Assembly: GCA_021648285.1 (NCBI GenBank) | Contig: JAKITC010000008.1 | Span: 1-64,000 of the forward strand | Origin: Sulfurimonas sp. | Lineage (GTDB): Bacteria > Campylobacterota > Campylobacteria > Campylobacterales > Sulfurimonadaceae | DNA length: 64,000 nucleotides | Direction: 5' to 3' | Shown here: piece after piece, positions 1 to 64,000 of the stretch | Layout: each line of letters starts with the position of its first letter | How positions within the stretch are numbered: position 1 is the stretch's first letter | The notes under the pieces: model-generated | What the model was told of the DNA's origin: nothing | Databases searched by the model: none | Seen by the model: only the letters and a program-made list of their open reading frames with translations | Program-made: the position numbers and the translations under genes

Positions 1-222
1 TAATACAAGGCAGGTTAACTGTGACTTGGAGTGTTATACGCCTAAATTTAATGTTTAGTATTTATGAAACTGACTTTAGGAATAGATATTTGCTGGAAGA
101 GATTTATTTATCCGACAGACTCCTAGTCGGAAATCATTCGGACATGCATAAGTAAAAAATCTCTAAGTGTAAAATTATAACACAAGTGTCCGAATGAGAG
201 TGGCGTAAGCAGGTTTAAAAAT
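1..222. other. Left-edge region with inverted repeats, no confident gene
   Basis: No gene can be assigned. Two plus-strand frames are open from the left edge: one stops at 58 and one at 155. Either could be the tail of a gene lying outside the window, but neither product is recognisable. The segment contains a short hairpin (TCCGAC / GTCGGA around 118-132) and a perfect 11-bp inverted repeat, TCATTCGGACA at 134-144 and TGTCCGAATGA at 187-197. Such an arrangement could be a remnant mobile-element end or a regulatory structure. Confidence 0.35.
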
Positions 223-288
223 ATGGTTTTAGAGGAGAAAAGAGCATATGAAATCTTAACTGTTAATAATTTTGGATATAGTAATACT

Positions 289-594
289 ATGAAACTAAAA
301 AGTATAATTACATTTTCAATACTAGTAGCACTAAGTTTTTCAATAATGCATGAGTTTGCTTTTGCAGAATTCGATGAAAAGCATTGTAGTATAAGTGAAT
401 ATGTAAGTGAACTTGAAGCTCCTAATAATTGTGGAGACATTTGTGATATACATTTTGAATACCATCAAGCATATGTGTTTCCTCAAAAAAAATTCTATGT
501 ACAAAATATAGATAAAACCTCAGAATTAATAATATTAAAAGAGAGTTATGATTTTTCAACAAATCTAGACTTAGTAATACCTCCTACAGCTTAA
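289..594 (+). CDS. Small exported protein of unknown function upstream of RND efflux genes
   Basis: About 101 residues from the ATG at 289. This start is chosen because it places a clean signal peptide at the N-terminus (basic MKLK, a hydrophobic stretch, then FAFA before the likely cleavage site). An in-frame ATG at 223 would add 22 non-signal residues. The mature part has three cysteines (CSISEY, then NNCGDIC) and several His and Glu residues. I do not recognise the family. It lies 55 bases upstream of a TolC-like gene on the same strand, so a periplasmic accessory role in metal efflux is a reasonable guess but only inference. Confidence 0.55.
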   Translation: MKLKSIITFSILVALSFSIMHEFAFAEFDEKHCSISEYVSELEAPNNCGDICDIHFEYHQAYVFPQKKFYVQNIDKTSELIILKESYDFSTNLDLVIPPTA

Positions 595-649
595 ATAGTT
601 ACCCCAACCTATACCTTTATCAAATTTTTACTATAACAAAAGGATAATT

Positions 650-1819
650 ATGTTAAAAAACATACTTATATCTGGACTTTTATGCTCTTTTTTAAGCGCT
701 GAAAGTTTCGATACATTTTTACAAAACGCTATAGAAAATAGCCCATACTTAAAGTCATCTACACTTGCAGTAGATCAAGCAAAAGAGCAAGGTTCAATGA
801 TTTTAAGATATAAGAACCCAACACTAGAATTAGAATACTCTGACTTTAAACCAGATATTGGAAGTTTTGATGATGGTTACCGTGTAAATATCTCACAACC
901 TATAAGACTTTGGGGAGTTGGTGACGATAGAGATAAGCTAGCAAATAACACCATTAAAAACGCAGATGCTTCATATGCTAGAAACAAAGCTATTTTTGTT
1001 CGTGACATCTCTTTATCTTACACCGATTATGCAAACAAAAAGAGTCTAGTAAAACTAGGAGAGCAAGAACTAAGTATTGCTAAAACAATTTATGACATCT
1101 CTTCATCTCGTTATGATGCTGGGACAATCTCTCGTGGACTTATGCTTCAAGCAAAGATAGACTACGAGATGGTTCAAATAAAAAATGAAAACTTAATGCT
1201 AAATACTATACAGTCTTACTACAACTTACTAAATCTTTCAGGTATAAATAAAGAAGTATCATTTGATGATGACTACTCTTTTGCTCTACATGTAGATCAA
1301 GACTTAGCTAACAACCCTAGACTAATGGTTCTAAAATCTCAACAAGACAAAGCCCTTTCACAAGCCATGCTAGATACAAATAAAGTTGAGTGGATAAATA
1401 TTTTTGCTGAGTTTGAAAGTGAACCTGAGCAAGATATTACAAGAGTTGGAATCAACTTTCCACTTGCAGTATTTAACACAAAAAGCCAAGAGGTTCAAAT
1501 AGCAAAATTACAAAGTAATCGTGCTTCGCTTCTTATAGATAACCAAAAAACAAAACTTAGTATTGAGATGTCAAGACTTCAAAAAGAGCGTGATTCTTTA
1601 GCTGTTTTGAAAAGTAAAAACCAAGAGATACTTACAGGTGAAGAGGAACTTTTAAAAATGTTTCAAAATGGATATAAAATAGCAAATATAAATCTACTTC
1701 AACTTCAAGATATAAAAAATAAGGTGATAAGCACAAAAAGAAGTCTTATTAAGATAAAAACGGCACTAGACAAAAATACCATAACACAAAACTATAACCA
1801 AGGACAATACAATGACTAA
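650..1819 (+). CDS. TolC/CusC-family outer membrane efflux protein
   Basis: 389 residues with a short signal peptide (about 1-17). The long helical, coiled-coil-prone pattern is typical of outer-membrane factors of tripartite pumps. It would form the outer-membrane channel of the RND pump encoded just downstream. The gene overlaps the adaptor gene by 8 bases, which implies translational coupling in a CBA-type operon. At 389 residues it is a little short for CzcC/CusC (usually above 410) but it is intact. Substrate cannot be read from this subunit. Confidence 0.88.
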   Translation: MLKNILISGLLCSFLSAESFDTFLQNAIENSPYLKSSTLAVDQAKEQGSMILRYKNPTLELEYSDFKPDIGSFDDGYRVNISQPIRLWGVGDDRDKLANNTIKNADASYARNKAIFVRDISLSYTDYANKKSLVKLGEQELSIAKTIYDISSSRYDAGTISRGLMLQAKIDYEMVQIKNENLMLNTIQSYYNLLNLSGINKEVSFDDDYSFALHVDQDLANNPRLMVLKSQQDKALSQAMLDTNKVEWINIFAEFESEPEQDITRVGINFPLAVFNTKSQEVQIAKLQSNRASLLIDNQKTKLSIEMSRLQKERDSLAVLKSKNQEILTGEEELLKMFQNGYKIANINLLQLQDIKNKVISTKRSLIKIKTALDKNTITQNYNQGQYND

Positions 1820-2897
1820 AAGAATATGTTTATTTTCATTTTTAATAACAACATCACTGTTTTCAGTTGAGATACCAACAGCACATGCACAAGAGAAAAA
1901 GTTTGGAAAATCCGTCGAGTTAAATGCTCAAATAATCCAACTTTCAAATGCTAGTCAATCTGTAACTTCCCTTGTAAGTGGACACTTAGAAAAGTACTTT
2001 GTTGATCCAGGGCAAAAAGTAAAAGCTGGGCAAAAAATAGCTTTAATTGAGTCTATTTTAGTGTCAAAAATGACCGCTGATTATATAGCTTTAAACAAGC
2101 AATATAAAGCACTTGATGAGAACTATATATCTACCAAAAAACTTTATGATAGCGGCATGACTTCTATGCGTGAGTTAAACAACCAAAGCATACAAAAAAA
2201 TGCAATGCTTGCACAAATCAATGCACTAAAATCTCAGTTAAACACTTTAAACATAGATACGAAAAATCTAAAGCAAGCTACTGCGAACTTCATTTTGTAT
2301 GCGCATAACGGTGGAACTGTATCTCAACTTCTTCAGCCACTTCATACAGTCCTTCGTGTTGATGAAGCAGTTATAAACATCATAAAAGATCAGGCATTTT
2401 ACATAAAATCTTTTGTTCCATTACAATACGCTGGTACTGTAAAAGTTGGACAAAAAATGGTAATACAATACAATAACAGAGATATTATAACGCACATAAA
2501 ACAAGTACTTCCAACAGTTGATGAAACTACTCAACGCATAGTAGTTTTATCTAGTGTAGATGAAAAAGCTGATGATTTGTATATTAACTCTTTTGTTAAG
2601 TCTACTCTTTACTTTAAGGCAGATGCTCCACATGTAGCGGTAGAAAAATCGGCACTTTCATTTTTTAATAATGAGTGGGTTGTGTTTGTACCTAAAAAAC
2701 CTGAAGAAGTTAAAGGTGAAGAACACGAAGAACATGTAGAAGTTCCATACGAAGCAAGAGTAGTTGAAATAATAGCTCGTGATGACAAATATGTGGGTGT
2801 ACTTGGTTTAGAAAAAGATGAAGAGTATGTGAGTGATAAATCTTACTATGTTAAGTCGATGATGCTCAAATCATCTCTTGGCGAGCATGGTCACTAG
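1812..2897 (+). CDS. RND efflux periplasmic adaptor (CusB/CzcB-like membrane fusion protein)
   Basis: 361 residues with a signal peptide ending near residue 26 (HA|QEKK). A lipoyl-type half motif (VSGHLEKYFVDPGQKVKAGQ) precedes a helical hairpin of about 90 residues, followed by a beta-barrel domain. This is the architecture of adaptors that bridge an RND pump to a TolC channel. A His/Glu-rich loop (GEEHEEHVEV, about 305-314) and a C-terminal GEHGH are consistent with heavy-metal binding. The pump gene begins 8 bases after the stop. Metal transport is family knowledge plus the His-rich segments; the particular metal is not determined. Confidence 0.88.
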   Translation: MTKRICLFSFLITTSLFSVEIPTAHAQEKKFGKSVELNAQIIQLSNASQSVTSLVSGHLEKYFVDPGQKVKAGQKIALIESILVSKMTADYIALNKQYKALDENYISTKKLYDSGMTSMRELNNQSIQKNAMLAQINALKSQLNTLNIDTKNLKQATANFILYAHNGGTVSQLLQPLHTVLRVDEAVINIIKDQAFYIKSFVPLQYAGTVKVGQKMVIQYNNRDIITHIKQVLPTVDETTQRIVVLSSVDEKADDLYINSFVKSTLYFKADAPHVAVEKSALSFFNNEWVVFVPKKPEEVKGEEHEEHVEVPYEARVVEIIARDDKYVGVLGLEKDEEYVSDKSYYVKSMMLKSSLGEHGH

Positions 2898-2905
2898 GAA
2901 AAATC

Positions 2906-5900
2906 ATGCTAAATAAACTAATAGAGCTTTCGCTCAAATACAAACTACTCGTAATTGTTCTTTTTATGGCTATCTCCGTTTTTGGTTACAAAGCCTACAA
3001 AGAGATACCAATAGATGCCTTTCCAGACATCACACCAAAACAAGTTGTTGTCTATACTGAAAGCCCAGGAAATTCTGCTGAAGATATTGAAAAACTTATA
3101 ACTTACCCAGTTGAATCAGCACTTTCGGGTATGGCTGGAGTGAAGCTAATCATGTCAAACTCTATTTTTGGTCTCTCTTATGTCTCTGTCTTTTTTGAAG
3201 ACGATATGGACATATATTTTCTTCGTCAATTAGTAAGTGAAAGATTAACAGGAATAGATGTTCCAAATGGTTGGGGAAAACCGGTTTTAGGTCCAAATAC
3301 AACAGGACTTGGTCAAGTTTTTTGGTACGAGATAAAAGACACTACAGGAAAATATAACCTACGTGAAATTCGCGAGATGCAAGAGTACATCGTCACACCT
3401 CTTTTTAAATCTGTCTCTGGTGTTGAAGAGGTAATCGGTTGGGGTGGTGATGAGAAGCAGTATAATGTCCTTATAGACACTAAAAAACTTCAAAATATTG
3501 GCATAACTTATAGCGATATCGTAGATGCACTCCAAAAAAGCAATCAAGCAGCAGGTGGACAGTACTTAGAATTTAATCGTGAGCAGTATCTTATTCGTGG
3601 AGCAGGACTTTACAAAACTCTTGATGATATTCGCAACACTGTTATAAAAAGCTCTAAAGGCCAATCTGTCACGATTGGTGATGTAGCAGTTGTTGAGACG
3701 GGAAGTGCACCAAGATTTGGAGCTGTAAGTATTGATGGTAAAGAAGCTGTTATGGGTATGGTTCTACAAAGAACTGCAACAAACGCAGCAAAAGTTGTGC
3801 AAAGACTTCAAGAAAAACTGCCAACAGTAAATGCAGCACTCCCAAAAGGTGTAGAAGTACAAACCATATACGATAGAACAGAGATAACACACAAAGCGGT
3901 CAATACCATGACATCAGCACTTTTAAGTGGTGTAATTTTAGTTGCTATCGTACTTTTTCTGTTTTTGTTTGAGATTAGAAGTGCATTTATTGTTATTATC
4001 TCACTGCCTATCTCTCTTTTAATCGCATTTTTATTGATGGATTATTATGGAGTGTCGGCAAATCTTATGAGTCTCTCAGGTCTTGCTATTGCTGTCGGAA
4101 TGATAGTCGATGGTACCATAGTAATAGTAGAAAATAGTTTTAGAAAACTTCATGATGAACCAAATAAACCAAAATTTGAAGTTGTCATGGAAGCTTCAAA
4201 AGAGGTGGCTACTCCTGTTACTTTTGCAGTTTTAATTATTGCAGCTGTTTTTATACCACTTCTTTCACTTGGTGGATTAGCTGGTAAACTTTATGGGCCA
4301 ATGGCTTTAAATATAGTCTTTGTTATGCTTGGTTCACTTTTTGTAGCTCTTATACTTATCCCTGTGCTTGTTTTATTACTACTTAAGCCTTCAAAATCGA
4401 GTGAAAATGTAGTGATGAAAATCATCAAAAAAGCTTACACACCATTTTTACTTTTTGCACTCTCACATGCTAAGTCTTTACTAGTTGGAGTATCGGTTAT
4501 CTTTGTCGTATTAGCCTATATATTAAGTCTGCAAGGTCGAGAGTTTATGCCTGAGCTAAACGAAGAGTCTATTATGTATCGTGTTATATCTATTCCTGGA
4601 ACAGGCTTAGAACACTCCACTAAAACTGCTGGTCTCATTGAAAAATATATTTTAAAGCATTACCCTGATGAGGTAGAGTCTGTTTTATCTATGATAGGTC
4701 GTAGCGAAAAAGGTGAGACTGCACAAGCCAACTATATGGAAGTTCTCTTAACCCTAAAAGATGGCATAGCAGATTTAGAAGTTCTTACCGATACAATGAA
4801 TGATGATTTAAAAGAGCATTTTGAGTACGTTCAGTTTATACCAACACAACCAATCGCTATGAGAATTGAAGAGCTTTTAGAGGGAGTTAAGGCTGAACTT
4901 GCGGTGAAAATTTATGGTGATGACCAAAAAGTACTTGATCGTATCTCTAAAGACATTCAAGCAAAACTATCAGGTGTTAATGGTTTAGAGGAGATGGAAG
5001 TTGAAACGCAATTAGGTCAAGCACAAATCAAAATAGAACCAAATTACCTAGCCCTTGCTCGTTATGGAATCAGTGTAGATGAAGTTATGGATGTTATTCG
5101 TAATGGTATCGGTGAAGAGCCTGTGAGTGAAAAAATAGAAGGTATTCGCCGTTTTGGGATTGTAGCTAAGATAAAAGGTGCAAAAAAAGATATACAGGCA
5201 GTTCGTGATGTAACTATGCGTGCAAAAAATGGTGCACTTGTTACATTCTCTCAGATCTGTGATATTACACTAAAGCAAGGGGCTTCTTTCATAAAAAGAG
5301 AAAATCTTTCGCGCTATATGGTTCTCTCCATGGAAGTTGAGGGTCGTGATGTAGCTTCATTTGTTGAGGAGGCTGACGATATCATAAAAACACAAGTAAA
5401 TATCCCAGATGGTTATTACATCGGTTGGGCTGGTGACTTTAAAAATATGAAAGAAGCAACTCAAAAACTGATGGTTATCGTACCAATCACAATCTTTTTA
5501 GTCATTTTACTTTTATATACTGCGTTTAATTCTCTTGGTAAAGCGATGATAATTTTACTTAATGTTCCATTTGGTTTTATTGGTGGGATTGTAGCACTTT
5601 TAGTAAGTGGTATATATCTATCAGTCTCTGCAATCATAGGTTTCTTAGCTATTTTCGCGATTGCTATCTTAAATGGGATAGTGCTAGTTAGTTTTATAGA
5701 TGAACTTCGTTCTAAGTTTCCTCATGTAGATATGAAAACACTTGTAAAAGATGCAACCTTATTGAGACTTCGTCCAGTACTTATGACTGCATTTACAACC
5801 CTCTTTGGCATACTGCCACTTCTTTATGCCACTGGTGTAGGAAGTGAGATTCAGTACCCGTTATCTGTAGTAATAACAGGAGGAATTATAAGCTCTACAA

Positions 5901-5983
5901 TACTAACATTATTAATTTTACCATCAACATATATGCTCTTTTATACAAAAAAGCATTCAGAGAATAATAAAAAGGCTTTATGA
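2906..5983 (+). CDS. CzcA/CusA-family heavy-metal efflux RND permease
   Basis: 1025 residues, the usual length for HME-RND pumps, with twelve predicted membrane segments and two large periplasmic loops. The N-terminus (KYKLLVIVLF, then EIPIDAFPDITPKQV) and the conserved membrane-helix segment MIVDGTIVIVENSFRKL identify the heavy-metal subfamily. It uses proton motive force to export metal through the adaptor and TolC partners encoded upstream. The helix-4 signature (AIAVGMIVDG) keeps the aspartate of the VDG motif but lacks the extra upstream aspartate of zinc/cobalt-type CzcA. It also does not match the CusA VDA form, so specificity is open. It overlaps the next gene by 4 bases. Confidence 0.92.
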   Translation: MLNKLIELSLKYKLLVIVLFMAISVFGYKAYKEIPIDAFPDITPKQVVVYTESPGNSAEDIEKLITYPVESALSGMAGVKLIMSNSIFGLSYVSVFFEDDMDIYFLRQLVSERLTGIDVPNGWGKPVLGPNTTGLGQVFWYEIKDTTGKYNLREIREMQEYIVTPLFKSVSGVEEVIGWGGDEKQYNVLIDTKKLQNIGITYSDIVDALQKSNQAAGGQYLEFNREQYLIRGAGLYKTLDDIRNTVIKSSKGQSVTIGDVAVVETGSAPRFGAVSIDGKEAVMGMVLQRTATNAAKVVQRLQEKLPTVNAALPKGVEVQTIYDRTEITHKAVNTMTSALLSGVILVAIVLFLFLFEIRSAFIVIISLPISLLIAFLLMDYYGVSANLMSLSGLAIAVGMIVDGTIVIVENSFRKLHDEPNKPKFEVVMEASKEVATPVTFAVLIIAAVFIPLLSLGGLAGKLYGPMALNIVFVMLGSLFVALILIPVLVLLLLKPSKSSENVVMKIIKKAYTPFLLFALSHAKSLLVGVSVIFVVLAYILSLQGREFMPELNEESIMYRVISIPGTGLEHSTKTAGLIEKYILKHYPDEVESVLSMIGRSEKGETAQANYMEVLLTLKDGIADLEVLTDTMNDDLKEHFEYVQFIPTQPIAMRIEELLEGVKAELAVKIYGDDQKVLDRISKDIQAKLSGVNGLEEMEVETQLGQAQIKIEPNYLALARYGISVDEVMDVIRNGIGEEPVSEKIEGIRRFGIVAKIKGAKKDIQAVRDVTMRAKNGALVTFSQICDITLKQGASFIKRENLSRYMVLSMEVEGRDVASFVEEADDIIKTQVNIPDGYYIGWAGDFKNMKEATQKLMVIVPITIFLVILLLYTAFNSLGKAMIILLNVPFGFIGGIVALLVSGIYLSVSAIIGFLAIFAIAILNGIVLVSFIDELRSKFPHVDMKTLVKDATLLRLRPVLMTAFTTLFGILPLLYATGVGSEIQYPLSVVITGGIISSTILTLLILPSTYMLFYTKKHSENNKKAL

Positions 5984-6309
5984 TGAAACATTTAATATTA
6001 CTGCTGACTCCACTATTTGTTTTTGCCACGCAAAGCACACTTACTCCAAGTGAACACAACTCTATACATGGATACAACAACAGACCAATTGTAAAAATGG
6101 GTAAAAAACAAAAAATGCACCAACTCCATAAAGTTGATGAGCAGGAAGCTATAAAAATTGTGAAAAATGCTACTCATGAGGATGTTGCACGAATGAAGTT
6201 AATTCACTCTGGTAATATATTAAAATACAAGGTAACAACAAAGAGTTACCTTGTAGAAATAAATGCTTTAGATGGGGAGATATTAAAAAAAATAATTAGG
6301 CGTTATTAG
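5980..6309 (+). CDS. Small exported PepSY-like protein
   Basis: 109 residues. A signal peptide (about 1-16, ending FVFA) is followed by a histidine-rich linker (HNSIHGYNN, KMHQLHKVDEQ). The C-terminal part resembles a PepSY domain: an alpha segment with EAIKIVKNAT, then strands YKVTTKSYLVEINALDGEILK. The start overlaps the pump stop (ATGATG around 5980-5985), so it is translated with the RND operon. PepSY proteins in metal-efflux operons are thought to be periplasmic modulators. The role here is inferred from location. Confidence 0.7.
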   Translation: MMKHLILLLTPLFVFATQSTLTPSEHNSIHGYNNRPIVKMGKKQKMHQLHKVDEQEAIKIVKNATHEDVARMKLIHSGNILKYKVTTKSYLVEINALDGEILKKIIRRY

Positions 6310-6380
6310 AATTATTAAGCCGATAAAGTTAAAAGATATTAGGTTTTACTGAGCTCAACCCTCAAGTAACTTCTTTTATT

Positions 6381-7919
6381 TTAGTAGTTATATGCAACTT
6401 TATAAGTTGGATCATCTTCCTCGTATGAACAGTGAGGTCCGGCTTTTTTTAGAATCGCTTTACAATCGGCTGATAGATGGCGAAGAAGCAAGTTTTTACC
6501 GGCATCTTCATACTTTTTAGTGATGGCATCAATTGCCTCAACCCCAGAACTATCCATAACCCTTGCATTTTTAAAGTCTATTACAACTTTTGGTGAATCA
6601 TTTTGTACATCGAAGTTGTCACCAAATGTTGTAGCTGAGCCAAAAAATAGAGGGCCATCAAGTTCATAAACTTTAGTTCCATCTGCTTCAGCATGTACTC
6701 TTGCTGTTATTCTCGCGTGTTTCCATGCAAAAGCAAGAGCCGAAATAATTACACCGGCAATAACTGCAACTGCTAAATCTTCTACAACTGTGATTATTGT
6801 AACTGTTACCATTACAAAAGCATCTGTACGCGGCATATATTTTAAGTGAGAAAAGCTTGACCATTCAAATGTTCCAATACTAACCATAAACATAATTCCT
6901 ATTAGAACAGCAACCGGGATAACATTTAAAATATCTGTCATAGATATAACAAGTATAAGAAGACCGACAGCAGCTACAAATGAAGAGAGGCGTCCAAGAC
7001 CACCAGAAGTATAGTTAATGATACTCTGACCAATCATAGCACAACCAGCCATACCGCCAAAGAAACCACAAGTCACATTACCCGTTCCTTGAGCTATACA
7101 CTCTTTGTTTCCAGAGCCACGCGTACCACTCATCTCATCTAAAACAGAAAGAGTTAAAAGAGACTCAATTAGACCGACAAGAGCTACGATAACTGCATAA
7201 GGAAGCACCATGACAATAGCATCAAGATTAAAAATATTTTGTGGGATTATAAAGCTTGGAAGCTTTCCTGCAAATTCACTAAGGTCTGTCAATTGACCAA
7301 CCAAAAGAGTATCTGCACCTGTAAAATATACCGCTAAAGTAATAAGTATGATAGCTATTAGACCAGATGGTACAGCCTTTGTAAATTTTGGCAGAAAGAA
7401 CATGATAAGCATAGTAACAAACACAAGAACATACATCATATAGCCTTGACCTTCAAAGAATTTAAATTGAGCAGTAGCAATAACGATAGCCAAACCATTT
7501 ACAAAGCCATACATAGCAGGTTGTGGAACCAAACGGATGAATTTACCAAGCTTTAAAAAACCAATGGATAACTGAATAAGACCAGCTATAATTGTTGCTA
7601 GCAAAATGTAGTGCAACACTCCCATAGCAAGTGCTTCGTTAGCTACTCCTTGAGCTTGAAGTAGTGCATTTGCTTCAATAGAAAGACCAACAAAAACAAT
7701 TGCGACCGCACCGGTAGCTCCACTAATCATACCTGGTTTACCACCAATAAGAGCAGTTATAAGACCTAGTATAAATGCAGTGTAAAGTCCAACAATAGGA
7801 CTTACATTTGCTATAAATGAAAACGCGATAGCTTCAGGAACTAGTGCTACAGCAACAACAAGACCTGATAGTATGTCATTTTTCATGTTTGATGTGTCAT
7901 ATTTTCTTATGTCAAACAA
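6381..7919 (-). CDS. SulP-family inorganic anion transporter with STAS domain
   Basis: 512 residues. The N-terminal 400 form a SulP membrane domain (DILSGLVVAVALVPEAIAF, GMISGATGAVAIVFVGL, and the repeated small-residue helices). The C-terminal 95 residues are a STAS domain with VVIDFKNARVMDSSGVEAID, including the Asp-Ser-Ser signature. Members carry sulfate, bicarbonate or other anions; specificity cannot be told from sequence. It starts one base before the valS stop on the same strand, so it is probably cotranscribed with valS. The gene at 5980-6309 converges on it. Confidence 0.88.
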   Translation of the reverse strand: MFDIRKYDTSNMKNDILSGLVVAVALVPEAIAFSFIANVSPIVGLYTAFILGLITALIGGKPGMISGATGAVAIVFVGLSIEANALLQAQGVANEALAMGVLHYILLATIIAGLIQLSIGFLKLGKFIRLVPQPAMYGFVNGLAIVIATAQFKFFEGQGYMMYVLVFVTMLIMFFLPKFTKAVPSGLIAIILITLAVYFTGADTLLVGQLTDLSEFAGKLPSFIIPQNIFNLDAIVMVLPYAVIVALVGLIESLLTLSVLDEMSGTRGSGNKECIAQGTGNVTCGFFGGMAGCAMIGQSIINYTSGGLGRLSSFVAAVGLLILVISMTDILNVIPVAVLIGIMFMVSIGTFEWSSFSHLKYMPRTDAFVMVTVTIITVVEDLAVAVIAGVIISALAFAWKHARITARVHAEADGTKVYELDGPLFFGSATTFGDNFDVQNDSPKVVIDFKNARVMDSSGVEAIDAITKKYEDAGKNLLLRHLSADCKAILKKAGPHCSYEEDDPTYKVAYNY

Positions 7920-10550
7920 TTATTGTCCCTTTAATGAGCTTAGCTGCTCTAGCACTTTTTCTTGCTTGGTTAATGCATCGGCTAATGCTTCACGGTTTTT
8001 TGTAAGAACATCTTCGGGAGCATTTGCAACAAATCTTTCATTGTTTAACATTCCAGATACTTTGTCTATCTCTTTTTGCAGCTTCTCATCTTGTTTAGTA
8101 AGTTTTGCAATGATAGAACTTAAGTCAATAGAATCAGTCGGTATAAAAGTCTCACATGTGTCAGCGATGTCACTTACGGCATTTTCAATTTTACTCTCTG
8201 TAAATTCAACAACTTCTACCTTTGCAAGTCTAGCTATGAAAGGAAGCATCATTTCTTTGTCTTTGTCACTGATATCATCGATCTTAACAAATGCTTTTTC
8301 AATTTTTTGATTAGCTAAGTCAACTAGGACTTTTGCACGTCTGATAGATACAATAGCATCCATAATTATCTCAAATTTTTTCTCTTCTTTACGTTGTTTT
8401 ATCTTAAAAGGATATTTTTTAATCATGATAGAGTCAGAATTTTCTAAAGAAGTTCCTGAAAGCTCATGATAAAGGTACTCTGTAATAAAAGGCATAAAAG
8501 GGTGAAGAAGTTTCATAGCCTCTTTGAAGATTGCTCCAAGCTCACCTATAGAAGCTTTATCAGCTTTACTAAGCTCTATTCCCCAGTCACAAAACTCATT
8601 CCATAAAAATCTATACATTACAGTAGCAGCGTCATTGAACTTGTACTCATCAAGAGCAGCACGAACTTCTTTTGTAGCAAGGTTTAGACGTGACATCATG
8701 TAACGACCTAGGTCAGTTTCAACGCAGAAACCTGCCATGTCAGGGAAAGTATCTACATTCATCTGCAGGTATTTAGTAGCATTGTAAAGTTTGTTTGTAA
8801 AGTTACGGTTAAGCTCAAGTTTGTCTTGACTCATTCTTATGTCACGGCCTTGAGCGGCAGAGATAGCAAGAGTAAACCTAAGTACATCAGCAGAGTATTT
8901 ATTTATCATGTCTAAAGGATCAATAACATTATCCTTAGACTTACTCATCTTATCACCTTTTTCATCACGAACTAGAGCATGAAGGTAAATGTGGTTAAAT
9001 GGAAGTTGCCCATTGAAGTTTTCACCCATCATCATCATTCTAGCTACCCAGAAGAAAAGGATGTCAAAACCGGTGATTAAAAGAGTATTTGGATAAAAAT
9101 CTTTCATATCATTTGATTTGAAAAGTTTGTCCATCTCAGCATCGCCGTTACCCCAACCTAAAGTTGAAAACGGCCATAGAGCAGATGAAAACCAAGTATC
9201 TAAAACATCAGGATCTTGAGTCAGGTTTTTAGATGCACATTTTGGACAAGCTTCAGGATGTTCTTCTTGAGATGCAAACTCATGATCACAATCATCACAG
9301 TAAAATACTGGTATCTGATGTCCCCACCAAAGTTGACGAGAAATACACCAGTCACGAAGTTCACCCATCCAAGAGTTGTAAGAGTTTATCCAGTGTGGAG
9401 GGAAGAACTGAGCTTCACCTGCATTTGTTTTTTCTATTGACTTGTCAGCTACTTCTTTGCGAACAAACCACTGTTTAGATATATATGGCTCAACAATATT
9501 TTTACATCTGTAACAGTGTCCTACTTGGTGTTTATGGTCTTCAATCTTAACCATAAAACCTTCTTCTTCAAGACGCTTTACAATGATTTCACGAGCTTCA
9601 ATTCTTTCAAGTCCCTTGAACTCTCCAGCATAGTCATTTAAAATACCTTTTTCATCGAATATTGTGATGAATTCAAGGTCATGACGTTTACCGACTTCGT
9701 AGTCATTTTGGTCATGTGCAGGAGTTACTTTAACAACACCTGTACCAAAATCCATATCTACATGCAAATCAGCGATTATGGCTACTTCACGCTCGAGCAG
9801 GGGTAGTCTGATTTTTTTACCTATAAGGTTTTTATAGCGCTCATCATCAGGGTGAACCATTACTGCCGTATCACCAAAGTATGTCTCAGGACGAGTAGTT
9901 GCAACTTCAACAAAACCGCTTCCATCAGCAAATGGGTACTTTATATGGTAAAACTTACCATTATGATCTTCGTGCTCAACTTCGATGTCGCTAAGCGCTC
10001 CATCATGTGTACACCAGTTGACCATGTAGTTCCCGCGAACTATTAGACCTTGGTTATAAAGGTGAACAAATGCCTCTTTAACAGACTTTTTAAGTCCAGA
10101 GTCCATGGTAAAACGTTCACGTTCCCAAGCAGGAGAGACTCCCATCATACGAAGCTGATTAGTCATGATGCCAGCAGACTCTTCTTTCCAAGCCCATGCA
10201 CGCTCTAAAAACTTTTCACGGCCAAGTTCTTCTTTTGTGGTACCTTCTGCCAAAAGTTGTTTTTCCACTACATTTTGAGTTGCAATACCTGCGTGATCGG
10301 TTCCTGGTTGCCAAAGAGTTTTATAACCATCCATTCTTTTATAGCGTGTTATGATATCTTGGAGCGTAAACGTTAGTGCATGACCTATATGAAGGCGTCC
10401 CGTTACATTAGGCGGTGGCATCATTATAGAGAAGTTCTTTCCCTCTTCTTGGATGGCTTTATTTCCATCTATCTCGAAGTATTTTCTATCTTCCCAAATA
10501 TTGTAAAACTTGTTTTCTATATCTTGTGGATTGTAGCTGTTTGCTGACAT
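7920..10550 (-). CDS. valS: Valine-tRNA ligase
   Basis: 876 residues, full length for a bacterial ValRS. The class I signatures are present: PPPNVTGRLHIGHA (HIGH at 54-57) and GDKMSKSKDNV. An editing (CP1) insertion and a zinc-like cysteine region (CDDCDHE ... CPKCASK) lie between them. The C-terminal 60 residues form the coiled-coil arm characteristic of ValRS (LTKQDEKLQKEIDKV). It charges tRNA-Val with valine and hydrolyses mischarged threonine. It is the first gene of a minus-strand unit with the SulP transporter. Confidence 0.97.
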   Translation of the reverse strand: MSANSYNPQDIENKFYNIWEDRKYFEIDGNKAIQEEGKNFSIMMPPPNVTGRLHIGHALTFTLQDIITRYKRMDGYKTLWQPGTDHAGIATQNVVEKQLLAEGTTKEELGREKFLERAWAWKEESAGIMTNQLRMMGVSPAWERERFTMDSGLKKSVKEAFVHLYNQGLIVRGNYMVNWCTHDGALSDIEVEHEDHNGKFYHIKYPFADGSGFVEVATTRPETYFGDTAVMVHPDDERYKNLIGKKIRLPLLEREVAIIADLHVDMDFGTGVVKVTPAHDQNDYEVGKRHDLEFITIFDEKGILNDYAGEFKGLERIEAREIIVKRLEEEGFMVKIEDHKHQVGHCYRCKNIVEPYISKQWFVRKEVADKSIEKTNAGEAQFFPPHWINSYNSWMGELRDWCISRQLWWGHQIPVFYCDDCDHEFASQEEHPEACPKCASKNLTQDPDVLDTWFSSALWPFSTLGWGNGDAEMDKLFKSNDMKDFYPNTLLITGFDILFFWVARMMMMGENFNGQLPFNHIYLHALVRDEKGDKMSKSKDNVIDPLDMINKYSADVLRFTLAISAAQGRDIRMSQDKLELNRNFTNKLYNATKYLQMNVDTFPDMAGFCVETDLGRYMMSRLNLATKEVRAALDEYKFNDAATVMYRFLWNEFCDWGIELSKADKASIGELGAIFKEAMKLLHPFMPFITEYLYHELSGTSLENSDSIMIKKYPFKIKQRKEEKKFEIIMDAIVSIRRAKVLVDLANQKIEKAFVKIDDISDKDKEMMLPFIARLAKVEVVEFTESKIENAVSDIADTCETFIPTDSIDLSSIIAKLTKQDEKLQKEIDKVSGMLNNERFVANAPEDVLTKNREALADALTKQEKVLEQLSSLKGQ

Positions 10551-10656
10551 ATATTTTAGCCTTAAATCGTTGTCTTATATTTTTCGCGATTATATCTAAA
10601 TTGAGGTGAGCGTTTACTTATACGACAGTAGAGTGAAAATTATTCTTAATTTTTAG

Positions 10657-11088
10657 TTAAACAAGTTCTTTGCTCTTTTCATCAATCTCAAAAAGGTAAG
10701 AGTTTATAAAATTATAATGATTATATATTGCATCTTCCAATTTTTCAAAATGATAGTAATTTTTAATGTCTTGAAGTTTGTTGTGTTCAACATGTTTTAT
10801 AAAAGAATAACCATCAATTTCGTCTGTAAATGGTAGGTATATGAAATTAAAGTAAGACTCACCTATTTTAATTAAATCTAGTGCATCTGTTAGTCTCATA
10901 CATTCATGTATTAGACTTGACACATCCTCTTCTGTATAAAATAAAATTAGAGTCACAGGTACCTTATAACGTTTTATATTGTATGTCAGATAGTCCATTG
11001 AGGGCTTTAAGCTTTCAAGTAACAGATTAACCGTTGATATTTGAGATAGTCCTGTTTTTAAAAATAAGCCACTTTCTATGATCATCAT
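10657..11088 (-). CDS. Degenerate GGDEF-like small cytoplasmic protein
   Basis: 143 residues with no signal peptide or membrane segment. The pattern (YNIKRYKVPVTLILFYTEE, then CMRLTDALDLIKIGESYFNFIYLPFTD) resembles the fold pattern of GGDEF domains. The N-terminal 'peD' equivalent and the GGDEF loop are missing, so it cannot make cyclic-di-GMP. It lies just downstream, on the same strand, of a true diguanylate cyclase gene. The relationship is judged by eye only. It could be a regulatory or protein-binding remnant, or an unrelated family. Confidence 0.6.
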   Translation of the reverse strand: MMIIESGLFLKTGLSQISTVNLLLESLKPSMDYLTYNIKRYKVPVTLILFYTEEDVSSLIHECMRLTDALDLIKIGESYFNFIYLPFTDEIDGYSFIKHVEHNKLQDIKNYYHFEKLEDAIYNHYNFINSYLFEIDEKSKELV

Positions 11089-11173
11089 AGATCCTTTAGA
11101 TACTAATACTTACCTAGATATTACAATAAAGTTTATTGTTAAATATTAAATTAAATAAATTAGCTAGTAGAAT

Positions 11174-11995
11174 TTATATACCAGTGACTCTCTTTTTTAT
11201 CTCTTTTTTATCATCGTACATGCTCTTATCAGCCTTTTCGATAACATCATTTATGTTGTCACCTCTTTTAAACTCTTGTGCACCGACTGAAAAGCTAACT
11301 TTAAATGATGCGCTTTTAATTTTCATATGCTTTTTTAAAATATTATCTCTTATGTCAATCAGTTGTGATATGGCAGTTTCCTTTTTAGTATTATTACAAA
11401 ATATAATTATAAACTCATCCCCTCCGTATCTAATGATATTTTCACTTATCTTTTTTAGTTCATTCGTTATAAAAATAAGAATTTTATCTCCTACAATGTG
11501 ACCGTGTGTGTCATTTATAATTTTGAAATAGTTTATATCAATTATTGCGAGCGAACCAGACTCTTTTAAATTTTTTGATTCATGATCTAGCATGTTGTCA
11601 TGTAGCCATTTTCTATTATAAGCATGAGTTAATTCATCTTTATAAACAGATTTTTTTAATTTTTCTACTTCTGACCTTAAAGATTTAGCCTCTTGTAGAA
11701 CTTCCATTAGAAGTGTTTCATCTTTACCTTTAATCGCACTTAGTGCTTTATTGGTATTATCGCTTAGTTTTTGAACATTTTCAGATGTCTTAGTCTGCAT
11801 ATCCGTAAGTTGAGATATTTGTTCGTTAAGAAAATGATTTGCTGTATCTTCATTATTATTAATGGTAGTGTTGTTTTCAAAAGCATATTTAGAGAAAAGT
11901 GATTCATACATAGCCGGAGTAACAACATTTAAATTTTCAATAGAATTTTTAGTTTCATTAGTTATGATTCGTAGTAGTATATCGTCTTCTTTCAT
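11174..11995 (-). CDS. Diguanylate cyclase (GGDEF domain)
   Basis: 273 residues. The first 115 are a helical, coiled-coil-rich sensory or dimerisation region (LSDNTNKALSAIKGKDETL...). The rest is a GGDEF domain with DELTHAYNRKWL, the NDTHGHIVGD element and the active-site RYGGDEF (GGDEF at 191-195). It should condense two GTP to cyclic-di-GMP. The product-inhibition I-site, normally RxxD five residues before GGDEF, reads KISE, so feedback inhibition is probably absent. There are no membrane segments, so it is likely cytoplasmic. Confidence 0.9.
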   Translation of the reverse strand: MKEDDILLRIITNETKNSIENLNVVTPAMYESLFSKYAFENNTTINNNEDTANHFLNEQISQLTDMQTKTSENVQKLSDNTNKALSAIKGKDETLLMEVLQEAKSLRSEVEKLKKSVYKDELTHAYNRKWLHDNMLDHESKNLKESGSLAIIDINYFKIINDTHGHIVGDKILIFITNELKKISENIIRYGGDEFIIIFCNNTKKETAISQLIDIRDNILKKHMKIKSASFKVSFSVGAQEFKRGDNINDVIEKADKSMYDDKKEIKKRVTGI

Positions 11996-12150
11996 ATAAG
12001 AACAGCCTTAGTGATATTATTATTTAATTTTAACATAATATTTTTTATCACTTCTTGAAGCCTGTAATATTTTAAGTACATTTTACTTCTATTGACAATA
12101 AAGCAAGTCATAAATTTTTTGTTTATTTAAATAGAATAAGCTTATCATAG

Positions 12151-12156
12151 TATAAT
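12151..12156 (+). promoter_or_regulatory. Likely -10 box for the helicase gene
   Basis: A perfect TATAAT preceded by TCATAG lies 32 bases upstream of the TTG start at 12188, in an AT-rich gap between divergent genes. Campylobacterota sigma-70 promoters often lack a clear -35 box, and none is obvious here. Confidence 0.55.
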
Positions 12157-12187
12157 CTCACTCTAAAAATTTCTGTAGGAGCACTAT

Positions 12188-14269
12188 TTGCCACTTTCCC
12201 GTCTAAACAAAGAGCAATACAGTGCTGCAACTTCTACAGAAAAACAAAATCTTATTATTGCCTCTGCCGGAACAGGAAAAACATCTACTATTGTGGGTCG
12301 TATTGCTCATCTCTTAGGCTCAGGAATTAAGCCACAAGAAATTTTACTGCTTACTTTTACAAACAAAGCAGCAGCAGAGATGGTGCAAAGAGTTGCTGAG
12401 TTTTTTGGTAAAGATGTAGCATCTAAAATAGATGCTGGGACTTTTCACGCGGTTAGTTATAGATGGCTTAAAAAGCAAGATGAAAAAGTAATTTTAAAAC
12501 AACAAAGAGAATTAAAAACTCTTTTTAGAAGTGTTTTTGAAAAGCGTTCTTTTGATCATATTGGTGCTGAAATAACTCCATATGGCGGAAATTACCTTTA
12601 TGATTTGTACTCTTTCTATCAAAATACAGAGCTGCAAAACAGCTTTGATACCTGGATAGTGGATACCTATCCTGAACATGAACTGTTTGCTATGATTTAT
12701 GCGGATATAGTTGATGAGTTTGAGAAATTAAAAAAAGAGTATGGCTTTGTAAACTTCAATGATTTACTACTTAATTTTAGAGAAATCTGTAAGACAAAAG
12801 AGCTTGGGTATAAAGAAGTACTTGTAGACGAGTATCAAGATACAAATGCTTTGCAAGGCACGTTAATTGAGGCTATGAAACCGCCGTCACTATTTTGTGT
12901 CGGCGATTATGACCAGAGTATTTATGCTTTTAATGGTGCAGATATCTCTATAATCGGCTCATTCTCAACAAAATTTCCAGATGCTAAAGTACATACACTT
13001 ACAAAAAATTATCGTTCTACTCTTCCTATACTCTCTTTGGCTACTAAGGTCATAGAACACAATGAGAGAATATATCCAAAGCAGTTAGAAGTTACCAGAA
13101 GTCAAGATGCACAAGCGCCAAAACTTTTGGCTTATGATGAGTTGTTTGATCAGTATCATGCGATGGCGGCACAAATTAGAGACTCCCAAACTCCCAGAGA
13201 GGAGATAGCGGTCATATTTAGAAACAACTCCTCTGCAGATGGCATTGAAGTTGGACTTAGAGAACTAGGAATTCCTTGTAAAAGAAAAGGCGGGACCAGC
13301 TTTTTTGACTCACGTGAGGTTAAAGCAGTTCTTGATTTTTATACACTGCTTGTAAACGAATCAGATATGATGAGTTTTATCCACCTTTTTGAGTTTGCCA
13401 GAGGTATAGGTAGTGCAATGGCAAAAGAGCTCTATATAGCTCTTAAGACATTAGGACACGGCAGTATATTTTATGGTCTTTATGCACCAGATGAGTCTAT
13501 AAAGAATCCTTTTGAGAAGAGAAAACTAAATCATCAATTAGGTCTCTTTGATGATTTTTTAGAGCTTGGTGCTGTAGGTAAGTTTGTAAAACTGGGATTT
13601 GAAGCAAAGTTTATGAAAAATCCAATATTAAAGCATCCAAAACTCACAAAAGATTCTGCTACATTTTTACATGATTTTTACCTTCTCTATCGTGATTTAA
13701 AAGGTGTTAAGCAGCCTAGAACTATTGTAAAAAAGATAGCTTCATCTTCTGTTTATAAGTACATGTCAGAAATTTTGGCAAACAAAAGAGCACAATTAAA
13801 AGATGGTACTGTTGATGAGAAGCAAAAAACTGAATCATTGTCTAGAATAGAGAGAAAAATGATACTTTTAGAAGAACTTTCAAAGCCATACAGTGAACAT
13901 GACAGGTTTTTAAATGCTATGATTTTAGGTGCATCAGATTTGACGCAAGGTGAGGGTGTAAACTTACTTAGTGTTCATGCCTCAAAGGGTTTGGAGTATA
14001 AAGAAGTTTATGTTATTGATTTAATGGATGGAAGATTCCCAAATAGAAAACTTATGCAGCGAGGCGGTTCGCTTGATGAAGAGAGACGACTTTTTTATGT
14101 AGCGGTTACAAGGGCAAAAGATATTCTCTATCTTAGTTACGCAAAGTATGACAAAATGAAAAAAATTAATTTTGTGCCATCGCAGTTTCTGTATGAGGCC
14201 GGTTTAGTTCCTAAAGATGAAGCTTACAGAGCTTTAGTTCTAAAAGAGATGGATAAAGAGGATGAGTAA
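12188..14269 (+). CDS. UvrD/Rep-family SF1A DNA helicase
   Basis: 693 residues with the expected superfamily 1 motifs. These are motif Ia/Walker A (ASAGTGKTSTIVGRI, about 25-39), Walker B (LVDEYQDTNA), GDYDQSIYAFNGAD, NYRST, LLSVHASKGLEYKEVYVID and RRLFYVAVTRAKD. It is a 3'-5' ATP-driven DNA helicase in replication restart or repair. The start codon is TTG at 12188. It is supported by an AGGAG ribosome site at 12177-12181 with a 6-base spacer and by the absence of an in-frame ATG before motif I. It is monocistronic, facing the histidine-kinase gene. Confidence 0.93.
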   Translation: MPLSRLNKEQYSAATSTEKQNLIIASAGTGKTSTIVGRIAHLLGSGIKPQEILLLTFTNKAAAEMVQRVAEFFGKDVASKIDAGTFHAVSYRWLKKQDEKVILKQQRELKTLFRSVFEKRSFDHIGAEITPYGGNYLYDLYSFYQNTELQNSFDTWIVDTYPEHELFAMIYADIVDEFEKLKKEYGFVNFNDLLLNFREICKTKELGYKEVLVDEYQDTNALQGTLIEAMKPPSLFCVGDYDQSIYAFNGADISIIGSFSTKFPDAKVHTLTKNYRSTLPILSLATKVIEHNERIYPKQLEVTRSQDAQAPKLLAYDELFDQYHAMAAQIRDSQTPREEIAVIFRNNSSADGIEVGLRELGIPCKRKGGTSFFDSREVKAVLDFYTLLVNESDMMSFIHLFEFARGIGSAMAKELYIALKTLGHGSIFYGLYAPDESIKNPFEKRKLNHQLGLFDDFLELGAVGKFVKLGFEAKFMKNPILKHPKLTKDSATFLHDFYLLYRDLKGVKQPRTIVKKIASSSVYKYMSEILANKRAQLKDGTVDEKQKTESLSRIERKMILLEELSKPYSEHDRFLNAMILGASDLTQGEGVNLLSVHASKGLEYKEVYVIDLMDGRFPNRKLMQRGGSLDEERRLFYVAVTRAKDILYLSYAKYDKMKKINFVPSQFLYEAGLVPKDEAYRALVLKEMDKEDE

Positions 14270-14286
14270 GCTATATAGCAATTTGT

Positions 14287-16179
14287 TTATATAATTTTTT
14301 TTGAAAGATACTGCAAAAGTATTTCATAGAGCTTTATTACGTCAATCGGTTTACTAATGTGTTCATTCATGCCAACTGATTTAGCCTTTTTAATATCTTC
14401 TGTCAATGCATTTGCCGTAATAGCGACTATTGGTATGTTTTTATCCATTTTTCGTATTTCTTTTGTTGCTTCATATCCATCCATAATCGGCATTTGAATA
14501 TCCATAAGTATCAGTTCATATTTATATCTATTTTGTTTATACATTTTTACTGCTATTTCGCCATTATGGGCAGTATCTATATTTATAGCACTCTTTTCAA
14601 GCAAAGATTCGACGATTAATCTATTTGTTGCATTGTCTTCAACTAGAAGTATATTAGAACCTTTAAGTGATATTATCTCTTTTTCTAAGTCATGAGCATT
14701 TAGTTTAACCGGTGAATTTTTTAAATTTATTTTATTTCTTTTTGGTAAGCTTATTTCAAAGATAAAGCTGCTTCCTTTATTTGTTTCACTCTCTATCCAT
14801 ATATTACCATCCATTAATTCTATTAACTGTTTGCATATAGAAAGTCCTAGTCCTGTTCCTTCATGCTCTCTTGTGGTGCTTCCGTCTGCCTGCACAAAGG
14901 CTTGAAACAGAATTGATTGCTGCTGCGGTGTTAAACCGATTCCTGTATCTGTTATACAAAATTTAACTCTGTCATTTTGTAGAGGTGATATTGATAGCGT
15001 TATGCTTCCATGGTCAGTAAATTTAATGGCATTGGCTGTTAAGTTAATAAGTATTTGTCCTATTCTTAACGGATCACCATGAAATATATGATTTGGGCCA
15101 GAGTATGAAATATCAAATTTTAAGCCTTTTTCATTTGCTTTAAACCCAACAAGATTTTTTACATTTGATATAACATCGTTTATATCAAAATTTCTATTTA
15201 CAATATTTAATTTTCCAGCTTCTATTTTAGAAAAATCTAATATATCATTTATAATGTTTAAAAGATTGTTAGATGCAGTTTCAATCTTGTTAAGATAGTT
15301 TATTTGCTTGTTATCTAAGTCTGTCTGTTTTACCAAGTGTATAATTCCTATAATACCGTTCATTGGAGTTCTTATCTCATGAGACATATTTGCTAAGAAG
15401 TTTGATTTTAATTTTGTAGATTCTTCAGCTTTGATTTTTGCTGATTCTAACTCTTTTGTTCTTTTTTTTACCTTCTTTTCGAGTGAAGAATTAACATCAT
15501 CTAAAAGTTTTGTATGAGAATCTATTTTCTCTTCCATTGATACAATCGCATTGTGGATAATACCAACTTCATCCGCTCTATCTGTCCTAGATAATGTAAT
15601 ATTATGTTTTTTAGGATCATAGGATAAAACTTTTTTACTAAGCTCGTTTAAATGTCTAAACTCTCTTTTAATTGCAAGAATAAATATAACCAATAGAACA
15701 AATGTAACGGAAAAAATTTGAATGGTAGTTTCTCTGTTTTTTTCTAAAAATAGTTTATATTTACCATTTAAAAAATATAATTCCATAGTCGCTAGTTTAC
15801 TGGAGGTCAAAGTATCTACTATATCTTTACGATAAAAGTTCATACTATTTTTTTCTGTTGCAATCTCACTTTTATAGTCTTTTGAGGAGCTGTAAATTGT
15901 ATTTCCGTTTATACCAATTAATTTTATATTGGCTAAATCAGAATTTTGTTTTAGTATCTGGTCTAAATAATGTTTATTTGAATTATTTAATCCTAAAAAT
16001 AGGTTTAAGCCAATAACAGGAGCAACAGTATCTGAGAGCAATTTATTTTTAGATTTTTTTGACTCAATGAACTGGTTTACAACATTTCCGGATATCTTAT
16101 ATCTTTCCAGCGTTACTATGAATAGTGTAAAAAATATAACACCTATAATGATTTTTATCTCAATACTAATATTACGCAT
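14287..16179 (-). CDS. Membrane-bound hybrid sensor histidine kinase/response regulator
   Basis: 630 residues. Two membrane segments (about 9-23 and 153-170) enclose a roughly 130-residue periplasmic sensor. A HAMP-like stretch and coiled coil follow. Then come HisKA ([11 protein letters not shown], His267), HATPase ([24 protein letters not shown]) and a C-terminal receiver domain with LLVEDN, phospho-acceptor Asp560 in [13 protein letters not shown], and KP near the end. The signal sensed is unknown. No separate output regulator is adjacent, so the partner is elsewhere or signalling goes by phosphorelay. Confidence 0.92.
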
Positions 16180-16209
16180 TAATTACCAACTTCAAGGTTG
16201 TACATAACC

Positions 16210-17013
16210 TTAGTTTATCATATTATTATTAAAATTGTTATTGCGAAGCTTTTTAACTTCAATAAAATAACTGTTCCCCAAATAAATAATATAAAAGATA
16301 GCTGTAAAAAACACCATAAATGGTATAAGTGATAAAAGATAAAGACCTAATGTTTTAAGTCTTAGAGAATTTTTACCAAAGTATCTTATCTGTTTATCTT
16401 CTTCTGGTGTACATAGGTTTGTAGATACATCAAAAGTTAACATCTTGTGAAAGAAGTAGTAAAGAGGAAGATTAAAGGCAATTATATTTAGCAGCGGTAT
16501 AAAATAAAATGGTACAAGCAGTATAAAAAGCACAATCATAACAACTGTCCATTTAATAAGGAAAAATATGACTTCGAATATATTTGAGTGTCCTATCATC
16601 TCTACCTCTGGATAATGTCTTCTTTGAAGTTCTTTCATTACAACCGGAGTTAAAAATCCTATAACAATAATTGCTATAAATATAGAAGCATGCAGAGTTA
16701 AAAAACCACCAATAGCATATATAAGAAATGTTGCAATCCAAGAAGTAAAGGCAAAGCTCATCAAATACTGCATAATCTCTGAACCTTGAAGTTGCGCTGT
16801 TATACTCTCTGTATGCGGTATGCCGTTTTGTATTGTAGTTTCAGTACTCTGTACATCTAAAGTAGCTAGGTTGTCAATTCCAATACCAGCTACAATAAAA
16901 AAGATTATATACATTAGTATCAGTGTAACTAAAAAAGGCAGCAGGGCATATTTCAGCATTTTTGGAGTAAAGAAATCCTTTATGCTCAGTAGTAGTATAT
17001 TTTTTTCTTTCAT
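16210..17013 (-). CDS. EI24/CysZ-like integral membrane protein
   Basis: 267 residues with about four to five membrane segments. The pattern is that of the EI24 (CysZ-related) family: an N-terminal SIKDFFTPKMLKYALLPFLV and central motifs AFNLPLYYFFHKMLTFD and EEDKQIRYFGKNSLRLK. E. coli CysZ takes up sulfate; for epsilonproteobacterial members the substrate is unproven. It lies 3 bases from the flavoprotein gene and is probably cotranscribed with it. Confidence 0.72.
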   Translation of the reverse strand: MKEKNILLLSIKDFFTPKMLKYALLPFLVTLILMYIIFFIVAGIGIDNLATLDVQSTETTIQNGIPHTESITAQLQGSEIMQYLMSFAFTSWIATFLIYAIGGFLTLHASIFIAIIVIGFLTPVVMKELQRRHYPEVEMIGHSNIFEVIFFLIKWTVVMIVLFILLVPFYFIPLLNIIAFNLPLYYFFHKMLTFDVSTNLCTPEEDKQIRYFGKNSLRLKTLGLYLLSLIPFMVFFTAIFYIIYLGNSYFIEVKKLRNNNFNNNMIN

Positions 17014-17016
17014 CTT

Positions 17017-18228
17017 TTACTCCATAATCACTTGTTTAGTTTTTCTAATTATATCTTTTGCACATAAATAGCCGCTAGCCCATGCAAAGGCAAAGTTGTA
17101 TCCGCCTCTACGACCAACAACATCTAAAACTTCTCCGCAAAAGTAAAGTTTTTTTTGTTTTAGTGACTCCATGGTTTTTGGATTTATTTCACGAGTGTCA
17201 ACTCCGCCACCGCTAACTTCTGCATGTCTGAAACCGTGAGTACTACTAACTTCAAAACGCCAGTTTAACATTTGGTTCGCTATTTTTTTGCTAAGTTTTG
17301 TGCCTATATCTTCGTTACATGTAGAATGTGAAATTTTTAAATCTTCCAAAATCCCATGAGCTATTTTGAGAGGGATAAGACCGGCTAAAATATCAAGTAT
17401 GTTAAAGTCTGGTTGCTTGGAAGCTAGCTTGCTTATGTGAGCTGAAAGCTTTTGTGCATTGAACGAAGGAAGCAGGTTTATGGCTATATCAACTTTTGCA
17501 TACTCCATCAAAGCTACACTAGCTTTTTGGGATATGTCGAGTATTGCAAATCCTGAGACACCGTAGTTTGTAAAGAGAATATCACCGCTACATGTAGAGT
17601 TTTTTTTATTATTTATCAGTAGTGTGACTTCACCGTTTAACTTAGCTCCACTCATTTTGTGAGCTACTGATGAATCTAAATGAAACTGAACTAAAGATGG
17701 ATATGTCGCTACTATGTTGTGTCCAAATTCTTCTGCAAATTCTAAACCGTCTCTGTTCCCGCCAAGATGCGAGGCAGCCTCTGAACCGGTTGCAATAACT
17801 ACCGAGTCATAGTCATTTGTCAGCTTTTTAATATCAGTGATTTTACTATCTACATGTAAACGTACACCAAGCCCTTTTGCATGGCTCAAAAGAAGTGAAA
17901 CAACACTTTTCGCCTCGTTGCTTAGAGGGTAAACTCTGCCGTCATCTTTAACATCAAGAACAAGACCGATGCTTTGACAAAACTTCTCGAACTCTTTAAA
18001 ACCAAACTCTTTTAATGCAAACTCTGTGAAGGATGGATTATCAGAAAAAAAGTCATTTGTGCTTAAATCTCTATTTGTAATATTGCAGCGACCGTTTCCT
18101 GAAACTAAAATCTTTTTCGCGCACTTTGAGTTCTGCTCAAACAGATCTACATGTAAAGAATTTTTTGCACAAAATATTGCACATAAAAGACCTGAAGCTC
18201 CAGCACCGATAATTGCTACTTTTTTCAT
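17017..18228 (-). CDS. HI0933/BaiN-family FAD-dependent oxidoreductase
   Basis: 403 residues. The N-terminus has a dinucleotide-binding fold (KKVAIIGAGASGLLCAIFCA) and the family signature SGNGRCNITNRD. The C-terminus has a second FAD-contact motif (FCGEVLDVVGRRGGYNFAFAWASGYLCAKDI, quoted in part: GEVLDVVGRRGGYN). These conserved flavoproteins are often annotated as aminoacetone-oxidase-like, but their physiological reaction is unclear. Length is normal. Confidence 0.85.
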   Translation of the reverse strand: MKKVAIIGAGASGLLCAIFCAKNSLHVDLFEQNSKCAKKILVSGNGRCNITNRDLSTNDFFSDNPSFTEFALKEFGFKEFEKFCQSIGLVLDVKDDGRVYPLSNEAKSVVSLLLSHAKGLGVRLHVDSKITDIKKLTNDYDSVVIATGSEAASHLGGNRDGLEFAEEFGHNIVATYPSLVQFHLDSSVAHKMSGAKLNGEVTLLINNKKNSTCSGDILFTNYGVSGFAILDISQKASVALMEYAKVDIAINLLPSFNAQKLSAHISKLASKQPDFNILDILAGLIPLKIAHGILEDLKISHSTCNEDIGTKLSKKIANQMLNWRFEVSSTHGFRHAEVSGGGVDTREINPKTMESLKQKKLYFCGEVLDVVGRRGGYNFAFAWASGYLCAKDIIRKTKQVIME

Positions 18229-18289
18229 AACAGCAATTATATCTTAATTGAAATAGATTTTATTTTAGTGTATTTATTTTATAAGATAT

Positions 18290-18313
18290 TTGTAGAAAAA
18301 ATTAATTTTTTTT
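18290..18313. terminator. A/T-rich hairpin downstream of truncated haemoglobin gene
   Basis: An inverted repeat of TAGAAAAAA and TTTTTTCTA around a short TTAA centre lies in the gap between the haemoglobin gene (stop at 18392) and the flavoprotein gene. It could be a weak terminator. The stem is entirely A/T-rich, so support is modest. Confidence 0.3.
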
Positions 18314-18391
18314 CTATTTGAATGATTTACATGAAGTAAGTATCAAGAATCAGAAGAGTTTGTCGACACCCTATACAAGTAACAATAAAAA

Positions 18392-18769
18392 CTATAAACC
18401 TAAGTTTCTCATAAAATTGCCAGCTATCAAAGTACTTCTATTTTTAAACTGGTCTGCAATATGAGGTTCATAAATAGTATTAACTGTCTCAAAAAATAGT
18501 TTTAACCATCTTTTAAAAGTCTCAGCCTTTAATCCTTCTAGTTCAATATGAGGGGCAAAAGGACTTCCTCTATAGTTCATGTCGCCTAAGTAGATTGAAG
18601 CCCAAAAGTCAGTTAGTATGTCTAAATGCTCACCCCAAGTTTTACTGCCTAAATTAGGACCTAGTTTGTCAATAAAAAATGGACCTACAAGGTCATCTTT
18701 TAAAACTTCACCGTAAAAATTTACAATCATAGTTCGTAAATTTGCTTTTGTTATTTCATTTTCTAGCAA
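18392..18769 (-). CDS. Group III truncated haemoglobin
   Basis: 125 residues. It matches group III 2/2 globins of Campylobacterota (Ctb of Campylobacter jejuni is the known example): an N-terminal VNFYGEVLKDDLVGPFF, then LDILTDFWASIYLGD, a proximal-histidine segment around FAPHIELEG, and the helix LKLFFETVNTIY. These cytoplasmic proteins bind O2 and NO and are linked to nitrosative or oxygen stress. It is monocistronic with its own AT-rich upstream region. No perfect Crp/Fnr box was seen there. Confidence 0.87.
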   Translation of the reverse strand: MLENEITKANLRTMIVNFYGEVLKDDLVGPFFIDKLGPNLGSKTWGEHLDILTDFWASIYLGDMNYRGSPFAPHIELEGLKAETFKRWLKLFFETVNTIYEPHIADQFKNRSTLIAGNFMRNLGL

Positions 18770-18835
18770 TGTTTATCCCTAAAATATATAACGATTTATA
18801 TCATAAAATGCTTAGTCGTTTTTGTAATATATTGG

Positions 18836-19507
18836 TTAAAACATATCCCAAGGTTTAGACCAGCTTTTTAGTTTCTCTTTTGCCTCTAAAGATAAAAACC
18901 TCTCACCTTCAGTTGGTTGACATGTAAAACTAAACTCTTCATCATTTAAAGAGAATTTCAGAGCGTAGGCGTGCAGATAGCCTCTCTCCTCTTTTTTTGC
19001 TTCATCTGCATTTGCATAGCGAATATCACCGGCTATAGGTGAACCTATACTCTTTAGTGCTACTCTTATTTGATGGGTTTTGCCTGTGTGCGGTTTTACT
19101 AAAAAAAAGCGTTCACCAACTCTAAGAGCAGAGCTTAAAAATTGAGTTATTGCCGGATTTTCTTTTGTTTGAAGTAGCTTGTAACTACCTCTGCGAGAAC
19201 TTGACATGTCAGCTTTTATCCAGCCCTGTTTTTTCTTTGGTTTTCTTAAACTCAAAGCTAGATAAAACTTTTGTATCTCTTTTTTCTCAAACATCTTACT
19301 AAAGCTATTTGCGACTTCACTGGACTTTGCAAGGATTATCAGACCTGATGTCATTTTGTCTAGTCGGTGAACACTGTAGAGTTGTGAAAGGTTTAACTGC
19401 TTTGTTGCAAGTACTACAAAACCAGCCTCGTCATCTTCACTATGAAAGTTAAGCCCTGCTGGTTTATTAAAAATAACAAAGTCGGAGTTTTCAAATATGA
19501 TTTGCAA
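18836..19507 (-). CDS. RluA-family pseudouridine synthase
   Basis: 223 residues. The RluA catalytic motif HRLDKMTSGLIILAKS has the essential aspartate at residue 50. KPHTGKTHQIRVALKSIG and the N-terminal FNKPAGLNFHSED complete the family pattern. There is no S4 domain. It converts specific uridines of tRNA or rRNA to pseudouridine. Short single-domain members are often TruC- or RluA-like, and the target cannot be fixed from sequence. It lies 2 bases beyond the toxin gene stop on the same strand. Confidence 0.87.
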   Translation of the reverse strand: MQIIFENSDFVIFNKPAGLNFHSEDDEAGFVVLATKQLNLSQLYSVHRLDKMTSGLIILAKSSEVANSFSKMFEKKEIQKFYLALSLRKPKKKQGWIKADMSSSRRGSYKLLQTKENPAITQFLSSALRVGERFFLVKPHTGKTHQIRVALKSIGSPIAGDIRYANADEAKKEERGYLHAYALKFSLNDEEFSFTCQPTEGERFLSLEAKEKLKSWSKPWDMF

Positions 19508-19508
19508 A

Positions 19509-19760
19509 TTAGTACACTTCTTTTCTATGGGCTATTCTGATAAGAGTGATAACTAAAATGTCATTTTCTTTTAAATAAACAATTCTATAGTCTCCAACTC
19601 GTTTTATAAATTTGCCTTTATGTTTTCCCTTCAAAGTTTTATCTGATGTAAAGATGCCTTTTTCTAGGTCTTTTATTTTAGAATAAATTAACTTCTGATT
19701 TTCAGAATCTATTTTTTCTAATTCTTTAAATGTTGCTTTTGGAACAATAATTTTATACAT
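19509..19760 (-). CDS. RelE/ParE-family toxin
   Basis: 83 residues with the compact RelE/ParE pattern: FKELEKIDSENQKLIYSKIKDLE, then GKHKGKFIKRVGDYRIVYLKEND and a C-terminal RIAHRKEVY. RelE-type enzymes cleave mRNA on the ribosome, and the C-terminal basic/His/Tyr cluster fits that activity better than gyrase poisoning. It overlaps the antitoxin stop by one base, the usual antitoxin-first type II arrangement. Confidence 0.87.
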   Translation of the reverse strand: MYKIIVPKATFKELEKIDSENQKLIYSKIKDLEKGIFTSDKTLKGKHKGKFIKRVGDYRIVYLKENDILVITLIRIAHRKEVY

Positions 19761-19987
19761 TAATTAAGACCAAGTTTTTGCGCCACTTCTTCAAGTGAAT
19801 ATACCTCAGTTTTTCCTGCCTTTAATTCATCAATTCTTTTATCTGAAATCATTTCATCTAACGTGTCGAAATATGTACTTACAGCTTTTTCAATTATGTA
19901 TGTTCTTGAACGTTCCAACTCATGTGCATAAGAGTCTAAATCTGTAAGTAATGACTCATCCATTCGTATATTTATTGCTTTTTTCAT
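19760..19987 (-). CDS. Ribbon-helix-helix (CopG-type) antitoxin
   Basis: 75 residues. The N-terminal RHH fold (INIRMDESLLTDLDSYAHELERSRTYIIEKAV) provides DNA binding, and the C-terminal tail (KRIDELKAGKTEVYSLEEVAQKL) is the expected toxin-neutralising part. It is expressed ahead of the toxin. Its leader carries a palindrome that overlaps both the ribosome site and lies next to the -10 box, consistent with autorepression. Confidence 0.87.
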   Translation of the reverse strand: MKKAINIRMDESLLTDLDSYAHELERSRTYIIEKAVSTYFDTLDEMISDKRIDELKAGKTEVYSLEEVAQKLGLN

Positions 19988-20014
19988 AATGTATATCCTT
20001 GTGGATACATTATA
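19988..20014 (-). promoter_or_regulatory. Antitoxin promoter -10 box and palindromic operator
   Basis: Read on the minus strand, TATAAT (complement of 20009-20014) runs directly into an imperfect palindrome, TGTATCC ACAA GGATATACA. This ends one to two bases before the ATG at 19987. The AAGGAT Shine-Dalgarno lies inside the palindrome. A ribbon-helix-helix dimer bound here would block both transcription start and ribosome access. Confidence 0.55.
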
Positions 20015-20153
20015 CTACAATAGTTGTAAATAATCAACGGGTGTTTAACGATAGTATGTTACTTTAGAAGATTTGCCTGCCAGAGTCATTATTGTTGTTT
20101 GTTAGAGAATTCTTATTATTTATACTTTAGCATAACTTTTTATTTCTATCTAT

Positions 20154-20408
20154 TTATTTTAACTCAACCCCTTCAAAAAAATCTGTTATTTCAACACCTA
20201 AAGCATTAGCTATTTTATAAATATGTTCTATATTGAAGTGCTTTTTGTTGTGGTAAATTTCAGCAACCGAAATAAGTCCAACAGACTTTAATCCTATGGA
20301 TAAGGCAAGTTCAAGTTGTGTCATACCTTTTTCTTTACGAATACGCATAACATTTAAACCTATTTTACGATGAAGAGCGTCAATATCTTCAGAACTTATT
20401 TCTTGCAC
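20154..20408 (-). CDS. XRE-family transcriptional regulator (GTG start preferred)
   Basis: About 84 residues from the GTG at 20408. The helix-turn-helix is KIGLNVMRIRKEKGMTQLELALSIG... followed by AEIYHNKKHFNIEHIYKIANALGVEITDFFEG, typical of small Xre/Cro regulators. An upstream ATG at 20465 is in frame. However, that extension has no domain character and runs through two copies of the presumed operator, so the GTG is favoured. It is divergent from the outer-membrane protein gene at 20507 and probably controls it and itself. The ribosome site for the GTG is weak. Confidence 0.75.
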   Translation of the reverse strand: MQEISSEDIDALHRKIGLNVMRIRKEKGMTQLELALSIGLKSVGLISVAEIYHNKKHFNIEHIYKIANALGVEITDFFEGVELK

Positions 20409-20410
20409 AA

Positions 20411-20428
20411 AACTACCTATAGTTAATA
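20411..20428. promoter_or_regulatory. Operator copy O2
   Basis: AACTACCTATAGTTAATA matches the perfect palindrome at 20464-20481 at 15 of 18 positions. It lies just upstream of the GTG start of the XRE regulator and is a likely second binding site for it. Confidence 0.5.
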
Positions 20429-20463
20429 TTGCTATAAGTTTAGTAGTAATACAATACAACATC

Positions 20464-20481
20464 AACTAACTATAGTTAGTT
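20464..20481. promoter_or_regulatory. Operator copy O1, perfect 18-bp palindrome
   Basis: AACTAACTATAGTTAGTT is a perfect 18-bp palindrome 26 bases before the ATG of the outer-membrane protein gene and between the two divergent genes. Its position suggests binding by the XRE regulator encoded next to it. This is inference from symmetry and location. Confidence 0.6.
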
Positions 20482-20506
20482 AGATAAATTTAGAGGTGGT
20501 ATATAT

Positions 20507-21046
20507 ATGAAAAAAATAGCTTTAGCTGTGTTGTTGGCAACAGGGTTGATGGCCGCAGATAGCGGTGTTTATGTTGGTGTTGATTTAGGAAACACTAAGT
20601 TTGATATAGAAGCTTCAGCGGCAGGAGTAACTGCAGGTGACAGTGATAGTGGCGGCTCACAAACTTTAAAAGTTGGTTACTACTTTGATGCTAATAGTCG
20701 TACATCAGTTTATTATCAAAATATAAATGTTGATGGTGGAGATGCTGCAAATTACGGCATTGGCTATGATTATCTTATTGGGAGTAGTGCTATAAAACCA
20801 TTTGTTGGTGGTATTATAGGGTATGGAACAGCGACGGATGATTCTATAAATGCTGATATTTCAGGATTAACTTTTGGTGGACAAGTTGGTGTTAATTATG
20901 CATTCAATGAAAACTTCTCAGCAGAAGCTGGTTATCGCTATATGAAATCAAATATGGATGATACAGTAACTGTATCTGGAGTTGATGTAAAGTTAGAAAT
21001 TGATCCAATTTCAAACTGGTTCATAGGTGTAAACTATAAATTTTAA
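20507..21046 (+). CDS. Outer-membrane beta-barrel protein
   Basis: 179 residues. A signal peptide (MKKIALAVLLATGLMAADS, cleavage about residue 17) is followed by alternating strands rich in Gly, Tyr and aromatic residues. The protein ends in the C-terminal aromatic signature YKF of outer-membrane barrels. Strand repeats such as KVGYYFDANSRTSVYYQNI and AEAGYRYMKSN suit an eight-stranded OmpA/Opa-like barrel. It has a good AGAGGTGG ribosome site. It may be a small surface or porin-like protein controlled by the divergent XRE regulator; function is unknown. Confidence 0.82.
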   Translation: MKKIALAVLLATGLMAADSGVYVGVDLGNTKFDIEASAAGVTAGDSDSGGSQTLKVGYYFDANSRTSVYYQNINVDGGDAANYGIGYDYLIGSSAIKPFVGGIIGYGTATDDSINADISGLTFGGQVGVNYAFNENFSAEAGYRYMKSNMDDTVTVSGVDVKLEIDPISNWFIGVNYKF

Positions 21047-21068
21047 TTTTTCTCTATTCTCCTGTCAT

Positions 21069-21097
21069 AAATTCCTGTTTTTTAAACGGGAATTTTT
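21069..21097 (+). terminator. Rho-independent terminator of the beta-barrel gene
   Basis: The stem AAATTCCTGT / ACGGGAATTT is 10 bp with one G-U pair, with a 7-base loop and a following run of five T. The G-U pair forms only in the plus-strand RNA, so it mainly serves the upstream gene, although it also lies at the 3' end of mutS2. Confidence 0.7.
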
Positions 21098-21104
21098 AAA
21101 AAAT

Positions 21105-23324
21105 CTACAAACTCACAATCTTAGCCCCAAATCCGCCTAGGTGTTGCGGTGCGTCTTCAAACTTTTTGACTCTTGGATGAGCAATGAGAAAGTTTTTAAC
21201 TGCGTATGAGAGTTTCCCTGTTCCTATGCCGTGATAGACTATCACTTCATCCCAGCCATTGATGAGTGCATCGGAGAGAAATTTGTCTAAAACTTCTGTT
21301 GCTTCATCAGCTCTCATTCCGTGCAGGTCGCATTTTAACCCAGCTCTTTTTTCTACATGTACATGTACATTTGTTTGAGGTTTAGGTTTAATTATTTGAG
21401 TATGTTTTAGGTTCTTAGTTTTTACATGTGCCTTCATACCCTCGACTTCTATGGTTGCATCTTTTTTGCCCTTCATAGAAACAATTGTGCCTTTTTGGCT
21501 GTGGTATTTTACTTGGTCTCCGACTTTAAACTCTACATGTCGATTTTCTTGCTCTTTTTTTTCAGGAGGAAGTTTTTTATTTGCTTTGTCCATTGCTCTG
21601 TGAATGGCTTTTGTATCTCCGGCACGTGCAGCTATTTTAGCTTCATTGATTGCAACATTGTAGCTGTTTTTTAGAGCAGATTTTTGTTCGTTAAGTTCTG
21701 TAAATAGTTTTTCTCTTTGAGCTTTTATATCTAACTCTTTAGCTTTTAACTCTTCGAGTTTTTCATCAACTTTTTTATGTTTTTGTTTTAGCTCACGTTC
21801 TAGCTGTGAACCTCTCTCTATCAGCAGACTCAGTTTTTCACTGTTGTCCCCATAAACACTTTTGGCTTCATTTACAATAGTATTAGATATTCCGTATCTG
21901 CTGGCAGTCTCAAAAGCGTAGCTCTTGCCGATAATTCCATGCATAAATTCATAAGTAGGACATCTGCGCTCTTCGTCATATATCGCAGCCATAAGCTCAA
22001 CATCATCACGATCTGCCATAAGTGCAGCTAGGCGTTTATGGTGAGTTGTAACCACAACTTTTTGTCCTCTTTTTATAAGGTCGTCAAGTATCACTTTAAA
22101 CAGAGCTGCTGCTTCGTCACTGTCCGTTCCAAGTTCTATCTCATCAACTCCTACAAGGGCAGATTTATGTTCAAATATACGAGAAAATTCCTGCATACGA
22201 CCGGCAAAAGTCGAGATGTCATTTTTTACATTTTGCGGATCATCTATAATGGCTAAAATACTTTTAAAACTTCCTACATGTGACTTGTTTTCATTGAGTT
22301 TCATAGGTATGATATATTTTGCCATAAAAGCAGCAGATAGTATGGATTTTAAAAGCATTGTCTTACCACCGGCATTTACACCGGTAACCATAAGTATGTT
22401 TTTAGAAAAATCTACATGTACAGGTTTTGCATTGTGTAGAGCAGGGTGAATGAAACTATCTAAAACTATTTTAGTATCTTTTTTAGATTTGATTATTTGT
22501 GAGTTAGTAGAGCGCGCAAAAAGAACTCTTGCCTGATAGTTGTCAAACTTTGTAAACTCTTTGTCTATAAAGTTTATAAAGGGTTGAAGTTCAGCTAATT
22601 TGGCAGAGAACTCTTTAGCATAGGTATAAAAGATTGCTTCTCTCTCTTGGTTTATGTAGCGTATCTGTTCTTTAGCTTTTAGTATGCTATCGGGTGCAAC
22701 AAAAAAACCGCCGCTTGTGCTTCTGCCAATAACTGCACCTTTTAGTACATGGTTAAATCCACCGCGAACAAGTACACACTCTTCATCATTTAAAAGATGC
22801 ACTTGAGTATCCATAAGGTATGAAGATAGTTTTGAAGTTGACATTAATCTCTTTAGCGAGCCGCTTATATTTGCTTTATGCTCTTTTACTCTTGCACATA
22901 ATCCAAATAGTGCCTCATCAAGATTTTCTTCAAATTTACCATCATGAGTGAAGTACTTTTCAACTTCATTAAATTTCTCTTCAATTATAAACTTACTCAT
23001 CCATTCACCGATGATTCCGTCTAATTCACGACTCTTAAAATAACGAAAATATCTAACAACTTTTACAATCTCAAATATCTGCTCAAAGTTTAAAATACCA
23101 CGCTTTTTAAGGTGTGATTTTATAGTAAAAAAATCTGCTACTTTTGGAGGTGCTTTAAACTCAATGTTGTCCAGTGCTTTTATGTAGCGGTAGTGAAGCT
23201 CTTGGTCGCCTTCAATGTACAAAGAACTCTTTCTTGAGAAGAAGCTTTTAAATTGCTCTATATGTTCAGTTAAATCGAGTTGATTGATTAGTAAATCTAT
23301 TTTAGAAATTTTATCTATTGCCAT
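21105..23324 (-). CDS. mutS2: MutS2-family DNA-binding ATPase/endonuclease
   Basis: 739 residues. The MutS core/lever region is followed by an ATPase domain with Walker A (TGVNAGGKTMLLKSIL), Walker B-like VGVDEIELGTDSDEA and VVVTTHHKRLAAL. A coiled-coil and KOW-like linker lead to a C-terminal Smr nuclease domain (KCDLHGMRADEATEVL, VIVYHGIGTGKLSYAV). MutS2 suppresses recombination and, in some bacteria, rescues collided ribosomes. Length is typical for Campylobacterota. In Campylobacter the same neighbourhood is murC / membrane protein / mutS2; here a cold-shock gene sits between. Confidence 0.93.
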   Translation of the reverse strand: MAIDKISKIDLLINQLDLTEHIEQFKSFFSRKSSLYIEGDQELHYRYIKALDNIEFKAPPKVADFFTIKSHLKKRGILNFEQIFEIVKVVRYFRYFKSRELDGIIGEWMSKFIIEEKFNEVEKYFTHDGKFEENLDEALFGLCARVKEHKANISGSLKRLMSTSKLSSYLMDTQVHLLNDEECVLVRGGFNHVLKGAVIGRSTSGGFFVAPDSILKAKEQIRYINQEREAIFYTYAKEFSAKLAELQPFINFIDKEFTKFDNYQARVLFARSTNSQIIKSKKDTKIVLDSFIHPALHNAKPVHVDFSKNILMVTGVNAGGKTMLLKSILSAAFMAKYIIPMKLNENKSHVGSFKSILAIIDDPQNVKNDISTFAGRMQEFSRIFEHKSALVGVDEIELGTDSDEAAALFKVILDDLIKRGQKVVVTTHHKRLAALMADRDDVELMAAIYDEERRCPTYEFMHGIIGKSYAFETASRYGISNTIVNEAKSVYGDNSEKLSLLIERGSQLERELKQKHKKVDEKLEELKAKELDIKAQREKLFTELNEQKSALKNSYNVAINEAKIAARAGDTKAIHRAMDKANKKLPPEKKEQENRHVEFKVGDQVKYHSQKGTIVSMKGKKDATIEVEGMKAHVKTKNLKHTQIIKPKPQTNVHVHVEKRAGLKCDLHGMRADEATEVLDKFLSDALINGWDEVIVYHGIGTGKLSYAVKNFLIAHPRVKKFEDAPQHLGGFGAKIVSL

Positions 23325-23419
23325 AATTGTTTTGTTATACCTAATTAATTACTTTATTATTGGAATTCTAGCTAAATTTATATTATGTTGGGGTTTTAAA
23401 AAGAAGTTATATGAGGAGT

Positions 23420-23444
23420 ATTGAACAGAAAAATTCTGTTCAAT
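23420..23444 (-). terminator. Hairpin at 3' end of the cold-shock gene
   Basis: A perfect 11-bp inverted repeat, ATTGAACAGAA / TTCTGTTCAAT, with a 3-base loop lies 9 bases after the cold-shock protein stop. No T run follows on the minus strand, so it may stabilise the 3' end rather than terminate by itself. Confidence 0.5.
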
Positions 23445-23452
23445 AAGAAAAA

Positions 23453-23671
23453 TTACAGACCTGTAACGTTTTCTGCTTGAGGGCCTTTTTCGCCTTCACC
23501 AATTTCGAAAGTTACTTTTTGACCTTCGTCTAGTGATACACGACCGTGACCTGAGTTGTTAATTTGACGGAAATGTACGAATACATCTTTACCACCATCT
23601 TCTTGTTCGATAAATCCGAAACCTTTTTCGCTGTTGAACCATTTAACTGTTCCGTTTACTAATGCTGCCAT
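23453..23671 (-). CDS. CspA-family cold-shock protein
   Basis: 72 residues forming one OB fold with both RNA-binding motifs: RNP1 KGFGFIE and RNP2 VFVHFRQI. The N-terminus is [14 protein letters not shown]. It acts as an RNA chaperone in the cytoplasm. The gene has a long leader (about 145 bases from a TATAAT at 23823-23828) and a 3' hairpin, so it is an independent transcription unit inserted in the mutS2-murC neighbourhood. Confidence 0.95.
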
Positions 23672-23694
23672 TGTAAATCCTTTGTGTTTTAATA

Positions 23695-23712
23695 CACCTC
23701 ATTGCTAAGGTG
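23695..23712 (-). promoter_or_regulatory. Leader hairpin just upstream of the csp ribosome site
   Basis: On the minus strand CACCTT AGCAAT GAGGTG forms a 6-bp stem (one G-U) ending about 12 bases before the AAAGGA ribosome site. Cold-shock mRNAs often have temperature-responsive leaders; a similar role here is only a suggestion. Confidence 0.35.
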
Positions 23713-23822
23713 GTTGAAAATCTAATATGAAGCTTTATATTTAGGTGAATTTTACTGGAAACCGGAGTTCGTCAATGCAAAGCAGTCTAAAGGCGTAACT
23801 TGAATCATCTTTCATCGGAAAC

Positions 23823-23828
23823 ATTATA
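23823..23828 (-). promoter_or_regulatory. Likely -10 box for the cold-shock gene
   Basis: TATAAT on the minus strand (AGATATAATG) about 150 bases upstream of the cold-shock ATG. This position predicts an untranslated leader of about 145 bases. No clear -35 element is seen. Confidence 0.45.
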
Positions 23829-23869
23829 TCTTAATAATACAAAAAATGTTGTTAAATATTGATAATTAA

Positions 23870-24205
23870 CTATTTACAAGTAGAAGCACTAACCATCTGA
23901 CCATAGTTTGGAGTGTCCTCTTTACCTATAAAAGTGTATGTTCCTACACTTAGTGTGTAGTTTTTATCATTTATTTCAATGTCACTACATGTAATGGTCT
24001 TATGTTGGTTATATTTCATAACGGTATTTAGCATCTTTTCTCTTTGAGAAGTACTGTACGCGTTATATGCGATTGCTGATAGCACAATGCCAAGTACAAT
24101 AGCAGTCACTAAAGTTTTTTGATGTTTTGTGAGTTCTGTAAAGTAGTTTAGTGCTAAAAAGAAAAATCCAACAACTACAAGCCCAGCTAAATATGCCATA
24201 AGCAT
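23870..24205 (-). CDS. Small membrane protein between mutS2 and murC
   Basis: 111 residues with two membrane helices (about 3-20 and 30-48), then a soluble C-terminal domain with two cysteines (ITCSDIEIND; STCK at the end). It probably corresponds to the conserved integral membrane protein found between murC and mutS2 in Campylobacter; that is from memory of gene order. Its GGAGG ribosome site and first codons (ATG CTT, then an in-frame ATG at 24199) lie in the left arm of a palindromic element. The native start before insertion may have been the second ATG. Confidence 0.65.
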   Translation of the reverse strand: MLMAYLAGLVVVGFFFLALNYFTELTKHQKTLVTAIVLGIVLSAIAYNAYSTSQREKMLNTVMKYNQHKTITCSDIEINDKNYTLSVGTYTFIGKEDTPNYGQMVSASTCK

Positions 24206-24465
24206 TCCTCCATAATTAAATCCGCTTTTAGCGACATGTAAATAATTTTAGTGTAAGGCAGATTTACGAAGAACTATAAATATAGTTCAAGGAAAGCTAA
24301 CAATACAATAGAGTTATTTACATGTCGCCCTTTGGGAAGTTTAAAAAGAGAGCTCCTACTTCGTTAAAAACTCTTGAACTATAAATATAATCCTACAAAT
24401 TTTCGTCTTGTATTAGCTCTCTTTTTAAGCTTCTAAAAACTATTTTAGTTATGGAGGAATGCTTA
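24199..24465. mobile_element. 263-bp TA-flanked palindromic (MITE-like) element
   Basis: The segment is bounded by perfect 17-bp inverted repeats, 24199-24215 (TAAGCATTCCTCCATAA) and 24449-24465. The outermost TA on each side looks like a target-site duplication. Inside are two more inverted repeats: 15 bp at 24231-24245 / 24314-24328 (GCGACATGTAAATAA), and about 19 bp with one mismatch at 24336-24354 / 24415-24433 (core AAAAAGAGAGCT). There is also an 8-bp hairpin at 24271-24288. It encodes no protein. It provides the murC stop codon and the ribosome site plus first ATG of the next gene. An invertible segment or structured RNA is the alternative. Confidence 0.5.
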
Positions 24466-25776
24466 CGCTGTTCCTCTTATTTGGTATGTTATATCACCAG
24501 CACCAAAGCCGATGATAAGACCTTTATCTAAAGTTTTAAGTGTTTCTTTGTCTTTTATAACGGTAATAGTATTGTTTGCTCTTGTGATATTATCTGCCAT
24601 AGTTAGATTATATCTTTTAAACTTCTCTTTAAAGTCAATATCTCTGCTGGCCTCACCTGCAGACCAGACAGGTAATATTATGAGCTCTTGTACACCTTCA
24701 AAACACTTGATAAACTCTTCAAGATTGTCTACGGTACGTGAGTACTTATGCGGTTGCCAAATAGCTGTAATTTTATCGAAACCTTTTAAATGTGCATACT
24801 CTTTAACTGATTCAAATGTTGCTTTTATCTCTGTTGGATGGTGACCATAATCATCGATTATTACTCTGCCTTTTTCTGAGCCGACAATATCAAATCGTTT
24901 TTTTATACCTTTAAAGGTAAGCAGATTTTCTCTTATCTCTTCAATATCCATTGAGTCATTTGCAGCGAGAATTGCTAAGGCTGCATCAAGAGCGATATGT
25001 TTACCAAATCCCCAAACATCAAAACTGCCTAAGTCTTTAAGTGTAAATCTTGTGTGTGGTTCATCATTTATCAGTATAAATTCTATATTTGAGATATCTT
25101 TACTTGGATAGAGCCAAGTAGCATCAATCTCATCTTTTAGGGTACTTAAAAATTTATCTTCAGCATTTAATACACGACATGTAGCAGACTTTATGAAAGT
25201 CTTGTAAGAGTCGTAAAAACGCTCATAGTTGTAGTCATAATATTCCATATGCTCTGGTTCAGCATTGATTACAATAGCACAGTGAGGATTTGAGTTTATA
25301 AAACTGCCATCACTCTCATCAGCTTCAAAAAGCATAACGTCTGTCTTAGGGTTGTATCTAACATTTGAACCAAAAGCTTTTGACTCTGCACCGATGATAG
25401 CAGAACCGCTCATTATAGATGTAAGTATCGCTGTTGTGGTGCTTTTACCATGAGCTCCGGCAACTGAGTAAACTTTTGAACCATCTAGTATTTGCAGTAG
25501 AGCTTCACGACGGGCAAGAACTTCAATACCTTTAGCTTTTGCTTCTATTACTTCCGGGTTGTCAGGGCCGATGATTGCAGAGTGAATTACTAAGTCTTGA
25601 TTAGTTATAGCAGATGCACAATGAGGAATCGTAACTTTTATGCCCAAGTCACGAAGCTTTTTAGTTATGAGGGTATTAGAGATGTCTGAACCACTAACTT
25701 CATGCCCTTTAAAGTGCATATATTGTGCTAATCCAGATATACCGATTCCGCCGATTCCTATAAAATGTATTTTCAT
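24463..25776 (-). CDS. murC: UDP-N-acetylmuramate--L-alanine ligase
   Basis: About 437 residues from the ATG at 25776. This start is preferred over an ATG five codons earlier because MKIHFIGIGGIGISGLA is the usual N-terminus and GGAG precedes it. The ATP loop AGAHGKSTTT (about 106-115) and later motifs EADESDGSF, VINAEPEHMEYYD and IIDDYGHHPTEI define the Mur ligase. It adds L-alanine to UDP-MurNAc, the first stem-peptide step of peptidoglycan synthesis. The C-terminus GDITYQIRG is followed by two extra residues and a stop formed by the adjacent palindromic element. Confidence 0.95.
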   Translation of the reverse strand: MKIHFIGIGGIGISGLAQYMHFKGHEVSGSDISNTLITKKLRDLGIKVTIPHCASAITNQDLVIHSAIIGPDNPEVIEAKAKGIEVLARREALLQILDGSKVYSVAGAHGKSTTTAILTSIMSGSAIIGAESKAFGSNVRYNPKTDVMLFEADESDGSFINSNPHCAIVINAEPEHMEYYDYNYERFYDSYKTFIKSATCRVLNAEDKFLSTLKDEIDATWLYPSKDISNIEFILINDEPHTRFTLKDLGSFDVWGFGKHIALDAALAILAANDSMDIEEIRENLLTFKGIKKRFDIVGSEKGRVIIDDYGHHPTEIKATFESVKEYAHLKGFDKITAIWQPHKYSRTVDNLEEFIKCFEGVQELIILPVWSAGEASRDIDFKEKFKRYNLTMADNITRANNTITVIKDKETLKTLDKGLIIGFGAGDITYQIRGTA

Positions 25777-25804
25777 CCGCTTACTCCCCATCTACTATAA
25801 TCTC

Positions 25805-25862
25805 ATTTAATATGAATGCGTCCATATTAAATTCAGTCACTAAAGCTTCGCCTTTGGCGAGG
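25805..25862 (-). promoter_or_regulatory. Two hairpins between the 169-aa gene and murC
   Basis: Downstream of the 25870-26379 gene are two stems. The first is a GC-rich 7-bp stem (CTTCGCC / GGCGAGG, 25846-25862) with a TTT loop. The second is a perfect 10-bp stem ATTTAATATG / CATATTAAAT at 25805-25814 and 25823-25832. Neither has a following T run on the minus strand. They may mark mRNA processing or partial termination ahead of murC. Confidence 0.4.
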
Positions 25863-25869
25863 AAGAGAA

Positions 25870-26379
25870 TCATTTTGATTCCTCTTGTTGGGAATTATCT
25901 AGCAATTTCTGTGCCTCTTTGTTAAAACAACTTATATAAAATGTTCCCGTTTTTTGAGTAGACTCAATATCTGCAATTTTGGCTATGAAATCATCTAAAG
26001 ATATGTTTTCTTTAGAAGCTATCCAATGAAATTTGAGAGCAGATGAGAATTTTTCATCAGAACTCAATCCGCTAAGCACCTCAAACAAAGCACTTGCGTC
26101 TGCTGTCTGACCTGCACTGTAGTGCTCTATAGCATACTCATAAAGTGCTCTAAGTGTCGCAAAGTCCTGAACTTCGTTCATGTCCATTACTCTATGAGAC
26201 TCAAGAGTATCAGTTAGTTTTTCTAACGCTAAATCAAGAATATTTGCATAAAAGCCGGCGATTGTATCTTCATCAAAAATATCATGTGCTTGTTGTGCAA
26301 GCACATAAAGTGAGGCAATATCAGAATTTTGCTGTGCCTCTAACACTTTTGCCTTAAGCTCTTGGACTTTATTGCTCAT
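25870..26379 (-). CDS. Conserved helical protein of unknown function
   Basis: 169 residues, acidic, with no signal peptide or membrane segment. It looks all-helical (KVQELKAKVLEAQQNSDIASLYVLAQQAHDIF...) with a tetratricopeptide-like feel (ATLRALYEYAIEHYSAGQTADASALFEVL). I do not recognise the family. It overlaps the upstream aminotransferase gene by 11 bases and leads into murC, suggesting one minus-strand unit. A cell-envelope or housekeeping role would be only a guess. Confidence 0.7.
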   Translation of the reverse strand: MSNKVQELKAKVLEAQQNSDIASLYVLAQQAHDIFDEDTIAGFYANILDLALEKLTDTLESHRVMDMNEVQDFATLRALYEYAIEHYSAGQTADASALFEVLSGLSSDEKFSSALKFHWIASKENISLDDFIAKIADIESTQKTGTFYISCFNKEAQKLLDNSQQEESK

Positions 26380-27511
26380 CTAAACACTCTTTGATTCTTT
26401 GTAATGCATTTCTTGTTTTTTCCGCGTTTTCAACTAAAGCAATTCTAATGAATTCTTTACCAGGGTTGATTCCACCTTTATCTTCTCTTGCTAAATATTC
26501 GCCTGGTAAAACTTTTACATTGAACTCTGAAAATAGTTTCTTTGTAAACTCTATGGGATTAGGAACTTTGAGCCACAGATAAAAAGTAGCATCAGGTATT
26601 TCAATGTCTAAAATTTCTTTTGCAATCTTAAAATTATTTTTATAAATCTCTCTTGATACACTTACATGTTCTTCATCGTTCCATGCAGCGCACGCAGCAG
26701 ATTGAAGAGGAAGAGGTGAGGCACAACCTATATAGGTCCTGTACTTCATGTACCCTTTTAAAATTTTCTCATCACCTGCAATAAATCCAGAACGAAGTCC
26801 GGGAGCAGATGAGCGTTTAGAGATAGAGTTAACAACCAATACATTTTTAAATGTCGTGTTTCCAATATGAACAGATGCTTCGAGAAGTGAAGGGATAGGT
26901 TCGTCTGTATAGATTTCACTGTAGCACTCATCATTTAGAAGTACAAAGTCGTGTTTTAAAGCTAAAAATACCCATTCACCTAGTTCTTCTAAACTCAATA
27001 TAGAAGTTGTCGGGTTGTTTGGAAAGTTTAAAATAACCAAGTCACATGTAGATAATTCTTCTTCATTAATCTCTGGTTTAAAGTTGTTTTTCTCATTTAG
27101 ATCTAGATGAATTGTTTTGGCTCTTGATGCTGTTGCCGCACCCTCATAAATCTGATAAAAAGGGTTAGTAAAAGCGATAGTCGGTTCTTGTTTGTCAAAT
27201 AGTAAAAATTGAGGGAAGTTAAACAGCACTTCACGAGTTCCAAATGTTGGAATTATCTGATTATCACTAAGCTCTACATCAAATCTTTTTGAGATGAAGT
27301 TTCTTTGAGCTGTTCTTAAATCTGCTTCTCCAGAAGTTTTAGGATATCTTTTTAATAGGCTAGAACTGTCACAAAGAGCTTTTTGTATAAAGTCTGGTGT
27401 TTCAAACTGAGGCTCTCCAATAGTTAAAATTGATTGAGTATACCCATTGTTTGGTATAATGTCTTTTAGTAAATTATTTAGTTTTTCAAACGGGTATGGT
27501 TCAAAATTCAT
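26369..27511 (-). CDS. dapC: Class I/II PLP aminotransferase, probably N-succinyldiaminopimelate transaminase
   Basis: 380 residues. Fold-type I aminotransferase with NFPNNPTTSILS, the PLP-lysine motif SISKRSSAPGLRSGF and IRIALVENAEKTRNALQRI at the C-terminus. In Campylobacterota the enzyme of this type next to murC-like genes is usually called succinyldiaminopimelate aminotransferase (lysine and meso-diaminopimelate pathway). That fits peptidoglycan precursor synthesis by MurC downstream. The exact substrate is inferred from context and general similarity. Confidence 0.78.
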   Translation of the reverse strand: MNFEPYPFEKLNNLLKDIIPNNGYTQSILTIGEPQFETPDFIQKALCDSSSLLKRYPKTSGEADLRTAQRNFISKRFDVELSDNQIIPTFGTREVLFNFPQFLLFDKQEPTIAFTNPFYQIYEGAATASRAKTIHLDLNEKNNFKPEINEEELSTCDLVILNFPNNPTTSILSLEELGEWVFLALKHDFVLLNDECYSEIYTDEPIPSLLEASVHIGNTTFKNVLVVNSISKRSSAPGLRSGFIAGDEKILKGYMKYRTYIGCASPLPLQSAACAAWNDEEHVSVSREIYKNNFKIAKEILDIEIPDATFYLWLKVPNPIEFTKKLFSEFNVKVLPGEYLAREDKGGINPGKEFIRIALVENAEKTRNALQRIKECLDEQ

Positions 27512-27569
27512 ATTTTATCGCCTTTATATAATCGCGATATTATAGCTAAAATGTATGATAGGCAGGTTA

Positions 27570-28133
27570 ATGAAGATTTTTTTATCGTTATTATTAGCAG
27601 TAAGTGTAGGAATATCGCTTCTGTTTGTATGGAAAAAAGAGCTATATTACAAATCCTATTTTACACTTCCTTTTAAAATACTTCTTTTTAAAATACTTCT
27701 TTTTCTTTTAGTCCTTAGATTTGGAGCGATAACTTCAGTATATACAAGTGAGCTTTTGTATAATTCAGTTTTGCATGTAGAGTATGTTGAATCAAACAGA
27801 GTAATTACTCAAACTAAAGATTCTCTTGAGGAGTTACAGCAAAATAACAAGCAATTTCTAAATTCAAAAAAAGATAGCGCTTGGTATGAGCTTGAATTAA
27901 GTGCAAGATATAATGAACTAAAATCAAACCTCAATATCTCAAAACAATTAGATTCTTTAAAAAGCAGTATTGAAGAAGCTTCAAAAAATATAATTACTCT
28001 TATAACTATTTTTATCGTTCAAACTGTAGTTATGCCACTTATATTTTTATGGCTATTTTTAATTAGTATAAAATGGATATTTAGAGTTAAAGTTAATTCT
28101 GATAACATTGCCTTATATTTGCATAAAGGATAA
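27570..28133 (+). CDS. Membrane protein with coiled-coil middle, unknown function
   Basis: About 187 residues from the ATG at 27570. This start is chosen because AGGCAGG lies just before it; an in-frame ATG at 27555 lacks such a site. An N-terminal membrane segment and a second hydrophobic segment (about 35-55) precede a soluble helical region (RVITQTKDSLEELQQNNKQFL...). A C-terminal membrane helix (about 143-170) follows. A 15-bp tandem duplication at 27671-27700 repeats FKILL in the second hydrophobic segment. No family recognised. It lies 3 bases upstream of a cytochrome gene. Confidence 0.65.
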   Translation: MKIFLSLLLAVSVGISLLFVWKKELYYKSYFTLPFKILLFKILLFLLVLRFGAITSVYTSELLYNSVLHVEYVESNRVITQTKDSLEELQQNNKQFLNSKKDSAWYELELSARYNELKSNLNISKQLDSLKSSIEEASKNIITLITIFIVQTVVMPLIFLWLFLISIKWIFRVKVNSDNIALYLHKG

Positions 28134-28136
28134 ATT

Positions 28137-28562
28137 TTGAAAAATATAATTGTACTTGCTTTGGCAATTCTATTTATAGGATGCAGTGAAGAGAACAAAA
28201 GTTCTTCAAATAAAGTAGATATAACAACAAAAGTTGCTACTGAAAAAATAGTTGAAAAGAAAATAGAAGCGGTGGAAGCTAAAGAAGCAGTTGTTGAAGA
28301 AGTCAAAGCTGTTGTGGCTGCAAGAACCGGTCAAAATATTTTTGCAGCATGTTCAGCTTGTCATGGGGCTGATGCTTCAAAAATAGCACTTGGAAAATCT
28401 CAAGTTGTAAAAGGTTGGAGTAGTGAAAAAGTCACAAATGTATTAAATGGCTACAAAGATGGAACTTACGGCGGAGCTATGAAGGGCATAATGAAAGGTC
28501 AAGTATCAGCCCTGAGTGATGAAGATATAAAAGCTGTATCTGAGTATATCTCTAAATTATAA
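28137..28562 (+). CDS. Monohaem c-type cytochrome lipoprotein
   Basis: 141 residues. A lipobox (FIGCSEE) suggests membrane anchoring. An Ala/Glu/Lys/Val-rich linker leads to a cytochrome c domain with CSACHG (haem attachment) and a distal methionine likely in GGAMKGIMKGQ. It is of the c553-type small electron carriers common in Campylobacterota. The start is TTG at 28137, behind AAAGGA with a 6-base spacer; no ATG fits the signal sequence. It is cotranscribed with the preceding membrane protein. Confidence 0.87.
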   Translation: MKNIIVLALAILFIGCSEENKSSSNKVDITTKVATEKIVEKKIEAVEAKEAVVEEVKAVVAARTGQNIFAACSACHGADASKIALGKSQVVKGWSSEKVTNVLNGYKDGTYGGAMKGIMKGQVSALSDEDIKAVSEYISKL

Positions 28563-28570
28563 TATCAATC

Positions 28571-28588
28571 AGCCCATAATTTTGGGCT
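28571..28588. terminator. Bidirectional hairpin between convergent genes
   Basis: AGCCCA TAATTT TGGGCT is a 6-bp GC-rich stem just after the cytochrome stop. It overlaps the stop codon of the gene on the opposite strand. T-rich sequence surrounds it on both strands. Confidence 0.5.
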
Positions 28589-29198
28589 AATCTTCAAAAT
28601 ATTCAAAATCTTCTAAGCATGGAACAACTCCCTCAGACACGCTACAGTGTTTTGAGCCTTTCTCAAATGAGATTAAATATGGTCTGCGCTCCATATCAAG
28701 CTGTTTAGCTACTTTTGCGATATCATCTATAGATTTTAGAGTTTCATCTTTTGCCTGAAAGTCATCAAGGTCAATGATATCTCCATCAATATCAATTGTA
28801 TGTATTGGTTCTACAGCTTCATGCATTGCCAGAAATTTTTCAAATTCCATGACCTCTTCATCAATCATAATCTCAAATAGAAGAGATTTAGGGTCATCAG
28901 ATTGATAAATATATTGGATTGCTTTAGTAGATTTAAGTATGGGGTGTTTGTATAAAAATATATAGTAACTGTTTGTCAATTGTAATGTTTTATTTTTACT
29001 TATTTTAGTCAAAAGACGACGAGAAAATCTACACATCGGGTCAACAAACAGATAAACAACTTTGGCATCACCTGTTCCCATATGAATAGCGTACTTCGAT
29101 ATAGATTCAAGCATAACACGCGGTTTCTCAGCAGCAGATATATTTTCAGAAGCTAAAACAGTAAATGATAAGAACAAGAGTATAAAGAGTGATTTCAT
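28587..29198 (-). CDS. Periplasmic thioredoxin-fold protein (DsbC/DsbG-like, CxxS-type)
   Basis: About 203 residues from the ATG at 29198, which follows a strong TAGGAGG site; an upstream in-frame ATG at 29237 would spoil the signal peptide. The signal peptide is MKSLFILLFLSFTVLASE. The segment AKVVYLFVDPMCRFSRRLL resembles DsbC/DsbG-type oxidoreductases, but the active site is C-x-x-S, so only one redox cysteine is present. Two further cysteines lie near the C-terminus (HCSVSEGVVPC). It may act as an isomerase-like or thiol-binding protein; substrate unknown. Confidence 0.7.
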   Translation of the reverse strand: MKSLFILLFLSFTVLASENISAAEKPRVMLESISKYAIHMGTGDAKVVYLFVDPMCRFSRRLLTKISKNKTLQLTNSYYIFLYKHPILKSTKAIQYIYQSDDPKSLLFEIMIDEEVMEFEKFLAMHEAVEPIHTIDIDGDIIDLDDFQAKDETLKSIDDIAKVAKQLDMERRPYLISFEKGSKHCSVSEGVVPCLEDFEYFED

Positions 29199-29217
29199 AT
29201 TGCCTCCTATATTTAAT

Positions 29218-29889
29218 TTAAGTTTTTGGAAGTCCAAATTTTTGAGTGATTAACTCTCCGTCATCATTAAAAAACAGATAATAAAGATAATCTTTTTTGA
29301 CACTCAGACCTGCTAAGAATCTAAGGGCTAGATTAGCTTGCAGTGAAGCTATATGCATAACGATTGGAGCGGCTATTCCTGCTGGAGTTTTTTTGATGAT
29401 TTTAAAGGCATCTGTAAAAGATGACTCATCTATAAAACATACTTGACCGTGAAACGCTTCGACACTTCCATAAAGCCAAGGCATGTTTTTGCTCTTAGCA
29501 TATGCATTTATCTCACCGCGACTTGGAAGATTGTCTGTTGCATCTATAAGTAAGTCAACTTCTATGTTCTTTTTAGAGAACTCTTCAAAATTACATTCGT
29601 GAGTTATTGCTTTTACGTATGGACATCTATCTTCTATGAGCTGTGCATTAATAACAGCTTTGTTTTTGCCTTCATCACCAACTTTAAAAGCTATTTGACG
29701 ATGTATATTGTGAAGAGATACTTCGTCAAAATCTATCATATGAATCTCTCCAATACCACTGGCACCGAGTGCAAAAGCTAAAGAGCTTCCAAGACCACCT
29801 GAACCGATAATTGCTATTTTTTTACTTTGCAGTAAAGTTTGAGTATCTTCTCCCCATAGTTGTACTTGACGGTGAAAATATTTCATCAT
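29218..29889 (-). CDS. ThiF/MoeB/HesA-family E1-like adenylyltransferase
   Basis: 223 residues. The N-terminal HRQVQLWGEDTQ and nucleotide-binding GSGGLGSSLAFALGASG are typical of ubiquitin-like-protein activating enzymes, followed by DFDEVSLHNIHRQIAF and LLIDATDNLPSR. The paired CxxC zinc motifs of MoeB/ThiF are absent and the protein is short, so it may be a HesA-like or tRNA-modification variant. It overlaps the nitrilase-like gene by 4 bases. The acceptor protein is unknown. Confidence 0.8.
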   Translation of the reverse strand: MMKYFHRQVQLWGEDTQTLLQSKKIAIIGSGGLGSSLAFALGASGIGEIHMIDFDEVSLHNIHRQIAFKVGDEGKNKAVINAQLIEDRCPYVKAITHECNFEEFSKKNIEVDLLIDATDNLPSRGEINAYAKSKNMPWLYGSVEAFHGQVCFIDESSFTDAFKIIKKTPAGIAAPIVMHIASLQANLALRFLAGLSVKKDYLYYLFFNDDGELITQKFGLPKT

Positions 29890-30683
29890 AATGAACTCCT
29901 TTTATTTATCATCTCTTTAAATCCCCAAGACCTTCTTGAAAGAACAACATCTGTATGACTCATATCTACTATCATTAGCTCTTCTTTGTTGCCCAAGTGT
30001 TGTAGAAGCTCTCCATTTGGCGATGCTAAAAGAGAATCACCATAAAAATGCCAATTGTAATCTTTGTCTGCATATATACCAATCCGGTTTGCTCTTAAAA
30101 TATAGCAGTTATTTGTAAAAGCTCTGGATAGAACAAGTGCTTTCCACCTCTCAAAAGAGTCAAATGTAGAGACACTTGGAAGTAAAATACAGTCAATATT
30201 TTTAGATGATAACTCAGAAAAAATAGTATCAAAGTGAAGTTCAAATCCACTCATGAGAGCAAATTTAAAATCGTCTATTTTAAAAATAAGAGGTGCCTGA
30301 ATTGCTTTGGTCTCATTATCAAAAAATTTTTCTTCATTCCAGTGTGTGTAGTTTATTAGGAGTTGTTGTTGATAATATGAGGTGGAGTTTGGAGCAAATT
30401 TAGCTATGGTCTTATAAATTTTTTGCTTTTTTACAAGAATAAGAGGTGCAATTATTATCATATTGTATGTAGAAGCTAACTCTCTTAAAATTTTACTTTG
30501 ATGCTCAGCTTGCTCTTTTATCATTGTTTTTGACAGTGTTTGAAGTTCTTTAAAAAAAGGGTTCAAAATATACTCACCCAACAGTAAAACTTTGACACCC
30601 TCTTTGTGCGCAACTCTAATGTAGTTAAAGAGCTTGGTTGAGCTCATTCCCTGTGCACTGAGTTGAAGAACAGCAGCTCTCAT
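29886..30683 (-). CDS. Carbon-nitrogen hydrolase-like protein, catalytic residues apparently altered
   Basis: 265 residues with the nitrilase-superfamily fold (VLQLSAQGMSSTKLF, VKVLLLGEYIL, ILLPSVSTFDSFERWKALVLSRAF, LRANRIG). The glutamate is present (Glu37 in GEYIL). The usual Lys region reads YQQQLLINY and the usual Cys region (normally near ICYDLRFPE) reads LMSGFELHF, so the Glu-Lys-Cys triad is broken. It may be a non-catalytic relative or use other residues. It sits between xseB and the ThiF-like gene with overlapping ends. Confidence 0.75.
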   Translation of the reverse strand: MRAAVLQLSAQGMSSTKLFNYIRVAHKEGVKVLLLGEYILNPFFKELQTLSKTMIKEQAEHQSKILRELASTYNMIIIAPLILVKKQKIYKTIAKFAPNSTSYYQQQLLINYTHWNEEKFFDNETKAIQAPLIFKIDDFKFALMSGFELHFDTIFSELSSKNIDCILLPSVSTFDSFERWKALVLSRAFTNNCYILRANRIGIYADKDYNWHFYGDSLLASPNGELLQHLGNKEELMIVDMSHTDVVLSRRSWGFKEMINKRSSL

Positions 30684-30874
30684 TAGCTACCCTTAATCTC
30701 AGTAATTTTAATCTTTGCATCCTCTAGCATCTTTTGTGCTTTACTAAGTTCACTCATACCTTTTTCATAAGCTTTTACACTCTCTTGCAGAGTTATTTCA
30801 GGGTTCATAAGTATTTCTAAAATTTTTTTAGCACTATCGAGTTTTGTCTCAAAGCCTTCGGTTTCTTTAGCCAT
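30683..30874 (-). CDS. xseB: Exodeoxyribonuclease VII small subunit
   Basis: 63 residues. It matches XseB: FETKLDSAKKILEILMNPEITLQESVKAYEKGMSELSKAQKMLEDAKIKI in pattern, all helical. With XseA (not in this window) it forms the single-strand-specific exonuclease VII. It overlaps metX by 8 bases and the nitrilase-like gene by one base, so it is in one operon with both. Confidence 0.87.
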   Translation of the reverse strand: MAKETEGFETKLDSAKKILEILMNPEITLQESVKAYEKGMSELSKAQKMLEDAKIKITEIKGS

Positions 30875-31973
30875 TAAGTGTATCCTTTACGTAACCTTCA
30901 AATTTATCCAGTTCTACTAAAAAAGCATCATGCCCATACGCACTATCTATATCTATATAGTGGTGATTTTTATGTCCTATTTCAGTTAGAGTTTCGTTTA
31001 TTTTTTTCATTTCAGAACTTTTAAAAAGTTGATCACTGCTAAAGCTCATAAGATGCAACTCGCAATTAATTCTTTGCATAGCTTCACTCAGCGAATCAAA
31101 ACCGCGCGCGAGATCATATATATTTATCGCTTTTGTGATGTAAAGATAAGACAAAGGGTCAAACCATTTTGTAAAGTTATAGCCGTTGTACTCCAAGTAT
31201 GATTCTACTTGAAATTTACCAAATAGTTCATAGAGTCCATCAGTTCTTTTATACTCTCTACCAAATTTTTCACTCATTGATTCATGCGATAAAAAGCTTA
31301 TGTGACCAGCCATTCTGCCAACTGCCATCCCCGATAAACCCTGTTCTTTTATAGTTTCAATATCGTAGTAGCCTTGCTTAAAATCAGGGTCTTTTAGTAT
31401 CGATTCTTGAGCAACTTTATTAAAAGCAATAGCCCAAGGTTGAGTAGCATAAGTTGCTGCCATCGAGATGATTTTTTTTGCAAAATTAGGATAGTGAATC
31501 GCAAATTGCAATGCTTGCATACCACCCATTGAACCACCAATAATTGCATAAACACTATGAATATTAAGCCTGTCAAAAAGGATTCTTTGAGCCTTTACCA
31601 TGTCTTTAACAGTTACAACCGGAAATTTGTAGCGGTACTCATTATGATGCGGAAGTTGTGGACTCATTGGACCAGTTGAACCAAAACAACTACCGATTAC
31701 ATTTGTACAAATAACAAAATACTTGTCTGTATCTATGGCTTTGCCTGGACCGATAAGACCATCCCACCATCCAGCTTTTGTCTCATCTTCATAAGTTCCT
31801 GCGCAGTGGTGCGAACCTGTAAGTGCATGACATATGACAACAACATTGCTTTTATTATCGTTTAGTTCACCATAAGTTTCGTACGTTATATCATACGGTT
31901 CTAAGATACGACCACTCTCTAGGTAGAGTGGATTGGTGAAATGTTCAGTATTAGTTTGAAGGTTTAATGACAA
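30867..31973 (-). CDS. metX: Homoserine O-acetyltransferase
   Basis: 368 residues. Alpha/beta-hydrolase fold with NVVVICHALTGSHHCAG, the nucleophile elbow GGSMGGMQALQFA, and the C-terminal catalytic DSAYGHDAFLVE. It acetylates homoserine for methionine synthesis. The next gene upstream in the operon, metY, uses the product, and the two are 2 bases apart. Confidence 0.92.
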   Translation of the reverse strand: MSLNLQTNTEHFTNPLYLESGRILEPYDITYETYGELNDNKSNVVVICHALTGSHHCAGTYEDETKAGWWDGLIGPGKAIDTDKYFVICTNVIGSCFGSTGPMSPQLPHHNEYRYKFPVVTVKDMVKAQRILFDRLNIHSVYAIIGGSMGGMQALQFAIHYPNFAKKIISMAATYATQPWAIAFNKVAQESILKDPDFKQGYYDIETIKEQGLSGMAVGRMAGHISFLSHESMSEKFGREYKRTDGLYELFGKFQVESYLEYNGYNFTKWFDPLSYLYITKAINIYDLARGFDSLSEAMQRINCELHLMSFSSDQLFKSSEMKKINETLTEIGHKNHHYIDIDSAYGHDAFLVELDKFEGYVKDTLNG

Positions 31974-31975
31974 TA

Positions 31976-33241
31976 TTACGCCTCAAGAGCCCGTTTGATA
32001 TCTGCGATTAAATCAATGATAGATTCTAGTCCGCATGAGATTCTAATCAGCCCGGCAGGAGCACCACAAGCAATAAGCTCACTTGGTGATAACTGCTGAT
32101 GAGTCGTAGAAGCAGGGTGGGTAATAATAGATTTTGAGTCACCGATGTTTACTACTAGTGAGTAAAGTTCTGTTGCATCTACTATTTTTGTAGCTTCTTC
32201 TAAAGAATCAACTTCAAAACTTAGAAGTCCACTGCAGGCTCCTCCATCAAAATATTTTTGAGCATTTTCATAGTTTGAGTTACTTTTAAGACCCGGGTAA
32301 TTTACTTTTTTTACTTTAGGATGTGATTCCAAAAACTCTGATAAAAGAAGAGCATTTTTAGAGTGTTCTCTCATGCGTAGTGTAAAAGTCTCAATACCTT
32401 GAATAAATAGCCATGAGTTAAATGGAGACACAACTGCACCTATATCACGAAGTAGGGAAAGACGAGCTCTGAGAGTAAATGGAGGTAAAGGAACATCAAC
32501 ATACACTAAACCATGGTAGGAGTTATCAGGTTCATTAAAATGAGCATATCGAGGGTTTGCTTTTAATTTTTCAAGCAGACCTTTTCTCTCTACTAAAACC
32601 CCGCCAATAGCCAAGCCTTGCCCAGTCGTATATTTACTGGCACTATGAACTGATATGTCGGCACCAAACTCAAATGGACGGCATAAAACAGGAGTGGCAA
32701 CCGTGTTGTCAACAACTGTAAGGATCCCGTATTTATTTGCTATTTTTGTAATTGCTTCAATGTCTGCTACATCAATACTGGGATTTGTAAGTGACTCAAA
32801 AAAGATAACTTTTGTTTTATCATCCACTAAAGCTTCTATTTGCTCGGGAGCGTGAACATCAAAGAATCTGGCTTCAATCCCAAATCTTTTAAGAGTGTGA
32901 GCTGTTTGAGTAAGGCTTCCGCCATAAAGCTGTCTAGCGCATATAATGTTATCTCCAGCCTCAGCAGAATTTGCAATGGCAAAAAAGATAGCACTCATAC
33001 CGCTTGAAGTGGCTAAGGCTGCCTCTCCACCCTCAAGCTCTGCAAATCTTTTTTCAAATACATCAGTTGTAGGGTTATTGAGACGAGTATAGATATAGCC
33101 TAACTCTTTTAGGGCAAATAGATTCGCTGCATGTTCAGTATCACGAAATTCATAAGCAGTCGTCTGGTAAATAGGAACAGCCATTGTTCCCTCTGGGCCT
33201 TTTTCATAGCCTGCGTGCAACGCTTTAGTTTGTAATTCCAT
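31976..33241 (-). CDS. metY: O-acetylhomoserine sulfhydrylase (aminocarboxypropyltransferase)
   Basis: 421 residues. Cys/Met-metabolism PLP family: TKALHAGYEKGPEG at the N-terminus, YTRLNNPTTDVFEKR, SSGMSAIFFA, and PLP-lysine motif SASKYTTGQGLAIGG. It makes homocysteine directly from O-acetylhomoserine and sulfide. It is the first gene of a minus-strand operon with metX, xseB and the nitrilase- and ThiF-like genes. Direct sulfhydrylation suits a sulfide- or thiosulfate-using organism. Confidence 0.92.
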   Translation of the reverse strand: MELQTKALHAGYEKGPEGTMAVPIYQTTAYEFRDTEHAANLFALKELGYIYTRLNNPTTDVFEKRFAELEGGEAALATSSGMSAIFFAIANSAEAGDNIICARQLYGGSLTQTAHTLKRFGIEARFFDVHAPEQIEALVDDKTKVIFFESLTNPSIDVADIEAITKIANKYGILTVVDNTVATPVLCRPFEFGADISVHSASKYTTGQGLAIGGVLVERKGLLEKLKANPRYAHFNEPDNSYHGLVYVDVPLPPFTLRARLSLLRDIGAVVSPFNSWLFIQGIETFTLRMREHSKNALLLSEFLESHPKVKKVNYPGLKSNSNYENAQKYFDGGACSGLLSFEVDSLEEATKIVDATELYSLVVNIGDSKSIITHPASTTHQQLSPSELIACGAPAGLIRISCGLESIIDLIADIKRALEA

Positions 33242-33305
33242 CTATTTCCCCAAAAGTTAAAATATCTTTATAATTTTAGCGAAAATTACTTAATTATAAA
33301 AATAG

Positions 33306-33326
33306 AAAATGCTTAATTAGCATTTT
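33306..33326 (-). terminator. Terminator of the gltBD operon
   Basis: An 8-bp stem AAAATGCT / AGCATTTT with a 5-base loop overlaps the gltD stop codon. On the minus strand it is followed closely by CTATTTTT, a plausible rho-independent terminator. Confidence 0.6.
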
Positions 33327-34780
33327 TCATATAGAGATTTATTTCTGGAATTAAGCAGTGTTGGTTTCTGTGATAGATACTCATCAACAGCTATTGCACA
33401 CTCTCGTCCTTCATGTATAGCCCAAACTACAAGTGACTGTCCTCTACGCATATCTCCGGCGCTAAAAACACCTTCTACTGAAGTCGCATAATCTTTTGTC
33501 AGTACATTACTTCTCTCGTCTGTATCAAGTGATAACTCTTTGATTACACCTGTCTGCTCAGGCCCAAGAAATCCCATAGCTAAAAAGATTAGATCAGCTT
33601 TTAATATAAACTCAGTCCCCTCTATCTCACTGAATCCTTTATCACTCCACTTGATTTTAACACAGTTGATGCCTTTGATGTCACCGTTTTCATCTTTTAT
33701 AAATGATTTTGAGAGAATATCAAAGTCCATATCACACCCTTCCTCCTGAGAAGTAGAGAGTTTAAATACTCTCGGATACAGTGGCCAAGGCATCGCATCA
33801 GTTCGCTCTAACGGCGCTTTAGGCATGAGCTCTATCTGTGTAATAGAAGCAGCATTTTGACGAACTGAATTTCCAACACAGTCACTACCCGTATCACCGC
33901 CTCCAATGACTACAATATGTTTGCCTGTTGCTAAAATTTCTTTTTCTTTAGAAATTACTTCGCCCTCAATGCGGCTGTTGCACTGTGATAAAAATTCCAT
34001 AGCAAAATGAACACCATTAGCATCACGATTTTCTATAGGAAGGTCTCTTGGTAGTGTAGCACCTCCGCATAGAGCAACTGCATCATATTTGTCTTGAAGA
34101 GTTTTAAGTTCAATATCGACACCGATATGGGCACTGGTAATAAACTCAATTCCCTCTTCTTTCATCAAATCAACTCTTCGCTGTACTACTTTTTTCTTAT
34201 CTAGTTTAAAGTTAGGAATACCGTAACGCACAAGACCACCGATACGCTTGTCTCTTTCATAAACTGTAACATTGTGTCCAGCTTTGTTAAGTTGGTTTGC
34301 AACACTTAGTCCGGCAGGACCAGAACCAATTATTGCTACTTTTTTACCAGTACGGGTTTTAGGTATTTGTGGTTTCATCCATCCTTTATCATATGCTTTT
34401 TCTATGATAGAGTACTCAATACCTTTGATACTTACAGCATCATTATTCATTCCAAGTACACATGCAGTCTCACATATTGCTGGACAAACTCGACCTGTAA
34501 ATTCAGGAAAGTTATTTGTACTCATCAAACTTCTAAAAGCACTTTCCCATTTTCCTCTGTAAATCTGATCATTAAACTGAGGAATCAAGTTCCCAAGCGG
34601 ACATCCATAACTACTGTGACAAAATGGAACTCCACAGTCCATACAGCGGGCACCTTGCAGTTCCATATCCTCTTTACTCGATGGAGTAACAAACTCATTG
34701 CTATGTTTAATACGCTCTTCTACTGGCGCCAGTGTGAAGTTTTTTCTTTCATAATCTTTAAATCCTGTTATTTTTCCCAT
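33317..34780 (-). CDS. gltD: Glutamate synthase small (beta) subunit
   Basis: 487 residues. The N-terminal iron-sulfur region has CMDCGVPFCHSSYGCPLGN and CPAICETACVLG. It is followed by FAD- (VAIIGSGPAGLSVANQL) and NAD(P)H-binding (IVVIGGGDTGSDCVG) domains and LIFLAMGFLGPEQ. It passes electrons from NADPH to the large subunit for glutamate formation. It starts 13 bases after gltB. Confidence 0.94.
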   Translation of the reverse strand: MGKITGFKDYERKNFTLAPVEERIKHSNEFVTPSSKEDMELQGARCMDCGVPFCHSSYGCPLGNLIPQFNDQIYRGKWESAFRSLMSTNNFPEFTGRVCPAICETACVLGMNNDAVSIKGIEYSIIEKAYDKGWMKPQIPKTRTGKKVAIIGSGPAGLSVANQLNKAGHNVTVYERDKRIGGLVRYGIPNFKLDKKKVVQRRVDLMKEEGIEFITSAHIGVDIELKTLQDKYDAVALCGGATLPRDLPIENRDANGVHFAMEFLSQCNSRIEGEVISKEKEILATGKHIVVIGGGDTGSDCVGNSVRQNAASITQIELMPKAPLERTDAMPWPLYPRVFKLSTSQEEGCDMDFDILSKSFIKDENGDIKGINCVKIKWSDKGFSEIEGTEFILKADLIFLAMGFLGPEQTGVIKELSLDTDERSNVLTKDYATSVEGVFSAGDMRRGQSLVVWAIHEGRECAIAVDEYLSQKPTLLNSRNKSLYEKC

Positions 34781-34793
34781 AATCCAACTCCCC

Positions 34794-37700
34794 TTAAGCG
34801 CTTATATGTGCCGTAACATCTTGCTCATCTTTTCTTCTCTTACGATGGGCAAGTACTCGTTTATAATCTATTGGCATAACTTTAATAAATTTATTTTTAT
34901 TGATTTCCCAATTATCTAAAATTTCAGATGCTTCTTTTGAAGAAGTATATTTAATATAATTTTCAATCATACTTTTTACTTCATTTTCATCTTCAATTGT
35001 TTCAATTTTGTCTAAATCAACCATACCCCTATTTACTCTTTGAGACAGGTTTTTCTTCTCATCATAGATATATGCAATACCACCACTCATACCAGCGGCA
35101 AAATTCTTTCCAACCTCTCCAAGAATAACAACTCTACCACCAGTCATGTATTCACAGCCATGGTCACCAATAGCTCCAACAACAACGTTAGCACCTGAGT
35201 TACGTACACAAAAACGCTCACCGGCAAGACCATAAATATAAGATTCACCGCTTGTAGCACCATAGAAAGAGACATTACCAAGAATTACATTTTCATTTGC
35301 CTCGTAGGTTGCATCTGCCGGTGGATATAAAATTAGTTTACCGCCACAAAGTCCCTTGCCAAAGTAGTCATTTGCATCGCCTTCAACCTCAAAAGTAATT
35401 CCGCTATTCATAAAAGCACCAAAACTTTGACCGCCGCTTCCTGTAGCTTTAAAGTAGATGGTGTCATCACTCAGTCCATTCTCTCCATACTTGCGAGTCA
35501 CTTCAGCTGAGAGCATTGTTCCAACGGTACGGTTAATGTTTCTAAGTTTTATCTCTTCTCTTATTGGAGTAGCATCTTTTAGTGCCGGTTGTGCTAATTT
35601 AATCAGTCCATTATCAAGTGCTATGCCTAGACCGTGATCTTGGTTAGTAGTTTTATATGCTGTATCATCAGATCTTAAGTGAACTCTATGAAGCAGTTTA
35701 TCAAGTTGTAGATGCTTTGCCTTCCAGTGAGTAACACCCGCGCGTGCTTTTAGTTTGTCTGTACGACCAACCATCTCATTAATAGTTCTAAAACCAAGTT
35801 CTGCCATAACCTCACGCAAATCTTGAGCAATAAACTTAATATAATTAACTATATGTTCAGGCTTACCAGTGTATTTGGCACGGAGTTCTTTATCTTGAGT
35901 TGCAATTCCAACCGGACATGTATTTAAGTGACACTTACGCATCATTATACAGCCCTCAACTACAAGTGCCGCCGTAGCAATTCCCCACTCTTCGGCACCA
36001 AGTAAAGTTGCTATGGCTATGTCACGACCGGTACGCAGTTGACCATCAGTTTGCACAACGATTCTTGAGCGAAGACCATTTTTAATAAGCGTTTGATGTG
36101 TCTCTGCAAGACCTAGTTCCCAAGGCAGACCTGCATGTTTTATTGATGTCTGAGGAGATGCTCCTGTTCCACCATCAAAACCAGAGATGAGAACAACATC
36201 AGAGTGTGCTTTTGCAACACCTGCGGCAATAGTTCCAACACCAACTTCAGATACCAGTTTGGTATTGATACGAGCCTTGGTATTGGAATTTTTAAGGTCA
36301 TGAATCAACTGTTTTAAATCTTCTATCGAGTAGATATCATGGTGAGGAGGAGGAGAGATAAGTCCAACTCCTGGAGTTGAATGTCTTGTTTTACCAATTA
36401 TTTCATCTACTTTATGACCTGGAAGCTGACCGCCTTCTCCCGGTTTTGCACCTTGAGCCAGTTTAATTTGAATCTCTTCAGAATTTATTAGATAGTTGGC
36501 AGTAACACCAAAACGTCCTGATGCAACCTGTTTGATTTTAGAGTTTTTGTTAGTACCAAATCTTGAAGCATTTTCTCCACCTTCACCGGTATTGCTTTTT
36601 GCACCGATACTGTTCATAGCAATAGAGAGGGTAGTGTGTGCTTCTTCAGAGATAGAACCGTAACTCATGGCTCCAGTTGCAAAACGAGTAATAATAGAAT
36701 CTACAGATTCGACTTCATTAATATCAATAGGTTCAAGTTTTTTAAAATCAAGAAGAGAGCGAAGAGTGATATATGCTTCTTGAGGTTCATTAATCAACTT
36801 GGCATACTGTTTATAAGTCTTGTAGTCATTGTTTCTTGTCGAGTTTTGAAGTAGAAATATTGTCTCTGGCGTAAATAGATGATTTTCTCCACGTTGACGA
36901 TATGCATAATGACCACCGGCAGGTAAATCACTTGCCTCGATTATCTCATGAGGATATGCTATTTTGTGACAAATCAGAGTCTCTTCTTCTATAGTGTCAA
37001 TATTGATACCCTCTAATCTTGTTGGTGTTCCTTTGAAGTAGTTATCAACTAAATCTTGTGAAAGTCCAACAGCTTCAAAGATTTGTGCACCTGTATATGA
37101 TCTGATAGTAGAGATGCCCATCTTAGACATAACTTTGAAGATACCTTTTCCAATTGCTGTAATGTAATTTTCAACCGCTTGCTCATGTGTAATTGACTCA
37201 TTAATCATTTCGCGTTTGCGCATATCTTCAATACTCTCAAATGCCAAATAAGGATTTATTGCATTAGCTCCGTAACCGATAAGTGTAGCAAAATGATGAA
37301 TTTCTCTTGCTTCTCCTGTCTCTATAACTAAACCACAGTTGGTTCTGATACCCTCAGAAATCAGGTGATGGTGTACAGCACTTACTGCTAAAAGTGATGG
37401 GATTGGAGCTTTCTTTTTTCCGGTGCCGCGAGTTGAGAGAATAATAACTTCAAACCCTTCTTTAACTGCGTCGCTAGCTTGAGTTACAACAGAATCAAGC
37501 ATAAGTTTCATATTACCGCTTGTAGTAGGGTCAAAAAGGATGCTGATAGTTTCTGCGCGGAAATTAAATTCGCTTACTCCGCTAAGTTTTTCAAACTGCT
37601 CATTAGTTAAAATCGGTGATTTTAGTTTAATAAATTTGCGATCTTCATCTACTTCCTGAAAAAGATTTCCTTGTGGTCCAATAAATGAAGTCAGGGACAT

Positions 37701-39329
37701 TACTGACTCTTCTCTAATTGGATCAATCGGAGGATTTGTCACTTGGGCAAATAGTTGATGAAAGTAGTTACACAGATTGATAGATGCATTTGAGAGAATA
37801 GAGAGTGCTGCATCGTTACCCATTGAACCTGTTGCTTCATAGGCTGTATTTGCCATTGGAGTAAGAATTACTTTTAAATCTTCTTGTGTATAGCCAAAAC
37901 ATTTTTGACGCTGTAGTATAGTTTTGTGGTTTGGTTGTTTTATTTCATTGTTAAGTATCAGATCATCGAGATTTATTTTTTGTTTTTCTATCCATTTGCT
38001 ATAGTCGTGACCACCGGAAATTTTTGCTTTAATCTCATCATCACTTATTATGCAACCTTTCTCTAAATCTGCTAAAAACATCTTACCTGGTTGCAGTCTG
38101 CCTTTTAAAACTATTTCATCAGAAGGGAATTCTAAAGCACCCTGTTCAGAAGCCATAACTAAAATATTATCTTTTGTCAGTGAGTAGCGTGATGGGCGAA
38201 GACCATTTCTGTCTAGTGTTGCACCAATGATTTTTCCATCAGTAAAAGCGACAGATGCAGGACCATCCCAAGGTTCCATAAATGTGGCATGATATTCATA
38301 GAAAGCACGACGCTTCTCATCCATCTCTTCATCTTTCCAAGCTTCTGGAATCATCATCATCATAACATGTGGAAGAGGACGACCGGCAAGTGTTAATAAC
38401 TCAATAACATTATCAAGTACAGATGAGTCTGAACCTTTAGCTTCATTGATGAGGTATGGATAAATTTTATCAAGTTCATCCTCACTAAAGAGTTTTGATT
38501 TAAGCATTGACTGGCGCGCTCGCATCCAGTTAATGTTTCCTCGTAGAGTATTTATCTCTCCATTATGTGCAATATAGCGAAATGGTTGTGCCAGAGGCCA
38601 CGACGGAAAAGTGTTTGTTGAGAAACGACTGTGAACAAGGGCAATAGCTGACTCATAGTCTGGATCACTTAAATCAGCAAAGTACATAGGTAACTGCTCT
38701 GTAATTAACTGACCTTTATAAGAGATAGTTTTATGCGACATTGAAGGCATATAAAAAAATCCTGTGCCATTAACAGGCGAAGCCGTTACCTGTGATTGTG
38801 CATATTTACGAATAACAAAAAGCTTACGCTCAAATGCCTCAGCATCTTCTAATTCAGGATTTCGCTTGATGATTACCTGATGTATATACGGTTCAACTGT
38901 TTTTACCGTATCACCCAAAGATTCATTTGCAGTCGGAACTCTTCTCCAGCCTATAAACTCTTGTCCAAGCTCTTCGATACAGTTTTCAACAATTGTCTTA
39001 CACTCTGCATAAGCTTCAGGTGCTTTTGGTAAAAAGACTACACCAATACCGTAATGACCAAACTCTGGAAGATCAATGCCGTCTTCTTTAAGTACTTTTC
39101 GTAAAAATTTATCTGGCATTTGTGTTAATATACCTGCACCATCACCTGAGTTTTTCTCAGCACCAACAGCTCCGCGATGTTCAAGATTTGCTAAAAGAGT
39201 AAGACCTTTTTGCACAATATCATGAGATACTTTCCCCTTAAGATGAGCTACAAAACCTACACCACAGGCATCATGTTCAAATTCTGGATCATAAAGACCC
39301 TCTTTTTTAGGTAAATATTCTGCTTGCAT
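34794..39329 (-). CDS. gltB: Glutamate synthase large (alpha) subunit
   Basis: About 1511 residues from the ATG at 39329, chosen because AGGGAG precedes it and because MQAEYLPKKEGLYDPEFEHDACGVGFVA matches the family. An upstream in-frame ATG at 39383 lacks a ribosome site. The conserved cysteine of DACGVGF is the likely N-terminal nucleophile after propeptide removal. Glutamine amidotransferase, central, FMN and C-terminal beta-helix (GGRVVILGEVGKNFAAGMSGG) domains follow, with the 3Fe-4S motif CHLNTCPVGIATQ. It makes two glutamates from glutamine and 2-oxoglutarate. Confidence 0.95.
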   Translation of the reverse strand: MQAEYLPKKEGLYDPEFEHDACGVGFVAHLKGKVSHDIVQKGLTLLANLEHRGAVGAEKNSGDGAGILTQMPDKFLRKVLKEDGIDLPEFGHYGIGVVFLPKAPEAYAECKTIVENCIEELGQEFIGWRRVPTANESLGDTVKTVEPYIHQVIIKRNPELEDAEAFERKLFVIRKYAQSQVTASPVNGTGFFYMPSMSHKTISYKGQLITEQLPMYFADLSDPDYESAIALVHSRFSTNTFPSWPLAQPFRYIAHNGEINTLRGNINWMRARQSMLKSKLFSEDELDKIYPYLINEAKGSDSSVLDNVIELLTLAGRPLPHVMMMMIPEAWKDEEMDEKRRAFYEYHATFMEPWDGPASVAFTDGKIIGATLDRNGLRPSRYSLTKDNILVMASEQGALEFPSDEIVLKGRLQPGKMFLADLEKGCIISDDEIKAKISGGHDYSKWIEKQKINLDDLILNNEIKQPNHKTILQRQKCFGYTQEDLKVILTPMANTAYEATGSMGNDAALSILSNASINLCNYFHQLFAQVTNPPIDPIREESVMSLTSFIGPQGNLFQEVDEDRKFIKLKSPILTNEQFEKLSGVSEFNFRAETISILFDPTTSGNMKLMLDSVVTQASDAVKEGFEVIILSTRGTGKKKAPIPSLLAVSAVHHHLISEGIRTNCGLVIETGEAREIHHFATLIGYGANAINPYLAFESIEDMRKREMINESITHEQAVENYITAIGKGIFKVMSKMGISTIRSYTGAQIFEAVGLSQDLVDNYFKGTPTRLEGINIDTIEEETLICHKIAYPHEIIEASDLPAGGHYAYRQRGENHLFTPETIFLLQNSTRNNDYKTYKQYAKLINEPQEAYITLRSLLDFKKLEPIDINEVESVDSIITRFATGAMSYGSISEEAHTTLSIAMNSIGAKSNTGEGGENASRFGTNKNSKIKQVASGRFGVTANYLINSEEIQIKLAQGAKPGEGGQLPGHKVDEIIGKTRHSTPGVGLISPPPHHDIYSIEDLKQLIHDLKNSNTKARINTKLVSEVGVGTIAAGVAKAHSDVVLISGFDGGTGASPQTSIKHAGLPWELGLAETHQTLIKNGLRSRIVVQTDGQLRTGRDIAIATLLGAEEWGIATAALVVEGCIMMRKCHLNTCPVGIATQDKELRAKYTGKPEHIVNYIKFIAQDLREVMAELGFRTINEMVGRTDKLKARAGVTHWKAKHLQLDKLLHRVHLRSDDTAYKTTNQDHGLGIALDNGLIKLAQPALKDATPIREEIKLRNINRTVGTMLSAEVTRKYGENGLSDDTIYFKATGSGGQSFGAFMNSGITFEVEGDANDYFGKGLCGGKLILYPPADATYEANENVILGNVSFYGATSGESYIYGLAGERFCVRNSGANVVVGAIGDHGCEYMTGGRVVILGEVGKNFAAGMSGGIAYIYDEKKNLSQRVNRGMVDLDKIETIEDENEVKSMIENYIKYTSSKEASEILDNWEINKNKFIKVMPIDYKRVLAHRKRRKDEQDVTAHISA

Positions 39330-39523
39330 AGTTCTCCCTTTTTTTGAAACCTTAAAGATATGTAATAATAATATTCTTTGCATAATATCTAAACTAATAT
39401 TAAATTTTAATTTAACTTTAATGTATAAATGTCGATTTATTGTACATAAGGATAGATTATGAAGAAGGGCGGAGTAGGGACACTTCAGGAAATTGATTTA
39501 ATAGTATAAAAAAATTTAAATAT

Positions 39524-39931
39524 TTACTGATAACGGATAATTAGCCACTTTCCCTTTAGTTTACGCAAATATTCTTTATTTGTAATATTTTTAGAATTAT
39601 TTTCAAAAGTCACAACTGCGTAAGCTTCAGTCTCAGAAGTTTGTGTAACTTTTATATTTTTAACATTCATCTTACCGTACATCTCAATGAAACAGTCTTT
39701 TGCCAGTCTGAAATCATCAGTTTTATATAAAGCTTTATTTACACTACACTTTTTAAATGCATTTAAAGTTAATTCTCTAGCCTTAGGCTCAGTTACAACT
39801 CTGAATAGTTTTGTAGCGTCACCATCTTTTAGTGAACCATACATCTCAGTAACTGTTTCTTCTGAAGTACTGCTACAACCAATAAATAAAATTGATAATG
39901 CAGCTAAAAAAGTTGTTTTAAAAATATTCAT
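39524..39931 (-). CDS. Lipoprotein of the DUF4878-like/NTF2-like type
   Basis: 135 residues. The lipobox (LFIGCSSTSE) gives a membrane-anchored periplasmic lipoprotein. The body (ETVTEMYGSLKDGDATKLFRVV, then TSETEAYAVVTFENNSKNITNKEYLRKLKGKWLI) has the pattern of small NTF2-like DUF4878 lipoproteins. It is 11 bases downstream of the RDD-protein gene, so probably cotranscribed. Function unknown. Confidence 0.78.
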   Translation of the reverse strand: MNIFKTTFLAALSILFIGCSSTSEETVTEMYGSLKDGDATKLFRVVTEPKARELTLNAFKKCSVNKALYKTDDFRLAKDCFIEMYGKMNVKNIKVTQTSETEAYAVVTFENNSKNITNKEYLRKLKGKWLIIRYQ

Positions 39932-39942
39932 GAGGCTGCCTT

Positions 39943-40437
39943 TTAGTTTAAACTATCCTCATCATAAACAACAACCGTTCCAGCCAAGAGGTCATGGAGT
40001 CCTCTTTTGTCTTTTCTAAAAGCTACCATGATAAAACCTATAAGAAATGCCAAAGTAGAGACTATATAGCCAAATGAACGAGTAATAGCTTGGATGTTGT
40101 TTATTTCTTCAAATGTTTTAGCATCTACTATTTTGACATGTACAAATTTCTTACCGGGAGTGGCACCTTTGAATCTTTTCCAAAATATCATAGTTACTGT
40201 GATTGTAACTATTAAGTTAATAATTTCCCATGTTTTATCTGTTTTAGGAAGATCATTTAGGGCATTAATATTTCCACTCATTGCCATTTTTATATTTTGT
40301 TGATATTGTGAGAAGTCAAACCAGTTGCCATCACTTAAAAAGTAGATGACTATAGCTACGGGCAGAGCTAAAAAAAGAGTGTCTAAAAATGAGGCTACAA
40401 AGCGGACCCAAAAGCCTGCATATCTTACTTCATTCAT
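39943..40437 (-). CDS. RDD-family membrane protein
   Basis: 164 residues with three to four membrane segments. The RDD signature begins at AGFWVRFVASFLDTLFLALP, then FKGATPGKKFVHVKIVDAKTFEEI and RKDKRGLHDLLAGTVVV. Some RDD proteins exchange ions or sodium/protons; the function of this one is unknown. A GGAG ribosome site lies 7 bases before its ATG. Confidence 0.85.
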   Translation of the reverse strand: MNEVRYAGFWVRFVASFLDTLFLALPVAIVIYFLSDGNWFDFSQYQQNIKMAMSGNINALNDLPKTDKTWEIINLIVTITVTMIFWKRFKGATPGKKFVHVKIVDAKTFEEINNIQAITRSFGYIVSTLAFLIGFIMVAFRKDKRGLHDLLAGTVVVYDEDSLN

Positions 40438-40468
40438 ATTAGCACTCCAATTTTAAATGAAGATTTAT

Positions 40469-40541
40469 TTACCTCGCAAGAGGTAATCTTTAGTGGACAT
40501 AGCGTCCCTAGCGAAAGTAATGATGGGCTTTTGCTCATCAT
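40469..40541. repeat. Cluster of hairpins between guaB and the RDD gene
   Basis: Three stems lie in about 75 bases: TTACCTC GCAA GAGGTAA (40469-40486), GGAC ATAGC GTCC (40495-40507) and ATGATGGGC TTTT GCTCATCAT (40520-40541). The last has a G-U pair only if transcribed from the plus strand, although both flanking genes are on the minus strand. They could be a guaB 3' end or a small dispersed palindromic element. Confidence 0.45.
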
Positions 40542-40548
40542 ACGACAA

Positions 40549-42057
<1,509 letters not shown>

Positions 42058-42073
42058 TTAAAAAGAGGTAAAG

Positions 42074-42181
42074 TTATATTTCATCATTTTTCCAAGCCTG
42101 TATTGCCTCAGGAAGAGTCTCAAAACCGCTAACCCGTCCGATAATAAAAACTTCATCAAATACATAACAGCTATTATACAT
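42074..42181 (-). CDS. Possible 35-residue small protein
   Basis: A short open frame from ATG 42181 to TAA 42074. The product starts MYNSCYVFDEVFIIGRVSG and ends EAIQAWKNDEI. Its amino-acid composition and a predicted beta-then-helix layout look coding-like, unlike the other frames of this gap. No clear ribosome site is present and the frame is closed by a stop just upstream. It may be a small gene or the tail of a decayed one. Confidence 0.35.
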   Translation of the reverse strand: MYNSCYVFDEVFIIGRVSGFETLPEAIQAWKNDEI

Positions 42182-42238
42182 GTAGAAGCAATATGTGTTC
42201 TCATAGTTATGTTAAGCTATAATAATTACATAGGATTT

Positions 42239-43339
42239 ATGATGCAATTTAAATATGATGTAATTATTATCGGTGCAGGTATAAATGGTCTGGCTATTGC
42301 GAAGGCTATGGCAGAAAAAGAAAAAAAAGTACTTGTGATTGAAAAAAATCATATTGCATCCGGTGCATCATCTCACTCCTCAAAGCTCATACATGGCGGA
42401 CTTAGATATCTTGAACACTTTGAGTTTTCTCTTGTAAGAGAAGCACTGCAAGATCAAAAATATCTTTTAGACAACTATCCTGATTTGGTGAAACTTCGTC
42501 CATTTTATCTCCCAATATATAAAAATTCTAAACGTCCCCTGTGGATGATAAAGTTTGGACTATGGCTTTACAGTTTTTTTGCCAAACATGGAGAAAAACC
42601 AATGGAAATCTCAAAAGAGGATTTTTTAAGAGAGTTCAGAGCGATTAAAGAGGAGAACTTGAAGTCAGTGTTTAGATACTTTGACGGAAAAACAGATGAC
42701 AGTGTGCTGACACACACTATATCCAAAGAGGCTGAGGAACTAGGCGTAGAAATAGCAGAAAAAATAGAACTGCGTGCCATTGAGATTGACGATAATATTA
42801 TCCAGCTTGTGACGAGTGACGGCACAGTTGAGACAAACCTGCTTATAAATGCAACAGGAGTATGGGTAGATGAGATAAACAGAGAGTTTTCTTTGCCATC
42901 ATCTTACACAATTGAGAAATTAAGCGGTATTCATTTAGTCATAGACAGAGTACTTGTGCCAGAACCGCTGATTTTGGAGACATCTAGCAAGCGAATCTTC
43001 TTTATTATTCCTGAGCAAGAGACGACTACCATAGGTACTACAGAAAGATCTGAAGATAGTGATGTAGATAAGATAAGGATAAATAACGAGGATGTAGAGT
43101 ATCTTCTAAATGAGAGTAACAACTATCTAAAAAAACAGCTGACAAGAAAAGATATAAAAGAGCTGTATATAGGGACAAGACCAATTATCAAAAGTCAAAA
43201 AGACCTGTCAGTGATGTCTAGAGAATACAAATTGGATCTGCATCATATTGGACAAAACAGAGTTCTACATGTATATGGAGGAAAACTGACTACGTTTCCG
43301 TCTTTGGCTAGAAAAGTAGTTAAATTATTGATAAATTAG
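42239..43339 (+). CDS. GlpD-like FAD-dependent glycerol-3-phosphate dehydrogenase
   Basis: About 366 residues from the ATG at 42239; TAGGAT precedes it, and an ATG at 42209 would add ten non-conserved residues. The FAD fold (DVIIIGAGINGLAIAKAMAE) and the GlpD signature (SSHSSKLIHGGLRYLEHFEFSLV) are clear, as is the C-terminal VYGGKLTTFPSLARK. It lacks the roughly 130-residue C-terminal domain of standard GlpD (about 500 residues), as do some short homologues. It would feed electrons from glycerol-3-phosphate or a related substrate to quinone. It is monocistronic. Confidence 0.82.
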   Translation: MMQFKYDVIIIGAGINGLAIAKAMAEKEKKVLVIEKNHIASGASSHSSKLIHGGLRYLEHFEFSLVREALQDQKYLLDNYPDLVKLRPFYLPIYKNSKRPLWMIKFGLWLYSFFAKHGEKPMEISKEDFLREFRAIKEENLKSVFRYFDGKTDDSVLTHTISKEAEELGVEIAEKIELRAIEIDDNIIQLVTSDGTVETNLLINATGVWVDEINREFSLPSSYTIEKLSGIHLVIDRVLVPEPLILETSSKRIFFIIPEQETTTIGTTERSEDSDVDKIRINNEDVEYLLNESNNYLKKQLTRKDIKELYIGTRPIIKSQKDLSVMSREYKLDLHHIGQNRVLHVYGGKLTTFPSLARKVVKLLIN

Positions 43340-43464
43340 ATTCTACATGTAACTATTTTTTGTTCTAAGTAGGTGTAGTCAGTTCAGTATATTATATTGA
43401 TTTTGATAAGTTTTTAGAGGTAATTTAGAGACCTTTATTAAATGAAATTGCCAAAAAAATAAAC

Positions 43465-43830
43465 CTATTTATTTAGAAAGTATTCAGCTATTTGTCTAAT
43501 CTCATCTTCGGTAACCTTGCCTTTTAGTGAAGGCATAATACCGAATCTCTTCTTTGTTACCGGCGGAAATAACATTTTATCTTCTCTTGGATTCAGTGTA
43601 TAATCTACAATAAAATTAATCATATCAGCTCTGTTGGTGTATTCTAGTTTTACTACTTTAGACATCGCCCAGTAGGGTGGTGCTTTCATATTGTCTATCT
43701 TCTCTTTTGTAAGTAACCCCATTAAGTGACAACTTCCACACTTCTCTTCTGCTAAATCTTTAACATCGCCAGATGCTTGCAGCAATACAGATGTCATAAT
43801 AATCAGTGGTAAAAACAATATGATTCGCAT
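43465..43830 (-). CDS. Small monohaem c-type cytochrome
   Basis: 121 residues with a signal peptide (about 1-20). The single haem motif is EKCGSCHLMG, and the likely distal methionine lies in the FGIMPSLKG region. It is a soluble periplasmic electron carrier. It is divergent from the SLC13 transporter gene with a Crp/Fnr-type box in the shared upstream region. The respiratory partner is unknown. Confidence 0.87.
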   Translation of the reverse strand: MRIILFLPLIIMTSVLLQASGDVKDLAEEKCGSCHLMGLLTKEKIDNMKAPPYWAMSKVVKLEYTNRADMINFIVDYTLNPREDKMLFPPVTKKRFGIMPSLKGKVTEDEIRQIAEYFLNK

Positions 43831-43890
43831 AAATTAATTCCTTATAAATATATTTTATAGATATTATAATTGAGTATAATTTTAATAGCT

Positions 43891-43904
43891 TTGACTTTAA
43901 TCAA
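43891..43904. promoter_or_regulatory. Crp/Fnr-type binding site between divergent genes
   Basis: TTGACTTTAATCAA matches the FNR consensus TTGAT-N4-ATCAA at 9 of 10 positions. It lies between the cytochrome c gene (minus) and the SLC13 gene (plus), about 42 bases before the latter and 61 before the former. Control of one or both genes by a Crp/Fnr protein is inferred. Confidence 0.5.
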
Positions 43905-43945
43905 ACATTATGTATACTTTTATAAATTTATATAAGTGAGTCTAA

Positions 43946-45301
43946 ATGAGCGAATACAAAGAACAGTTTCAAAAGATTGCAGTAGGAATTTTGATAGGTA
44001 TTTTGGTCTTTGCACTCTCTTTAAGCATCTTTAACATCACTCAAGCTTCACTTTTGGGACTCATTGCTCTTTTGGTAGCTTTATGGACAAATGAGGGCTT
44101 GCCTTTAGGTGTGGTTTCTCTTTTACCTATCATCATGTTCCCGGCTTTTGAAATAATGACTACTAAAGAGACAACTGTAAATTATGCACACCCAATTATA
44201 TTTCTATTTTTAGGTGGGTTTATGCTAGCAATAGCAGTTGAAAAAACACATCTTCACAGATGGATAGCAGATAAGATGCTCTCTCTTTTTCCGGCAACAC
44301 CAAAGGGAATAATATTTTCTCTTACGATAACTGCAGGACTGCTTAGTTCTGTACTTTCAAACACAACAACAACACTTTTACTTATGTCTATTGCTCTTTT
44401 TATAACGGAGAATCTAAGACTTAAAATGAGATTTGCACTTGCCATTGCTTACGGTGCAAGTGTTGGCGGTATTTTGACTCCTATTGGGACTCCTCCAAAC
44501 CTTATATTGCTCGGTATCATGCAAGATAAGGGCATGGAACTTATTCCGTTTTTACAATGGATGTGGATGGTCGCACCTTTAGTGTTTACGATGTTTTTTG
44601 TAGTTGCATCACTACTTAGTATAGGCGTTAAAGATATTGATATCTCAATCAATAGTGATAAAAAAGCCTTGGATAAAAATCAAAAAAAAGTCTTATATAT
44701 AATAGGCGGTTTAATTGTACTGCTATTATTGAATGCTCCGCTAAGACCTTATTGGAATGGTTTAGGGCTTAGTGAAGCAGGCATTTTACTCGGTGCAGGT
44801 CTTCTGCTTTTTGCACCGCCGTTTAACATACTTGATTGGATGGGTGACAAAGGAAAAGTTCCATACAGAATCATGTTTTTGTTTGGTGCCGGATTTAGTA
44901 TTGCGAAGGCATTTAGCTCAACAGGTTTAGCAGATGAATTTGCTTCATATCTTATTACCATGACACAACTCTCACCGATTATGATCCTCTTTGCTGTGGC
45001 AATGCTTATAACATTTACGACAGAGATAACATCAAATACGGCACTTATATCTATTATGCTTCCTGTTATCTATGCAGTGGCCGAGCAGACAGGTTTAAAT
45101 ATTACTCTATTTATGATGGTAGCAACTGTATGTGCCAGTTACGCTTTTATGCTTCCGATTGCCACAGCACCAAATGCAATTGCCATGAGTAGCGGGGCAG
45201 TAAGCATTAAAAATATGGCAAGATACGGGATAATTTTAAATCTGGTTGGAGTGTTTTTAATTGTGATGATAGCAGAGTACTTTTGGAAAGGGATTCTTTA
45301 A
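43946..45301 (+). CDS. SLC13/DASS-family anion transporter
   Basis: 451 residues with about eleven membrane segments. Typical DASS motifs are GGILTPIGTPPNLILLG, LSNTTTTLLLMSIALF and TTEITSNTALISIMLPV. Members import di- or tricarboxylates or sulfate with sodium; a carboxylate such as succinate or fumarate is possible here. Its last codons overlap the convergent small gene by 4 bases. Confidence 0.88.
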   Translation: MSEYKEQFQKIAVGILIGILVFALSLSIFNITQASLLGLIALLVALWTNEGLPLGVVSLLPIIMFPAFEIMTTKETTVNYAHPIIFLFLGGFMLAIAVEKTHLHRWIADKMLSLFPATPKGIIFSLTITAGLLSSVLSNTTTTLLLMSIALFITENLRLKMRFALAIAYGASVGGILTPIGTPPNLILLGIMQDKGMELIPFLQWMWMVAPLVFTMFFVVASLLSIGVKDIDISINSDKKALDKNQKKVLYIIGGLIVLLLLNAPLRPYWNGLGLSEAGILLGAGLLLFAPPFNILDWMGDKGKVPYRIMFLFGAGFSIAKAFSSTGLADEFASYLITMTQLSPIMILFAVAMLITFTTEITSNTALISIMLPVIYAVAEQTGLNITLFMMVATVCASYAFMLPIATAPNAIAMSSGAVSIKNMARYGIILNLVGVFLIVMIAEYFWKGIL

Positions 45302-45495
45302 GAGTCTCTGCTTTTGTACATAGTATAAAAATCTTTCAAAACAAGACCTGCAGTAAAGAACCACAGAATATTTAAAATATAATTTTCGTTAAGTCCTTTA
45401 TTGTAAAGATACGGAAATATTAAGAAAAATGGCCATTTAAAAAAGTAAAAAAACAGTATTGCACTTCCGTAAAGCTCTCTTATAATTTTTTTCAT
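45298..45495 (-). CDS. Small membrane protein, unknown function
   Basis: 65 residues, mostly two hydrophobic helices (AILFFYFFKWPFFLIFPYLY and a second around ILNILWFFTAGLVL). Charged ends are KKIIREL and MYKSRDS. It overlaps the 3' end of the SLC13 gene by 4 bases on the opposite strand. No family recognised. A basic N-terminus and sensible composition support coding. Confidence 0.55.
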   Translation of the reverse strand: MKKIIRELYGSAILFFYFFKWPFFLIFPYLYNKGLNENYILNILWFFTAGLVLKDFYTMYKSRDS

Positions 45496-45540
45496 AGCTC
45501 TATTTTACCTTTTTTAGCTAAAATTCTGTCAAATATTTTA

Positions 45541-45700
45541 GTATAAATCACACAAGGTGTAATGAGCTTTACGCTGAGTAAAATTTAGCGTTCAGAAAAA
45601 AATTTAGTTTTTTTCTAAGTCATGCTTTAGCATAGAAGCGTAGGTGGAGGAATTACTTCCTAAACCGTACTAATAAATGAAGGGTTTCCTTCATTTTAAA
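45541..45700 (+). ncRNA. Multi-hairpin RNA ending in a terminator, candidate attenuator leader
   Basis: A -10-like TATAAA at 45542-45547 is followed by successive stems. These are ACGCTGAG/TTTAGCGT (45571-45591, two G-U pairs valid only in plus-strand RNA), AGAAAAAAA/TTTTTTTCT (45594-45616), ATGC/GCAT (45622-45633), AGGAA/TTCCT (45648-45661) and the terminator stem AAATGAAGG/CCTTCATTT (45675-45696) with TTTT. The segment TGGAGGAA (45645-45652) can instead pair with TTCCTTCA (45686-45693) of the terminator, giving an alternative, anti-terminating fold. It ends 22 bases before the Dabb gene. GTACTAATAA at 45667-45676 also occurs at 23S rRNA 3' ends, so a decayed rRNA tail is an alternative. Confidence 0.5.
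45675..45697 (+). terminator. Strong hairpin terminator upstream of the Dabb gene
   Basis: A perfect 9-bp stem, AAATGAAGG GTTT CCTTCATTT, plus one further T, located 25 bases before the ATG at 45723. A terminator this close upstream of a coding gene suggests regulated read-through. Confidence 0.6.
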
Positions 45701-45722
45701 AATTAAAATTAAGGGATAAATA

Positions 45723-46025
45723 ATGATAGTTCATATAGTAATGTTTAGATTCAAAGAAGAAAACAAAGATGTTAATTTAAAAGAAGTTAGTTTAAGATTA
45801 AATGCTTTAGTGAAGTTGATTCCCTCTTTGAATTCTATAGAAGTAGGAGTTGATTTTTCTCAGAGCGAAAGAGCTTTTGACATGTCGATCCATACTACAT
45901 TTGATTCTAAAGAGGCTCTTGGTGAGTATGCAGTTCATCCAGAACATTTAAAAGTAGTAGAGCTTATAAAGTCTGTAACTCTAGAGTCTAAAGTAGTTGA
46001 TTATATAAAAGAGGATAGTAACTAA
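45723..46025 (+). CDS. Dabb-family (stress-responsive A/B barrel) protein
   Basis: 100 residues with the dimeric alpha/beta-barrel pattern: VHIVMFRFKEENKD at the N-terminus, LNALVKLIPSLNSIEVGVDF, DMSIHTTFDSKEALGEYAVHPEHLKVVELI. Family members are small cytoplasmic proteins whose reactions are mostly unknown. The stop is followed immediately by the M48 protease gene, so they are cotranscribed behind the structured leader. Confidence 0.87.
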   Translation: MIVHIVMFRFKEENKDVNLKEVSLRLNALVKLIPSLNSIEVGVDFSQSERAFDMSIHTTFDSKEALGEYAVHPEHLKVVELIKSVTLESKVVDYIKEDSN

Positions 46026-47282
46026 ATGTTAATGACAATCGTAGCGATATATACCCTTTTTGTACTTGTAAATATGTATACCAGCGTTATGCAGATAGGC
46101 TATGTTAATCAAGCTAAAAGAGGTAAAGCAGTTCTTCTGTCTGATTCGGAGTTTGTTAAAGCCGGGGATTACAGTGTAGCAAAAGAGAAGATGTCGATTG
46201 CCAGCTCATTTGTTGATTATATAATCTTCATTCTTTGGATAGATTTGGGGATAAAGCTTTTAGAAAACAGTTTTATTTTTGAAAATGAAGCTATTATGAA
46301 TATAGCTGTTGTAATGGGCTTTTTAGTGATTAACTCAATTATTTCCCTGCCATTCTCATACTATGAGAAATTTGTTTTAGATGAGAAGTTTGGTTTTAAC
46401 AAATCAAGTATGGGTCAATGGATAAAAGACACCCTAATATCATTTGTTATGACACTTGTTTTCGGTTCTTTAGTTGTTTGGGGAATTTACTTTATTATCT
46501 CTACTTTCACTCTCTGGTGGTTATGGAGTTTTGTATTTATTTTCGCAGTAGTAATTTTGATAAATATGCTCTATCCGGCGTTTCGTGCGATGTTCTTTGA
46601 CAAACTTACTCCACTTAAAGATGAGAACTTAGACCATGAAATAAAAGCTCTGATGGATAAGACCGGTTTTGTAAGTTCAGGTGTTTTCGTAAGTGATGCT
46701 TCTAAAAGAGATGCAAGGCTAAACGCTTACTTTGGCGGTTTTGGAAAAGCTAAGAGAGTTGTACTTTTTGATACTCTTATAGAAAAACTTAGCACAAGAG
46801 AACTGCTTGCTGTATTGGGACATGAACTAGGTCACTTTGCGCATGGAGATATATATAAAAATATAGCGCTGGTAGGTGTAATGCTATTGGCAATGTTTGG
46901 CATATTTGGAAACTTGCCAGACTCACTTTACTTAGAGTTGGGACTATCTCAGGCTCCTTATGTTGTGATGATTTTACTTATGCTGTTTATGCCTGTTTTA
47001 GGATTTTTAATGATGCCGATTATGGGAATAGTTAGCAGACATAACGAATACGCGGCAGATAAAATGGGAAGTGAACTAGCCGGAGTCGGTGGAGAGATAG
47101 AACTTGCAAATGCACTTAAAAAGCTTGTAACGGAAAATAAAAGTTTTCCACTCTCTCATCCGCTTTATATCTTTTTTCATTATACTCATCCTCCTGTTTT
47201 AGAAAGATTAAAAGAACTTGGTGTTGATTTAGAGAATATTGACAAAAGTGCTTTAGAGGGTACATGTCAAGCCAATATATAG
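46026..47282 (+). CDS. M48-family (Ste24-like) membrane metalloprotease
   Basis: 418 residues with several membrane helices. The zinc motif is HELGHFAHGD and the third ligand glutamate is in RHNEYAADKMGSELAG. The N-terminal region (EFVKAGDYSVAKEKMSI, then LPFSYYEKFVLDEKFGFNKSS) is typical of CAAX-protease-1/Ste24 types. It probably removes damaged or specific membrane proteins. The 3' end overlaps prmC by 19 bases. Confidence 0.93.
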   Translation: MLMTIVAIYTLFVLVNMYTSVMQIGYVNQAKRGKAVLLSDSEFVKAGDYSVAKEKMSIASSFVDYIIFILWIDLGIKLLENSFIFENEAIMNIAVVMGFLVINSIISLPFSYYEKFVLDEKFGFNKSSMGQWIKDTLISFVMTLVFGSLVVWGIYFIISTFTLWWLWSFVFIFAVVILINMLYPAFRAMFFDKLTPLKDENLDHEIKALMDKTGFVSSGVFVSDASKRDARLNAYFGGFGKAKRVVLFDTLIEKLSTRELLAVLGHELGHFAHGDIYKNIALVGVMLLAMFGIFGNLPDSLYLELGLSQAPYVVMILLMLFMPVLGFLMMPIMGIVSRHNEYAADKMGSELAGVGGEIELANALKKLVTENKSFPLSHPLYIFFHYTHPPVLERLKELGVDLENIDKSALEGTCQANI

Positions 47283-48094
47283 TAAAAGATGTTTTAAAAG
47301 ATATTACAACTACTTTAGAGAGTTCTATACCCAGAGCATCAAGAGAAGCCCAATTGCTTCTTATGGCTCACTTAAGTGTAGATGAGCTGTGGCTTATAAT
47401 AAATCAAAACAGCCAAATAGAAAACATAGACAGACTTTTAGAGTGGGTGGAGCGAAGAGCTAAGAATGAGCCTTTTGAGTATATTACCAACTTAGTCAGT
47501 TTTTACAGTGAAGAGTTTTATATAGCAGAGGGTGCTTTGATCCCTCGTCCTGAAACTGAACTGCTTATTGATGAAGTAGTTAAAAGAGTTGAAGATAAAA
47601 ATGCTAAAATGACTTTTGCAGAGGTTGGAGTAGGTAGTGGTATTATCTCTATTATACTTGCAAAAAAAATTCCAAATGCAAAGTTCATTGCTGTAGATAT
47701 TTCCCAAAAGGCACTTGATATTGCAAAGATAAATATAGAGAAATTTGGACTTGAGAGTAGGATAGAGTTACGACTTGGTTCACTGCTTGAGCCGATAAAT
47801 GAACATGTAGACTGTTTAGTTTCTAATCCTCCTTATATTGCAGATAATGAAAAACTTGAATCAAACTTATCTTATGAGCCTCAAAATGCCCTGTTTGGCG
47901 GAGTTGTAGGGGATGAACTAATCAAAGAACTTCTTGATGAAGTCTTAAACCGAAATATTAACTTTTTTAGCTGTGAATTTGGTTATGACCAAAAGGATAA
48001 AATACAAAAATATTTAGATAATAAGTCATCTGTTTCATTAGAATTTTACAAAGATTATAGTGATTTTGATAGAGGATTTACTTTAGGATTATAA
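47264..48094 (+). CDS. prmC: Release-factor glutamine methyltransferase
   Basis: 276 residues. N-terminal helical domain, then an SAM-binding fold (FAEVGVGSGIISIILAKKI, IAVDISQKALDIA) and the NPPY motif in LVSNPPYIADNEK. It methylates the Gln of the GGQ motif in release factors RF1 and RF2. Its start lies within the protease gene with GAGG before the ATG. Confidence 0.92.
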   Translation: MSSQYIVKDVLKDITTTLESSIPRASREAQLLLMAHLSVDELWLIINQNSQIENIDRLLEWVERRAKNEPFEYITNLVSFYSEEFYIAEGALIPRPETELLIDEVVKRVEDKNAKMTFAEVGVGSGIISIILAKKIPNAKFIAVDISQKALDIAKINIEKFGLESRIELRLGSLLEPINEHVDCLVSNPPYIADNEKLESNLSYEPQNALFGGVVGDELIKELLDEVLNRNINFFSCEFGYDQKDKIQKYLDNKSSVSLEFYKDYSDFDRGFTLGL

Positions 48095-48098
48095 TTTT

Positions 48099-48578
48099 TT
48101 GAAGAAAAACATATATATAGATTTTACATACTTAATCATTTTAGCAGCTACATTTGGAGCAGTTATTGTTTTGGGTGCAGTTGTTGCTCCAGTTGTTTTT
48201 CATACAGATAGTATTGTAAATACGGTGTTGCTTGATAATTATAATGCTGGAATTATTATGGGTGAAATTTTTCACCGTTTTTCCTATTGGATATATTTTC
48301 TAGCATTTAGTGTAGTAGCTTATGAGGCTGTTATGTATAAAACCGGGCAGAGAGACAATGTCATATTTGTTAGTTCTGTTACAGTTGTTTTCTCTTCCCT
48401 GATGTTTAGTGCCGTATATTCACCAAAGATAATATCTATGCAAGTATTAGGTAGAGAAGCTACTCAAAGTGACACATTTAAAAATGTTCACATAGCTAGT
48501 GAACTAGATTTTAAAATTTTAGCAGTTGCACTCCTAGTGTTGTTTGTCAGAAGATTAATGCTTCTTAGAATCTCTTAA
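48099..48578 (+). CDS. DUF4149-type small membrane protein
   Basis: 159 residues with four membrane helices. The pattern is that of DUF4149 proteins: ITYLIILAATFGAVIVLGAVVAPVVF-like first helix (read as LIILAATFGAVIVLGAVVAP), GEIFHRFSYWIYF and FKNVHIASELDFKI. The start is TTG at 48099, 4 bases after the prmC stop with AGGA upstream. Function unknown; cotranscribed with prmC. Confidence 0.75.
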   Translation: MKKNIYIDFTYLIILAATFGAVIVLGAVVAPVVFHTDSIVNTVLLDNYNAGIIMGEIFHRFSYWIYFLAFSVVAYEAVMYKTGQRDNVIFVSSVTVVFSSLMFSAVYSPKIISMQVLGREATQSDTFKNVHIASELDFKILAVALLVLFVRRLMLLRIS

Positions 48579-48718
48579 CATCTACTCCTAAAATGCTAGT
48601 TCTACAGAGCATGCAGGTGGATTTTATATTTTTCCTCAAACTTTCAAAACACTTTTAACATATACTTAACACTCTTTAGATATATTTATACAATTATAAA
48701 TCTAGGAACTATTGTCTA

Positions 48719-49807
48719 ATGAAAAAAATCGTATATGTACTGCTTATAACTTTACTTCTTTTTAGCTCTTCATCACTATTTGCTTTCTCCAAGGAAGTCA
48801 CTAATCCTACACTGGTTCAAGTCGGTAAACATAAACATTGGTGTCCCGTATGTGGCATGAGTCTAAAGAAATTCTATAAAACTTCACATGTATCAAAACA
48901 AAATAGCTCAACTCCCAAGCAATACTGCTCAATGAGATGTTTAGTTGTTGACATGTCGCAAAATAGTATTGATACCAAGAATATTCAAGTGGTTGATGTT
49001 GTAAGCCAAAAACTGATAGATGCCAAGAGTGCTATTTATGTAGTTGGTTCAGAGGTAAAAGGAACTATGTCAAAAGTTTCCAAGTTGGCTTTTTCTAGCG
49101 CTGAGGCAGCAGAAGACTTTAGTATTGAAAATGGTGGAGATATTGTAGTTTTTGACAAAGTGCTTCAGATGGCACAAGAGTCGATAAAGTCTGATATGGC
49201 AATGGTTACAAAGAAAAAAACAAAAAAAATATACCCAATGGGTAAAAAAATATTTGAAAAAATATGCGATAAAAAAATAGAACTTAAAAACTATAAACAA
49301 ATAAATCAACTAAAAGCAGCTATAAAAAATGAGAAGCTTTGTAAACCTATGAAAGAGAAACAACTTCAGGCACTCTCTCTCTACTTATTTGAAGTCAAAA
49401 GATTTGATAATTTAAAAAAAAATGATGCTATAATCCAAGTTACAAAAGATGATAAATGTCCAGTTTGCGGTATGTTCGTTTATAAATATCCAAAGTGGGT
49501 CGCACAAATTTTTTATAAAAATTCTCACTATTCGTTTGATGGTGTAAAAGATATGATGAAGTACTATTATGAACATAGGAAAGATATCTCTAAAATCTTA
49601 GTTATTGATTATTACTCACATGAGACTATAGATGCGCTAAAAGCTTACTTTGTAATTGGCAGTGATGTTTATGGTCCTATGGGAGATGAGATAGTACCTT
49701 TTAAAAGTAAGAGTGAAGCAAAAGTATTTAGCATGGATCACAAGGGTTTTAAAGTATTGAACTTTGATGAAATTAAAGAGCAGGAAGTATATAAACTAGA
49801 TGAATAA
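48719..49807 (+). CDS. Two-domain NosL protein with haem-less cytochrome-like centre
   Basis: 362 residues with a signal peptide (about 1-23). NosL domain 1 (about 35-155) has WCPVCGM (Cys42, Cys45, Met47) and a YCSMRC segment. NosL domain 2 (about 240-360) has KCPVCGM (Cys247, Cys250, Met252) followed by VYKYPKW. The CxxCxM sets are presumed Cu(I) ligands. Between them (about 172-228), PMGKKIFEKICDKK ... KEKQLQALSLYLFEVKR resembles a monohaem cytochrome c domain without CxxCH. It is the first gene of an operon with an ABC transporter. Periplasmic copper delivery for NosZ is the inferred role. Confidence 0.85.
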   Translation: MKKIVYVLLITLLLFSSSSLFAFSKEVTNPTLVQVGKHKHWCPVCGMSLKKFYKTSHVSKQNSSTPKQYCSMRCLVVDMSQNSIDTKNIQVVDVVSQKLIDAKSAIYVVGSEVKGTMSKVSKLAFSSAEAAEDFSIENGGDIVVFDKVLQMAQESIKSDMAMVTKKKTKKIYPMGKKIFEKICDKKIELKNYKQINQLKAAIKNEKLCKPMKEKQLQALSLYLFEVKRFDNLKKNDAIIQVTKDDKCPVCGMFVYKYPKWVAQIFYKNSHYSFDGVKDMMKYYYEHRKDISKILVIDYYSHETIDALKAYFVIGSDVYGPMGDEIVPFKSKSEAKVFSMDHKGFKVLNFDEIKEQEVYKLDE

Positions 49808-50102
49808 AAAGAGTAAAATTATTTTATATAGCTTTATGTCTCTTAGTGTACTTTTGTGTTTAGAGGCTTTTTATATTTATTCTACTAAAAGCGTGAGCAG
49901 TGACTCTTTAAGCTCAAAACTGGCATTTGTAGAGCTTGTAGGATTGCCGGATTTGGCAATCTCAACAGAAGCAACATATGTGAGACACAGAAGCATGAGT
50001 GATCTTTTTTCCATATACAAAGATGATGGAACTCTAAGAGAGTATTTTCCGTCAACATTTGTCTATGCACACTCTCACGCTATAAATAAAGAGGTACAAT
50101 GA
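49800..50102 (+). CDS. Small membrane-anchored protein of the NosL-ABC operon
   Basis: 100 residues. One N-terminal membrane helix (about 7-26) is followed by a periplasmic tail with AFVELVGLPDLAISTEATYVRHRSM-type sequence (here split: LPDLAISTEATYVRHRS) and FPSTFVYAHSHA, giving several His residues. I do not recognise the family. It overlaps the upstream NosL gene by 8 bases and the permease gene by 4, so it is produced with them. It may be a small adaptor or metal-binding partner; that is inference. Confidence 0.6.
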   Translation: MNKKSKIILYSFMSLSVLLCLEAFYIYSTKSVSSDSLSSKLAFVELVGLPDLAISTEATYVRHRSMSDLFSIYKDDGTLREYFPSTFVYAHSHAINKEVQ

Positions 50103-51262
50103 ATATTTATTTAGTTGAATATGCAATAAATTCACTACTTAGACAAAAGTATAAAACTATTTTTGTTACTGTTATTTTAACAACTCTTGTCTTTTTGCTT
50201 ACCTCCGTATTTTTTATAACAAACTCTATAAAGTATGAACTTCAAAGTACGGTAGATGCACTTCCAGAGATTGTAGTTCAAAAGATAAAAGCTGGACGTC
50301 ACTACGATTTGGATAGTGAGAGGGTTGATGATATTTTGGAAATAACAGGTGTGAACAGTGCGGTTGCAAGAGTGTGGGGGTATTACTATTTTGCAAATGT
50401 GGGAGTAAACTTCACTGTTGTCGGTATAGATGAGTATGAAGAGCAGTATAAAAACAGCCTAAATCTTATTGCCAAATCTTTGGATTTCAGTACTAACTCT
50501 ATGTTTGTCGGAGAGGGTGTTAAGAAGAGTATGAGTGAAAGCTACTATAAAGAGTATTTTAACTTTATAAAGCCAAATGGAACTCTAAAGAAAATGAATA
50601 TATCTGGAGTATTTGAGGGTGATACTCAGCTTGAATCAAATGATATGATAGTTATGAGTAAAGAAAATGCCAGAGATATCTTTGACATGTCACAATCACG
50701 GGCAACAGACATAGTTGTTAAAGTTGCCAATGTAGATGAAATCCATACAGTTGCTTCAAAGATAAGGCTAATATTTCCAGATAGCAGAGTAATAACCAAA
50801 GATGATCTAAAAATCAGTTATCAAAATATTTTTGATTATAAAAGTGGCATATTCTTAGCTCTTTTTGTAGTTTCACTCTTTACATTTTTCATAATTATTT
50901 ATGATAAAGCAAGCGGGTTGAGCAGCGAAGAAAAAAGAGAAATAGGCATACTTAAGGCTATCGGCTGGAGAGTTGATGATGTTTTAAAAGAGAAGTTTTA
51001 TGAAGGTTTTATTATTTCATTTTTTGCATATCTGCTTGGAGTGTTTTTATCACTTGGCTTTGTTTATATTTTAAAAGCACCGCTAATACAAAAGATATTT
51101 ACCGGTTATTCAGAGTTGAAAACTTCATTTGACCTCCCTTTTGTGTTTGATATACAGACATTGGCACTTGTCTTCTTTTTAAGCGTCCCCATATATATAG
51201 CTGCAACTATAATCCCCTCGTGGAGAAGTGCTACATTAGAGGCTGATGAGGTTATGAGATGA
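50099..51262 (+). CDS. MacB/LolC-type ABC transporter permease (FtsX domain)
   Basis: 387 residues. One N-terminal membrane helix, a large periplasmic domain (about 45-255), then three C-terminal helices of the FtsX domain (KREIGILKAIGWRVDDVLKEKFYEG is the coupling-helix region, read in two parts). Such type VII ABC permeases move substrates within or out of the periplasm by mechanotransmission, without crossing the inner membrane. Operon position between NosL proteins suggests copper, lipoprotein or NosL handling; substrate unproven. Confidence 0.85.
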   Translation: MNIYLVEYAINSLLRQKYKTIFVTVILTTLVFLLTSVFFITNSIKYELQSTVDALPEIVVQKIKAGRHYDLDSERVDDILEITGVNSAVARVWGYYYFANVGVNFTVVGIDEYEEQYKNSLNLIAKSLDFSTNSMFVGEGVKKSMSESYYKEYFNFIKPNGTLKKMNISGVFEGDTQLESNDMIVMSKENARDIFDMSQSRATDIVVKVANVDEIHTVASKIRLIFPDSRVITKDDLKISYQNIFDYKSGIFLALFVVSLFTFFIIIYDKASGLSSEEKREIGILKAIGWRVDDVLKEKFYEGFIISFFAYLLGVFLSLGFVYILKAPLIQKIFTGYSELKTSFDLPFVFDIQTLALVFFLSVPIYIAATIIPSWRSATLEADEVMR

Positions 51263-51927
51263 TAGAGTTAAAGAACATAATAAAAAGATATGAAATAAAT
51301 AAAAATAATACGGTCACAGCATTGAATGGCATAAATCTTACTGTAAAAGAGGGCGAACTTGTTGTTTTAAAAGGTGCAAGCGGAAGCGGTAAGAGTACTA
51401 TTCTCTCACTTATAGCAGCTCTTAGCAAACCTACAAGCGGAGAAGTTATTGTTGATGATAAAAGAGTTTCAAAGCTTCCTGACAATTTTGCATCAGATTT
51501 TAGACGAGATAATGTTGGCTTTATATTTCAAAAGTACAACTTGATAAACAGTCTCAGCGTTAAAGAAAACATAATCCTGCCCTTAGTGCCCATGAATCTA
51601 CATGTGAATATTGTAGAAGCTAAACTAAAAAGAGTTCTGAAGATGTTTCATATAGAAAATAAAGAGAATATTTTAGTTAAGAACCTCTCTGGCGGTGAAC
51701 AACAAAGAGTTGCTATTGCACGGGCAAATATTAATGAGCCTAAAATAATTTTGGCGGATGAACCTACAGCAAACCTTGATGAAAAACTCTCTATGAAGTT
51801 TATAGATATTTTAAAAGAGCTAAGGCAGCAGGGAAAAACAGTTATAGTAGCTACACATGATCCTCTGTTCTTTAACCTTGACATAGTAGATAAAGTGGTA
51901 GAAATACATCAAGGGCTTATCTCTTAA
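51259..51927 (+). CDS. ABC transporter ATP-binding protein, LolD/MacB-like
   Basis: 222 residues. Walker A GASGSGKST, Q-loop in FIFQKYNLI, signature LSGGEQQRVAIARA, Walker B IILADEPTANLD, and H-loop VIVATHDP. The closest subclass is the LolD/FtsE/MacB group, which pairs with FtsX-type permeases such as its neighbour (4-base overlap). It powers the transporter in the cytoplasm. Confidence 0.9.
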   Translation: MIELKNIIKRYEINKNNTVTALNGINLTVKEGELVVLKGASGSGKSTILSLIAALSKPTSGEVIVDDKRVSKLPDNFASDFRRDNVGFIFQKYNLINSLSVKENIILPLVPMNLHVNIVEAKLKRVLKMFHIENKENILVKNLSGGEQQRVAIARANINEPKIILADEPTANLDEKLSMKFIDILKELRQQGKTVIVATHDPLFFNLDIVDKVVEIHQGLIS

Positions 51928-52874
51928 TGCTACTGACTCCTGAAGTTTTAACTCTACTGATATTAAATATTATATTTGCATTTTTTGCAGTTGTAGCCTT
52001 TGTTCTAAGTGTTAGGATATACCTTAATTGGGATATTAACTCCACAAGTAAAAAACAATATCAGCTAGAAAAGCAGAGTTTTTTAAGCGCTACAATCATC
52101 AAGTATATATTTGCTATAAAAGTCCCACTGTTTCTATTTTTTATTTTTACTCTCGATAAGGTTTCAAATGTCTTAACCGGTGCCATGTGTGGGGCAGGAG
52201 TTATTGATGCAACAGAGACAGGAACATACCTTATTATCTTAAAGATAATTAACCTTTATCTGTTCGCATACTGGCTAAAACTAAACAGTGAAGATATGAA
52301 AGAGGAGAATCAGCCATATACAAGATTCAAATTTGGAATGTTTACAGTACTATTTTTCTTTTTTATAATTGAAATAGTCTTAGAGGGAGTTATGTTCAAT
52401 GCCATAGAGATAGATAAGATGGTTAGTTGTTGTGGAAGTATATACTCTAGCTCTGCCACTTCGGCAATTTCAAATATTTTTGCTTTGGACAACAGAACAC
52501 TTTTAGCTATGTTTTATGGAAATTATCTATTAATTGTCCTATTTTATTTTTTTAAAAATCGCTATCTCTTTGCACTCTCAAATTTGATTTTTATAGTTGT
52601 GGCTCTTATAAGCTTGATTGCATTTTTTGGTGGATATATTTATGAACTTCCATCACATCACTGCCCATTCTGTTTTTTACAGAGTGATTATTATTATATT
52701 GGCTATTTAATATATTTAATGCTTTTTTTGGGGACATTTTATGGTTTAATTGTTGCATTTATCAAAAAATCACAAGAAAGTTATAACATATCAATGTTTT
52801 TCAACTCTATTTATGTTATATTGCTAACATTAATTACGATAATATACTATTTCAAAAATGGTGTTTGGCTTTGA
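51927..52874 (+). CDS. Polytopic membrane protein with cysteine motifs
   Basis: 315 residues with about eight membrane helices. Cysteines are grouped as AMCGAG near residue 90, MVSCCGS near 165, and HHCPFCFLQ near 250. The last is a CxxC flanked by histidines at a membrane edge. These could bind copper or haem or take part in thiol redox. No family recognised. It starts on the last base of the ATPase gene. It is probably the membrane partner of the operon's NosL proteins. Confidence 0.65.
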   Translation: MLLTPEVLTLLILNIIFAFFAVVAFVLSVRIYLNWDINSTSKKQYQLEKQSFLSATIIKYIFAIKVPLFLFFIFTLDKVSNVLTGAMCGAGVIDATETGTYLIILKIINLYLFAYWLKLNSEDMKEENQPYTRFKFGMFTVLFFFFIIEIVLEGVMFNAIEIDKMVSCCGSIYSSSATSAISNIFALDNRTLLAMFYGNYLLIVLFYFFKNRYLFALSNLIFIVVALISLIAFFGGYIYELPSHHCPFCFLQSDYYYIGYLIYLMLFLGTFYGLIVAFIKKSQESYNISMFFNSIYVILLTLITIIYYFKNGVWL

Positions 52875-52887
52875 ATAAAGGAGTTTA

Positions 52888-53319
52888 ATGATACACTTTA
52901 GATATGTACTGTTGCTATCTTGTGTTATAATGTTCTTAGGTTGTCAAAAAAAAGTTGAACAGGGTATATCAGAAATACACTGGGATAGAGACATGTGTGA
53001 CAGATGTGTTATGGTGATAAGTGACAGAAAGCACACTGTGCAGCTTAAAGATCCAGCTACCAAAAAAGTGTATAAGTTTGATGATATCGGCTGTATGGCA
53101 ATTTGGTTTATGGATGAACAGATAGCATTTAAAGAGAGTGTTGCTATTTGGGTTACTGATGCCCAAACCGGAGAGTGGTGTGATGCCAGAAAAGCATTTT
53201 ATACAACGGGAAATCTTACGCCTATGGCATATGGATTTAGTGCATATAAAGCAAAAGGATCTATTGAAAATGCTCAAGAAATTATTAGTTACGATGAGGT
53301 TTTAAAAAGAATAAGATGA
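52888..53319 (+). CDS. nosL: NosL-family copper-binding lipoprotein
   Basis: 143 residues. Lipobox FLGC (Cys19). Metal motif MCDRCVM (Cys37, Cys40, Met42) and conserved YKFDDIGCMAIWF (Cys69), as in the other NosL lipoprotein of this window. NosL is known to bind Cu(I) and help assemble the CuZ centre of NosZ. It overlaps the regulator gene by 4 bases. Confidence 0.88.
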   Translation: MIHFRYVLLLSCVIMFLGCQKKVEQGISEIHWDRDMCDRCVMVISDRKHTVQLKDPATKKVYKFDDIGCMAIWFMDEQIAFKESVAIWVTDAQTGEWCDARKAFYTTGNLTPMAYGFSAYKAKGSIENAQEIISYDEVLKRIR

Positions 53320-53948
53320 AAACGCGCCTTAAAAGTACAGTACTTTTCAAAAATGTAGATGAAGAGATAATTAAAAAAATAGAAAATTTTACAACAGAGC
53401 ATCATATCTCTAAAGATAATATAGTATTTTATGAAGGTGATGAACCAAAACACTTATATCTTTTAGTAAAAGGCGTTATCAAGCTCTACAAGACATCATC
53501 CAGCCATAAAGAGATAGTCCTAAAATATTTTCATGATAATGAACTTATCGGTGAAGTTGCAAATTTTGAAGAGATACCATATCCTGCAACAGCAAAAGCA
53601 TATAGCGATGTAGAAGTTTTAAAAATAGATTTTCAAAAGCTAAAAGAGATTATTGTTACGAACCCAGATATGGCATTTAACATTCAGACATCATTGATAA
53701 AAAAGATTAAAAATTTAGAAAATATCATATCAACAAATTTAGTTTTAGATTCACGAGAGAGAGTGGCAAAGTATATTCACAATCATGCAGATGCTTTTTT
53801 TGAGACAAAAAATATAGAGATCGCTGAGATACTTGGCGTTTCACCAGAAACATTGTCTAGAATTTTGAAATTTTTTAAAGATCACAACATAATCAATGTA
53901 AAAACAAAGTTTATAGATAAAGAAGCATTAGTTGAATTTTTTGAGTAA
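53316..53948 (+). CDS. Crp/Fnr-family regulator without cysteines
   Basis: 210 residues. Cyclic-nucleotide-binding-like barrel (FYEGDEPKHLYLLVKGVIKLYKT), a long dimerisation helix, and winged helix-turn-helix (IAEILGVSPETLSRILKFFKDHNII). The recognition helix E..SR is as in FNR, suggesting TTGAT half-sites. There is no cysteine at all, so it does not carry a 4Fe-4S cluster. An NO-responsive or haem-type regulator of denitrification genes is the likely role. It is encoded in the NosL-ABC operon. Confidence 0.87.
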   Translation: MKTRLKSTVLFKNVDEEIIKKIENFTTEHHISKDNIVFYEGDEPKHLYLLVKGVIKLYKTSSSHKEIVLKYFHDNELIGEVANFEEIPYPATAKAYSDVEVLKIDFQKLKEIIVTNPDMAFNIQTSLIKKIKNLENIISTNLVLDSRERVAKYIHNHADAFFETKNIEIAEILGVSPETLSRILKFFKDHNIINVKTKFIDKEALVEFFE

Positions 53949-54028
53949 ATAGATTCAATAACTGTCACACATCAATATAATTATTTAATCACTCAGTTAC
54001 AATACGATAATCTAATTATGGAGAGATC

Positions 54029-55153
54029 ATGCACAAAATATTTTTATTTCTACTTACAATACTGCTAGTAAATTTACTACAGGCAAACGAAGGTAAAGTT
54101 TGTCAAAAGTGTCACCCAATCATATACTCAGAATATTACGAGTCTTCTCACAGAAATGCTTCTATATATAATAACCCTATTCATAAAGCTATGTGGGATA
54201 AGCATCCCAAGGATGAAAAGGGATATACATGTGCAAAGTGTCACTCTCCAAGTGACCTAGAGTCGTTACAAACGGGTAAACTTACAAAAAACAAGACACA
54301 GGTCGAAGAAGCCATATCTTGTATCTATTGCCACACTATTAAAGATGTTGAAGAAGGTGACAGCTCAAATACAAATATAAGTAGCAATAAAAAAAGAGAA
54401 TTTTTTACGGCTCAAAAAGGTAAAAAAGGTAAAGCTGAGTATAAAACTGTTTCATCTTGGTTTGGGCTAGTTAAAGAGTCTAGTAGTTCACCTTATCATA
54501 AAATAGACTATGATAATGAAAACTACTACAGTGGAAATGTGTGTATGGGTTGTCACTCACATACAAACAATGAACACAGTTTTGATATTTCAATGCTTGA
54601 TGCTGTTATAAGTGAAAAAGATGAAAACACATGTGTGACATGTCATATGCCACAAGTTCTTGGAACTAAAGTAACAATAAATAAAACTAAAACTCATGCT
54701 TACCATGGTATAGCCGGAATCTATCACAAGCGTGAAATGATGGGCAAGCATATAGATTTTAAAGTCTCAAATTCAGATAACGGTTTTAATGTTAAAGTTG
54801 TTAATAAATCTAATCATGCTCTTTTTGGACAAGCATTTAGACAAGGAATACTAAAAGTCAAGATAATAAGAGGTTCTAAGACAATTGAGCTTAAGCCTTT
54901 TATATTTGAAAGAGTACTTGCAAAAGATGGGCAAGAAGTTATGCCATGGGATGCAAACCAAGCACTTAAAGACACACTTATCTATGCTAAGAGAGATATC
55001 TCTTTTGATACATCTATAGAGCAGGGGGATAGGTTAGTGCTTACTTTAGGAGTTCAAAGAATTTCTAAAGACGGAGCAAAGAAGCTTGGTATTGAAGATA
55101 ATAAAGAGCTAACAAAATTTAGAGTTTTAAAGACAGAGAAGTTAAGTTTTTAA
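54029..55153 (+). CDS. Pentahaem c-type cytochrome
   Basis: 374 residues with a signal peptide (about 1-20). Five CxxCH motifs occur at residues 25-29, 68-72, 98-102, 172-176 and 202-206 (CQKCH, CAKCH, CIYCH, CMGCH, CVTCH). A C-terminal beta-rich domain (about 230-374) carries no haem. The layout resembles cytochrome c554/NrfA-related multihaem proteins rather than a known reductase. It has its own GGAGAG ribosome site 80 bases after the regulator gene. It could bring electrons to NosZ or to a nitrogen-oxide enzyme. Confidence 0.82.
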   Translation: MHKIFLFLLTILLVNLLQANEGKVCQKCHPIIYSEYYESSHRNASIYNNPIHKAMWDKHPKDEKGYTCAKCHSPSDLESLQTGKLTKNKTQVEEAISCIYCHTIKDVEEGDSSNTNISSNKKREFFTAQKGKKGKAEYKTVSSWFGLVKESSSSPYHKIDYDNENYYSGNVCMGCHSHTNNEHSFDISMLDAVISEKDENTCVTCHMPQVLGTKVTINKTKTHAYHGIAGIYHKREMMGKHIDFKVSNSDNGFNVKVVNKSNHALFGQAFRQGILKVKIIRGSKTIELKPFIFERVLAKDGQEVMPWDANQALKDTLIYAKRDISFDTSIEQGDRLVLTLGVQRISKDGAKKLGIEDNKELTKFRVLKTEKLSF

Positions 55154-55167
55154 CTTCTAAAGTAGTC

Positions 55168-55638
55168 TTATATTCTCCCGTTTAAAAGTCTAATAAGACT
55201 GTTTTTAACCTCTTTGAAGTTTAAAATTCTTCTTCCCCTGTATTTTGCAGCAAACTGCTTTGCATCTTCGTAGCTGGCAAATGGAACTAAATCATCTCCA
55301 GCCGGTGATGTTATTTGACTGCCATAAACATAAAATGCTCCCTTGGCTTCTATAGGTTTTAAATTTTTGAAATCAGTAACAAGTATATCCTTAAAATCAG
55401 CTTCACTTTTTACGCCGATATCGAACCATTTTCCGGGTCTGTGATAAAATTCTAGCATAGATTTTGGGCTGACAAAAAATAGTTTTTTACCATTTGTAAG
55501 CTCTATTTTTGATACCCATTTTGGATATTTATATACTTTCATATTTCTAACTACACCATTTGTGCTTTTATCATAATCTATCGTATATGAAAACAGAAGA
55601 GCCGATGTTAAAACAGTTCCAATTAGAATTTTTCTCAT
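55168..55638 (-). CDS. Cysteine-free NosL-like protein
   Basis: 156 residues with a signal peptide (about 1-18). It clearly matches the second NosL domain of the protein at 48719 (shared VYKYPKWV, YGSQ/IGSD, GDDLVPF, ILNFKEV). However, the CxxCxM metal site is missing and the whole protein has no cysteine. It therefore cannot bind copper as NosL does and may be a structural partner or interaction module. Last gene of the nos operon, 11 bases after nosY. Confidence 0.75.
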   Translation of the reverse strand: MRKILIGTVLTSALLFSYTIDYDKSTNGVVRNMKVYKYPKWVSKIELTNGKKLFFVSPKSMLEFYHRPGKWFDIGVKSEADFKDILVTDFKNLKPIEAKGAFYVYGSQITSPAGDDLVPFASYEDAKQFAAKYRGRRILNFKEVKNSLIRLLNGRI

Positions 55639-55649
55639 AATTATTTCCT

Positions 55650-56477
55650 TTAAACTAAATCTTTTTTCTTAAAAACAACAAAACCTAAAGTTGCAAAAAC
55701 AAGCCCTAAAATTACGGGATACCCGATAGAAAGAAAAACAAACATTTTTTGACTCATAGTGTCCAAGATGTAATATGCAACCGGTCCCATAACCGTTAAC
55801 TCAGGGTCAAATAGCGATATTGCCGCAACGCGAAAAATCTCCATAGGATTCATCATAGAGATAGTGATTATAAGCTCTGTAGAGAAGCGCTCCTGCATCA
55901 TAAGTGATATAAGTGCGATATCTATAAATGCCAGTAAAAATATCCATATGAAAAAGGCGATTCCAAGAGCGACTTCACTTGATTTAACAAATGATGATAT
56001 AAAAAATGCTATTCCTAAAAATGCAGAGGAGAGTGCAAAAAGAAGTCCTGTGTATAGAAAAAATATACTCCAAGGTATTTCTGCACCCTTGAATGCTCCA
56101 TATATAATTGCAATAATCATTGCAAAAAGTACAGGAAGATAAACTGTGATAAATCGTCCAATAATTTTGCCCCAGTAATATTGTTTTAGTGAGATTGGGA
56201 ATGAAAGCATATACTCTAAGATATGGTTATCTCTATCGCCTGAGATTGAGCGTACAGTTGTTATAAGTATAAAGATAGGTAAGATAACTATTGTAATCTG
56301 TATATACATAAGTAAAAGACGGCTTAAACCGCTAAATCCCATCACTTGTGACTCTGTCACACCCGCTATGAAAAACAGAGCAATTAGCCCGCCAAAAACC
56401 AAAGAGTAAACTAAAAACCATTTAGCTCTTATAGACTCTTTCAAGTCTAAATATGCGATTAAAGATAGGTTTTTCAC
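55650..56477 (-). CDS. nosY: NosY, ABC permease for NosZ maturation
   Basis: 275 residues with about six membrane helices. Typical NosY features are a cytoplasmic amphipathic start (SLIAYLDLKESIRAKWF), FSGLSRLLLMYIQ and SGDRDNHILEYMLSFPISLKQYYWGK. With NosF and NosD it forms the ABC complex for CuZ assembly. It overlaps nosL by 4 bases. Confidence 0.88.
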   Translation of the reverse strand: MKNLSLIAYLDLKESIRAKWFLVYSLVFGGLIALFFIAGVTESQVMGFSGLSRLLLMYIQITIVILPIFILITTVRSISGDRDNHILEYMLSFPISLKQYYWGKIIGRFITVYLPVLFAMIIAIIYGAFKGAEIPWSIFFLYTGLLFALSSAFLGIAFFISSFVKSSEVALGIAFFIWIFLLAFIDIALISLMMQERFSTELIITISMMNPMEIFRVAAISLFDPELTVMGPVAYYILDTMSQKMFVFLSIGYPVILGLVFATLGFVVFKKKDLV

Positions 56478-56920
56478 ACTTTGCTCCCTAAGATTAGTTT
56501 TCTGATTTTTGGATTTGCCATATGCTCACCCCTTAACATGTTGATAATTACTTTATCAAAATTAATTGCATCAGGTTGCTCTTTTTCGTAAGCACTGAAA
56601 CCATAGCCCATAGGTGTGTTTTCATATGTTGTGTAGTACGCTTTAGATGAGTTTATATATCTTTTTGTATCATTTGTAAATACTTTAGATTCAATCTGAT
56701 TTAAGTCGAGTTGATTCTTTTTGGCAAATAGAATCATACAACCGATATCATCAAAATAATGAATAGAATTTTTGGCATCTAAAGAGGCAGTATGCAGTTT
56801 TGAGTCATTTATATGCATATTGCAAGTTGAACAAATATCACTGAGTATTTTTGGCGAACTACATCCAAAAAAAGTCAGTAATGAAGTAAAAATCAAAACT
56901 GAAAGTTTAAACCCTTTCAT
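56474..56920 (-). CDS. nosL: NosL copper chaperone lipoprotein
   Basis: 148 residues. Lipobox FFGC (Cys20), metal motif ICSTCNM (Cys30, Cys33, Met35) and HYFDDIGCMILF (Cys61). It would pass Cu(I) to the NosDFY complex in the periplasm. It sits between nosF (14-base overlap) and nosY (4-base overlap), whereas in Wolinella nosL follows nosY (from memory). Confidence 0.88.
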   Translation of the reverse strand: MKGFKLSVLIFTSLLTFFGCSSPKILSDICSTCNMHINDSKLHTASLDAKNSIHYFDDIGCMILFAKKNQLDLNQIESKVFTNDTKRYINSSKAYYTTYENTPMGYGFSAYEKEQPDAINFDKVIINMLRGEHMANPKIRKLILGSKV

Positions 56921-57545
56921 CTGACGTCACCTTTCCTAAGTCCATATATATTTGTCTATTAACCAACTCTTTTACCTCTTCAAGTCTATGCGTTACAAAA
57001 AGGAGTACTTTCTCATCTTCGTTTTGTTTTAAAAGTCTGTAAAAATCATCTCTGGCATTAGGATCAAGATTTGCAGTTGGCTCATCATAAATGATAATAT
57101 TACTTTTTTTAGCCAGACTTATAGCTATGAGCAGTTTTTGCTTCATCCCGCCACTTAGTTTAAAAAATGACTTATTAAGATTTTCTTTTATATTGAGTTT
57201 CATCTCATTCGCATAGTGTAAAATAAGCGCTCTTTCCACATCAGAGCTAGTAACTACATAGCTTATCAACTCCTCTATGTTAAGCTTAATCGGAGGGGGG
57301 AGTTGAGGAACAAAGCTAATATCTTTTAAAACCCTGACTCTATCTGTTATTGGACTATAACCATTGATAAGTACTTTACCCTCATCAGGATGGTAATAGC
57401 CCAGAATGGAGCGAATAAGAGTAGTTTTACCTGCACCATTTGCACCCATTATTGCAATTGAATCATTTTTATTAAATTCACAAGTTACACTGTCTAGTGA
57501 TATAGACGAGCCGAATTTCTTAGTTAAATTATCTATTTTTATCAT
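56907..57545 (-). CDS. nosF: NosF, ABC ATPase for NosZ maturation
   Basis: 212 residues. Walker A IMGANGAGKTT, Q-loop FVPQLPPPI, signature LSGGMKQKL, Walker B IIYDEPTANLD and H-loop FVTHRLEEV. It drives the NosDFY complex in the cytoplasm. It is shorter than typical NosF (about 300 residues) but intact. It starts 2 bases after nosH. Confidence 0.9.
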   Translation of the reverse strand: MIKIDNLTKKFGSSISLDSVTCEFNKNDSIAIMGANGAGKTTLIRSILGYYHPDEGKVLINGYSPITDRVRVLKDISFVPQLPPPIKLNIEELISYVVTSSDVERALILHYANEMKLNIKENLNKSFFKLSGGMKQKLLIAISLAKKSNIIIYDEPTANLDPNARDDFYRLLKQNEDEKVLLFVTHRLEEVKELVNRQIYMDLGKVTSDERV

Positions 57546-57547
57546 AT

Positions 57548-58453
57548 TTACACCAAGTTCTTTAATCTAAAATCAAAACTTAATGCATCAGTGTGGCATA
57601 CATCAATACATCTTCCGCATAGAGTACAATCTGCTCCGGTAATATATTTTCTTGTTATACCTTTTTCTATTCTCTGCTCATCATATTTTGCTTTTGTTAT
57701 CTCTAATACTTGATTTTCAAAACATACATCATGACACACCATACAGTGGTCACAGTTATCATTCCATTCAATCTTAAGTGTAGAAACTTTTCCAATGTAT
57801 CCATAAGTAGTTCCAATTGGACAGATATACGTACACCAAGCTCTGCGAGAGTAAAAAACTTCAAAGGCAAAGACAATTACAACCCACACAATCGCTAAAC
57901 TCCATCCATAAGTTATCATTCTGCTAAGTATTCCAACTACATTAAAAGTCTCAAAAACCAAGTAGCCGCTTGTAAAAGATAGAATTAAAAATATACCCCA
58001 AAATATATGTCTAATTCTATGGTCAAACTTCCGCTCTTTAATGATTTTTTTTTCTACAAGAATGCTGTTGAGTTTTTCACCTATTTCACTTAGTAGACCA
58101 TAAGGACATACCCAGGAACAGTAGCTTCTCCCACCAACCAACATGTAAAAAATTAAAATAGTCACTGTACCGATTATTACATTTATAGGAAGCTCAAATG
58201 TAGCTAAATATAGCTGCATTGAAGTATAAATATCAATCAAATGAAAACCTAAAAAGCGTGATCCGCTAAGAGTTCCTTCAAGTACTTGAATATCAATAGC
58301 AAATGAGAGAAAAAACAGCAAATGAATTGAGATTACTAAAATCCATCTCTTCATTCTATAGCTGAAATATGTTTTTCCTTCTTTTGTTTTATCAAAAAAT
58401 GTTGAGAAAAAACTTGAAAACTTTAAGGTCTCTCTATTGTTAAACTTATCCAT
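57548..58453 (-). CDS. nosH: NosH, NapH-like membrane iron-sulfur protein
   Basis: 301 residues with four to five membrane helices. Two membrane CxxxCP motifs (CSWVCPYG, CTYICPIG) are followed by two ferredoxin-type 4Fe-4S sites near the C-terminus (CDHCMVCHDVC and CTLCGRCIDVC). It probably accepts electrons from menaquinol and passes them to NosG and the Nos cytochromes. Confidence 0.88.
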   Translation of the reverse strand: MDKFNNRETLKFSSFFSTFFDKTKEGKTYFSYRMKRWILVISIHLLFFLSFAIDIQVLEGTLSGSRFLGFHLIDIYTSMQLYLATFELPINVIIGTVTILIFYMLVGGRSYCSWVCPYGLLSEIGEKLNSILVEKKIIKERKFDHRIRHIFWGIFLILSFTSGYLVFETFNVVGILSRMITYGWSLAIVWVVIVFAFEVFYSRRAWCTYICPIGTTYGYIGKVSTLKIEWNDNCDHCMVCHDVCFENQVLEITKAKYDEQRIEKGITRKYITGADCTLCGRCIDVCHTDALSFDFRLKNLV

Positions 58454-58462
58454 TTAATTTCA

Positions 58463-58939
58463 CTATTTTGAACCTTTATTTTGTGAAGAAAAAGATCCTA
58501 TTTCATCGGCAAATTTTCGTAATTCTTTTTCATCAGTATTGATTAGAAGGCCTTTCATGATAACATTCTCTTTTCTTCCGTCTTTAAAGTCGATCAAATT
58601 TTTGTATAATTTATCAGCACTCTGCCCATAAAGTTTAGGTCCCATAAGTTTTCTACCATCTTGCATCCCTGAGCCGTCTGCTCCATGACATGCAGCACAC
58701 TTGCTTTTATATGCCTTACTTACTTCAACCGCACCTACGTTTCCAGCCTTATTCCTCAGAGCGGTCAACTCATCTTGTTCTTCATCTTCCATTGACTCTT
58801 TTTTTGTTACTGGAGTCTTATCTATATCTTTTATTACTTTTCCAAGTTCACCACCATGATAAGCTCCGCCTTTTGAGGCTGTTAGTACCATAAGTGCAAT
58901 AATAATTATAGTTAATATTGCAACTATAATGTTCTTCAT
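58463..58939 (-). CDS. nosC2: NosC2, monohaem cytochrome c
   Basis: 158 residues. N-terminal membrane anchor or signal segment (about 1-22), then a cytochrome c domain with CAACHGADGSG and GPKLYGQSADKLY; a distal Met lies in NVIMKGLLI. Similar to the preceding NosC1. The two are thought to carry electrons to NosZ in Epsilonproteobacteria. Overlaps nosC1 by one base. Confidence 0.88.
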   Translation of the reverse strand: MKNIIVAILTIIIIALMVLTASKGGAYHGGELGKVIKDIDKTPVTKKESMEDEEQDELTALRNKAGNVGAVEVSKAYKSKCAACHGADGSGMQDGRKLMGPKLYGQSADKLYKNLIDFKDGRKENVIMKGLLINTDEKELRKFADEIGSFSSQNKGSK

Positions 58940-59544
58940 TATTTATTCCTTAAGTCATTTATCTCTTGATTGAAGCGGTTAATCTCATCAGCCATCTCTC
59001 TAATCTCTTTATTATCCATCATCGTTACTAAATCAGTCATAAGAACATTTGCTTTTGGATCAGTTTTAAACTTTTTAATTTTATCAAATATATAATCAGA
59101 ACTCCTGTTAAGTAGTGATGGTCCAATAATTCCATTTGCGTAATCATTGTGACATGCAGAACATTTGACAATAAATTTTTTACTAAGATCTTTTACAAGC
59201 AGGGAAATCTGAATTTTTTCATATGGACTTCTTACATGCAAATTTGCATCTATTTCTGTTCTTGGCCTTGTACGAATAGAAGCATCTTTGTTTGCAGGTG
59301 TTGCATTTGAGCTATATGCACTTTTTATATCGTAGTCAAGGTAATATTGTCTGTCTTCTTTGTCATGTTCTTTTTCTTCAACTTTTATCTCTGAAGCATT
59401 TTTATTTTGTGAGATTTCAATACCTGAAGCAGTAGCAATTTTTGCTTCTGATGTGCTTTTGTTATTTTTATTTTCATCACTGCTACAACCTGTTAAGAGT
59501 ACAATAAGTAAAATTATTGTTAATCTTTTATTATTAAATTTCAT
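58939..59544 (-). CDS. nosC1: NosC1, monohaem cytochrome c lipoprotein
   Basis: 201 residues. Lipobox LLTGCSSDE, then a long Lys/Glu-rich linker and a C-terminal cytochrome c domain with KCSACHNDYANGIIGPSLL and NVLMTDLVTMMDN. The tail REMADEINRF is shared with NosC2 (KFADEIGSF). Electron carrier of the nos system. Confidence 0.87.
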   Translation of the reverse strand: MKFNNKRLTIILLIVLLTGCSSDENKNNKSTSEAKIATASGIEISQNKNASEIKVEEKEHDKEDRQYYLDYDIKSAYSSNATPANKDASIRTRPRTEIDANLHVRSPYEKIQISLLVKDLSKKFIVKCSACHNDYANGIIGPSLLNRSSDYIFDKIKKFKTDPKANVLMTDLVTMMDNKEIREMADEINRFNQEINDLRNK

Positions 59545-59552
59545 ATAAGTTC

Positions 59553-60290
59553 CTAAGCTTTATTATAATATTCATCGTAAGTTATTCTTGGTTTAACTAC
59601 AATAGATGGAATGGAAGTAGGGCAAACTTCTTGACAAACTCCACAACCTATGCAGCCATCATAAATTTCCGGTTTACTGCCACCACCGGCATCACTAACC
59701 ATTGATATAGCATCCATCGGATTTTCGATTGGGCACATGTCAGCACAAAGTGTACACTGTTTACCCTCATACTCATCCAGTTTTTTAAGAAGATCTGTTT
59801 CTAATTTTGTAACATTTCGTACAGAGTTAGTAAAGTTACTCATTTTATCATTATATCCCTTTGGTAAAGGAGTGTTACTCATAGCTATACATGTGTCAGG
59901 AAACTCTAATACAGCTATTCCCATATGTATATCTTGAGGTTTTTCACAGTGGTGATTAAGTGCTCCACTGGGACATGCTAGAACACAAGGAACAGCACTA
60001 CATGCATAACATCCACGTTCGTTTGCGTCTATATAAGGTGTTCCAAGCCCAGCCCTTTTTGCAATATCTGAGAGTTTAATAGAGTTGTAAGGACACACTT
60101 GAAGGCATTGACCGCACTTTATGCATAGGGATAAAAATTTTTTCTCATCGACCGCACCAGGAGGTCTTAGTCTATTCTCTTTGGCGGCTAAATATGGGCT
60201 AAAAAATATTCCTCCGCCAAGAGCAAGTCCTAACATTCCAAGCGTAGAATATTTAACAAATTCTCTTCTATCTGTTTGTATTTTTGCCAT
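59553..60290 (-). CDS. nosG: NosG, NapG-like periplasmic ferredoxin
   Basis: 245 residues. The N-terminus DRREFVKYSTLGMLGLALGG is a twin-arginine-type signal. Four cysteine clusters follow: CIKCGQCLQVCP, CYACSAVPCVLACP, CTLCADMCP and CIGCGVCQEVCP, consistent with four 4Fe-4S centres. With NosH it forms a menaquinol dehydrogenase-like unit supplying NosZ. It begins 2 bases after nosD. Confidence 0.9.
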   Translation of the reverse strand: MAKIQTDRREFVKYSTLGMLGLALGGGIFFSPYLAAKENRLRPPGAVDEKKFLSLCIKCGQCLQVCPYNSIKLSDIAKRAGLGTPYIDANERGCYACSAVPCVLACPSGALNHHCEKPQDIHMGIAVLEFPDTCIAMSNTPLPKGYNDKMSNFTNSVRNVTKLETDLLKKLDEYEGKQCTLCADMCPIENPMDAISMVSDAGGGSKPEIYDGCIGCGVCQEVCPTSIPSIVVKPRITYDEYYNKA

Positions 60291-60292
60291 AA

Positions 60293-61510
60293 TTAACCTT
60301 CAACTCTGACTTTTGGTTTTTTGTCTTCAAGTAAAAATAGTGGACTTGTGAATGGAGCCAGTTTTGCTAAAAAGTTTAACATTGAAATAACCGGAGAACC
60401 ATAAAAGAATTTTACATCAGGATTGTAAATCCAGAGTTGGTCTGCATATTGATATACTTTGTGTGGAGTATCACCAATATTATCGCCATCTCTATCAAAT
60501 CCTTCATAATTATCCCAGTAATTTCCTACAATCTCATTTTCATTTGTCTTGGATCCTCTAGAGTCATTAACCACATCTTCAATATTTCCCATTATGGTAT
60601 TATTTTTAATAATGTTGTTCTCACTCATAGAGTGAAAGTGTAGAGCTACTGCATTATATAAAATTTTATTTCCTGTTATCCAGTTTCTTGTGCCTGGTTC
60701 TAGAGGGGACCTATCTATATACAGACCTTGTGCACAGTAAATAATAGTGTTGTCTTTTAGAATAAAGTTTGAGACATCCTTAAGTCCTATTCCCATTCCT
60801 GTAGCACCGAGTGAACTTTGAATGGTATTCCCGACAGCAATCGTATCCTTAGAGTACATGAAAAATATTCCAACACTGTTAAATTTATAGTGATTGTTTT
60901 TTACCACATTTTTACCGGCATACATAAAATGCAGAGAGTATCTGCAGTGCTCAGCTGAATTACCAATAATTTCATTTCCATGTGAGTACCAGACAATCAT
61001 GTCACGAGATTTTACAAGTGAATTGCCTTTGATGATGTTGTCATGAGAGTACCAAAGTCTAAGTCCGTCACCGCGTAAACCTAAAGATAAATCTTTTGAA
61101 GAGATTTTATTGTTAACTACAATAGAATTTCTCATCATTTTCATATCAATTCCAAATAGACAGTCTTCAATAATGCAGTCTCTAATTTCGCATTGGGAAC
61201 CATTCTCCATTGAGATAGCAGCATCAAGTTTTTCGTGTCTATCTCCACTACCTATAATTTTTAAATTTTTAAGAGTTATAAAAGAGCCATTTGTGGTTAT
61301 AACAGTACCACTCTCTTCTCCGTCTATAATAACACCATCTTCTTTGCCAACTATAGTTAGCGGTTTATCTATAATTATATTGCCCTTGTATACTCCGGCA
61401 GGTAGTTTCAGTATGGAACCGCTAGGTGCTCTATCTATTGCATCCTGGAGTATATCTGCATTCAGCAGAGTTAAAAAAGCTATATGACACAGTAATATAA
61501 TTCTAAGCAT
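60293..61510 (-). CDS. nosD: NosD, periplasmic beta-helix maturation factor
   Basis: 405 residues. Signal peptide (about 1-18), then many right-handed parallel beta-helix (CASH) repeats with N-x-I-x-G-N patterns such as NSIVVNNKIS and NVVKNNHYKFNSVG. A hydrophobic C-terminal part (LNFLAKLAPFTSPLFLL) may touch the membrane. It works with NosF and NosY in CuZ assembly of NosZ. Confidence 0.92.
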   Translation of the reverse strand: MLRIILLCHIAFLTLLNADILQDAIDRAPSGSILKLPAGVYKGNIIIDKPLTIVGKEDGVIIDGEESGTVITTNGSFITLKNLKIIGSGDRHEKLDAAISMENGSQCEIRDCIIEDCLFGIDMKMMRNSIVVNNKISSKDLSLGLRGDGLRLWYSHDNIIKGNSLVKSRDMIVWYSHGNEIIGNSAEHCRYSLHFMYAGKNVVKNNHYKFNSVGIFFMYSKDTIAVGNTIQSSLGATGMGIGLKDVSNFILKDNTIIYCAQGLYIDRSPLEPGTRNWITGNKILYNAVALHFHSMSENNIIKNNTIMGNIEDVVNDSRGSKTNENEIVGNYWDNYEGFDRDGDNIGDTPHKVYQYADQLWIYNPDVKFFYGSPVISMLNFLAKLAPFTSPLFLLEDKKPKVRVEG

Positions 61511-61513
61511 ATT

Positions 61514-62296
61514 TTATTGATTCATCTCTCTGTGAGCTTTTTCTTTAGCGAAAAACGCCAGTAAGCTTAACAGACCAATAGCAATTAATATATAAAAGCC
61601 AATTGTAGGATATGAGTGTGTTGTAAATTGAGCAATCTTTCCATCCCCAAATACTGTTGGCATAAACGGTTTGATTGTAAATGCTCCCCAGTTATGAAGA
61701 TTATGCCCAAACCAGTATAACCAGTATGAATAATCTGCTATAAAGAGCAGTGGAAGAGCAGCTGGTATAAGCATTAAATAATTCAAAAACCTGGCGTTGT
61801 AAGCTATAAAGTATATCATTCCAAGAGATAGTGTTAAAAGTGCATATATGCCTATCTCACGCTCAATTTTTCCGCCAACCCACATAGGGTCCATTCCAAC
61901 GTAGTGATTTATTATATTCATCTCATGAACCTCGCCGCTGAAGCCGTCAAAATGAAAGAATACGGGAATCCCTTCAGGAAAGGCTTCTTTTGGATAGTTT
62001 GGTGCTTCGAGTGAAACCGACCATATTGGAAGTGAAGCTACACCTATCTCAGCGCCATTTTCTATCATTTTATCTAAATTGTTATGAGCATTTGTATCAG
62101 TAGATCGGCTTTTGTATCTACCTTGGTTATATAAATTCCAAGTAGTTTTATTTAAGGTTGATATCTCTTTTTCTTCTCCATCATGAATCTTATTGAGCGT
62201 TGAATGAAATGTTAACATTGGGAATGTAAAAGAGATTGTTAATATAAAGAGAGCTAAAGTAGCAAAGATTCTTGCTTTAATAATACTCGGATGCAT
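61514..62296 (-). CDS. nosB: NosB-like membrane protein
   Basis: 260 residues. One N-terminal membrane helix, a periplasmic loop with NKIHDGEEKE and GVASLPIWSVSLEAPNYP, then four further helices. Position right after nosZ and before nosD matches nosB of Wolinella-type clusters. Its role is not known. An AAGGGA ribosome site precedes the ATG; an AT-rich gap with possible promoter elements separates it from nosZ. Confidence 0.8.
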   Translation of the reverse strand: MHPSIIKARIFATLALFILTISFTFPMLTFHSTLNKIHDGEEKEISTLNKTTWNLYNQGRYKSRSTDTNAHNNLDKMIENGAEIGVASLPIWSVSLEAPNYPKEAFPEGIPVFFHFDGFSGEVHEMNIINHYVGMDPMWVGGKIEREIGIYALLTLSLGMIYFIAYNARFLNYLMLIPAALPLLFIADYSYWLYWFGHNLHNWGAFTIKPFMPTVFGDGKIAQFTTHSYPTIGFYILIAIGLLSLLAFFAKEKAHREMNQ

Positions 62297-62406
62297 GGTC
62301 TTCCCTTAGATAATTATAATTTATATTTATTATAATAATATAATAATATAATAAAGCTTTAATAATCTTGATATTTAGTAAATCTATATTAATTGTATAG
62401 AATAAA
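62297..62406. promoter_or_regulatory. AT-rich spacer upstream of nosB with possible promoter and Fnr half-site
   Basis: The gap is made mainly of A/T with TAATAA-type repeats and several TATAAT-like boxes on both strands. TTGATATTTAGTAA at 62368-62381 matches a Crp/Fnr box at 8 of 10 positions with one perfect half. It could allow separate expression of the nosB-onward genes. Confidence 0.3.
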
Positions 62407-62434
62407 TATGCAAAGGGAGTTCACCCTCTGCATA
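62407..62434 (-). terminator. Hairpin 19 bases after nosZ
   Basis: On the minus strand TATGCAGAGGG and CCCTTTGCATA form an 11-bp stem (one G-U pair) around a 6-base loop. It has a TATTTATT stretch after it rather than a long T run. It may partly stop transcription, or protect the nosZ end so that nosZ is made in excess over nosB-onward. Confidence 0.6.
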
Positions 62435-62452
62435 AGTTAGAAGTTTCTGTTT

Positions 62453-64000
62453 TTAGAACAAGTGAGCATTCTCATCAATCCATTTAAGATATTCGATGAT
62501 GTCTTTAACTTCTTGTTCACTCATATGCTGGTTAGGCATTTTAAGTTTGAAATAATCAATCATACCTTTCACATAAGCATCTTCATACTTAGATTCTGGA
62601 TTCATAATGAATTTTTTAACCCATTTTTCTGGGTCTACATGTCTTTGTAAAACACCAGTTAAGTCTGGACCAGATGAAACCTTACCAATGACATGGCAAC
62701 CGCTACATCCACCTTCACCAAATGCTGTTTGACCAGCTGTCGCGGCGTCAGACTGTTTTGTTGCAATAATTTTTACTAATGTATCTTTAGCTCTAATACC
62801 AACATCCGCTGTTTTAACCAATAGTTGCCAAATCATATTTTCATAAAGGATTGCTTTTTCAATGTCACCTTTATCATGCGCTGCATTTGCTTTTTTCTTC
62901 TGTGCCGGGATTTGACCATATTGATCAAATGCATCAGTTACAAGATTAGCTACAAAATTATGTTTATCAAAATCATTCGCTTTTAAGAATTTAACAACAC
63001 TTTGAATTACAGCATCTGTAGCAGCATTAACAGCAACAGTTTTTTTATACTCTGCTTCTAATTCAGTTTTAGACATTGTTTTCATTTTAAGTTTTTTAGC
63101 ACCAACATATTTTTTATTAGGGTCTTTAACCATAAGATAACCCATCATCTCTAAGTGAAGAGCAGAACAAAATTCTGTACAGTAATAAGGGAAAACACCT
63201 TCCAAATCTGCTTTGAACTTGATTGTTGAAGTCTCTCCCGGTTCTAGTGAAGTGTGAACATTATAGTCGTCAACAGTAAAACCGTGAGTCTCATCTTGAG
63301 CACGTTCAAGGTTTGTCATGTAGATTGTTACTTCATCACCTTTGTTTACTGTGATTCTCTCCGGATTGATGTGAGAACGAACTAATGTTGCATAAACAGT
63401 AACTTTATTACCTTTGCGCTCAATTCTCTCTTGTCCAGCTAAAGTTTTACCCTTGTGTATTTTACCAGTTCTAGTGTTTGTACCCATTTTGTACCTTACA
63501 ATCGGGTGCAATTTACTAGCTCTGATTGCAACAGCTTGATGAGGCTCACCAAGAGGTATAGGCATATCAACAAGTAAATCCATAGTCTTACCGCTAATAT
63601 CAATTAACTGATGATTTTGCGGGTGTAGAGGACCAACAGGTTGGAATCTATCTATTGTTAACTTATTTAAAGCAATGATATACTTACCTTGAGGATCAGC
63701 AGATTTTCCTTCCATTCCACATAAGTGACCGATGTTATAGTGAACATTTTCTTTATCAATAACTTTAAGAGTTTTGTAGTTCCATTTAACAACTTGAGAG
63801 TCAACATACAAAGAAGTATAGATCTCACCGTTTTTCCAATCTTTACCATATTGATTATGTAATGGCCCAAGACCCAGTTCAGCTTGCCCGTGTAAAGATT
63901 TTTTCATATCTAAGATAGGAATACCATATGGATCTTTCCCTACATATTCTTTATTATCAATTAGTTTTTTAATTTTACTCCATTTAAAAACAGATGCATG
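62453..64000 (-). CDS. nosZ: Nitrous-oxide reductase with C-terminal cytochrome c domain (partial)
   Basis: Partial: the frame is open to the right edge, so the N-terminal part including the signal and many CuZ histidines lies outside. It is not a start at 63907. Visible are the end of the seven-bladed propeller (GLGPLHNQYGKDW, DPQGKYIIALNK, GEPHQAV) and a cupredoxin CuA domain with FPYYCTEFCSALHLEMMGY. A C-terminal monohaem domain carries CSGCH (at 62693-62707), the form found in epsilonproteobacterial clade II NosZ. It reduces N2O to N2 in the periplasm. Confidence 0.95.
   Translation of the reverse strand, partial: HASVFKWSKIKKLIDNKEYVGKDPYGIPILDMKKSLHGQAELGLGPLHNQYGKDWKNGEIYTSLYVDSQVVKWNYKTLKVIDKENVHYNIGHLCGMEGKSADPQGKYIIALNKLTIDRFQPVGPLHPQNHQLIDISGKTMDLLVDMPIPLGEPHQAVAIRASKLHPIVRYKMGTNTRTGKIHKGKTLAGQERIERKGNKVTVYATLVRSHINPERITVNKGDEVTIYMTNLERAQDETHGFTVDDYNVHTSLEPGETSTIKFKADLEGVFPYYCTEFCSALHLEMMGYLMVKDPNKKYVGAKKLKMKTMSKTELEAEYKKTVAVNAATDAVIQSVVKFLKANDFDKHNFVANLVTDAFDQYGQIPAQKKKANAAHDKGDIEKAILYENMIWQLLVKTADVGIRAKDTLVKIIATKQSDAATAGQTAFGEGGCSGCHVIGKVSSGPDLTGVLQRHVDPEKWVKKFIMNPESKYEDAYVKGMIDYFKLKMPNQHMSEQEVKDIIEYLKWIDENAHLF

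Follow-up and report, generated by a model that had tools for sequence, protein, structure and literature searches.

A dispersed, pseudoknotted RNA element ahead of gene starts in the Campylobacterales, with a tail that may tune translation

Short structured repeats of bacteria are usually regarded as selfish DNA that lies away from start codons. The small dispersed repeats of cyanobacteria, about 21-27 bp long, are very small nested mobile hairpins that have also invaded rnpB, and the expression platforms of translational riboswitches consist of mutually exclusive hairpins by which the Shine-Dalgarno sequence (SD) is either freed or sequestered. The BOX elements of Streptococcus pneumoniae are small interspersed repeats of modular make-up; they lie between genes, are nested in clusters, form structure on transcription and can alter the expression of their neighbours (PMC3049150). 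REP sequences and REPINs, with their RAYTs, are dispersed palindromes in tandem and inverted arrangements, reported to adjoin the 3' ends of genes (PMC3116915, PMC3733652), and the small dispersed repeats of cyanobacteria are named in the same context (PMC3116915).

In this study I describe an element that resembles several of these systems, starting from a leader in the window, i.e. the whole stretch of 64,000 nucleotides of Sulfurimonas DNA that was analysed. With BOX elements (PMC3049150) it shares many dispersed copies, a modular and nested make-up and a mainly intergenic location, and their effect on neighbouring genes was counted as a further likeness; it differs from them in sequence and architecture, having a compact pseudoknot and an SD-pairing tail just before start codons, and also in its spread across an order and its copies inside 23S rRNA and rnpB. 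With REP sequences and REPINs (PMC3116915, PMC3733652) it has in common dispersed palindromes, tandem and inverted arrangements and compensatory changes, whereas its 84-nt multi-domain core contrasts with a palindrome of 20-40 bp, and its location at gene starts with the 3' ends reported for REPs. A GUAG at the foot of helix P3 (columns 50-53 of the core alignment) may be likened to the REP-type GTAG tag, but lies within a larger conserved fold. Identity with a REP/REPIN-RAYT system was rejected, as the Y1 transposase (PF01797) is not consistently present in element-bearing genomes: the window's own genome has 2 matches, and no match is found in five genomes that each have 10-16 copies (G014, G021, G026, G031, G032). 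The element is much longer than the cyanobacterial repeats and carries an SD tail, and unlike translational riboswitches it has no known aptamer (no Rfam match) and precedes dozens of unrelated genes. By analogy, it would work like a BOX-type interspersed repeat with a tail resembling that of a translational riboswitch, and it does not appear to belong to a known RNA family; Rfam at gathering and relaxed thresholds gave no relevant match, in agreement with an earlier note on this DNA, and I found no description of it in the open-access literature. The suspicion in that note that part of the leader is a fossil 23S rRNA tail was dismissed, the best BLAST identity to a Sulfurimonas 23S being 12 nt (E 0.08), again with no Rfam match; the 23S of a relative was used because the metagenome-assembled genome (MAG) contains no rRNA. 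I propose that the leader is probably an inserted, mobile and self-folding RNA module of the Campylobacterales, with an SD-switch tail that likely sets translation in cis.

The leader (45541-45722) precedes an operon for a Dabb-domain protein (45723..46025, + strand; PF07876, E 1.7e-24; orthologues in 32 other genomes of the genus), an M48 peptidase and prmC. Its minimum free energy is -43.3 kcal/mol against a mean of -29.7 in shuffled sequences (z -3.2, 0 of 200 shuffles as low), and the hairpins are therefore taken as real, as was supposed when several stems were first noticed here. The parse of these stems needed revision in part: the stems themselves stand, but a pair of hairpins at 45593-45636 turns out to interrupt, as an insert, the loop of a mini-hairpin, and a pseudoknot is the better reading of what had passed for a simple stem at 45565-45582. 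The core element (45546..45674, + strand like all features below; match to model R1 in its own genome, 65.2 bits, E 1.8e-11) comprises the P1 hairpin (45550..45560, ACAC/GTGT), the compact pseudoknot (45565..45582; AGC 45565-45567 with GCT 45573-45575, crossing TTTAC 45568-45572 with GTAAA 45578-45582), the mini-hairpin (45588..45639; GC 45588-45589 with GC 45638-45639, loop GUUA split by the insert) and the P3 hairpin (45643..45666; 45643-45651 with 45658-45666). The insert, module B (45593..45636), is a nested 44-nt piece with two hairpins (CAGAAAAAAATTTAGTTTTTTTCTAAGTCATGCTTTAGCATAGA) that is missing in most copies; it is also found alone or in other contexts at many places in two genomes (G011 and G034), with identity between species of up to 100%, and at L014 1501-1545 it is nested within a longer palindrome 5' of an unrelated region. 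The SD, AAGGG (45711..45715), lies 7 nt 5' of the ATG, and its AAGG is invariant in alignment A3.

In order to assess the conservation of the core, an alignment of 84 nt (A1) was built from 32 diverse copies. It holds 167 double-changed cells versus 57.5 in shuffles, and its covariation score is 0.591 versus 0.250 when shuffled and 0.20 or less when the structure is slid; the covariation in relatives that the earlier note had set as a check is thus clearly present. Changes on both sides are seen in 5 of 5 pairs of P1 (helix 1 of A1) and in 8 of 9 pairs of P3, while the mini-hairpin (columns 42-43 with 48-49) shows CG/UA covariation. When other families and further copies from the genus are aligned, the structure is kept equally strongly (206 double-changed cells versus 62.9). 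The pseudoknot was derived from the data, as the pair with the highest mutual information (columns 19-29) crosses the P2 stem; this pair is formed in 95 of 99 copies, where shuffling gives at most 84, and in 29 of the 30 copies of a second set, drawn in part from other families, where it gives at most 26, and the outer pseudoknot pair is AU or GC in all 32 copies of A1. The predicted pseudoknot stems of 3 and 4-5 bp leave almost no loop 1, and may form together or alternate.

Compensatory change is known as well from REPIN palindromes or hairpins of Pseudomonas, for which a constraint on the single-stranded DNA is assumed (PMC3116915), so that covariation alone is no proof of RNA function. However, at paired positions in 102 distinct copies the non-Watson-Crick cells are G.U in 62 cases versus A.C in 23, an excess that favours selection on the sense strand and hence a constraint at the RNA level, and that lends support to the earlier suggestion of a plus-strand RNA. 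The same excess argues against a purely selfish repeat of the BOX/REP kind, with palindromes for single-stranded DNA mobility, merely tolerated copies at gene starts and an SD overlap that is a by-product, a reading I hold to be rather doubtful and return to below.

Most sense copies in the genus continue beyond the core into two hairpins, P4 and then P5. P4 takes the forms ATGAAGG/CCTTCAT or AAGGGAA/TTCCCTT, and P5 the form CCTT-x-ATTTTAT gaa ATAAAAT-x-AAGG, in which the CCTT is common to P4 and the SD is paired. In the window, P4 (45675..45696, AAATGAAGG/CCTTCATTT) is the SD-open state and P5 (45687..45715, TCCTT-c-ATTTTAA/TTAAAAT-t-AAGGG, with one conserved mismatch) the alternative, SD-closed state; the two are mutually exclusive, since both need CCUU 45688-45691. 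Pairing of the P4 arms exceeds that of shuffled arms in 57 copies. For P5, pairing extends to 99% of cells in 27 distinct sequences, found with the core model only and not using P5, and 13 double changes are counted versus 2.4 by shuffle; loci found by exact pattern were left out, because the pattern fixes P5. The unpaired position between the halves of P5 is kept almost throughout, as C.U, A.A, U.C, G.A or G.G. Two exclusive hairpins are thus found, one of them pairing the SD and covarying, and the tail looks like a translational switch or tuner.

In the predicted folds of 57 tails, the mean probability that the SD is paired is 0.45, with a range of 0.02 to 1.0, and the copy in the window leans towards P4 (-9.2 versus -6.5 kcal/mol; probability 0.13 at 37 C). 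Sense copies at gene starts in Sulfurimonas would usually have either P4 formed and the SD open, or CCUU paired with AAGG in P5 and the SD closed, and as the tail is near balance, the element most likely sets the translation level of the downstream gene in cis, with the P4/P5 equilibrium presumably acting as the tuner. Against a switch stands the wide variation of the predicted balance from copy to copy. Should the switch work, core genes throughout an order of environmentally important sulfur oxidisers would have their translation control rewritten by a mobile element.

P4 is the hairpin that had been described as a 9-bp terminator near the next ATG. The hairpin is indeed present, 26 nt 5' of the ATG at 45723, but a terminator scan calls none there, and the T-run is the 5' strand of the covarying P5 and is missing in many copies (TTCCCTTAAATTTATG), namely those with AAGGGAA/TTCCCTT. 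The mutually exclusive pairings hold as P4 versus P5 and fail as the proposed anti-terminator: for TGGAGGAA with TTCCTTCA, the mean longest stem in 57 copies is 4.81, versus 4.66 with partners exchanged and 4.90 with the arm shuffled. A transcription attenuator with terminator and anti-terminator, for which a 9-bp hairpin followed by TTTT and an alternative pairing in the single copy of the window could be adduced, is hardly plausible on these grounds, and a gene-specific attenuator receives no support either, many copies lying before unrelated genes.

Most copies are located directly 5' of the start codons of unrelated housekeeping genes, which I take, from my own reading of their N-termini, to be dnaK, adk, argH, rplL, rplS, clpX, fabG, ilvC and others. 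Of the best 30 copies in the window's own genome, 25 are sense to the next gene and 5 antisense; across about 40 genomes with automatic gene calls, a downstream gene was called for 99 copies, of which 81 read in its direction, and several of the others are sense leaders of genes missed by the simple gene caller. The antisense copies in the own genome (about a sixth) lack P4/P5, as do several sense copies. The family carries a conserved RNA pseudoknot and mostly lies directly before the start codons of genes of the core set (dnaK, groEL, ribosomal proteins, adk, argH), often with bistable hairpins over the ribosome-binding site. At L260 1501-1815 an FMN riboswitch lies directly 3' of a copy, making a compound leader.

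The same downstream genes recur across species (dnaK, rplS, hisA, groEL), which, together with the exclusive P4/P5 tail and with unpaired core bases conserved across families (a GCYGA loop and AGCGUUAGCGUAG), would fit a riboswitch or protein-responsive leader in which binding of a metabolite or protein to the pseudoknot core would bias P4/P5 jointly at about 40 housekeeping genes. I consider such a regulon very unlikely, as no pathway is common to the downstream genes, the core also occurs antisense and within rRNA and rnpB, no conserved pairing between core and tail was found when P3-P4 was tested, and the 5' domain can be replaced: at dnaK, hisA and groEL the same P4/P5 tail follows the type-1 core in some species and an unrelated type-2 domain (TCTGCC..GGCTAGCTTTAGTCGCC..GGCGCAAGCG) in others. 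This type-2 domain (CTTTAGTCGCC..GGCGCAAGCGAAG, a hairpin and GGACTAATAA) is seen with the common tail at L020, L024, L025, L026, L033 and many of L034-L127. Two more nested inserts, CAGCGTGCCCCCTTGTGGGTATAC and CTAGGTGCCCCTTGAGGGT, are present in the P3 and P5 loops of many copies (e.g. L142, L146, L157).

Many copies lie between co-directional genes (grpE-dnaK, groES-groEL, hisH-hisA), and in one rRNA operon of genome G012 an inverted pair of elements replaces the loop of a 23S helix, presumably helix 45 (H45), and makes an intervening sequence. Both observations could be explained by an mRNA processing or stability element, with hairpins that, at the starts of transcripts and between the genes of an operon, are cut or shield the 5' end; I regard this as unlikely, since it leaves the conserved SD-pairing tail unexplained. 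The other rRNA operons of G012 have a different insert at the same helix, so that its intervening sequences differ between operons (L172 1417-1584, L292), and relatives have a short loop. The core also occurs inside the RNase P RNA gene rnpB in 5 of 11 genomes of one genus (L306, L308, L310, L311, L312), and one copy adjoins the start of a 16S rRNA. In G216, identical inverted pairs are found in the 16S-23S spacer, just 5' of the 23S (L253, L263, L273; three places examined among four matching). The core would fold by itself, through P1, the pseudoknot of 3 plus 4/5 bp, the mini-hairpin and P3, and would therefore be tolerated within transcripts, whether in a 5' leader, between the genes of an operon, in a helix of rRNA or in RNase P RNA; the insertions in 23S rRNA and rnpB make this RNA-level tolerance, and mobility, directly testable.

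Presence or absence at orthologous sites is seen at 23S H45, at rnpB and at the Dabb gene of the window, where the core was searched for in 29 fetched orthologues and found in none. The empty sites of close relatives consist of a promoter, about 20 nt, the SD and the ATG (e.g. TTTTTTAGATAAAATTTTATCAAATATATAAGAGGATAATTT-ATG), and the window has the same TTTTTTAGCTAAAATTCTGTCAAAT followed by about 170 additional bases. Judged from these sites, the window element is therefore a recent arrival, placed between promoter and SD. The probable -10 box of the operon, TAAAAT (45519..45524), is 5' of the insertion and also present in orthologues without the element; it rests on a by-eye alignment with the empty sites in G006, G032, G021 and G188, and was not called by a consensus promoter scan. 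Divergent from the Dabb gene lies a 65-aa open reading frame (45298-45495, - strand), probably a real, conserved gene for a small membrane protein, as several relatives (e.g. L228, L240, L243) have a similar sequence 5' of their Dabb gene.

A DNA search (BLAST) with the window leader gives 22 matches in its own genome and matches in 32 of 60 relatives, while in the own genome the core model gives 37 matches at E<=0.01 and 47 at E<=1, and it finds copies in 50 of 60 Sulfurimonas genomes. Searched order-wide, with 18 candidates scored per genome so that counts are lower bounds, copies occur in at least 79 of 249 Campylobacterales genomes, in 19 genera. An exact search of named genomes for the 3' end of the element returns at least 94 loci, nearly all labelled Sulfurimonas, each directly 5' of a start codon among the matches listed. 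On the point made in the earlier note, that many copies unrelated to gene starts would speak against its reading, the outcome is mixed: copies are many, yet mostly at gene starts, though of unrelated genes, and some are antisense or within rRNA and rnpB.

In favour of a purely selfish repeat are the dispersal in either orientation, the arrays, some tandem and some inverted, the nesting of inserts and the insertions in 23S rRNA and rnpB; against it stand the strong sense bias at gene starts, the limitation of P4/P5 to sense copies with conserved CCUU/AAGG and mismatch, and the several high-copy genomes without any Y1 transposase match. The inverted pair in the 23S of G012, the rnpB insertions and the tandem arrays were counted in favour of mobility or exchange, and the preferred, translation-setting module could have spread by means of a trans-acting enzyme or by recombination. 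More tentatively, it might represent an undescribed class of mobile RNA modules, an order-wide pseudoknotted fold that moves among mRNA leaders, rRNA and RNase P RNA and has gained its SD-switch tail in one lineage; if true, housekeeping genes would be receiving a translational control leader that spreads ready-made. In each of two genomes that belong to another family there are about 35 copies, including tandem arrays of about 92 bp; at G293:C9:15798-16241 and G207:C1:664555-664916, 4-5 near-identical cores follow one another in tandem with a period of 90-92 bp.

Follow-up and report, generated by a model that had tools for sequence, protein, structure and literature searches.

A candidate NosL-coupled type VII ABC module for periplasmic copper handling in Campylobacterota

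Copper delivery to NosZ decides the bacterial destruction of the greenhouse gas N2O, and the copper chaperone NosL is a Cu(I) lipoprotein. The NosDFY-NosL system connects an ABC ATPase and permease with NosL on the periplasmic side, where a copper enzyme is the client, and in these respects it resembles the module reported here, which encodes two members of the NosL family. A second group of related systems are the type VII ABC complexes, such as LolCDE, MacB, FtsEX, YbbAP and HrtBA. Known members of this type convey ATP-driven motion to the periplasm; to our knowledge, a copper chaperone has not been described as the partner on which any of them acts.

Two further described loci are relevant. 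The mcc operon of the Wolinella type encodes MccA, which is presented as a heme c-copper enzyme in the work of Hermann et al. (2015), as cited in PMC7558416. The nos cluster of Sulfurospirillum cavolei carries a five-gene insertion between nosL and nosY, comprising a hypothetical gene, an ABC permease, an ABC ATPase and two more hypothetical genes; its function was left unexplained, and the paper draws no link to MccA or to other genera (PMC4794192).

The locus described here lies in the window, i.e. the whole stretch of 64,000 nucleotides that was analysed, from contig JAKITC010000008.1 of a Sulfurimonas sp. genome that is about 90% complete. Its features are as follows:

48719..49807, plus strand: A, two-domain NosL (NosL2), 362 aa, with a Sec signal; two Pfam NosL domains and profile matches to PDB NosL entries
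49800..50102, plus strand: B, 100 aa, one N-terminal membrane helix; no family match, kept between A and C in relatives
50099..51262, plus strand: C, predicted type VII (LolE/MacB/FtsX-fold) ABC permease, 387 aa; FtsX Pfam match, AF2 model and Foldseek
51259..51927, plus strand: D, LolD/MacB/FtsE-type ATPase, 222 aa; ABC_tran match at 2.8e-35
51927..52874, plus strand: E, 315 aa, 8 predicted membrane helices; invariant Cys, His and Met residues, no known family
52888..53319, plus strand: F, NosL-type lipoprotein, 143 aa; NosL match at 2e-5, just over the cut-off
53316..53948, plus strand: G, CRP/FNR-family regulator
54029-55153: multiheme c554-like cytochrome, directly after regulator G
55168..64000, minus strand: clade II nos cluster with NosL (I), nosY, NosL (J), nosF, nosH, nosC2, nosC1, nosG, nosD, nosB and nosZ, the last extending beyond the window end

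A preliminary description of this DNA had read genes A to F as a tightly packed operon, and this arrangement is real, with coordinates, overlaps (A/B 8 bases, B/C 4, C/D 4, D/E 1) and the 13-base gap between E and F all as claimed. The gene identities that it had assigned were likewise confirmed, namely NosL for A and F, an FtsX-type permease for C, an ABC ATPase for D and a polytopic cysteine protein for E. Since F and G overlap by 4 bases, the operon extends past F into the CRP/FNR regulator; about ten related copies of the module likewise have this regulator behind them. A scan for FNR boxes returned 72 sites against 68 expected, which is no informative excess. The nos cluster lies divergently downstream, has a complete NosDFY and includes two further NosL-type genes (I and J); with NosDFY complete on the other strand, the proposal of a second, separate NosL-linked ABC machine holds. 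In several Sulfurimonas genomes, the c554-like cytochrome moves together with the module.

We assign a probability of roughly 0.58 to the reading that these genes make up a NosL-coupled type VII ABC machine with a copper-handling role in the periplasm, serving several enzymes. The gene order, the fold of C, the invariant residues of E and the linkage to NosL, MccA and nos are computed results; copper as the cargo, the direction in which it is passed on, the part played by E and the mechanism of coupling are inferred.

The conservation of the module was followed in 328 Campylobacterota genomes, among which 121 carry E, 100 carry NosZ and 77 carry both. The order A-B-C-D-E is kept in 23 relatives as far as their contigs reach, whereas the presence of F, of the regulator and of the nos cluster varies. 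Among 120 neighbourhoods, 117 have a recognisable C and 119 a recognisable E, C-D-E stand together in about 117, spread over 28 genera, and a NosL gene lies within 6.5 kb in 102; genes of the NosL lipoprotein type near E number 81, from 20 genera. The conserved order in relatives and the joint occurrence of C-D-E in 28 genera indicate that the arrangement is not due to chance, and the neighbourhood counts define the unit as NosL, C-D-E and a small one-helix protein before C. In the window this protein is B, whereas other small proteins occupy its place in distant copies.

At the genome level, the partner of the module is NosL, which is present in all 121 genomes with E. Among the 228 NosZ-negative genomes, NosL occurs in 44/44 with E versus 4/184 without it (Fisher p=8e-43; as all linkage statistics given here, this value comes from one phylum and is inflated by shared descent). 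NosL in Campylobacterota thus exists almost only alongside NosZ or the E-bearing module. NosD tracks NosZ, being found in 98 of the 100 NosZ genomes and in 0/228 NosZ-negative ones; neither the module itself nor any of the 44 genomes with E and without NosZ has a NosD gene, which sets the module apart from NosDFY systems. It differs from these also in its permease, which is of the LolE/MacB type and not a NosY, in E, which has no counterpart in NosDFY, and in its occurrence with MccA and without NosZ. The window has NosDFY besides.

The two NosL proteins of the operon are of different build. A contains two NosL domains (Pfam PF05573, E=3e-54, 183 bits, over the cut-off), and its profile matches the PDB NosL entries 7osf, 7og7 and 2hpu. 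The domains are joined by a linker of about 70 residues (window 49202-49426), in which the alignment reveals two invariant cysteines (183 and 208); a heme-less cytochrome c was considered for this linker from a resemblance by eye and, with no Pfam support, is not claimed. F matches NosL weakly, at 25.4 bits against a PF05573 cut-off of 24. Read by eye, F has a lipobox and A has a Sec signal without one, so that the lipoprotein would be F (and J) and not A. The small protein B gave no Pfam or NCBIfam family match and contains the conserved segment LPDLAISTEAxYVRHRSLSDLFSIYKDD.

C matches the FtsX Pfam family at 3.4e-12 and, weakly, MacB_PCD. It has four membrane helices, a periplasmic domain at about residues 56-235 between helices 1 and 2, and an FtsX C-terminal domain. 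Its AF2 model (pLDDT 80, pTM 0.72) retrieved LolE (4e-16) and MacB (3e-13) with Foldseek, with a Z of 23 to LolE; LolC, HrtB and FtsX are also among the structural matches, of which LolE and LolC are the best. As judged from this model, C is a type VII ABC permease: it has the permease architecture of this group, and D provides the separate ATPase of the LolD/FtsE/MacB type. D matches the profile models of FtsE (7e-59), LolD (1.5e-55) and MacB (3e-52), while staying under the cut-offs of the FtsE, LolD, DevA and MacB models, and its closest PDB entries are MJ0796 and MacB. The module therefore shares with type VII systems the fold of C, the class of the ATPase and the layout of four helices plus a periplasmic domain, and differs from them in having NosL partners and E.

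This likeness raises the question of whether the module could be a LolCDE-like exporter devoted to NosL, which would pull the lipoproteins F and J from the inner membrane towards the outer membrane or the periplasm. Such an exporter would agree with LolE and LolC as the best structural matches of C, with the match of C to the LolCE model TIGR02212 (1.9e-13) and with the NosL lipoprotein that follows E in most copies. We nevertheless regard it as unlikely, since C reaches only 50 bits of the 362-bit LolCE cut-off and is thereby not assigned to LolCDE. C was rejected as the canonical LolC because a much better LolC-type candidate is encoded elsewhere in the genome (244 bits, likewise under 362). 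In addition, MacB, HrtB and FtsX have the same fold as C, the module contains no LolA gene, A has no lipobox, some copies have no adjoining NosL lipoprotein, and the invariant Cys/His set of E would be left unexplained.

A copper-handling machine for several enzymes, as we prefer to read the module, agrees with its occurrence in mcc operons. E is present in 50/50 genomes with MccA, at a distance of at most 20 kb in 49 of them; in the 50th, MccA lies at a contig end. These operons, that of L060 among others, have the order MccA, MccB (FKBP), MccC (4Fe-4S), MccD (NrfD), a CcsA-type cytochrome c synthase, a Sel1 protein, A, C, D, E and NosL, which places the synthase two genes upstream of A. MccA of the L060 type matches the Wolinella protein (PDB 4rkm) over its full length and has the CX15CH heme motif. 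In the E tree, the mcc copies form one clade of single origin, and it is this clade of the module that makes up the tail of the Wolinella-type operon. The window copy belongs to a different clade and its genome is without MccA, so that it does not qualify as an mcc accessory. NosD was found in 0/12 genomes that have MccA and no NosZ, which makes the module the only NosL-linked ABC system found there.

A second, MccA-like octaheme group (L183-L192; G038, G175, G215 and others) is about 50% identical to MccA and has CX17CH instead of CX15CH. Both non-heme cysteines are retained in five aligned members, and the genes adjoin a rhodanese-plus-six-heme protein or a CcsBA-type gene. The group occurs in 39 genomes, 32 of which are without E, indicating that an MccA-type protein by itself does not require the module.

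E is the component for which no known family was found in Pfam, NCBIfam or PDB sequences. Comparison of its model, which is of medium confidence (pLDDT 73), with PDB folds gave generic helix-bundle matches only, and a plasmid search with E gave no match. Seven residues (M87, C88, C168, C169, H244, C246, C249), including an HxCPxC motif, are invariant in 117/117 divergent members, two very divergent or fragmentary rows having been excluded from the alignment. They are distributed over the three loops that follow helices 2, 4 and 6, all on one side of the membrane; these loops are poor in Lys/Arg compared with those after helices 3 and 7, and that side is therefore predicted to be periplasmic. 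A Cys5-His-Met set of this kind would be appropriate for binding Cu(I) or for thiol chemistry.

The thiol chemistry could also be the main function. In a redox or heme-maturation module, E would be a quinone-linked thiol oxidoreductase with a DsbB-like CPxC loop that keeps the thiols of NosL or of cytochromes reduced, and C-D would drive E or export heme or thiol, comparable to HrtBA and CydDC. The invariant HxCPxC, the CcsA-type synthase of mcc operons, a DsbD_2-type membrane protein that lies directly downstream of the module in 6 genera and the structural match of C to HrtB all point in this direction. It appears rather improbable to us all the same, because E matches neither a Pfam family nor a structure, the module is partnered across genomes by the copper chaperone NosL, and a cytochrome synthase gene is missing from the vicinity of most non-mcc copies.

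The preliminary description had instead proposed a second machine dedicated to the maturation of NosZ, and it had named in advance a common occurrence of the ABC pair and the 315-aa protein in genomes without nosZ as a finding that would refute the proposal. The window does have the module beside nos. Of 49 non-mcc copies from NosZ genomes, 16 are at most 20 kb away from nosZ; they come from 8/19 genera, against about 1.1 expected at random. In several genera the module is even part of the nos operon, f10g27 genomes having B-C-D-E there, a layout that, judged by gene order, appears to be that of the S. cavolei insertion as well (PMC4794192). Thus, the earlier statement that no description of these genes was known is nearly right: no function had been assigned, yet the genes were apparently already drawn for S. 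cavolei. The co-occurrence of E with NosZ has an odds ratio of 14, which falls to 4 once the mcc copies are removed. NosZ is lacking from 44/121 E genomes and E from 23/100 NosZ genomes; with the mcc copies set aside, the module remains in 46 NosZ-positive and 40 NosZ-negative genomes, and 54/100 NosZ genomes are without such a copy. In Sulfurimonas, the module is often found at one locus downstream of htpX-prmC, regardless of whether nosZ is present. This distribution is the one that the description had named as refuting; it is not that of a factor occurring only with nosZ, so the tie to NosZ was not sustained and a dedicated NosZ machine is very unlikely. The nos label changes 15 times on the E tree and is hardly clustered, a pattern expected from repeated recruitment. 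Repeated placement at nos together with a distribution not tied to NosZ means that the association with nos is genuine without being exclusive or necessary.

Two pairs of module copies from f10g27 genomes (L122/L123 and L125/L126) are identical or nearly so. One copy of each pair lies within nos and the other at a different place in that genome, which points to a recent duplication or to gene conversion.

The recurrence of the module beside two unrelated copper enzymes, NosZ and the heme-copper sulfite reductase MccA, suggests a general supply of copper outside the inner membrane that is not dedicated to N2O reduction. Of the copper role that had first been attributed to the operon, copper as the common thread is likely to stand, whereas NosZ as its sole beneficiary is contradicted by the NosZ-free genomes and the mcc clade. 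In this copper-handling machine, C and D would form a LolCDE/MacB-like complex, in which ATP hydrolysis in the cytosol moves the periplasmic domain of C; metal would not have to cross the membrane. A, F and other NosL proteins would carry Cu(I), and E would display its Cys/His/Met cluster at the periplasmic face in order to take up, hold or pass on Cu(I), possibly also maintaining thiols or copper in the reduced state. The motion of C could then load or unload NosL and thereby bring copper to client enzymes, which would be MccA if the module is part of an mcc operon, NosZ if it is associated with nos, and others elsewhere.

More tentatively, and with less than even confidence, we speculate that this represents a new class of copper-insertion machine, parallel to NosDFY, in which the mechanical work of a type VII ABC complex would transfer Cu(I) from NosL into unrelated periplasmic copper enzymes such as NosZ, MccA and others, by way of the periplasmic Cys5-His-Met site of E, which would be a new polytopic membrane copper protein. 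The preferred copper-handling reading draws on the dependence of the module on NosL, also among NosZ-negative genomes, the linkage to MccA, the nos adjacency, the seven invariant residues of E, the LolE/MacB fold of C and the DsbD_2 and ExbB-ExbD-TonB partners. Counted against it are 32 E genomes that have neither NosZ nor MccA, the module-free NosZ genomes, the mostly E-free CX17CH group and the medium confidence of the E model. A MacAB-type copper efflux or detoxification pump with NosL as periplasmic scavenger would fit the MacB-like fold of C, but it is the least probable of the readings, given that MacA-type adaptor and TolC genes are absent from the module, that the module sits in operons of copper-requiring respiratory enzymes and that the ExbBD-TonB partner suggests uptake instead.

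If true, a shared NosL-coupled ABC module would provide part of the answer to how both NosZ and MccA are supplied with copper. It would also extend type VII ABC systems to a role in metal cofactors and assign a function to E, an invariant-cysteine membrane protein without a family. The E genomes without NosZ or MccA would in this case point to further, as yet undetected copper enzymes as clients.

Some neighbouring genes deserve mention in their own right. In one family (L134, L135, L136, L137), a two-component system, ExbB, ExbD and TonB are encoded upstream of A. No TonB receptor was seen in these operons; in three of the four TonB proteins, the N-terminal helix is followed by a Cys-rich stretch, e.g. 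CSCKKCACKNCKMH. Although few in number, the DsbD_2 and ExbB-ExbD-TonB neighbours would be in line with the uptake of copper or the handling of thiols. The genome of the window has two more NosL-type genes elsewhere, L004 (G000:C52:6691-7005) and L005, one of which encodes a lipoprotein and has genes for a thioredoxin-like and a phosphate-permease-like protein as neighbours.
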